From contig JAJZOT010000064.1 in NCBI GenBank assembly GCA_021847855.1, positions 1 through 7,956 on the forward strand: DNA of 7,956 nt. Direction: 5' to 3'. Below are positions 1 to 7,956 of this stretch, in pieces. Source of the DNA: Thermoplasmata archaeon. GTDB taxonomy: Archaea; Thermoplasmatota; Thermoplasmata; Thermoplasmatales; Thermoplasmataceae. The position numbers and the translations under genes are program-made. Position 1 is the stretch's first letter, and every line of letters begins with the position of its first letter. The notes under the pieces are model-generated. The model ran no database searches and was not told the DNA's origin. It was given only the letters and a program-made list of their open reading frames with translations.

Positions 1-1
1 A

Positions 2-589
2 GAGGAGGAAGCCAGGATTGCAAAGGAGCTTGAAGAAGCAAGGCAGAGGGAGGCGGAAGAACAGGCCCAAAACATTCCTGAACCACCTGCAGACGAGATA
101 ATAAACATTAAAGTCCCCGAACCTGAGTCCGCGCCTGAGAAGCCACCGGAACCAGTACAGGAAGTATTCATGGGATCGCTTGTTCCGCTCGACACTTGGA
201 ATGCCATACGTGATAGGGTAGACAAGATTAACAACACTCTCAGAGAAGCCATAAGGGATAAGGAATGGTATGAACTGGTGCCAACATCGGTCAAGAAAAC
301 CAATGAGTTCAAGATGTTTGACTATCTGTACACCCGGAAATTCCTGACCGACGAGGAACTGGAGTGGGCATCTTCTCTTTACGGCATCAGTCTTTCACGC
401 ATCTCTGTCTTTCTCGATGTCCACAAGAGCATGCTGCCAGATTCCAAGAAAGTCAAGAAGGCAGTGGATCACCTGATAAATAGGAAGAGAATACAGGTAG
501 TCAAGATAGATCTCCAGTTTATAAAGGACCAGGAGAAGGCCAAGAAGAAGCTCGCAAAGAAGATATCGTGGAGACTTAAGAATGCCTGA
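2..589 (+). CDS. coiled-coil/proline-rich protein, 5' end outside window
   Basis: The reading frame is open from the left edge, so the first ATG at 170 is internal and the gene starts before the window; 195 residues are visible. Visible residues 1-22 are almost all Glu, Ala, Arg, Lys and Gln, as in a charged coiled coil. About 26-55 is a Pro/Glu-rich linker. The rest is a mostly helical domain with an aromatic cluster (KEWYELVP, FDYLYTRKF) and a Lys-rich tail (EKAKKKLAKK). I do not recognise the family. The stop overlaps the start of the next gene by 8 bases, so it is co-translated with it and with the ATPase further on. A scaffold or adaptor for that ATPase would fit, but this is inference. 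Confidence 0.75.
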   Translation, partial: EEEARIAKELEEARQREAEEQAQNIPEPPADEIINIKVPEPESAPEKPPEPVQEVFMGSLVPLDTWNAIRDRVDKINNTLREAIRDKEWYELVPTSVKKTNEFKMFDYLYTRKFLTDEELEWASSLYGISLSRISVFLDVHKSMLPDSKKVKKAVDHLINRKRIQVVKIDLQFIKDQEKAKKKLAKKISWRLKNA

Positions 590-989
590 TTTTACAGATG
601 AAATAAGGGATCAGTTTAGGCATGTGCGCATGATTGCAAGCCGGGGCGCTTGGAACGTACTTGGAATCAATGAGTTGCTTAACTCCCTCTTTGCCCTTCA
701 CAAGCTGCTGACAGACTATTATGATCCGCCTTACAGACAGGTAAAAAGCGAAGTGGGCATTCGATATGCGGCAATATACTCCAATCCTAATGATGATGAA
801 TTTATTACCGGAGCTTTAGGAATAGCCATGTATTGGCTGGGTGGAATCAGTGCACTTCTTGGCAGGAAAGGATTCATCTCAGGAGACAAGACATTGGTTA
901 CTGAGGATGTCGTAGGGGACCGCCCTGATGTGGAGAATCCTAATTTTGCGGATGATGATCCACTACCAGACGGAGCCGAAGGAGAATAA
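582..989 (+). CDS. hypothetical protein with one hydrophobic segment, 135 aa
   Basis: The ATG at 582 lies inside the end of the upstream gene and has GGAG eight bases before it, so the start is well supported. The N-terminal half is amphipathic and helical. Residues 74-94 (FITGALGIAMYWLGGISALLG) form a hydrophobic, glycine-containing stretch that could be one membrane helix or a buried helix. The C-terminal 25 residues are highly acidic (DVENPNFADDDPLPDGAEGE). No family is recognised. It lies between a coiled-coil protein and a P-loop ATPase in a tight operon, which suggests a subunit or membrane anchor of one complex. That role is inferred only from position. Confidence 0.8.
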   Translation: MPDFTDEIRDQFRHVRMIASRGAWNVLGINELLNSLFALHKLLTDYYDPPYRQVKSEVGIRYAAIYSNPNDDEFITGALGIAMYWLGGISALLGRKGFISGDKTLVTEDVVGDRPDVENPNFADDDPLPDGAEGE

Positions 990-996
990 GTGTCAC

Positions 997-1989
997 ATGG
1001 ACGGCAACGATGAAACTGGCAGAGGAAGGAAGTTGGTTGATTCAGTTAACCTTAACCCTTTATTCACGCCACCTGAAGCTACCAACAGTAAATTAGGCTT
1101 TCTTGAAAACTGGGCACTGACGAGAAATAGAGATGGCAGACCAGTCAACATAGTCTTCACTGGTGAGGGAGGATCTGGAAAGAGCCATTCTTCTATCAGG
1201 CTCGCAGTGAACATAGATCCAAATTTTTCACTGAAAAACATAGTTTTTGATACTAAATCGTTTTTAAACAGGCTCAACGCGAACTTGCCTCCGGGATCCG
1301 TCATTGTGTATGAAGAAGCTGGGAATGGATTGAATGCGAAAAGGTGGCAGGACGAACAGGTCATAATCTTCGGCGAAACCGCAGAAACAATGAGATACAG
1401 GGGCTATATGATATTCTTCACTGTACCTCGGCTCCCATTTATTGATAGCACCACAAGGCAGTTAGTCCAGATGCTCCTGGAGTCCACATCAACAAAGGGC
1501 AGGATGAAAATGCTGTTCATAACGCCTTCATCAGACAGGAACGACAATAAGCCCTGGTACCAGTATCCGAGATACCAGAAGTATGAGAATTACAGAATGG
1601 TGACGTACGAACACAGATATGTGCAATTCGCAAAACTGCCCCGAAGAATATACATACCTTATGAGCAGAAGAAGGACCGCATACTTTCAATGCGTTACAG
1701 GCAGAGTGAGGAAGCACTTCTGGAAAGCGAGAAGCCTATGATGGACATAGCGAAGGAGAAGGGAGTACGTCTCTCCTGTTCAAACTGCAATTACACCTTC
1801 CAGTACACAAAGCCACCGTGGAAGGTTAAGTGCCCTCGTTGTTCGATGCCGTTGACCATCCCACAATCACTTCTTCCATTTGTTGGTATAGAACACGATC
1901 CTATTGTCTATGCGCCCAGTGGTGGTCTTGGAAGCTATGGCGGTGCAGGTGCATCAGTAGGGCCATCAGACAATGGCATAGCACCATGA
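997..1989 (+). CDS. P-loop ATPase with C-terminal zinc ribbon
   Basis: 330 residues counted from the ATG at 997, which I prefer over the in-frame ATG at 928. The earlier start would overlap the previous gene by about 60 bases, while 997 has AAGGAG upstream and is followed by a hydrophilic N-terminus. Walker A is GEGGSGKS at residues 56-63. The Walker B strand is SVIVYEEAG at 101-109, with EE in place of the usual DE. A sensor-like stretch MIFFTVPRLPFID follows at 138-150. CSNC (261-264) and CPRC (279-282) form a four-cysteine zinc ribbon. The tail is Gly/Ser-rich. The layout recalls the Zot-like/FtsK-HerA-related ATPases of archaeal mobile elements, so DNA packaging, transfer or assembly is plausible. 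The exact role is inference. Confidence 0.9.
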   Translation: MDGNDETGRGRKLVDSVNLNPLFTPPEATNSKLGFLENWALTRNRDGRPVNIVFTGEGGSGKSHSSIRLAVNIDPNFSLKNIVFDTKSFLNRLNANLPPGSVIVYEEAGNGLNAKRWQDEQVIIFGETAETMRYRGYMIFFTVPRLPFIDSTTRQLVQMLLESTSTKGRMKMLFITPSSDRNDNKPWYQYPRYQKYENYRMVTYEHRYVQFAKLPRRIYIPYEQKKDRILSMRYRQSEEALLESEKPMMDIAKEKGVRLSCSNCNYTFQYTKPPWKVKCPRCSMPLTIPQSLLPFVGIEHDPIVYAPSGGLGSYGGAGASVGPSDNGIAP

Positions 1990-2010
1990 TAGTAGCACAG
2001 TGCTACTATC
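1988..2010. repeat. 23-bp perfect palindrome at ATPase stop
   Basis: GATAGTAGCAC (1988-1998) and GTGCTACTATC (2000-2010) are perfect 11-bp arms around a single A, beginning within the ATPase stop codon. With a one-base centre it is more likely a protein-binding operator or cruciform than an RNA hairpin, although a mRNA 3'-end role is possible. Confidence 0.7.
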
Positions 2011-2107
2011 TCATGAAAGTATCAATTTTGTGCCACTATCACGTTTCGATGAATCTCTAAAAGATTAAATATATAATCCGACACAGAAAAATTTTGGCTT
2101 TATTTTC

Positions 2108-2115
2108 TTTTTTTT
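2108..2115 (+). terminator. T-run terminator of the ATPase operon
   Basis: Eight consecutive T on the + strand, preceded by further T-rich sequence from about 2090, about 120 bases after the ATPase stop. Archaeal RNA polymerase terminates at T-runs without needing a hairpin, so this is the likely operon end. Confidence 0.5.
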
Positions 2116-2406
2116 AAGCATCAGCTTTCAAGAGGCTTAACGTCATTTTAACCATCCCTGTTTTTGATATTCTCAAAACTTTAGATGTCTGACAATCGAC
2201 CCCAAGGAAGATCCGTTGCGGTGTCAAAACAAACACCAACAGTAATAGTTTGGAAAAATTCGGCTCCATTAATCCTGCTGATAGAATGTCGGTAGGGATA
2301 ATTAATGGTGATTGCCATTTGACGTGGCTTAAATGAATTGTAATCAATTCATACTATAATAAGCCATTAGACTGGCTCAGCGTTCAATCAGAAGGCGTGT
2401 CTATTC

Positions 2407-2420
2407 ATAGTATATAAAGG
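2407..2420 (-). promoter_or_regulatory. minus-strand TATA-box promoter candidate
   Basis: Read on the minus strand this is CCTTTATATACTAT, matching the archaeal TATA element and nearly the same as the core of the three promoters at 5398, 5905 and 7401. It would start transcription near 2387 towards lower coordinates, where no convincing gene lies. Confidence 0.4.
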
Positions 2421-2427
2421 TTGATGG

Positions 2428-2433
2428 AAAAAA
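2428..2433 (-). terminator. T6 run after the minus-strand operon
   Basis: Six A on the + strand give TTTTTT on the minus strand, about 30 bases after the stop of the basic-protein gene. This is a plausible archaeal T-run terminator for the two-gene minus-strand operon. Confidence 0.4.
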
Positions 2434-2460
2434 GTTCCACATGTATATACAAATGTTCCA

Positions 2461-2823
2461 CTACTTTCTACCCTTCAGGTGAGGATCAGCCCTATGTTCA
2501 AATTTGTTGGCTATTTCATGTGCACGAGTGTATGGCAACTTATCCCTCTCGCGCAGATTAATTTCTGTCATTTCGTGGACGTCCAACCTTTTACGCTTTT
2601 CAGGACTTGTCCACCAATCTCTGCGTACAATGACAGTGTTGGGCTTGATATGGTACTTCTTCGATATTCGAGGCTCCAGCCAGTTGAGGGCAATGTAATC
2701 CCCCATTTCTTTTCTTGACCTGACAACGAATCGAACCTTGATCCGCTTCTTGCCATCTTTTATCCAGAATATACGTTTCGGCTTCTTCTTCTCTTTCCCG
2801 GATGCTTTCTTCCTGCCAAACAT
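2461..2823 (-). CDS. small basic protein with HE-motif C-terminus, 120 aa
   Basis: Begins with ATG at 2823, two bases after the stop of the upstream membrane-protein gene, with AGG a few bases before it, so the pair is an operon. The first 40 residues are very basic (KKASGKEKKKPKR then FVVRSRKEM), as in a nucleic-acid-binding tail. Residues 63-71 (TVIVRRDWW) are followed by VHEMTE at 82-87 and AHEIANKFEH at 101-110. Two HE pairs followed by Glu recall the pattern seen in a class of short phage and plasmid proteins, and loosely a zinc-metallopeptidase helix. Whether metal binding is real is untested. Function is unknown. It lies next to, and diverges from, the recombinase. Confidence 0.8.
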   Translation of the reverse strand: MFGRKKASGKEKKKPKRIFWIKDGKKRIKVRFVVRSRKEMGDYIALNWLEPRISKKYHIKPNTVIVRRDWWTSPEKRKRLDVHEMTEINLRERDKLPYTRAHEIANKFEHRADPHLKGRK

Positions 2824-2825
2824 GA

Positions 2826-3095
2826 TTACCTTTTCCTAACAGGAGGGCGCCATCCCTCCCTCTTCATTCGGCTCCTGGTATCTGCCCTTATGGATTTATA
2901 GATCTTCTGTTCAGCCTCTGAAAATGCCGCATAGATAACCAGAGATGCAAATATACCGATGATGCTCATGGCCACAATTACAGTAACCTCATATTCGGTG
3001 ATGTGAAACTCGAAGATCCCAAAATATGATTCAATGAACCCGAAAAGGAAACTGCTTGTTATGGACGCGAGATATAACATTGGATCTTTCAACAT
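2826..3095 (-). CDS. two-helix small membrane protein, 89-95 aa
   Basis: I use the ATG at 3095 (89 residues), with GAGG about 12 bases upstream. In-frame TTG codons at 3107 and 3113 would add 4 or 6 residues; TTG 3107 has GAGGGG six bases before it and is a real alternative. Two hydrophobic stretches are visible, about 6-28 (MLYLASITSSFLFGFIESYF) and 36-58 (VTVIVAMSIIGIFASLVIYA). A basic cytoplasmic-type tail follows (RADTRSRMKREGWRPPVRKR). No family is recognised. It leads a two-gene operon with the HE-motif protein and diverges from the recombinase across a repeat-rich promoter region. A membrane role in the element's transfer or exit is only a guess. Confidence 0.75.
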   Translation of the reverse strand: MLKDPMLYLASITSSFLFGFIESYFGIFEFHITEYEVTVIVAMSIIGIFASLVIYAAFSEAEQKIYKSIRADTRSRMKREGWRPPVRKR

Positions 3096-3139
3096 CTTTG
3101 TATTCAACCTCAACCCCTCTCATTAGACTATACATGATC

Positions 3140-3149
3140 TATAATATAC
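3140..3149 (-). promoter_or_regulatory. TATA box of the minus-strand operon
   Basis: Reads GTATATTATA on the minus strand, about 27 bases before position 3118. That would give a leader of roughly 5-25 bases before the candidate starts at 3113, 3107 and 3095. Confidence 0.4.
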
Positions 3150-3163
3150 GTTTGTGTGCAATC

Positions 3164-3190
3164 AGTATCAAATTGATACTATAGTATCAA
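3164..3190. repeat. inverted plus direct repeat AGTATCAA
   Basis: AGTATCAA (3164-3171) and TTGATACT (3173-3180) form a perfect inverted repeat around one A. A further direct copy, AGTATCAA, lies at 3183-3190. It sits between the divergent promoters and is a candidate operator or recombinase arm-type site. Confidence 0.65.
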
Positions 3191-3201
3191 AATAGTACAA
3201 A

Positions 3202-3226
3202 GTTAAGTTTTCCGTTAAAACTTAAC
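3202..3226. repeat. 10-bp-arm inverted repeat before recombinase promoter
   Basis: GTTAAGTTTT (3202-3211) and AAAACTTAAC (3217-3226) are perfect arms around CCGTT. The repeat ends five bases before the TATA box of the recombinase gene, where a bound repressor or the recombinase itself would affect transcription. Confidence 0.7.
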
Positions 3227-3230
3227 GCAG

Positions 3231-3238
3231 TTTATATA
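3231..3238 (+). promoter_or_regulatory. TATA box of the recombinase operon
   Basis: TTTATATA places a start near 3258 and a leader of about 60 bases before the ATG at 3318. The leader contains the GTTAAGT/ACTTAAC inverted repeat. Confidence 0.6.
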
Positions 3239-3286
3239 CTCCAAAAAATAATCCAATCGAATCGAAGGTAAAAGGGAATAAAAATC

Positions 3287-3310
3287 GTTAAGTATTACGA
3301 CTAACTTAAC
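3287..3310. repeat. second GTTAAG/CTTAAC inverted repeat, in recombinase leader
   Basis: GTTAAGT (3287-3293) and ACTTAAC (3304-3310) form 7-bp arms with a ten-base spacer, ending eight bases before the recombinase ATG. They repeat the half-site of the inverted repeat at 3202-3226, so this short region carries four copies. Confidence 0.65.
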
Positions 3311-3317
3311 AAGCAGC

Positions 3318-3878
3318 ATGAGGGCTATAGTTAGATCATCAGAAAAGTTTCAAGTCAGGATTCTTAGACCATCCGAGTTTGAGGTCCTAAGAGAAGCAAT
3401 GGATAATGACACTAAAAGGATAGCAACTTCATTGTTGCTGACTGGCATGAGGTATGCGGAGATCCAAAGATTCAGATTAAACCCGGATTGGTTAGATGGG
3501 AAATTCATCTACCTGCCGAGAGGGTCGATGCTTAAGGTGAAGGCAAAACAGAAGGAGAGGGCCATAAGGCTATCAGACATGGGCAGGACACTGATAGCAG
3601 ACTTCTTTCAATCATCACTCCCACTGCCTGATCTCCCAGCCTTTGACATGAAGGTGATGAGGCTATCCAGAAAGGCGCTGGAAGGAAATCCAGTGAATAA
3701 CAAAACATTCAGGAAGACGTGGGAATCATGGTTGGTGTTCTATTATCCGGATAAGTCCCTGCAAATCGCTTTAAGCCAGGGGCACAGTACAGTTACCCAA
3801 TACGAGCATTACCTGAATATGCCATTTGAAGAGGAGGACAGGAAAGAGATGAGGAAATGGGTGGAGGGGTGGATATGA
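3318..3878 (+). CDS. tyrosine recombinase/integrase, catalytic core only
   Basis: 186 residues. LTGMRYAEI (41-49) carries the first catalytic Arg at 45. Lys residues in the following beta region (72-79) fit the active-site Lys. KTFRK (129-133) matches the HxxR box with Lys in place of His and the second Arg at 132. QGHS (154-157) supplies the third-position His, and the nucleophile is most likely Tyr165 in EHYLNMPF, nine residues after that His. This is a phage-integrase-type catalytic domain, about half the length of a full SSV-type integrase, with no N-terminal arm-binding domain. It has its own TATA box and a coupled downstream gene, so it looks intact rather than broken. It probably integrates or resolves the element. 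No tRNA gene or clear att core is visible here. Confidence 0.92.
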   Translation: MRAIVRSSEKFQVRILRPSEFEVLREAMDNDTKRIATSLLLTGMRYAEIQRFRLNPDWLDGKFIYLPRGSMLKVKAKQKERAIRLSDMGRTLIADFFQSSLPLPDLPAFDMKVMRLSRKALEGNPVNNKTFRKTWESWLVFYYPDKSLQIALSQGHSTVTQYEHYLNMPFEEEDRKEMRKWVEGWI

Positions 3879-4006
3879 GAAGAATCAGGAATCCTGTTAC
3901 CGGGAGATCTTACCCTGTAAGGCAAAGAAAGACATCTGCAGCTACGATTGAGAATATCAAGACCTTGTGGAAAAATGAGAAAAACTCCGGCAAAAGATAC
4001 TGGTAA
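3875..4006 (+). CDS. 43-aa basic protein coupled to the recombinase
   Basis: The ATG overlaps the recombinase stop as ATGA and is preceded by GGAGGGG inside the end of that gene, a standard translational-coupling arrangement. The product begins MRRIRNPVTGRSYPVRQRK and ends KNSGKRYW; it is strongly basic with no hydrophobic segment. Its size, charge and coupling suggest a DNA-binding partner of the recombinase, such as a directionality or architectural factor supplying what the missing N-terminal domain normally does. No homology is recognised, so this is inference. Confidence 0.75.
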   Translation: MRRIRNPVTGRSYPVRQRKTSAATIENIKTLWKNEKNSGKRYW

Positions 4007-4015
4007 TTCCCAAAC

Positions 4016-4024
4016 CTATATATC
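4016..4024 (+). promoter_or_regulatory. TATA box and ribosome site of the 262-aa gene operon
   Basis: CTATATATC lies about 26 bases before an ATG at 4043, placing the transcript start there. GGAGG and GAGG (4053-4056) then precede the TTG start at 4063. The out-of-frame ATG at 4043 opens only 22 codons and probably just marks the transcript start. Confidence 0.5.
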
Positions 4025-4062
4025 AGTCTAACACTTTATTCAATGGAGGAGTTGAGGTATTT

Positions 4063-4851
4063 TTGGCAAAGAAGTTTTATTCCAAAGGAAAGGGCTCAAA
4101 TCGGAAGGTGATCCCGATAAGCGATAAAAACGGGCGAAAGCAATCAATAGCAGTGGTCACAGTAGCTTATCCGATTGAGATGGCAAGCAAGCCTGAGCGA
4201 GATTTTGAAGAGTCTAAGAAATACATCTATGATAAGCTTAATGGTGCACAGAATCTCATAGATCTTACCAGACCTTACGATGCGGCGGATTTCAGGGAAT
4301 ATCCCGGCTTGGAGGAAGTAAGTAAATACCTCAAGGAATCCCACGTAATCGCAAAGAACGCTGCCCTGAATGCCAAACTCCTGATGGAGAAACATGGTGG
4401 CGGCGTTGGGCCGTTGGTACAGTCTATCCATAACAGCATACACGAAGCAATCAAATTAGACTATGAGGCGTATATGGGGATAGACAGGATCATCAAGAAC
4501 AAAGAGAAAGAAGGTTATATGAACAAAGAAGTGAAAACTTATGACCATATAGGGAAAGGCGAGGACATGAGGACTGTTCCACCTTTTTCACTGCATGAAG
4601 GTTATTCACTTCCAAGCATAATGGCAGATATCACAGATATCGAAGAAGACCTGTATGATGCGGATAGCATCCTGATGAAAACATTCCGTGACATGAGGAG
4701 AGAGCAGTACAGAAATAGAAAAAAGACCTTGATTGATAGCCCGAAAAGTCATGGACACGGTGAAATGAGGGTTATTGGAGACATATCTATGGTATACAAT
4801 CCCGACGGCAGCCTTAGAATCAAGGAATTTTCCAGGGACATTCTGCCGTAG
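4063..4851 (+). CDS. hypothetical protein, 262 aa, TTG start
   Basis: The start is TTG with GAGG six bases upstream, giving an N-terminus MAKKFYSKGKGSNRKVIPI that looks natural. Basic residues dominate the first 30 positions. The middle (about 50-160) is rich in helix-forming residues with Ala/Leu/Lys periodicity, and includes a glycine cluster EKHGGGVGPL near 110. A charged acidic stretch DITDIEEDLYDADS lies near 190-203, followed by RDMRREQYRNRKK. There is no signal peptide or membrane segment. The family is not recognised; a structural or nucleic-acid-binding protein of the element is possible. It leads an operon with the 54-aa and 106-aa genes. Confidence 0.85.
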   Translation: MAKKFYSKGKGSNRKVIPISDKNGRKQSIAVVTVAYPIEMASKPERDFEESKKYIYDKLNGAQNLIDLTRPYDAADFREYPGLEEVSKYLKESHVIAKNAALNAKLLMEKHGGGVGPLVQSIHNSIHEAIKLDYEAYMGIDRIIKNKEKEGYMNKEVKTYDHIGKGEDMRTVPPFSLHEGYSLPSIMADITDIEEDLYDADSILMKTFRDMRREQYRNRKKTLIDSPKSHGHGEMRVIGDISMVYNPDGSLRIKEFSRDILP

Positions 4852-4858
4852 GGACTTA

Positions 4859-5023
4859 ATGGACATATTCAGGTTCAATGTATTTGTTGCCGATTATCTG
4901 ATGCAATACAATAATAGAACTGGAGATTGGGAGGGCGCAGATCAGATAGGTGAACGTATAAGTAAAGAACTGCACGAACTGATCGTTTCAGGTATAGCTC
5001 ATCATGAACTCTTTGACGAATAG
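4859..5023 (+). CDS. 54-aa acidic protein
   Basis: Starts at the ATG at 4859, eight bases after the preceding stop, with GGGA upstream. A longer in-frame start at 4775 would overlap the previous gene by about 75 bases and is unlikely. The product begins MDIFRFNVFVADYLMQYN and continues as an amphipathic acidic helix (GERISKELHELIVSG). It may be an oligomerisation or adaptor peptide; no family is recognised. Its end is 20 bases before the next gene. Confidence 0.65.
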   Translation: MDIFRFNVFVADYLMQYNNRTGDWEGADQIGERISKELHELIVSGIAHHELFDE

Positions 5024-5042
5024 AGACCGGGAGGCGCAGAAA

Positions 5043-5363
5043 ATGGGGGGATCGAAGTCATTAGCAGCTCTCCGGATAGACGAAATTGCTTCATTAAGGT
5101 TGACTGATTCTATAGATATAGAAGCAGAATATGACGAGAAAATTTGGTGCCTGACTACAACACAACTGAATGCAGTTGGATGCGGCTATACGCTTACCAA
5201 AGCACTTGAGAACCTTGAAGAGAGCGTGTTGGGGGCATACGAACTGTACGTGAAAGAACTCAAGAAATCTGAACTCTCTGAAAAGGCTATGGAGCTTAGA
5301 CGTAACCTGCGTTTGTATATAAGTAAGAACAGCTATGAAATTGCACGAAAACAGAAGGCGTGA
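5043..5363 (+). CDS. HicB-like (UPF0150-type) small protein, 106 aa
   Basis: I use the ATG at 5043, which has GGGAGG about nine bases upstream. An earlier ATG at 5004 overlaps the previous gene. Residues 24-67 (IDIEAEYDEKIWCLTT then GCGYTLTKALENLEESVLGAY) follow the HicB antitoxin pattern: a beta strand, a short acidic turn, a strand, a Gly-containing loop, then an Ala/Leu-rich helix. A C-terminal charged helix follows. No HicA-like toxin gene (small, with a GSH motif) lies beside it, so it is either a lone HicB-fold regulator or a divergent antitoxin. It ends a three-gene operon. Confidence 0.65.
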   Translation: MGGSKSLAALRIDEIASLRLTDSIDIEAEYDEKIWCLTTTQLNAVGCGYTLTKALENLEESVLGAYELYVKELKKSELSEKAMELRRNLRLYISKNSYEIARKQKA

Positions 5364-5397
5364 TTAGGGAAATTATACGCTTTTGAGCAACAGTATG

Positions 5398-5420
5398 CTT
5401 TATATACCTATTCGTTGGGA
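5398..5420 (+). promoter_or_regulatory. promoter copy 1 of shared 22-base block
   Basis: CTTTATATACCTATTCGTTG then GG. The TATA box starts at 5399, thirty bases before the ATG at 5429, giving a leaderless mRNA. The same block recurs at 5905 and 7401, so identity extends past the TATA box into CCTATTCGTTG. Confidence 0.7.
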
Positions 5421-5428
5421 TATTAGTC

Positions 5429-5839
5429 ATGGAAATTTTAAAGTGGAAAATGAAGAATGGACTGCTTCTAAAGGAAGAAATCAGACGAAAATACAGGGAA
5501 GGCGGTAAGAATTGGGCTGCCATCTGTAAACCTTCGTATGGTAACTCTATTGATAGAAACTTCCTTGAACGCCAGAATTTCCCATTTGTTTACGATTTTG
5601 GTATCGTAAAAGAAGGGGATATCTTGGAATTAGCCTATGATGAGTATATGGGTGGTGAGTTCAGGAACAAGTTTTCAGGATGGAAGAACCGAGATACGAT
5701 AAAGAACAGGGAGTATTACCTTGTTTTGAGGGTTACAGATGAGGAGGTCGCAGTTTATGGCGGTTTTCCGCAATTTGACAGTGTGCTTTCCTTCAAGCAA
5801 TCCGATAAAAATAAGCTAAAAAAACTTGAAATTTTTTGA
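5429..5839 (+). CDS. hypothetical protein, 136 aa, leaderless
   Basis: The ATG sits where transcription should begin after the TATA box, so the mRNA is probably leaderless and there is no ribosome site. The N-terminus is basic and helical (KEEIRRKYREGGKNW). The middle and C-terminus alternate short hydrophobic strands (FVYDFGIVKEGDILEL, EYYLVLRVTDEEVAVYGGF), a beta-rich pattern. The GDILEL turn and beta content could suit a small RNA- or DNA-binding barrel, but I do not recognise the family. It has the first copy of the shared promoter and lies just upstream of the RNA module array, so it may be its regulator or RNA-binding partner. That is inference. Confidence 0.75.
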   Translation: MEILKWKMKNGLLLKEEIRRKYREGGKNWAAICKPSYGNSIDRNFLERQNFPFVYDFGIVKEGDILELAYDEYMGGEFRNKFSGWKNRDTIKNREYYLVLRVTDEEVAVYGGFPQFDSVLSFKQSDKNKLKKLEIF

Positions 5840-5840
5840 A

Positions 5841-5881
5841 TTTTGTGGCCTTTTGGGGAAAAATAGCCCCAAAATGTCGCC
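5841..5881 (+). terminator. strong hairpin with junction motif after the 136-aa gene
   Basis: TTTTGTGGCC begins two bases after the stop region. TTTTGGGG (5851-5858) pairs perfectly with CCCCAAAA (5867-5874), and GGC (5847-5849) can pair with GCC (5879-5881). It may end or protect the mRNA; the T-run precedes rather than follows the hairpin. Confidence 0.5.
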
Positions 5882-5904
5882 TTTCAGGAGAAAAGGAGAG
5901 AAAC

Positions 5905-5926
5905 CTTTATATACCTATTCGTTGAG
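5905..5926 (+). promoter_or_regulatory. promoter copy 2, driving RNA A and following genes
   Basis: CTTTATATACCTATTCGTTG then AG, differing from copy 1 by a single base. The TATA box starts at 5906, so transcription should start near 5934. No other clear promoter is seen until 7401, so RNA A to the 80-aa gene could be a single transcript. Confidence 0.65.
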
Positions 5927-5933
5927 TATATGT

Positions 5934-5999
5934 ATGCAGAGAAATAAAAAAGGCAGTGAGAAGCCAGTAAAATGGCTGTTTTTTAGCCCCTATTTATAG
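5934..5999 (+). CDS. possible 21-aa leaderless peptide overlapping RNA A
   Basis: An ATG at the predicted transcript start opens 21 codons beginning MQRNKKGSEKPVKW and ending FFSPYL before TAG. It lies where the leaderless start of the 136-aa gene lies relative to its promoter copy. However, the same bases form the first two hairpins of RNA A, so this may be chance or a leader peptide that interacts with RNA folding. Confidence 0.25.
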   Translation: MQRNKKGSEKPVKWLFFSPYL

Positions 6000-6260
6000 G
6001 GGTGTTGCCTGATAGAAATATCAAGTATTTACAATCAAATGTAAATTGTAAGCATTATGGCGAGGGAGAAACAAACCATAATGCAGCCTGACGAAAAGTC
6101 GAAAGAATGGGCCTGAAGATTGCATATAATCCCATATATGCATGCTGAACCAAGGAGAATGCCTGGAAACAGGAGTTGTACCGATTCTGATTCTCCGTCA
6201 GAATGGTTAATACTGGTGAGGTTGGCGAGCATCTAAAGGTATTGCAAGCCGAAACATAAA
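5934..6260 (+). ncRNA. structured RNA A, upstream of the 36-aa gene
   Basis: About 330 bases dense in hairpins. AGGCA (5951-5955) pairs with TGCCT (6006-6010), closing a three-way junction with AGCCA/TGGCT (5962-5977) and CCCCTA/TAGGGG (5987-6002). Then follow TTACAAT/ATTGTAA (6029-6051) and the perfect 9-bp GCATTATGG/CCATAATGC (6052-6084). TGCATATA/TATATGCA (6121-6142) comes next, then CCTG-GAAA-CAGG (6162-6173, a GNRA loop). A 10-bp helix with one bulge spans 6180-6207, and AATAC/GTATT closes 6209-6243. There is a promoter in front and a small gene directly behind. It could be a long leader or a separate structured RNA; no known family is recognised. Confidence 0.6.
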
Positions 6261-6266
6261 ATCGCT

Positions 6267-6377
6267 ATGGAGAATGATAAAGAGAATAAAACAGAAGAAA
6301 AGAAAAAAGATGAAGACACTGATAAAAAGAAGATCTTTGCTATTGCAAAGATAGAATTTTCAAGATATCAGTGGTAA
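6267..6377 (+). CDS. 36-aa highly charged protein
   Basis: ATG at 6267, TAA at 6375. The first 22 residues are almost all charged or polar (MENDKENKTEEKKKDEDTD, then KKK), followed by a hydrophobic patch KIFAIAKIEFSRYQW. No ribosome site is obvious, so translation may depend on the RNA A fold. The position between RNA A and a junction motif directly after the stop matches the other modules, which is the main support for it being real. No function is recognised. Confidence 0.45.
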   Translation: MENDKENKTEEKKKDEDTDKKKIFAIAKIEFSRYQW

Positions 6378-6660
6378 TTTGTGGCTTATCTAAGAGGAGA
6401 TAGGAAATTTGAAAGATATGTTGTCCAATGGAATACACGCTGAAATGCGTTAAAACAGGGTGAAGCCTGGGTTCAAAACAGGACTCTGAGTGAGACCATT
6501 CGGAATCACTTAGAGGACGTGAGAACCAAGCATGCGTGTGCGTTTAACGCACATTGATGTGCCTGTAACAAGGCTTGAAAGAACCAAAAGCCCCGTTTGG
6601 ACCCGGGTAAATTCCGAGTAAAATCGGAGTGTTGCCCTTGTGACAGAGATCACAAGGCGG
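6378..6660 (+). ncRNA. structured RNA B, upstream of the 88-aa gene
   Basis: Begins with the junction motif straight after the 36-aa stop. Helices seen: CTTATCT/AGATAGG (6385-6404), ACGC/GCGT (6437-6450), CAGG/CCTG (6456-6469), and GGTTC (6470-6474) with GAACC (6523-6527). The last encloses a continuous 10-bp helix including one GU (6484-6493 with 6506-6515). Then TGTGCGT/ACGCACA (6537-6553), GCCT/AGGC (6561-6574), TCCGA/TCGGA (6613-6628) and perfect 8-bp CCTTGTGA/TCACAAGG (6636-6657). The last helix ends 15 bases before the downstream ATG. The density of helices and lack of any sound reading frame until the end favour a functional RNA. Confidence 0.6.
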
Positions 6661-6671
6661 AGTTTGATTTA

Positions 6672-6938
6672 ATGAAAATCAAAGGATACGTAATTGGAGA
6701 GGATTCTTGGGGCGTTCGCCTTAAAGAAGACGTGAAAATGACAGCTAACGAGATGCCAACAGTCGAAGAGGTTGTGGCAAGATTTCCAAAGATATCTGAA
6801 TTTAAGATAATCGCTTTGGAAGGATTTGAGAAAAATAGAAAAGTAGCCGATCTTGATTGGATCGGAGACGTAGATTCATGTGAAGCTGATGAGATAATAT
6901 CTTGGGAAGCCAGGAATTATAACTCATTCGCAACATAA
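6672..6938 (+). CDS. hypothetical protein, 88 aa
   Basis: I place the start at the ATG at 6672, with GGCGGAG about ten bases upstream. An earlier in-frame ATG at 6597 would run through two hairpins of RNA B and encode an unlikely Cys/Asp-rich N-terminus. The product alternates strands and helices (MKIKGYVIGEDSWGVRL; PTVEEVVARFPKISEFKIIAL; VADLDWIGDV) and is acidic. It could be a small compact alpha/beta domain; I do not recognise it. It lies between RNAs B and C, and a variant junction motif, TTTTGTTGCC, follows the stop without a gap. Confidence 0.7.
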   Translation: MKIKGYVIGEDSWGVRLKEDVKMTANEMPTVEEVVARFPKISEFKIIALEGFEKNRKVADLDWIGDVDSCEADEIISWEARNYNSFAT

Positions 6939-7119
6939 TTTTGTTGCCGTGCAATGAGAATTATACCCTGATTGCACATATAAGGACTGTAGCGGATTTT
7001 AAACGAAGAACCGCACACTTTAATTCACAGACGGGGGTTTGAGGAAAGCCCTGCCTAGGCCCGCAGTGAGTTAGAGAAATTACTAACATAAAAGGGTACG
7101 CTTGTACTAAAATCCGAAA
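6939..7119 (+). ncRNA. structured RNA C, leader of the 80-aa membrane protein
   Basis: GTGCAAT (6949-6955) pairs with ATTGCAC (6971-6977). A long-range 9-bp helix CGGATTTTA (6993-7001) with TAAAATCCG (7108-7116) closes the domain, and its 3' strand ends directly before AAAGGA and the ATG at 7125. Inside are GTTAG/CTAAC (7070-7087), GTAC-GCTT-GTAC (7096-7107) and alternative G-rich/C-rich pairings at 7032-7066. The 5' strand of the closing helix overlaps an alternative hairpin, GCGG (6992-6995) with CCGC (7011-7014). Two exclusive states beside a ribosome site is riboswitch-like; no ligand can be inferred. Confidence 0.6.
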
Positions 7120-7124
7120 GGAAA

Positions 7125-7367
7125 ATGTCAAGCAGATTTAGTCGCCAGATGAGTAATATGGAGCAAAACAACAGTTTTGGAAAAAAAATAAAAAGAAGAA
7201 TTAGAAAATTAGTTTACGTTGACATCTATGCAAGTGGAGTCATGAGTACGGGAGTGGGAATAGCATACTATTTTCATAGCACGCTTGTTGCTATTGGATT
7301 TAGTCTTGCTGCGATTCTCGTCGGACTCGAGGGGCTTTACCTTGCGGGAGATGAGGTTGTAGATTAA
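7125..7367 (+). CDS. small two-helix membrane protein, 80 aa
   Basis: ATG at 7125 has AAAGGA three bases before it; ATG codons at 7149 and 7158 are alternatives. The N-terminus is basic (SFGKKIKRRIRKLVY), followed by two hydrophobic stretches, about 32-50 (VDIYASGVMSTGVGIAYYF) and 53-74 (TLVAIGFSLAAILVGLEGLY). The C-terminus is acidic. Basic residues before the first helix suggest both ends lie in the cytoplasm. The leader is RNA C, and the junction motif follows 6 bases after the stop. It may be a holin-like, toxin-like or transport peptide; no family is recognised. Confidence 0.7.
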   Translation: MSSRFSRQMSNMEQNNSFGKKIKRRIRKLVYVDIYASGVMSTGVGIAYYFHSTLVAIGFSLAAILVGLEGLYLAGDEVVD

Positions 7368-7400
7368 TTATTATTTTGTGGCCTGAAAAGGAAGCGTAGG

Positions 7401-7422
7401 CTTTATATACCTATGCGTTGAG
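7401..7422 (+). promoter_or_regulatory. promoter copy 3, driving RNA D
   Basis: CTTTATATACCTATGCGTTG then AG, one base different from copy 2. The TATA box starts at 7402, and transcription should start near 7430. It starts a second unit with RNAs D and E. Confidence 0.65.
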
Positions 7423-7429
7423 TTATATT

Positions 7430-7740
7430 ATGGAGATGGGGAGTTTATGACAATTTTCACCCAATCTCCGTGTAGCCTAAGAAGCAGGATTAAAAGCAGA
7501 TTACCGTAGTTGGTTGCGGGATATCTGAGAAGAGTGGAGACCTGATGAGGTTGGCATTCGTGCCAATTTCTGTAGATTGATGGTGTTGAATCGTCATTGT
7601 TGGGGTTGAGGAAACTCTTTCCTGATGCATGTTGAATGTATTGGGTTCTATATCGTGGAAATTGCATAGCGATGAGTTATGCAGAAGAAGCGGTAAAAGC
7701 CAACGTAGCCCGGTGCTGATCTATAATTAGCACGTAAGTG
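7430..7740 (+). ncRNA. structured RNA D
   Basis: Begins at the predicted start of promoter copy 3. GGAGATGGG (7432-7440) pairs with CCCAATCTCC (7460-7469) with one bulged A. TTGGCA-TTCG-TGCCAA (7551-7566) is a perfect 6-bp hairpin. AGGAAA/TTTCCT (7609-7623) follows, then TGCATA/TATGCA (7663-7683), then GTGCTGAT/ATTAGCAC (7713-7733) with one GU. No reading frame on either strand is convincing: the 79-codon minus-strand frame across it lacks any ribosome site and would start inside the last helices. It ends shortly before a strong AAAGGAG ribosome site. Confidence 0.6.
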
Positions 7741-7754
7741 ACAAAGGAGTAAAA

Positions 7755-7805
7755 ATGCGAAGGATATGGATGTCTCAGTATATCCATATCCTTTATGTGG
7801 CCTAA
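7755..7805 (+). CDS. possible 16-aa peptide after RNA D
   Basis: AAAGGAG lies five bases before the ATG, one of the best ribosome sites in the right part. The frame encodes MRRIWMSQYIHILYVA and its stop lies within the junction-motif region. The same bases form a 12-bp hairpin, so the peptide and the structure compete. It occupies the place of the small gene in the other modules, which is the main reason to list it. Confidence 0.3.
   Translation: MRRIWMSQYIHILYVA
7760..7793 (+). terminator. 12-bp perfect hairpin at end of RNA D
   Basis: AAGGATATGGAT (7760-7771) pairs perfectly with ATCCATATCCTT (7782-7793) around a ten-base loop, followed by TTATGTGGCC. It is the strongest helix in the window and may define the 3' end of RNA D. 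Confidence 0.55.
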
Positions 7806-7956
7806 ATGGCATGGAGTGAGGGGGCTTGACCCCCCTTTAAGATGAATTACCTAGGAGAACTTCACAAAAGTGCTCCGGGAGTGTTGTCCAAAAAACAGGG
7901 AGTTAAATGCATGATACCGGAACCATATACGCAAGTGTATGACCGGAAACTCACAG
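7794..7956 (+). ncRNA. structured RNA E, cut by the window end
   Basis: Starts at the last junction motif. GGGGG/CCCCC (7820-7835) forms a terminator-like hairpin. GGAG-a-ACTT (7854-7862) pairs with AAGT-g-CTCC (7868-7876), and CATATAC-GCAA-GTGTATG (7924-7941) is a 7-bp hairpin with a GNRA loop. GTGAG (7816-7820) could pair with CTCAC (7950-7954) to close the domain. GGAGTGTTGTCC at 7878-7889 matches RNA B. An ATG at 7911 with GGGAG upstream is open to the window end but lies within the GNRA hairpin, so I do not call it. Confidence 0.5.

Follow-up and report, generated by a model that had tools for sequence, protein, structure and literature searches.

Layout of the Array

The window (the whole stretch of DNA analyzed, 7,956 nucleotides) ends in an array of structured RNAs and small genes. 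Its promoter-like block at 5893-5930 is repeated at 5386-5423 and 7389-7426, and no tRNA was found within the window. Primed names (A', B', D') denote RNAs of three related Thermoplasmata genomes, G110, G194, and G294, which are treated below. The features, all on the forward strand, are as follows:

5840..5904 (+), junction signal TTTTGTGGCC, directly 3' of the preceding gene's stop, and 8-bp hairpin TTTTGGGG/CCCCAAAA; a second signal, TGTCGCC, at 5875, then a purine-rich tail
5906..5913 (+), TATA-like box TTTATATA within the repeated block 5893-5930; putative promoter
5935..6266 (+), structured RNA A, comprising a hairpin on its 5' side, the signal GGGGTGTTGCC at 5999-6009, the core, and a terminal CGAAACATAAAAT (6250-6262); transcript start predicted
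6267..6377 (+), candidate 36-aa gene, its frame putative; relatives carry genes there as well (49 aa in G194, 59 aa in G110)
6378..6671 (+), structured RNA B, with 5' signal TTTGTGGC and 3' signal TGTTGCC at 6630
6626..6662 (+), bracket on the 3' side of RNA B, made up of GGAGTGTTGCC, the hairpin CCUUGUGA/UCACAAGG (6636-6643/6650-6657), CGGAG
6672..6938 (+), 88-aa gene P0001; a distant homologue in G194 has the same place 3' of RNA B'
6939..7148 (+), structured stretch C, with 5' signal TTTTGTTGCC, internal TGTAGCG at 6988, and TTTAGTCGCC near 7134-7143
7149..7367 (+), 72-aa gene, function not assigned; by visual inspection, two membrane segments
7373..7426 (+), junction signal TTTTGTGGCC together with the second promoter-like block, in which TTTATATA occupies 7402-7409
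7430..7791 (+), structured RNA D, with a 5' hairpin, signal GTGTAGCC (7470-7477), a UUCG-capped hairpin in the core, and a perfect 12-bp hairpin (7760-7771/7782-7793) at the 3' end; transcript start predicted
7792..7956 (+), stretch E, opening with TTTATGTGGCC and cut off by the window end

Each of the five stretches A to E opens with a copy of the repeat ATTTTGTGGCCT, the copies being 83-100% alike; the preliminary description of the locus had missed this repeat. That description had counted five RNAs together with a possible 16-aa gene and a gene of 80 aa. Structured regions are indeed present, but they number three or four, with C and E the weakest of the five stretches as RNAs. Because the supposed 16-aa gene at 7755 contains the perfect 12-bp hairpin, D and E probably constitute a single RNA region of which E is the second half. 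The 80-aa gene is probably 72 aa long: its homologues measure 69-72 aa in 11 listed relatives, which favors the later start and thereby extends C to about 7148.

Folding Energies

Against shuffled sequence, the sense strand gave folding z values of -4.4 for A (5840-6266), -6.2 for B (6378-6671), -3.2 for C (6939-7124), -4.9 for D (7368-7754), and -1.6 for E (7788-7956); a repeat run with different limits returned -4.3, -6.4, -2.1, -4.4, and -2.1, respectively. The stretch 5840-7956 is far more stably folded than its shuffled versions, whereas coding sequence before 5429 is not (ten coding stretches, z -0.8 to +2.6). Three coding stretches in or adjoining the array (5429-5728, 6672-6938, and 7149-7367) lie at -3.0 to -3.8. 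Tiles of 200 nt stay near zero up to position 5800, except for the non-coding tiles 2201 (-2.8) and 3201 (-2.7), and the ten tiles from 5801 to 7800 range from -1.5 to -4.9. The antisense strands of A and B fold well too (z = -4.5 and -4.3), so that energy does not fix the strand of these two, and those of C, D, and E are unremarkable (-1.4, -1.6, and -0.5).

Structure extends into the coding sequence of the operon. Under codon-preserving shuffles, hand-picked operon genes reached a mean z of -3.07 (n = 17) against -0.54 (n = 17); amongst unselected ORFs of at least 100 aa, with nine opposite-strand ORFs of the operon set aside, the effect is smaller (-1.25, n = 18, against -0.38, n = 123; p = 2e-4).

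A Signal at the Gene Junctions

Operon ORFs are followed on their 3' side by a signal composed of a U-tract and UGUNG, versions of which also bracket most of the large RNAs. Few gene junctions in the operon lack it, and it is the main feature that had gone unnoticed before. Nearly every junction runs, after the stop codon, through a U-tract and UGUNGY (or something close to it), in most cases followed by a small hairpin or one of the large RNAs, and then through a Shine-Dalgarno-like sequence to the next start codon. Hairpins are missing from several junctions, and some junctions carry UUUUUUGUUGC immediately 5' of AUG. Among operon-strand ORFs, the signal lay within 30 nt of the stop in 12 of 14 and 13 of 19 cases, the ranges having been set after the signal had been seen; among other ORFs the counts are 0 of 92 and 0 of 111. 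TGTNGC is found 12 times in the sense strand of the array (two of these within genes) and once in the antisense strand, and the rest of the window has two and two. Across the window, TGTNGCY was observed 14 times where 5.75 were expected, a count reached by 2 of 200 shuffles.

The concentration is also seen in the related genomes: 8 of the 13 genome-wide matches to TTTTWTGTNGYG in G110 fall within one 9-kb stretch, and in G194 five of eight are located on the contig carrying the RNAs. The 3' brackets of RNA B' in these two genomes read UGUUAC and UGUCAC, and a 3' bracket is absent from RNA A of the window and from RNA A' of G110. A stricter junction pattern was poorly chosen, as it gave no match in G194 although G194 has the signal.

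Related Loci and Covariation

G110, G194, and G294 contain integrated elements in which a TATA-like box is followed by RNA A', a small gene, RNA B', and a further small gene. Two of them, G110 (on a contig of 1,959,588 bases) and G194, go on with a TATA-like box, RNA D', a small gene, and then a conserved gene of 283 aa. The order A', B', D' is identical in G110 and G194, and G294 keeps the order A', B'; contig G294:C38, considered as a possible continuation of the latter locus, was unrelated. The alternation of structured RNAs with small genes is confirmed as real and more than chance, with the corrections given above.

In the A' core, 8 of 51 pairs are changed on both sides across the three sequences, as are 18 of 59 in the B' core, and 0 of 500 shuffles reached the score in either case. 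For D', which spans about 800-900 nt from the promoter-like block to the next gene, the figure is 32 of 193 pairs in two sequences, without shuffle control. All three RNAs contain long invariant stretches as well. Such covariation of helices argues strongly that A', B', and D' are structured non-coding RNAs and contradicts the notion of decayed coding sequence. The same RNAs precede non-homologous genes in G110 and G194, which weakens the initial suggestion of riboswitch-like leaders; one gene family lies 3' of A' in one of these genomes and 3' of D' in the other.

Covariance models of A' and B' did not match the window RNAs, so the apparent kinship of the latter with A' and B' rests on the layout, on the 3' sequence of A, in which the A' RNAs of all three genomes end alike, and on one gene, the P0001 family, shared behind RNA B and RNA B' of G194 (this pair only). 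The window gave no match to profiles of B' and D', and in an unfiltered model search the best R1 match, 6181-6266, was in the right place at E 0.29. Under stricter filters, model R1 matched 3 of 117 genomes of the order and model R2 3 of 400 of the class, these being only G110, G194, and G294, with one significant match per RNA model and genome. The pattern GNCGAAACATAAAAT was found in 5 of 400 genomes as against 7 for the reversed control, and three of the five are real, judged by context.

Covariation within the window's own RNAs could be checked at one hairpin only, where the simplest codon changes leading to P0021 would convert the RNA B pair 6639-6654 from U-A to C-G, a single inferred compensatory pair. 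The covariation in relatives that the preliminary description had asked for is seen in RNAs at the corresponding places, A' and B' in three genomes and D' in two. The P0018 and P0021 proteins imply that RNA B, or its 3' end, is present in their contigs. In two close relatives, the predicted proteins P0019 and P0020 follow the 36-aa region of the window, then have (N/D)LWP, as AATTTGTGGCC would encode, and reach the start of P0001 six residues on, so RNA B appears to be missing from these two contigs. The apparent variation falls between two signal copies, and the empty site is not that of a clean excision. A structure model of P0001 was poor (pLDDT 63), and nothing was concluded from it.

Element Genes and Database Searches

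The element carries an integrase-like gene (PHROG match 1.4e-8; Pfam match below cut-off) and an ATPase whose PHROGs match (E 8e-9) is a DnaA-like replication initiator family, with Zot matched only below cut-off. Rfam had no match in the window or its relatives, in agreement with the earlier view that no known RNA family is involved: Rfam 15 gave none at gathering score in five relative loci, the window yielded a single match at E<=1, far below its cut-off, and three focused searches at E<=5 yielded 1, 0, and 6 matches, all far below cut-off. The GOLLD, ROOL, and OLE models were not matched in the window and five relative loci, nor were group I or group II intron models in the window and relative loci. 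Hammerhead-like strings (CTGATGAG and CGAAAC), picked out by eye, had an incomplete core, and Rfam was silent on them.

Viral contigs scanned for the ATPase (single sequence and alignment), the integrase, and P0001 contained no relatives, and the D' pattern found nothing there. GNCGAAACATAAAAT returned at least 120 stretches of viral contigs, of which 80 were checked and none was related except for a 33-nt match of L122 to the promoter-like region of G110; L169, a further viral contig to which a stricter pattern pointed, was unrelated. The promoter pattern TTTATATACCTATNCGTTG led to L002 and L003, both of one phage type, in whose coding sequence it lies, and to L004, with only about 25 bases in common; all three were discarded. 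DNA comparison gave one 33-base chance match in phages and none in plasmids. We found no description in the open-access papers searched. The RNAs look like new RNA families in an undescribed organization.

Interpretation and Alternatives

The explanation that we consider best, with roughly an even chance of being right, is that the array forms the part nearest the promoter in a long operon whose RNAs are cut free at the junction signal and act in trans. The carrier would be an element that integrates or is viral, its hosts most likely Thermoplasmata archaea, and its operon would encode three or more large structured RNAs with small genes between them. A putative element-specific factor would cut the long polycistronic transcript at the U-tract/UGUNGY signal, setting free as separate molecules the large RNAs, most of which have it at either end, and leaving each small mRNA with a fresh 5' end near the start codon; the released RNAs, a conserved set, may act in trans. 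More tentatively, several dedicated large RNAs, excised at the UGUNGY that also separates the mRNAs, may jointly form an RNA or RNP machine in the life cycle of the element. Against cutting, the U-tract could be a terminator instead, and the structured coding parts of the operon are not explained by discrete RNAs.

A and D stand directly 3' of promoter-like blocks, where a long operon begins that has U-tracts behind nearly all of its genes, as would suit RNAs that remain attached and control the operon in cis, either as processive antiterminators past the U-tracts or as ligand sensors. We regard this as rather unlikely, given that RNA B is located mid-operon, that Rfam contains no riboswitch match, and that one and the same RNA has unrelated genes behind it in G110 and G194, although the last point counts against gene-specific control and not against operon-wide antitermination. 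Considerably less probable is that the large RNAs are intron-like or cassette-like insertions recombining at junction sites: the apparently variable presence of RNA B between two signal copies and the exchange of small genes between RNAs would fit, but the constant RNA order, the single significant match per model and genome, the lack of an Rfam intron match, and an empty site unlike a clean excision do not.

We give an equally low probability to the idea that structure merely protects the transcripts, with hairpins at new 5' ends and folded RNAs withstanding exonucleases or RNA-targeting defence, the single RNAs having no specific job; it would account for operon coding sequence more structured than codon-preserving shuffles, yet the invariant stretches and the covariation of specific helices in A', B', and D' suggest specific folds. 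Decayed coding sequence or chance structure is very improbable, since covariation, conserved order, and folding energies oppose it, even though ORFs cross parts of the RNAs and predicted proteins of some relatives reach into them.

Comparison with Known Systems

The put RNA of phage HK022 and EAR of Bacillus are short, single leaders that mediate processive antitermination. The array resembles them in having structured RNA right behind a promoter-like block, a long operon, and terminator-like tracts, and differs in its three large RNAs, two with their own promoter-like block and one mid-operon. A terminator function of the junction signal would imply a kind of operon-wide antitermination. RegB of phage T4 is a nuclease that cuts polycistronic transcripts at a short motif near Shine-Dalgarno sequences, and a short motif at gene junctions close to such sequences is also seen here; the motif is UGUNGY, the host belongs to another domain, the proposed cutting would release large structured RNAs, and the cutting factor is putative. 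Cutting at the signal would imply that an archaeal element has a sequence-specific system for RNA processing. Phage phi29 combines a structured packaging RNA with an encoded ATPase, and this element likewise has structured RNA and an ATPase, which here matches the replication initiator family, with a packaging role not indicated.

A further comparison is with GOLLD and ROOL (PMC12286853), large and ornate RNAs found in phages and prophages of bacteria, whose function is unknown. The present RNAs are likewise large and non-coding, fold elaborately, and belong to a mobile element, D' being similar in size. They differ in being archaeal, in forming several different RNAs per element that alternate with small genes and share a junction signal, in having no Rfam match, and in a window without tRNA. 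Large folded RNAs of bacterial phages are a standing puzzle, to which an archaeal counterpart with several distinct RNAs in fixed order would add a new and independent case; if large ornate RNAs all count as one kind, the present case would be a new member within it.

Structured RNAs and Small Genes of the Array

The five stretches that run from position 5840 to the window end on the sense strand (A, 5840-6266; B, 6378-6671; C, 6939-7124; D, 7368-7754; E, 7788-7956) fold well below dinucleotide shuffles, which bears out their preliminary description as structured. Ten coding stretches before position 5429 did not fall well below such shuffles; two non-coding tiles upstream did stand out (tile 2201, z -2.8; tile 3201, z -2.7). 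The antisense of A and B likewise folds well, so that energy alone cannot assign the strand there. A version of ATTTTGTGGCCT stands at the start of all five stretches. Stretches A and D, and also the gene at 5429, have a promoter-like block containing TTTATATA in front of them. Regarding the small genes, the suggested 16-aa gene is dropped, as its frame holds a perfect 12-bp hairpin; the third gene is probably 72 instead of 80 aa long, to go by the 11 relatives listed for it. Protein-coding sequence within and beside the operon (5429-5839, 6267-6938 and 7149-7367 in the window) shows more structure than do codon-preserving shuffles, as does that of the operons in G110 and G194, two related Thermoplasmata genomes.

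Relatives With the Same Layout

A family search with P0001, the 88-aa product of window gene 6672-6938, returned a single distant homologue in 400 genomes, located in G194; the two proteins match at 28% identity, with a pairwise E of 2e-8. The surrounding DNA repeats the layout of the window, with RNAs at corresponding places (A', B' and D'):

G194, first part: small gene, TATA-like box, A', 49-aa gene, B', P0001 homologue, hairpin junction, 113-aa gene
G194, continued from the 113-aa gene: TATA-like box, D', 59-aa gene, hairpin junction, 283-aa gene

The end of RNA A directly before the gene at 6267, CGAAACATAAAAT, is found at the corresponding place in G194, and also in G110 and a third genome, G294, with the same context around it. 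The sequence of G294 stops behind B', within what looks by eye like the opening residues of the P0001 homologue. The RNA order of G110 is that of G194, and the 283-aa gene has a counterpart there of 282 aa at 60% identity. This family has no match in Pfam or PDB and appears clamp-like only on inspection by eye, whereas Pfam identifies a sliding clamp in another G110 gene, of 319 aa, that lies farther along. The RNA-bearing contig carries an ATPase match in all three genomes, in G110 as a mere fragment with two internal stops.

Among the genes of the window are the following two:

928-1989: ATPase (PHROG DnaA-like replication initiator, E 8e-9; Pfam Zot below cut-off)
3318-3878: integrase-like protein (PHROG integrase, E 1.4e-8; Pfam Phage_integrase below cut-off)

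A protein database search gave 16 relatives of the ATPase, and a scan of genome contigs gave one locus, that of Candidatus Sysuiplasma superficiale (class Thermoplasmata); within this class, 31 of 400 genomes hold ATPase matches, part of them weak or fragmentary. The contigs that carry P0023, which is identical to the 72-aa protein of the window, are as long as 61,265 bases. The host of the element is most likely a Thermoplasmata archaeon.

A perfect 10-bp inverted repeat (GATAGTAGCA/TGCTACTATC, 1988-2010) overlaps the ATPase gene end. Upstream of the integrase lies a palindrome rich in GTATCAA (3170-3192), which may be an operator or recombination site; it returns in the Sysuiplasma contig L001 (2313-2335 and 12546-12567; weak matches, E 0.03-0.11). 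The same contig holds two copies of a homologue of window gene 582-989, fused to the ATPase (9194-10954). Contig C1 of G103 has two equally scoring ATPase copies close to its end (1827309 and 1856740), which reflect either duplication of an element or an overlap in the assembly.

Conservation of the RNA Folds

The covariation sought in relatives is present in both cores that could be aligned from three sequences: changes on both sides keep pairing in 8 of 51 pairs of the A' core and in 18 of 59 of the B' core, with 98.0% and 92.7% of cells paired, respectively. No shuffle out of 500 attained the covariation score of either core, and the pair-type count was attained by 13/500 (A') and 1/500 (B'). 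Sliding the partners abolished the signal in both cores; the structures derive from these same three sequences, so that this control is somewhat in their favour. For D', 32 of 193 pairs change on both sides between two sequences, without a shuffle control. A B' domain recurs within D' in both G194 and G110, with rough E-values of 0.0004 and 0.001 (38 kb searched) or 0.003 and 0.007 (285 kb searched). It lies on the minus strand at L036 5637-5757 and L043 8771-8921 and has hairpins with AAUGGA-type loops. Two adjacent D' hairpins (L036 ~5296-5338, minus strand) bear complementary loops, AUGGA and UCCAU, which possibly form a kissing contact; the loop strings are identical in G194 and G110, thus without covariation.

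The window's own RNAs had no DNA relatives within the sequences reached. P0021, the predicted protein of a relative, reads through the RNA B end, and its simplest codon changes convert U6639-A6654 to C-G and C6636-G6657 to U-G; as a counter-case, one R to Q change in another such protein, P0018, would, in our reading, cost the neighbouring hairpin one pair. The A' and B' models did not detect the RNAs of the window, the best unfiltered A' match being correctly placed and not significant (E 0.29). The A' profile matched A at its promoter-like region (E 0.013) and at its end (E 1.1), in the correct order, and also gave one stray match on the minus strand beyond these (E 0.27) and some weaker ones; the B' and D' profiles gave no match on the window.

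The Junction Signal and Its Possible Role

In most operon genes the stop codon is followed by a U-tract and UGUNG. A small hairpin usually comes next, in many cases capped by a GNRA loop, and after it AGGAG and a start codon; at certain junctions the start codon follows the signal immediately. With operon ranges chosen once the signal had been seen, it follows 12/14 operon-strand ORFs in G110 and 13/19 in G194, as opposed to 0/92 and 0/111 other ORFs; several of the operon ORFs scored as lacking it have a near variant or are frames within RNAs. Genome-wide, 8 of 13 TTTTWTGTNGYG matches in G110 fall within one 9-kb stretch and 5 of 8 in G194 on the RNA contig; no such cluster was seen in G294, where the operon is cut off, or in five further ATPase-bearing genomes. 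In all three genomes a 3' copy (UGUUAC in G110, UGUCAC in G194, UGUUGC in G294), accompanied by a hairpin and a GGAG-type sequence, precedes the gene behind B'. Further such copies, assigned by eye like all those behind RNAs, follow D' in both G110 and G194, and A' in G194 and G294 but not in G110; in the window one follows B, with none behind A.

From sequence, the signal is best explained as a putative site at which a long transcript would be cut by an element-specific factor, because it lies at most junctions, near start codons, is concentrated in the element and brackets most large RNAs. Alternatively, antitermination across the whole operon could carry transcription past the U-tracts. RNA structure might instead protect the transcripts, an alternative that gains some weight since the operon coding parts also exceed codon-preserving shuffles in structure.

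Parts of the array appear to be optional or exchangeable. A', B' and D' each stand upstream of unrelated genes in G110 and G194, and homologous small genes occupy different slots. RNA B appears to be optional, as judged from predicted proteins, not DNA: P0019 and P0020 start within the 36-aa region of the window in a different frame, read the junction as (N/D)LWP and continue with the P0001 start six residues later, leaving no room for the 290-nt RNA B, while its end is present in P0018 and P0021.

Comparison With Known Systems

An Rfam search yielded no matching family, in agreement with the initial impression that no named RNA fits. To our knowledge, no described system has several large RNAs that alternate with small genes and share a common junction signal, and none with these three features was found in the portion of the open-access literature that our search covered. 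Nearest in kind are GOLLD and ROOL, large phage RNAs of unknown function (PMC12286853).
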